A stretch of 10,366 bases of DNA from Friedmanniella sp. (lineage in GTDB: Bacteria > Actinomycetota > Actinomycetes > Propionibacteriales > Propionibacteriaceae), in NCBI GenBank assembly GCA_025964935.1, contig JAOPXW010000374.1, positions 1-10,366 on the forward strand, in the 5' to 3' direction. The position numbers were made by a program, and so were the translations under genes. The notes beneath the pieces are model-generated. The model was given only the letters and a program-made list of their open reading frames with translations, had not been told where the DNA came from and ran no database searches. This document shows positions 1 to 10,366 of this stretch, in pieces. Each line of letters opens with the position of its first letter. Position 1 is the stretch's first letter.

Positions 1-490
1 TGGCCGCCACCGCGTGGGCCGGCTCCGCGGCACGGCGGTACCGGTCGGCCCGGCTGGCCCAGCGCGGGGCGCGGCTGGCCATCACCGCCGCCCCGGCCAG
101 CACCAGCACCCCGGCGGCCAGGTAGAGCGCGGGCCACACCGTGGCCACCAGGGCGAACTGGTCGGCCAGGCTCACCGTCCGCACCTGGGTGCGGACCGTC
201 TCGGCCGAGGGTCGGGAGCGGACGGCGCCGACCAGGACCAGCCCGACCCCGGCCAGGGCCAGCAGCCCGCCGAGCAGCCGACGGCCCCGCGCCCGCAGGG
301 CCAGGCTGAGCAGGGCCCCGGCCAGCACGACCACGGCCAGCGCCTGGCTGAGGCCACCGGTGACCTCGGTCCCGCTGAAGCGGACCGCGATGCCCTCCCC
401 CACCGCCCGCCACCACGGCTGGGCACTGGCCACCACGGCGAGGGCACCACCGAGCAGCAGCCCGGCGTACGCCAGGGGCCGACTCCTCAC
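1..490 (-). CDS. Trp-associated membrane protein (TIGR02234-like), 3'-truncated by window edge
   Basis: An integral membrane protein of unknown function that in actinomycetes sits between trpE and trpC. The 163 visible codons read without a stop to the window edge, so the C-terminus is missing; the family is usually around 200 residues. Four hydrophobic segments are visible at about residues 7-23, 48-66, 72-90 and 117-138. After the first helix comes a QPWW motif (24-27), and between helices 3 and 4 lies a hydrophilic loop ([20 protein letters not shown]). The tail after helix 4 is Arg-rich ([16 protein letters not shown]), as expected on the cytoplasmic side. The start is a GTG at 490-488 whose last two bases form part of the trpE TGA stop (GTGA overlap), indicating translational coupling. 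The family call rests on position next to trpE, topology and the PWW motif. The role is unknown; a link to tryptophan synthesis or transport is only implied by context. Confidence 0.85.
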
Positions 491-2016
491 CGGGGTGCGG
501 ACCGCAGCGGCGTGAAGGACTGGGCGACCGAGATCGCCCGCACCACCGCCGCCGCCTTGTTCTGGGACTCCTGGTCCTCGGTGGGCGGGTCGGAGTCGGC
601 GACGATCCCGGCCCCGGCCTGGATGTAGGCGACCCGGTCCCGCAGCAGGGCGGTCCGGATCGCGATGGCGGCGTCGGCGTCGCCGGCGAAGTCGAGGTAG
701 CCCACGACGCCGCCGTACAGCCCGCGGCGGGAGACCTCGAGCTCGTCGATGATCTCCATCGCGCGCACCTTCGGGGCCCCCGACAGGGTTCCGGCGGGGA
801 AGGCGGCCAGCACCACGTCCAGGGCGGTGCGGCCCTCGGCCACCGCCCCGGTGACGGTCGCCTCCAGGTGCATGATGTGGCTGTAGCGGCGGACCTGCAT
901 GAACTCCAGCACCTCCACCGAGCCGGGCCGGCAGACGCGGCCGAGGTCGTTGCGGCCCAGGTCGACCAGCATCACGTGCTCGGCGCGCTCCTTCGGGTCG
1001 GCCAGCAGCTCCGCCTCGTAGGCCGCGTCGGCGGCCGGGGTGTCCCCGCGCGGCTTGGAGCCGGCGATCGGGTGGGTGACCGCCATGCCGTCCTGCACCG
1101 TGACCAGGGCCTCCGGGCTGGACCCGACGATGTCGAAGCGCTGCCCGGTGCTGTCCTCCAGCCGCAGCAGGTACATGTACGGGCTCGGGTTGGTCAGCCG
1201 CAGCACCCGGTAGATGTCGAGGGCGTCGGCGGTGGTGTCGACCTCGAAGCGCTGGCTGACCACGATCTGGAAGGCCTCGCCCGCCCTGATCTCCTCGACC
1301 GCGGCTCGGATCGCGGCCTGGTACTCCCCCGAGGTCCGCTGCCGCCGGACCGGCAGCACGTTGTCGGACCGGGCCGAGACCACCGCCGACGGGGTCGGCT
1401 GCGCGAGCAGGGCGGTCATGGCGTCGAGCCGGGCCACGGCGTCGGCGTACGCCTCCGGCACCCGCTCCCCGGTGTTGTCGAAGTTGATGGCGTTGGCCAC
1501 CAGCCAGACCTCGCAGGTGTGGTGGTCCAGCACGGCCAGGTCGGAGGCGAGCAGGAAGGCCAGCTCGGGCACGTGCAGGTCGTCGACGTTCCCGTCGGGC
1601 AGCCGCTCGACCCGGCGTACGGCGTCGTAGCCGAGGTAGCCCACCATCCCCGAGGTGAAGGGCGGCAGCCCTTCGGCCCGCTCGGTGTGCAGCAGCAACA
1701 GGGTCTCGCGCAGGGCCTCCAGCGGGTCGCCGCCGGTGGGCAGGCCGTCGGGGGCGTGCCCGGTCCAGACCGCGGCCCCGTCGTGCTCGGTCAGCATCGC
1801 GGCGGAGCGGACGCCGACGAAGGAGTAGCGCGACCACACGCCCTGCTCGGCCGACTCCAGCAGGTAGGTGCCCGGGCGGTCCTGGGCCAGCTTGGCGTAC
1901 AGCCCGACCGCGGTCTCGGCGTCAGCCAGCAGGCGGCGGTGGACCGCGACCACCCGGCGGGTCCGGGCCAGCTCGGTGAACTCGGCCAGCGTGGGGGTGT
2001 CGGTGCCGTCGCTCAT
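487..2016 (-). CDS. trpE: Anthranilate synthase component I
   Basis: Catalyses the first committed step of tryptophan synthesis, chorismate plus ammonia to anthranilate and pyruvate, normally with the glutaminase subunit TrpG, which is not in the window. The protein is 509 residues, usual for the family. The N-terminal domain (about 20-170) carries the LLES motif (52-55) of the tryptophan feedback site, and NPSPYMY (276-282) supplies the second half of that site, so feedback inhibition is expected to be intact. The chorismate-binding domain (about 225-500) shows PIAGSKPRG (316-324), [10 protein letters not shown] (352-361), [12 protein letters not shown] (379-390), [20 protein letters not shown] (406-425) and [18 protein letters not shown] (467-484). 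PIAGSKPRG differs slightly from the commoner PIAGTRPRG. The ATG at 2016 overlaps the hisI stop (ATGA), and the stop overlaps the next GTG start. No leader peptide or attenuator is seen, since trpE directly follows hisI; transcription must begin upstream. Confidence 0.97.
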
Positions 2017-2480
2017 CGGCCGACCAGCCCGACCTCGACGTCGGCCGCCAGCGAGGTCGTGGCCGCCGGGCCGACCACGACGGCCAGCGGGCGGGCGTCG
2101 AAGCAGGTCCGGTCGCCGGTGTGGCAGGCGGCACCGACCTGCTCGACCTGGACCAGCAGGGTGTCGCCGTCGCAGTCCAGGCTCACCGCCCGGACCCACT
2201 GGACGTGGCCGGTGGTGTCGCCCTTGACCCAGTACTCCTCGCGGCTGCGGGACCAGAAGGTGGTCCGGCCGGTGGTCAGGGTGCGGTGCAGCGCGAGGTC
2301 GTCCATCCAGCCGACCATCAGCACCTGGCCGGTGCCGTGCTCCTGCACCACCGCGGTCACGAGTCCCGCCGCGTCCCGCTTGAGCAGCGCGGCGATCTCG
2401 GGGTCGAGGGCGTCGGTGGTCCCGTGGCCGTCGGCGGCCGGTCGGTCGGGCCCGGTGGAGCGGGAGGTCAGGTCGGTCAC
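2013..2480 (-). CDS. hisI: Phosphoribosyl-AMP cyclohydrolase
   Basis: Opens the adenine ring of phosphoribosyl-AMP in the third step of histidine synthesis. The protein is 155 residues. Conserved sequence starts near [12 protein letters not shown] (25-36) and continues through VLMVGWMD (53-60), [20 protein letters not shown] (73-92), the metal-binding DCDGD (102-106) with Cys103, then VGAACHTG (115-122) with Cys119 and Cys126 in CF. The three cysteines match the zinc ligands of this family. The first 24 residues look like a non-conserved, Pro/Asp-rich extension. The start is uncertain: GTG at 2480 is chosen, but an in-frame GTG at 2495 (five codons upstream) is equally possible and neither has a clear Shine-Dalgarno. 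A weak -10-like AACAAT lies 6 nt before the 2480 GTG. The HisE-like pyrophosphohydrolase domain found in HisIE fusions is absent. The stop overlaps the trpE start, the usual actinomycete his-to-trp junction. Confidence 0.95.
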
Positions 2481-2615
2481 GCGCCCATTGTTCACGTCCG
2501 GCGTACGCTGCGCGACCGGGTTCCACGCCACCGGGCCCCGGTCGCCACGGCTCCCGAGCACGGGTGCCGGGTCGGACCGACGTGGCGAGGAAGCGGCCAC
2601 CGGGCCCCGAGAGGC

Positions 2616-2621
2616 TAGGCT
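2616..2621 (+). promoter_or_regulatory. Candidate leaderless -10 element of the TIGR03085-type gene
   Basis: TAGGCT fits the actinobacterial TANNNT -10 consensus. It ends 8 nt before the GTG at 2630, which places the expected transcription start at or next to the first base of the start codon. No good -35 hexamer is visible 17-18 nt upstream, and no Shine-Dalgarno precedes the GTG, which fits leaderless translation. The call is by pattern and spacing only. Confidence 0.5.
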
Positions 2622-2629
2622 CCCTCCTT

Positions 2630-3304
2630 GTGACGTTTGCCAAGTCCGAGCGCTCTGAGCTCTGCGACCTCCTTCTCTCCGTCGGACCGGCCGCCCCCAC
2701 GCTCTGCGCCGGCTGGGACACCCACGACCTCGCCGCCCACCTGTGGATCCGGGAGAACGACCCGGTGGGGGCCACCGGCATCGTGGCCAAGCCGCTGTCG
2801 GGACTGCTGGACCGACGGATGGGCGAGGTGCGGGCGCGCTGGGACTTCGCCGAGCTGGTCCAGCGGGTCCGCAAGGGCCCGGCCCGGTTCTCCGTCTTCG
2901 CCATCCCCGGAGTCGACGAGGGCGCCAACACCACCGAGTTCTTCGTCCACCACGAGGACGTCCGCCGCGGCGGGCCCGACCCGCGGGCGCCGCGCACAAT
3001 CGATGCCGACGTCGAGGACTGGATGTGGCGGCGGTTGAAGCTGCTGGCCCGTGCCTGGTTCCGTCGGGCCGAGGTCGGGGTCGTGCTGGAGCGGCTCGTC
3101 TGCGGGACCGCGGCCGCGACGACCGAGCCGGCGACCGAGTCCGACACGATCCGGGCCGTCGGGGGCTCCCCGATCGTCACCGTCATCGGGCGCCCGAGCG
3201 AGCTGATGATCTTCGCCCACGGACGGGTGAACACCGCCGACGTCCAGCTGGTCGGCGAACCCGGTGCCGTCCAGCGTCTGCTCGACACCGACTTCGCCGT
3301 CTGA
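2630..3304 (+). CDS. TIGR03085-type DinB/MDMPI-like putative metal-binding protein
   Basis: A 224-residue protein of the actinobacterial DinB-like group related to the mycothiol-dependent maleylpyruvate isomerase N-terminal domain. Such proteins form a four-helix bundle with a metal site made by separated histidines. The visible signature is [15 protein letters not shown] (28-42; His32 and His37), then [13 protein letters not shown] (101-113; His107, His108), which together supply the likely metal ligands. The C-terminal part ends with [14 protein letters not shown] (186-199), resembling the G-x-P-x-EL-x(3)-x-GR element common in this superfamily. The biochemical reaction is unknown; thiol (mycothiol) transfer is possible by family only. 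The GTG at 2630 is preferred over an in-frame ATG at 2564 because the extra 22 residues are Arg/Pro-rich and unlike the family, and because a -10 box lies just upstream. It diverges from hisI across about 150 bp and is followed after 52 bp by a small membrane protein gene. Confidence 0.8.
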
Positions 3305-3345
3305 GCCCGCCCCGCCCCTCTTCCGCCCCCACCGACGCCCGACCC

Positions 3346-3350
3346 GAGGA
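3346..3350 (+). promoter_or_regulatory. Shine-Dalgarno site of the small membrane protein gene
   Basis: GAGGA lies 6 nt before the ATG at 3357. It fixes this start over longer in-frame readings that would begin inside the preceding gene. Confidence 0.6.
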
Positions 3351-3356
3351 CGACCC

Positions 3357-3566
3357 ATGAGCTCCCGCCCCCTCCGCATCGCCGCCGCCGTCCTGGGCGT
3401 CCTGGTCCTGCTCACCGGGCTGGTCTGGGTGGGCCAGGGGCTCAACTACATCCCCGGCAGCTTCATGACCGGCAACAAGACCTGGTTCTGGATCGGCCTG
3501 GTCGCCGTCCTGGTCGGACTGGGCCTGCTCATCGGGGGGCTCCGGCGCCCGCCGCGCTCCCGCTGA
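3357..3566 (+). CDS. Small two-helix membrane protein, conserved hypothetical
   Basis: A 69-residue protein with a basic N-terminus (MSSRPLR), a first hydrophobic helix at about residues 8-26 and a second at about 44-61, and a basic C-terminal tail (RRPPRSR). The N- and C-termini are both Arg-rich, predicting both in the cytoplasm by the positive-inside rule. The short external loop [20 protein letters not shown] (24-43) contains QG and PGSFMTG motifs that I recall from small uncharacterised bacterial membrane proteins, so it is likely a real conserved family rather than a chance frame. The function is unknown. The gene follows the DinB-like gene by 52 bp on the same strand with its own GAGGA ribosome site, so the two are probably co-transcribed; a functional link is not established. 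Confidence 0.75.
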
Positions 3567-3641
3567 GGGTCGGCCCACCTGCCGCCTGCGTCGGACGGCG
3601 CCGCCGCCCCACGCGGTGATGCGGGCGTAACACTGCCTCAC

Positions 3642-3647
3642 TAGATT
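3642..3647 (+). promoter_or_regulatory. Candidate leaderless -10 element of the ligase/amidotransferase/peptidase cassette
   Basis: TAGATT matches the TANNNT -10 consensus and ends 7 nt before the ATG at 3655, putting the predicted transcription start at the start codon. No ribosome site lies between them, which fits leaderless translation. The sequence 17-18 nt upstream shows no recognisable -35 hexamer. It sits in an 88-bp intergenic gap after the small membrane protein gene and is the only promoter-like signal seen for the three-gene cassette. Confidence 0.55.
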
Positions 3648-3654
3648 GCTGTCG

Positions 3655-6246
3655 ATGAGGGCAGAGCTGACGCTGGGTGCCGAGGAAGAGCTGCACCTGA
3701 TCGACCTGGAGAGCTGGAAGCTGTCGGCGCGGGCGCCGCAGCTGCTGTCCAGGCTGCCGAAGGCCAACTACTCCGCCGAGATCCAGCGGACGACCGTGGA
3801 GACCAACACCGACGTCGTCGACAGCCTGGACGGGCTGCGCTCGGAGCTGCTCCGGCTCCGCCGCGGTCTGGTCGAGGTCGCTGCCCAGGACAACATCGGG
3901 ATCGCCGCCGCCGGCACCGCGCCCAGTGCGGCGTACGCGGACTTCGAGCTGACCACGACCGGCCGCTACGGCCGGATGCAGGAGCAGTACCGGCTGCTGG
4001 TCGACGAGCAGCTGATCTGCGGCCTGCAGATCCACGTCGGGGTCAGCGACAAGGACATGGCCGTCCAGATCATGCAGCGGATCGCCCGGGACCTGCCCGT
4101 GCTGACCGCGCTGTCGGCGAGCTCACCGTTCTGGAACGAGGCCGACACCGGCTACTCCAGCATCCGTTCCATCATCTGGCAGCGCTGGCCCACCGCCGGG
4201 GCCACCGGCCCGGTGGGATCGGCGCAGGAGTACGAGGACCTGGTCCGCGACCTCATCAACACCGGCGTGATCGCCGACGCCAAGATGGCCTACTTCGACG
4301 TCCGACCCTCCTCGCACGCGCCGACCCTGGAGCTGCGGGTCTGCGACGCGTGCCCGATCGTGGACGACGCCATCCTGATCGCCGGTCTGTTCCGAGCCTC
4401 GATCCGCGCGGCCGAGTCCGACATCGAGGCGGGCGTCGGCTTCGACCCGGTTCCCCCGCCGGTGCACCGGGCCGCCATCTGGCGGGCCGCCCGTGGCGGC
4501 CTGTCTGGTGACCTGCTCGACAACACCCGGCACCCCAAGCCGATGACCGCCGCCCGCGCCGTACGCGCCCTGGTCGAGCGGCTCCGGCCGCAGCTGCAGG
4601 AGCTGGGCGACTGGGAGGAGGTGCACGACCTCGCCGAGACCCTGTTGGCCCGGGGGAACTCCGCCGACCGGCAGCGGGCCGCCTTCGCCGAGCGCGGCCG
4701 GCTGAACGACGTTGTGGAGCTGATCGTCGCCGAGACCCACGGCCCCGCCTCCGGCCCGCCGGTGGCCGCCCCGGCCCTGCGGCGCTACCGCACCCGGGCC
4801 GGCGACGAGGCCGTCGGGCCCAACCACCGGCCGCGGCCGGTCTACCGGGACCTGGTCGACTTCTACCGCGAGCTGGACGCCGACCGGATCTTCGCGCGCA
4901 AGAAGGCCCGCGACAGCTGGGTCGCCGACACGGGCCTCACCTTCGGGGTGGAGGGCGAGCAGCGGCCCTTCGACGTGGACCTGATGCCGCGGATCATCTC
5001 CCCGCACGAGTGGGCCGCCCTGGAGAGCGGGCTCGGTCAGCGCGCCCGCGCCATCGAGTGCTTCCTCGACGACGTCTACGGGGAGCAGCGGATCATCCAC
5101 GACGGGGTGCTCAGCGCCGACCTCGTGCACGACTCCCCCGGCTGGCGCCCCGAGGCCGCGCAGCTGCCGGCCGGCACCGTCCGCGCCCCGATCATGGGCT
5201 TCGACCTGGTCCGCAACGAGTTCGGGGGCTGGCGGGTGCTGGAGGACAACGTGCGCAACCCGAGCGGGGCGGCGTACGCGATGGCCATCCGTGACCTGAT
5301 GGACGACGTGATGCCCGACCTCCCCCGCCCCGAGGGGCTGCTCGACCCGCGGGCCGCGCTGCCCAAGATGCGCACCGCCCTGCTGGCCCACGCCGGTCCG
5401 GACGCCCGCGGCGCGCTCCTCTCCTCCGGCCCCGCCAGCTCAGCCTGGTTCGAGCACCGGCTGCTGGCCGAGCGGGCCGGCCTCACCCTGGTGGTGGCCG
5501 ACGACCTCGACGTGGTCGGCGGGGAGGTCCGGCTGCGCCAAGGCGGGCAGCGGCTGGACGCCCTCTACCTCCGGCTCGACGACGAGCTCGTCGCGACCAC
5601 CGACCGCGACGGCCGCGCCGTCGGGGCCGAGATCTTCACGGTGGCCGCGGCCGGCGGGGTGTTCCTGGCCAACGCCCCGGGCAACGGGGTCGCCGACGAC
5701 AAGGCCATGTACTGCTACGTGCCCGAGCTGATCGCCTACTACCTGGGTGAGCACCCGACCCTGGAGGCCGTGCCGACCTACCGCACCAGCGAGGAGTCGG
5801 AGTACCGCACCGTGCTGGACCGGGTCGGGGAGCTCGTGACCAAGCCGGTCGACGGGCACGGCGGGATCGGGGTGCTGATCGGCCCGGACGCGAGCGCGGT
5901 CGAGGTCGCGGAGCGGCGCGCAGCCATCGCGGCGAACCCGGCGGGCTGGGTGGCCCAGGAGGTCGTCGCCCTGTCCTCGCACCCGACCCTGGCCGGCAGC
6001 ATCCTGCAGCCCCGGCACGTCGACCTGCGCGTGTTCGTCTACCTCACCGGGACCGGACCTGAGGACTACACGATCGGGGACCTGGGTCTGACCCGGATGG
6101 CCCCGGATGGCAGTCTGGTCGTCAACTCCTCCCGTGGCGGCGGCGCCAAGGACACCTGGATCATCTCCGCGCCGGACGCCATCCCCGCCCCACCCGTACC
6201 CGTGGCGGGCGGGACCGGCGACCACGTCACAGACCAGAACGGATAA
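3655..6246 (+). CDS. Fusion of YbdK/GCS2-type carboxylate-amine ligase with circularly permuted type 2 ATP-grasp
   Basis: An 863-residue two-domain protein predicted to form two amide bonds using ATP. The N-terminal domain (about 3-365) is of the GCS2/YbdK glutamate-cysteine-ligase-like family: LGAEEELHLID (7-17), VETNTDV (48-54), CGLQIHVGVSD (122-132), DTGYSSIRSIIWQRWPTAG (164-182) and RPSSHAPTLELRVCDACPIV (217-236). The C-terminal domain (about 395-840) is a circularly permuted ATP-grasp: RPFDVDLMPRII (437-448), VYGEQRIIHDG (474-484), VLEDNVRNPSG (528-538), YLRLDDEL (638-645), ANAPGNGVADDKAMYCYVPE (672-691), VTKPVDGHGGIGV (728-740), RHVDLRVFV (787-795) and LVVNSSRGGGAKDTW (821-835). The domains are joined by a low-complexity linker (about 365-394). 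ATG 3655 is chosen over TTG 3646 because the TTG overlaps the -10 box. The stop lies 2 nt before the amidotransferase start. Substrates are unknown. True glutathione or EgtA function is unlikely, since the N-terminal family is YbdK-like and the ATP-grasp is not GshB-like. Confidence 0.92.
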   Translation: MRAELTLGAEEELHLIDLESWKLSARAPQLLSRLPKANYSAEIQRTTVETNTDVVDSLDGLRSELLRLRRGLVEVAAQDNIGIAAAGTAPSAAYADFELTTTGRYGRMQEQYRLLVDEQLICGLQIHVGVSDKDMAVQIMQRIARDLPVLTALSASSPFWNEADTGYSSIRSIIWQRWPTAGATGPVGSAQEYEDLVRDLINTGVIADAKMAYFDVRPSSHAPTLELRVCDACPIVDDAILIAGLFRASIRAAESDIEAGVGFDPVPPPVHRAAIWRAARGGLSGDLLDNTRHPKPMTAARAVRALVERLRPQLQELGDWEEVHDLAETLLARGNSADRQRAAFAERGRLNDVVELIVAETHGPASGPPVAAPALRRYRTRAGDEAVGPNHRPRPVYRDLVDFYRELDADRIFARKKARDSWVADTGLTFGVEGEQRPFDVDLMPRIISPHEWAALESGLGQRARAIECFLDDVYGEQRIIHDGVLSADLVHDSPGWRPEAAQLPAGTVRAPIMGFDLVRNEFGGWRVLEDNVRNPSGAAYAMAIRDLMDDVMPDLPRPEGLLDPRAALPKMRTALLAHAGPDARGALLSSGPASSAWFEHRLLAERAGLTLVVADDLDVVGGEVRLRQGGQRLDALYLRLDDELVATTDRDGRAVGAEIFTVAAAGGVFLANAPGNGVADDKAMYCYVPELIAYYLGEHPTLEAVPTYRTSEESEYRTVLDRVGELVTKPVDGHGGIGVLIGPDASAVEVAERRAAIAANPAGWVAQEVVALSSHPTLAGSILQPRHVDLRVFVYLTGTGPEDYTIGDLGLTRMAPDGSLVVNSSRGGGAKDTWIISAPDAIPAPPVPVAGGTGDHVTDQNG

Positions 6247-6248
6247 CC

Positions 6249-8033
6249 ATGTGCGGACTTGCGGGCGAGATCAGGTTCGACCGGCGGTACGCCGACGTCG
6301 CCGCCGTCGCTCGGATCACCGAGAAGCTGGCGCCGCGCGGCCCTGACGGCACGGGTCTGTGGTCCCGGGGTCCCGTCGCCCTGGGGCACCGGCGGCTCTC
6401 GATCATCGACCTGAGTGTCAGCGGCTCCCAGCCGATGGTCGACCCCCAGCTCGGGCTGACCCTGGCGTTCAACGGCTGCATCTACAACTACGAGCAGCTG
6501 CGCGCCGAGCTGGAGGGCGCCGGGCACCGCTTCTTCTCGCACTCCGACAGCGAGGTCATCCTCAAGGCGTACGCGCAGTGGGGTCTGGACTGCGTCGACC
6601 ACTTCTTCGGGATGTTCGCGTTCGCGATCTCCGAGCACGCGTCCGGCCGGCTGGTGCTGGGGCGGGACCGGCTCGGGATCAAGCCGCTCTACCTGGACCA
6701 GACCGCCGACCGGCTGCGCTTCGCCTCCTCGCTCCCGGCCCTGCTCGCCGGCGGTGGCACCGACACCTCCATCGACCCGACCGCGCTGAGCTACTACATG
6801 TCCTTCCACAGCGTGGTGCCGGCGCCGCGGACGATCCTGAACGGCATCCGCAAGCTGCCGCCGGCCACCCTGCGGGTGATCGAGCCGGACGGCACGAGCA
6901 CCGACCGGCTCTACTGGGAGCCCGACTTCAGCCGGGACCCGGCGCAGGCCGACTGGACCGAGCAGGACTGGGAGGCGGCGCTGCTCGACAGCCTCCGGAC
7001 CGCGGTCGACCGCCGGATGGTGGCCGACGTCCCCGTCGGGGTGCTGCTGTCGGGCGGCATCGACTCCTCGCTGGTCGTCGCACTGTTGGCCGAGGCGGGC
7101 CAGCAGGACCTCAAGACCTTCAGCATCGGCTTCGACTCCGCCGGTGGGGAGTCGGGCGACGAGTTCGAATACAGCACGCTCGTCGCCGAGCGGTTCGGGA
7201 CCGACCACCACCGCATCAAGATCGACTCCTCGCGGCTGCTGCCCGGGATCGACGCCGCGATCGGTGCCATGAGCGAGCCCATGGTCAGCCACGACTGCGT
7301 CGCCTTCTTCCTGCTCAGCCAGGACGTGGCCCGAAGCGTCAAGGTGGTGCAGTCGGGCCAGGGCGCGGACGAGGTGCTGGGCGGCTACGACTGGTACCCG
7401 CCGCTGGCCGAGGTGCCCCGCGGTGGCGCGGTCGAGGCCTACTCCCGGGTCTTCTTCGACCGTCGCTGGGACGCCATGGGTGGGGTTCTGGCCAAGGACT
7501 GGCTGCTGGACCACGACGCTCCCACCGCCTTCATCACCGACCGGTTCGGCCGGCCGGGCGCGGAGACCTCGGTCGACGCCGCGCTGCGCAACGACACCAC
7601 GGTGATGCTGGTCGACGACCCGGTCAAACGGGTCGACAACATGACGATGGCCTGGGGTCTGGAGGCCCGGGTCCCGTTCCTGGACCACGAGGTCGTCGAG
7701 CTGGCCGGGCGGATCCCGCCGGGTCTGAAGCTCTCCGACGGGGGCAAGGGCGTGCTCAAGCGGGCCAGCCGTGGCGTGGTTCCCGACGAGGTCATCGACC
7801 GGACCAAGGGCTACTTCCCGGTGCCGGCCATCCGCCAGCTGGACGGACCGTACCTGAACCGGGTGCGCGACGCCCTGACCGACCCGCGAGCGAAGCAGCG
7901 GGGGCTGTTCAACCCCTCAGCCGTGGAGTCCATGCTCGCCGACCCCAACACCACCCGTACGACGCTGGGCTCCAACGCCTTGTGGCAGCTGGCGTTGCTG
8001 GAGATGTGGCTGCAGCACCACGATGTCGGCTAG
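6249..8033 (+). CDS. Asparagine-synthetase-like amidotransferase (N-acetylglutaminylglutamine amidotransferase type, TIGR03104-like)
   Basis: A 594-residue class II glutamine amidotransferase that should activate a carboxylate as an acyl-adenylate and amidate it with ammonia from glutamine. The glutaminase domain (about 2-210) has the nucleophile Cys2, RGPDG (30-34), LGHRRLSIIDL (45-55), FNGCIYN (74-80) and SDSE (99-102). The synthetase domain (about 240-590) has the pyrophosphate loop LLSGGIDSS (266-274), SGQGADEVLGGY (369-380) and LEARVPFLDH (471-480). SFHSVVPAPRT (185-195), HDCVAFFLLS (348-357) and the DWYPP following the ADEVLGGY segment recall the AsnO proteins that amidate N-acetylglutaminylglutamine, rather than housekeeping AsnB. 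FNGCIYN has Cys77 where AsnB has the glutamine-binding Glu (NGEIYN). The ATG is 2 nt after the ligase stop, implying re-initiation; the 3' end overlaps the peptidase start by 11 nt. The substrate is inferred to be the product of the ligase fusion, not asparagine precursors. Confidence 0.9.
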   Translation: MCGLAGEIRFDRRYADVAAVARITEKLAPRGPDGTGLWSRGPVALGHRRLSIIDLSVSGSQPMVDPQLGLTLAFNGCIYNYEQLRAELEGAGHRFFSHSDSEVILKAYAQWGLDCVDHFFGMFAFAISEHASGRLVLGRDRLGIKPLYLDQTADRLRFASSLPALLAGGGTDTSIDPTALSYYMSFHSVVPAPRTILNGIRKLPPATLRVIEPDGTSTDRLYWEPDFSRDPAQADWTEQDWEAALLDSLRTAVDRRMVADVPVGVLLSGGIDSSLVVALLAEAGQQDLKTFSIGFDSAGGESGDEFEYSTLVAERFGTDHHRIKIDSSRLLPGIDAAIGAMSEPMVSHDCVAFFLLSQDVARSVKVVQSGQGADEVLGGYDWYPPLAEVPRGGAVEAYSRVFFDRRWDAMGGVLAKDWLLDHDAPTAFITDRFGRPGAETSVDAALRNDTTVMLVDDPVKRVDNMTMAWGLEARVPFLDHEVVELAGRIPPGLKLSDGGKGVLKRASRGVVPDEVIDRTKGYFPVPAIRQLDGPYLNRVRDALTDPRAKQRGLFNPSAVESMLADPNTTRTTLGSNALWQLALLEMWLQHHDVG

Positions 8034-9906
8034 CCCCGCCCCGGGCGGCCTCTCCACCGCCACCCCGGAGCTCCGGGCCGCGATGGCCATGGGCGACGCC
8101 CTCGTCGACGCCTGGGGCAGCTGGGGTCCGACGCTGAGCCCCGACTGCCGCACCATCGCCTTCGTCAGCGACCGTGGCGGCACGCCCGAGGTGTGGGTGC
8201 AGGACCTGCCCACCGACGCCGCACCCAGGCCCACCGCCCGACGGGTCAGCCTCAGCCAGGACCCGGTGGTGGCGGTCAACTGGTCCGCCGACGGGGCCTG
8301 GCTCGCCTGCTCCCTGGCCACCGACGGCGGGGTCAAGACGCAGGTCTGGGTGGTCCGGCCGGACGGGTCGGGCGCTCGCCGGATCGCCGGCTCGACCGAG
8401 CAGCACGCCGAGCTGGGTCCCTGGACCCGCAGCGGGCACCGCGTGGTGGTGACCGTGCCGGGGGTCGAGCTCGGTGCGCCCACCGAGGCGTTCCTGGTCA
8501 ACCCGGCCAACGGGAAGCTGTCCCCGCTCGCCGTCGGCGACCTGATCTCGGTGCTGGACCTGTCGGTGGACGAGACCTTCGTGATCGTCAAGGACGGCCA
8601 GCGCGGCAAGCAGTTCTGTGTCGTGGTGGACCGAGCGGCCGACAGCGACCACCCCCTGCTGCCCTACCCGGCCACCGGCTCCACCGACCGGGCCATCATC
8701 CGGCCCGCACCGGCCGACGACCCGCAGCCGCTGATCGCGTACGTGGCCACCGACGCCGCCCTGCCCCGCCGCCAGCTGGTGGCCGTGCCGCTCGGTCCTC
8801 TCGGCTGGCGTGGCACCTCCGGTGTCCTGGCCTCCCGGGCCGACGCCGAGCTGGAGGGCCTGGACGCCGACGACGCGGGCCGGCTGCTGCTGCTGGTCTG
8901 GAACGTGGCCGGCGGCAGCGAGGTCGAGCTGCTGGACACCTGGACCGGGGCCTCGACCTCGGTCCCCGACGTCCCGGGCTCGGTCGTCACCGGGGCCCTG
9001 CTCAGCCGGGACGGCTCGCTCGCCCTGGTCAGCGTGGAGGGGCCGCACCGGCCCCGCGAGCTCTGGGGCCTGGACACCGCCGCGCTGGTCTGGACCCGGC
9101 TCACCGACACCCCGGAGCTGCCGCCGTACGCGCTGGTCACCCCCACGCTGGAGACCTTCACCGCCCGCGACGGCCTGCCCCTGACCGGCTGGCTCTACCG
9201 GGTGCCGGGGCGGTCGACCCCGGGGCCGACCATGCTCAGCCTGCACGGCGGCCCGGAGGCGCAGGAGCGTCCGGTCTTCAGCCCGCAGCACCAGGCGATG
9301 GCCGCGGCCGGCATCGCCGTCTTCGCGCCCAACATCCGGGGCTCCTCGGGCTTCGGGCGGGCGTTCGTGCACGCCGACGACATCCACGGCCGACGGGACG
9401 CCTTCGACGACGTCCTGGCCTGCCGCGACTTCGTGGTCGAGGCCGGGGTGGCCGAGCGGGGGGCGGTCGCGGTCACCGGACGCTCCTACGGGGGCTACCT
9501 GACCCTGGCCATGCTGGCGTTCTCCCCCGGTGAGTTCGCCACCGGCGTCGACATCTGCGGCATGTCGGACCTGCACACCTTCTACCGCGACACCGAGCCG
9601 TGGATCGCGTCGGCGGCGGTCAGCAAGTACGGCGACCCCGAGCACGACTGGGCGTTGCTGCACGCCATCTCCCCGCTGCACGCCGCGGCCAACATCGAGG
9701 TGCCGCTGCTGGTCGTGCACGGCGAGCTGGACACCAACGTGCCGCTCGGGGAGGCGCAGCAGATGGTCGCCGCCCTCCGCGAACTGGACCGCGACGTCGA
9801 GTATCTCCAGCTGGACGGGGAGGGCCACGAGTACCGCCGGGCCGACTCCCGCCGACGGCTGATGGAGACGATGCTGGTCTTCCTGGACCGCACCCTGAGA
9901 AGCTGA
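8023..9906 (+). CDS. S9 family (prolyl oligopeptidase-like) serine peptidase
   Basis: A 627-residue protein with an N-terminal beta-propeller (about 30-370) built of WD/TolB-like blades such as LSPDCRTIAFVSDRGG (38-53), NWSADGAWLACS (86-97) and LSRDGSLALVSVEG (327-340). The C-terminal alpha/beta hydrolase domain (about 375-627) has HGGPE (408-412), the nucleophile elbow GRSYGGY (486-492; Ser488), Asp570 in HGELDTNVP and His602 in GEGHEY, so the Ser-Asp-His triad is complete. There is no signal peptide, so it should act in the cytoplasm on short peptides admitted through the propeller; families of this kind include dipeptidyl- and acylaminoacyl-peptidases. The ATG at 8023 lies inside the amidotransferase gene (ATG at 8023-8025, TAG at 8031-8033) and there is no clear Shine-Dalgarno, so it depends on coupling. 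A later Met (residue 21 or 23) could also start it. The context suggests it trims or recycles the cassette's peptide-like product. Confidence 0.92.
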   Translation: MSASPAPGGLSTATPELRAAMAMGDALVDAWGSWGPTLSPDCRTIAFVSDRGGTPEVWVQDLPTDAAPRPTARRVSLSQDPVVAVNWSADGAWLACSLATDGGVKTQVWVVRPDGSGARRIAGSTEQHAELGPWTRSGHRVVVTVPGVELGAPTEAFLVNPANGKLSPLAVGDLISVLDLSVDETFVIVKDGQRGKQFCVVVDRAADSDHPLLPYPATGSTDRAIIRPAPADDPQPLIAYVATDAALPRRQLVAVPLGPLGWRGTSGVLASRADAELEGLDADDAGRLLLLVWNVAGGSEVELLDTWTGASTSVPDVPGSVVTGALLSRDGSLALVSVEGPHRPRELWGLDTAALVWTRLTDTPELPPYALVTPTLETFTARDGLPLTGWLYRVPGRSTPGPTMLSLHGGPEAQERPVFSPQHQAMAAAGIAVFAPNIRGSSGFGRAFVHADDIHGRRDAFDDVLACRDFVVEAGVAERGAVAVTGRSYGGYLTLAMLAFSPGEFATGVDICGMSDLHTFYRDTEPWIASAAVSKYGDPEHDWALLHAISPLHAAANIEVPLLVVHGELDTNVPLGEAQQMVAALRELDRDVEYLQLDGEGHEYRRADSRRRLMETMLVFLDRTLRS

Positions 9907-9976
9907 CGCCAGTCGCGGAGATGCGGCCCACCAGGGGCCACGACGGCCCACTGGAGTCGCTTCTCCAGGGCGGTGC

Positions 9977-10012
9977 GGCCTGAGGCCGTATCGGGCCGGC
10001 GGGTCTCAGGCC
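9977..10012 (+). terminator. Candidate terminator hairpin between the peptidase gene and gatB
   Basis: GGCCTGAG (9977-9984) is a perfect inverted match of CTCAGGCC (10005-10012). In plus-strand RNA the stem can extend inward by a G-U and two G-C pairs to 11 bp, with a 14-nt loop. The wobble pair favours the plus-strand RNA, so it probably ends the cassette. It overlaps the gatB stop codon (10006-10008). No U tract follows, which is common in high-GC actinomycetes but weakens the call. A smaller hairpin, CTGGAG (9951-9956) with CTCCAG (9963-9968), lies just upstream. Confidence 0.4.
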
Positions 10013-10366
10013 AGCTTCTCCAGGATCAGCTCGCGCACCCGGGCCGCGTCGGCCTGACCGCGCATCTCCTTCATCACCGACCCGATCAGGGCACCGGCGG
10101 CCTGCACCTTGCCGGCGCGGACCTTCTCGGCCACCCCGGGGTTCGCCGCGATCGCCGCGTCCACCGCGGCACCGAGGGCCCCGTCGTCGGAGACCACCGC
10201 CAGCCCGCGGGCCGCGACGACCTCCGCCGGGGCGCCCTCCCCGGCGATCACCCCGTCGAACACCTGCCGGGCCAGCTTGTCGTTGATGGTCCCGCTCTCC
10301 ACCAGCGCCTGGATCTCGGCCACCTGGACCGGGGTGACGCCGGTGTCCTCCAGGTCGACCCCCAGC
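10006..10366 (-). CDS. gatB: Aspartyl/glutamyl-tRNA(Asn/Gln) amidotransferase subunit B, C-terminal part
   Basis: The last 119 residues of GatB, the subunit of the GatCAB complex that binds misacylated Glu-tRNA(Gln) or Asp-tRNA(Asn) for amidation. The gene enters from the right edge of the window, so the start and catalytic cradle are missing. The visible part is the C-terminal tail/YqeY-like helical domain, recognised by [17 protein letters not shown], the stretch [20 protein letters not shown] and [20 protein letters not shown], ending in EKLA and TGA. The reading frame stays open up to the edge. It converges with the peptidase gene, leaving a gap of about 100 bp that contains the inverted repeat described separately. 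It is a core translation gene, which supports a chromosomal location for the window. Confidence 0.95.

Follow-up and report, generated by a model that had tools for sequence, protein, structure and literature searches.

The closest described counterpart of the locus presented here is the gene trio of the osmoprotectant N-acetylglutaminylglutamine amide (NAGGN), which consists of asnO, the synthetase gene ngg (TIGR03103), and a gene for an M42 peptidase (TIGR03106). The present locus shares with this trio a homologous AsnO (TIGR03104), the succession of ligase, amidotransferase, and peptidase functions, as well as tight gene packing. However, its ligase joins a GCS2 domain to a circularly permuted ATP-grasp domain rather than a GNAT domain to an ATP-grasp domain, its peptidase belongs to the S9 instead of the M42 family, and its AsnO tail reads RTTLGS in place of the [LI]TPLRG of most NAGGN-type sequences. 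Both halves of the ligase have relatives of their own. The first carries the GCS2 domain and motifs of the YbdK/GCS2 glutamate--cysteine ligases (1r8g, 1tt4) and scores above the NF010041 cut-off, but unlike plain YbdK it is fused to an ATP-grasp domain. The second shares the motifs of circularly permuted type 2 ATP-grasp proteins (PF14403; 3n6x), but unlike the solo members of that family it is fused to GCS2 and encoded beside AsnO. According to their coordinates, AsnO and solo ATP-grasp genes do not adjoin in 12 genomes having both, with the exceptions of L120, L127, and L131, where a closer probe placed the two side by side; at L120, the ATP-grasp is present with no GCS2 match.

Proteins of the same architecture as the current ligase already carry the NCBI name “carboxylate--amine ligase/circularly permuted type 2 ATP-grasp protein”, but the name gives no pathway or product. 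The 2009 paper of Iyer and colleagues on amidoligases may treat related gene neighborhoods. In the literature searched, which had most subscription journals outside its scope, no description of the GCS2/ATP-grasp fusion paired with AsnO was found, and we do not claim the association as unpublished. The passages of PMC10979467 that mention NAGGN and glutamate-cysteine ligase treat the two separately.

Organization of the locus

Within the window, i.e. the whole 10,366-nucleotide stretch of DNA that was analyzed, three genes on the plus strand with frames open throughout encode the fusion ligase, AsnO, and the S9 peptidase (Table 1). The cassette and its geometry are as originally predicted, with the expected domains, a gap of 2 nt between the ligase and AsnO genes, and an overlap of 11 nt between those of AsnO and the peptidase. 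The ligase was assigned to the ATG at 3655, its frame being open already from a TTG at 3646. In agreement with the prediction, none of the three proteins contains a recognizable acetyltransferase domain. The candidate promoter that the prediction had included was not confirmed: a scan of positions 3200-10366 for sigma-70-type promoters returned 0 sites. The combined promoter and terminator scan of this interval likewise found none, and an Rfam search of the window gave 0 matches. A TAGATT hexamer ending 7 nt 5' of the ligase ATG could serve a leaderless transcript. In the peptidase, the triad Ser488/Asp570/His602 is present when aligned to solved S9 enzymes, including its top PDB match, the amino acyl peptidase 5l8s (146 bits).

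Table 1. Positions of the three genes and of the domains and signature within their products.
Feature	Position	Strand	Extent	Basis or remark
Bifunctional ligase, GCS2/YbdK carboxylate-amine ligase + circularly permuted type 2 ATP-grasp	3655..6246	+	863 aa	
GCS2 (YbdK) domain	3667..4749	+	about residues 5-365	GCS2 162.5 bits; NF010041 356.7 bits (cut-off 332)
Circularly permuted ATP-grasp domain	4789..6174	+	about residues 379-840	CP_ATPgrasp_2 (PF14403) 372.1 bits; 3n6x 306 bits
AsnO-type glutamine-dependent amidotransferase	6249..8033	+	594 aa	TIGR03104
AsnO tail signature RTTLGS	7956..7973	+	residues 570-575	Separates GCS2-linked from NAGGN-synthetase-linked AsnO
S9 peptidase, acylaminoacyl-peptidase-like	8023..9906	+	627 aa	Peptidase_S9 (PF00326) 143.9 bits; PD40 propeller repeat

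Identity of the amidotransferase and conservation of its neighbors

The AsnO of the window scores 953.1 bits against TIGR03104 (cut-off 570.1), which places it in the NAGGN amidotransferase family and bears out the analogy to the NAGGN trio that had been drawn for this locus. Its Asn_synthase (304.5 bits) and GATase_7 (143.7 bits) domains are accompanied by the catalytic features Cys2 and SGGIDSS. At the place of AS-B Glu348, it carries Gln371; this position is Gln in 104/104 family rows and Glu in the 4 outgroup rows. An enzyme that simply makes asparagine was rejected on the basis of the TIGR03104 score and of Gln371 in place of Glu.

The gene order is similarly persistent. Among 80 named fusion loci, 54 encode the fusion ligase, AsnO, and the S9 peptidase in this order and 6 more encode the fusion and AsnO only, while the gap between these two genes has a median of -1 nt over 59 loci and is no larger than 30 nt in 53 of them. 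The linkage of the three genes is thus beyond chance and recurs in other genera, as had been predicted, and rare adjacency in related genomes was not what we observed. One could still regard the genes as mere neighbors, with AsnO producing asparagine and the others being unrelated housekeeping enzymes, and such a view would fit the patchy occurrence of the trio, which is present in 9 of the 20 genomes of this genus. Given the affiliation of AsnO with TIGR03104, its family-wide Gln371, and a gene order kept in many genera, this explanation seems hardly tenable and in our view is already refuted.

Exchange of ligase and peptidase around AsnO

Across the phylum sample, AsnO is encoded by 31 of 296 genomes. 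It adjoins a NAGGN synthetase gene in 21, and 9 of the other 10 have it next to a GCS2 gene. The class sample yielded 87 AsnO loci, 44 of which adjoin a NAGGN synthetase gene, while a GCS2 match lies near 40 of the other 43. The three lacking one are L269, L270, and L276, the last of which keeps a 70-residue piece of ATP-grasp; L246 has only a piece of GCS2, located at a contig end. The peptidase is exchanged together with the ligase: the 43 non-NAGGN loci have S9 nearby in 35 cases and M42 in none (of the 8 without S9, 3 are cut by contig ends), whereas the 21 NAGGN synthetase loci of the phylum sample have M42 near 10 and S9 near none. The 8 further loci from this genus (L038-L045) likewise gave no match to an M42 probe.

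The C-terminal tail of AsnO follows the type of ligase. Position 570 is Leu in 28/28 NAGGN-synthetase-linked actinobacterial rows and Ile in S. meliloti AsnO, whereas the 76 other rows, a count that leaves out the two short rows L125 and L171, have Arg (72), Lys (2), Thr (1), or Ser (1). Position 574 is basic in 24/28 NAGGN-type rows vs. Gly in 76/76 others. It is conceivable that Arg570 reads the free carboxylate of a gamma-glutamyl unit, but this reading is weakened because the charge is moved from position 574 rather than newly gained. In trees, GCS2-linked AsnOs branch within the NAGGN-synthetase-linked ones, and the AU test is compatible with all GCS2-linked AsnOs forming one clade (p 0.377). 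The AsnO trees do not prove separate ligase swaps.

The operon could alternatively produce NAGGN by another route, in which the fusion ligase displaced NAGGN synthetase non-orthologously and an acetyltransferase encoded elsewhere supplied the acetyl group. The AsnO score deep within the NAGGN amidotransferase equivalog and the branching of GCS2-linked AsnOs inside the NAGGN-synthetase-linked ones are both compatible with this route. On the other hand, both ligase-AsnO pairs occur in one genome in 3/3 Geodermatophilaceae tested, where they would be redundant; in this family, fusion loci with two AsnO genes have no S9 gene at the fusion locus. Kineococcus siccus similarly has the trio plus a NAGGN synthetase match, the latter with one in-frame stop. 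Furthermore, the AsnO tail differs in kind, the peptidase is swapped as well, and GCS2 enzymes act on a gamma-carboxylate, whereas NAGGN contains an alpha-bond. We consider this route unlikely. The assembly containing the window, which is 83% complete, has no TIGR03103 match above the cut-off of 569; the top candidate for a synthetase elsewhere in the genome, the partial match C393 (182.9 bits, model positions 235-543), falls below this value and was rejected. At E 1e-120, none of the nine trio genomes of the genus, that of the window among them, gave a NAGGN synthetase match (three of the 8 others are single-contig at 100% completeness). The same holds for 16 of another 17 trio genomes, a set excluding L138 and L216, which repeat same-genus records. 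The lack of NAGGN synthetase in trio genomes, the distinct AsnO tail, and the distinct peptidase all support the original caution against equating the product with NAGGN, and we infer that it is probably another compound.

The fusion ligase and its occurrence without AsnO

Alignment to 1r8g and 3n6x revealed the GCS2 motifs, including the conserved Glu, His, and Arg, as well as the ATP-grasp motifs. A set of 26 chosen motif positions is intact in 61/61 fusion rows with an adjacent AsnO, the window included, and the 9 GCS2 positions among our choices, which we selected by conservation, are unchanged without exception in the 81 fusion rows, of which 61 have AsnO, 17 lack it, and 3 are of the fusion-S9 type. 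The structure model of the fusion is of low quality (pTM 0.57, 11 sequences). In the GCS2 tree, AsnO-linked YbdKs from 37 of 39 sampled loci form one clade with an SH-aLRT of 100 and a long stem. The GCS2 domain of the window falls inside this clade, apart from 24/25 stand-alone YbdKs, while the GCS2 proteins of L281, where the GCS2 gene is divergently transcribed, and of L123 fall outside it.

The fusion also exists without its partners. AsnO and S9 are both absent from 17 of the 80 fusion loci, one of which (L194) is cut by a contig end, and a search at E 1e-30 detected no AsnO in the 16 genomes of the others. Because of these loci and genomes, we conclude that the fusion ligase has, or can acquire, a role independent of AsnO. 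Five of the 17 AsnO-less fusions, from 4 genera, have lost an ATP-grasp motif residue kept in 61/61 AsnO-linked rows (Fisher 0.0003, with rows that are not independent and with the truncated L194 among the 17), while the 9 GCS2 positions are intact in 17/17. This may hint that the ATP-grasp step is tied to AsnO and the GCS2 step is not. However, it is a hint only, since the mean number of broken invariant positions in AsnO-less vs. AsnO-linked rows rises in both halves (2.00 vs. 0.49 in GCS2 and 2.18 vs. 0.62 in ATP-grasp).

A function without AsnO might also be expected of a peptide-tagging or protein-modifying system. Other ligases, both circularly permuted ATP-grasps and glutamine-synthetase-like enzymes, have been proposed to act in such systems, and both domains of the fusion come from families with proposals of this kind. 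Nevertheless, inspection of the window revealed no recognizable precursor-peptide or tag gene, while the family of AsnO and the position held by the peptidase suggest that the product is a small metabolite in free form, which makes a tagging system very unlikely.

Proposed pathway and product

We estimate a probability of roughly 60% that the operon directs both the synthesis and the turnover of a short peptide, which would be gamma-glutamyl-linked at one end and capped by a primary amide at the opposite end. Firstly, judging from its family, the GCS2 domain would phosphorylate the gamma-carboxylate of glutamate and join it to an amine, most likely that of an amino acid, e.g. glutamine. Secondly, the ATP-grasp domain would attach a further unit. 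This step would be an elaboration, since no ATP-grasp domain is seen next to AsnO in loci of the Streptomyces type. Thirdly, AsnO, a clear member of its family acting on a predicted substrate, would use ammonia from glutamine to amidate the terminal carboxylate. Lastly, the S9 enzyme would hydrolyze the product and return its amino acids, filling the position that an M42 enzyme has in NAGGN loci. By shielding the amino end, as N-acetylation does in NAGGN, the gamma-linkage would make an acetyltransferase dispensable.

The same chemistry might instead lead to a low-molecular-weight thiol or redox metabolite, for which GCS2 would form gamma-glutamylcysteine, ATP-grasp would extend it, and AsnO would amidate it. 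EgtA and GshA make gamma-glutamylcysteine, NCBIfam labels the GCS2 domain glutamate--cysteine ligase, and in S. fungicidicus an OsmC gene is located upstream of the operon. Actinobacteria already possess mycothiol and ergothioneine, however, and no recurring redox gene was noticed beside the operon in an unsystematic look. A gamma-glutamyl:cysteine ligase activity is attributed to E. coli YbdK in the title of a reference listed in PMC2588565, whereas the substrate of the characterized AsnO is N-acetylglutaminylglutamine, according to PMC8070244. On balance, a thiol product seems quite unlikely. For the gamma-glutamyl peptide amide, our best guess is net-neutral gamma-Glu-Gln-NH2 or a form one residue longer, with a possible role as compatible solute or in nitrogen storage. 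The calculated [M+H]+ is 275.1350 for gamma-Glu-Gln-NH2 and 403.1936 for the form with one additional Gln, compared with 316.1615 for NAGGN.

Beyond the original prediction, these comparisons add that the ligase defines a branch apart, distinguished by the tail signature of its AsnO and by a peptidase not shared with NAGGN loci. They also add the coexistence of both ligase-AsnO pairs in three genomes and the fusions without AsnO, the latter of which had not been foreseen. We lean slightly toward the view that this branch represents a second, unrecognized family of amide-capped peptide pathways in the Actinomycetota, in which AsnO kept its task through a replacement of the ligase by GCS2-type enzymes that may have happened as many as three times, and whose product would be a gamma-glutamyl peptide amide, a new class of metabolite; it would account for 43/87 AsnO genes of the class sample. 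If true, a small-molecule pathway would be present in many actinobacteria, including Microlunatus, Herbiconiux, Rathayibacter, Blastococcus, Streptomyces, and others, and a common annotation would be corrected, as about half of the class-sample AsnO genes would be misnamed by TIGR03104. AsnO residues 570 and 574 would then provide a short sequence test to separate NAGGN loci from the GCS2-linked branch, and the fused carboxylate-amine ligase/ATP-grasp proteins, which currently bear a domain name only, would gain a candidate function.

The operon and its surroundings

C157, the complete contig that forms the window, derives from a 2.95-Mb assembly at 83% completeness, and its nearest named relatives by protein are Microlunatus and Friedmanniella (Propionibacteriaceae). 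As originally described, the three operon genes follow one another on the plus strand with a 2-nt gap between the fusion ligase and AsnO and an 11-nt overlap between AsnO and the S9 peptidase; the candidate promoter claimed along with this geometry was not found in a sigma-70 scan of the operon region. The motifs of both the GCS2 and ATP-grasp halves are present in the fusion, and the S9 peptidase, for which 5l8s (amino acyl peptidase) is the closest solved structure, has its triad at Ser488, Asp570, and His602.

Ordinary amino-acid genes adjoin the operon, with HisI (PRA-CH) preceding the TrpE-like gene. Matches to trpE-like and gatB-like genes also flank the operon in three loci of the same genus (L039, L042, and L044), and in L040 and L044, likewise of the window's genus, a protein that by eye resembles the product of the 224-aa frame is encoded upstream of the operon.

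Coding features of the contig
Feature	Position	Strand	Basis
TrpE-like anthranilate synthase component I	487-2480	-	PF04715, PF00425
224-aa coding frame	2630-3304	+	no Pfam match
Fusion ligase, GCS2 (YbdK) + circularly permuted type 2 ATP-grasp	3655-6246	+	domain search; open throughout
AsnO amidotransferase, TIGR03104	6249-8033	+	953 bits vs cut-off 570; open throughout
S9 peptidase	8023-9906	+	domain search; open throughout
GatB-like gene, C-terminal part only, at contig end	10006-10366	-	domain search

A variant of the NAGGN kind

The fusion is named in databases as a carboxylate--amine ligase/circularly permuted type 2 ATP-grasp protein, and the database name of AsnO derives from the osmoprotectant N-acetylglutaminylglutamine amide (NAGGN). 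GCS2 enzymes join the glutamate gamma-carboxylate to an amine, and ATP-grasp ligases form amide bonds. AsnO uses glutamine nitrogen to convert a carboxylate to an amide. NAGGN has both of its ends masked, one by an acetyl group and the other by an amide. In the proposed operon product, a gamma-glutamyl bond alone would protect the amino end. If so, an acetyltransferase would be unneeded and a different kind of peptidase would be required. For a product like gamma-Glu-Gln-NH2, the net charge would be zero, as befits a compatible solute. Since two defining features of the NAGGN system were tested and found lacking at this locus, we do not count it as a member; it is a variant of the NAGGN kind. 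NAGGN has been obtained from a Micromonospora said to carry asnO and ngg (PMC8146288), and counts of NAGGN clusters by type are given for Micromonospora (PMC11537254). No description of GCS2 paired with AsnO was found in the literature searched, the coverage of which was partial.

The two kinds are also distinguished by the AsnO C-terminal tail. Columns were compared between 28 actinobacterial rows linked to NAGGN synthetase and 76 that are not, excluding the short rows L125 and L171, and position 570 was the sole column without a residue common to both groups: Leu in 28/28 NAGGN-synthetase-linked rows vs Arg (72), Lys (2), Thr (1), or Ser (1) in the others. Residue 574 is Arg or Lys in 24/28 of the former and Gly in 76/76 of the latter. 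AsnO and Ngg of S. meliloti are the reference for NAGGN synthesis (PMC8070244). The tail ITPLRG occurs in AsnO of S. meliloti, Azospirillum, and Haematobacter, and Ile or Leu occupies position 570 in 119/119 readable sequences among 120 listed relatives of S. meliloti AsnO. Among the matches listed for the window AsnO, Arg570 is found in 119/119 relatives. It is likewise present in 36 of the 37 newly read class-sample loci (Gln in L281) and in AsnO loci having S9 and no nearby ligase (L269, L270, L238, and L243).

Exchange of ligase and peptidase beside AsnO

AsnO is the constant part of these loci and the ligase is the swapped part. Among 296 genomes drawn evenly from the phylum, AsnO occurs in 31, and 21 of these loci adjoin NAGGN synthetase. 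The remaining 10 comprise two fusion loci (the window and L116), four loci with a lone YbdK (L108-L111), one with a lone, divergent GCS2 (L123), and three in which the ATP-grasp gene is separate (L120, L127, and L131); L127 and L131 additionally carry a GCS2 gene at a distance, which is split in L127. A denser class sample (296 genomes) yielded AsnO in 86 genomes at 87 places and NAGGN synthetase in 45 genomes, with the two adjoining at 44/87 places by the coordinates of both matches. The other 43 loci comprise 6 from the earlier sampling, all GCS2-linked, and 37 newly read, 34 of which have a GCS2 match near AsnO (26 with ATP-grasp too); this match is a mere piece at a contig end in L246 and is transcribed divergently from AsnO in L281. 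Near AsnO, neither a GCS2 nor an ATP-grasp match was found in L269 and L270, and L276 lacked a GCS2 match and had only a 70-residue ATP-grasp piece. Streptomyces fungicidicus has the lone-YbdK form, annotated as glutamate--cysteine ligase, N-acetylglutaminylglutamine amidotransferase, and alpha/beta fold hydrolase, the last being S9 by our own comparison; two further Streptomyces plasmids (L238 and L243) encode AsnO and S9 with no ligase adjoining.

The peptidase kind goes with the ligase kind. S9 lies near 29/37 newly read and 6/6 earlier class-sample loci, and M42 near 0/43 class-sample AsnO loci without NAGGN synthetase. Among the 21 phylum-sample loci with NAGGN synthetase, M42 is within reach in 10 and S9 in none. 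A DUF1028 gene replaces S9 at the separate-ATP-grasp loci L120, L127, and L131, which represent a third ligase arrangement, possibly with the DUF1028 protein as a third recycling enzyme.

Thinning left 71 of 108 rows for the AsnO tree. In it, the fusion-linked rows group together (support 88), their sister group being the Streptomyces-type rows (94), and both nest within the NAGGN-synthetase-linked rows. The minimum number of ligase-kind changes is 3, and a single GCS2-linked AsnO clade is not rejected (p 0.377). In the YbdK tree, 37/39 AsnO-linked YbdKs fall in one clade (SH-aLRT 100) with a long stem. It also holds fusions without AsnO, fusions whose short sequence stretch ends before any AsnO, and one stand-alone Mycobacterium branderi plasmid gene (L312), which is near CsbD and DUF5994 genes and has no AsnO within the stretch read. 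L123, L281, and 24/25 plain stand-alone YbdKs lie outside.

Persistence of the linkage

TIGR03104 exceeded its cut-off in 11/57 relatives. Fusion, AsnO, and S9 occur together in 9 of these, all of the window's genus (9/20 genomes there), and the remaining 2, from other genera, have classical NAGGN synthetase instead, one with M42 also. Named GTDB contigs were further scanned with an alignment of fusions, and the best 80 of 467 relatives were kept (L138, L214, and L216 being records already among the nine). The recurrence across genera that the original prediction named as support for a pathway was evident, with fusion-AsnO-S9 in 54 of these best 80 loci; others have fusion-AsnO without S9 (6; L139, L159, and L204 cut by contig ends), fusion-S9 without AsnO (3), or the fusion alone (17; L194 cut by a contig end). 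They span Microbacteriaceae (most), Geodermatophilaceae, Kineosporiaceae, Nakamurellaceae, Cellulomonadaceae, Nocardioidaceae, and Propionibacteriaceae, plus one named Streptomyces. The fusion-to-AsnO distance at 59 loci has a median of -1 nt (range -20 to 158 nt). On the complete chromosome of Frondihabitans sucicola (L236), the AsnO and S9 matches are frame-split and the ligase match is continuous, reflecting either decay in progress or sequencing error.

Several results run against the reading of the three genes as one pathway. S9 is absent from 8/43 class-sample loci (3 of the 8 cut by contig ends), and certain AsnO loci lack a ligase in the vicinity. For the 17 fusion-alone loci, AsnO at E 1e-30 was absent genome-wide in 16/16 genomes tested, and fusions without AsnO require at least 10 changes on the ligase tree. 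Since the fusion is retained in genomes that lack AsnO, the ligase serves some purpose independently of AsnO, its product there being perhaps a free gamma-glutamyl peptide. ATP-grasp motif residues are lost in 5/17 fusions without AsnO and the chosen GCS2 positions are intact in 17/17, a hint that the ATP-grasp step may serve the amidated product, albeit tempered by increased overall drift in both fusion halves.

Two systems, probably with two products

NAGGN synthetase (E 1e-120) was not found in the nine trio genomes of the window's genus, among them three single-contig genomes at 100% completeness, nor in 16/17 further trio genomes (18/19 records negative, two of the 19 repeating same-genus records). 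Kineococcus siccus has the trio and also a match to NAGGN synthetase that contains one in-frame stop. All 3 Geodermatophilaceae examined (five are among the best 80) carry AsnO twice, once with the fusion (without S9) and once with NAGGN synthetase. The fusion and NAGGN-synthetase systems are distinct, and retention of both ligase-AsnO pairs in one genome is most simply explained by their making two products. Three Quadrisphaera-like genomes carry fusion-S9 and AsnO-NAGGN synthetase at different places. At L186, L187, and L212, the fusion is followed directly by S9 with no AsnO, and the single TIGR03104 match of the genome lies by NAGGN synthetase. These three loci offer a naturally occurring test for S9 activity on the ligase product in unamidated form.
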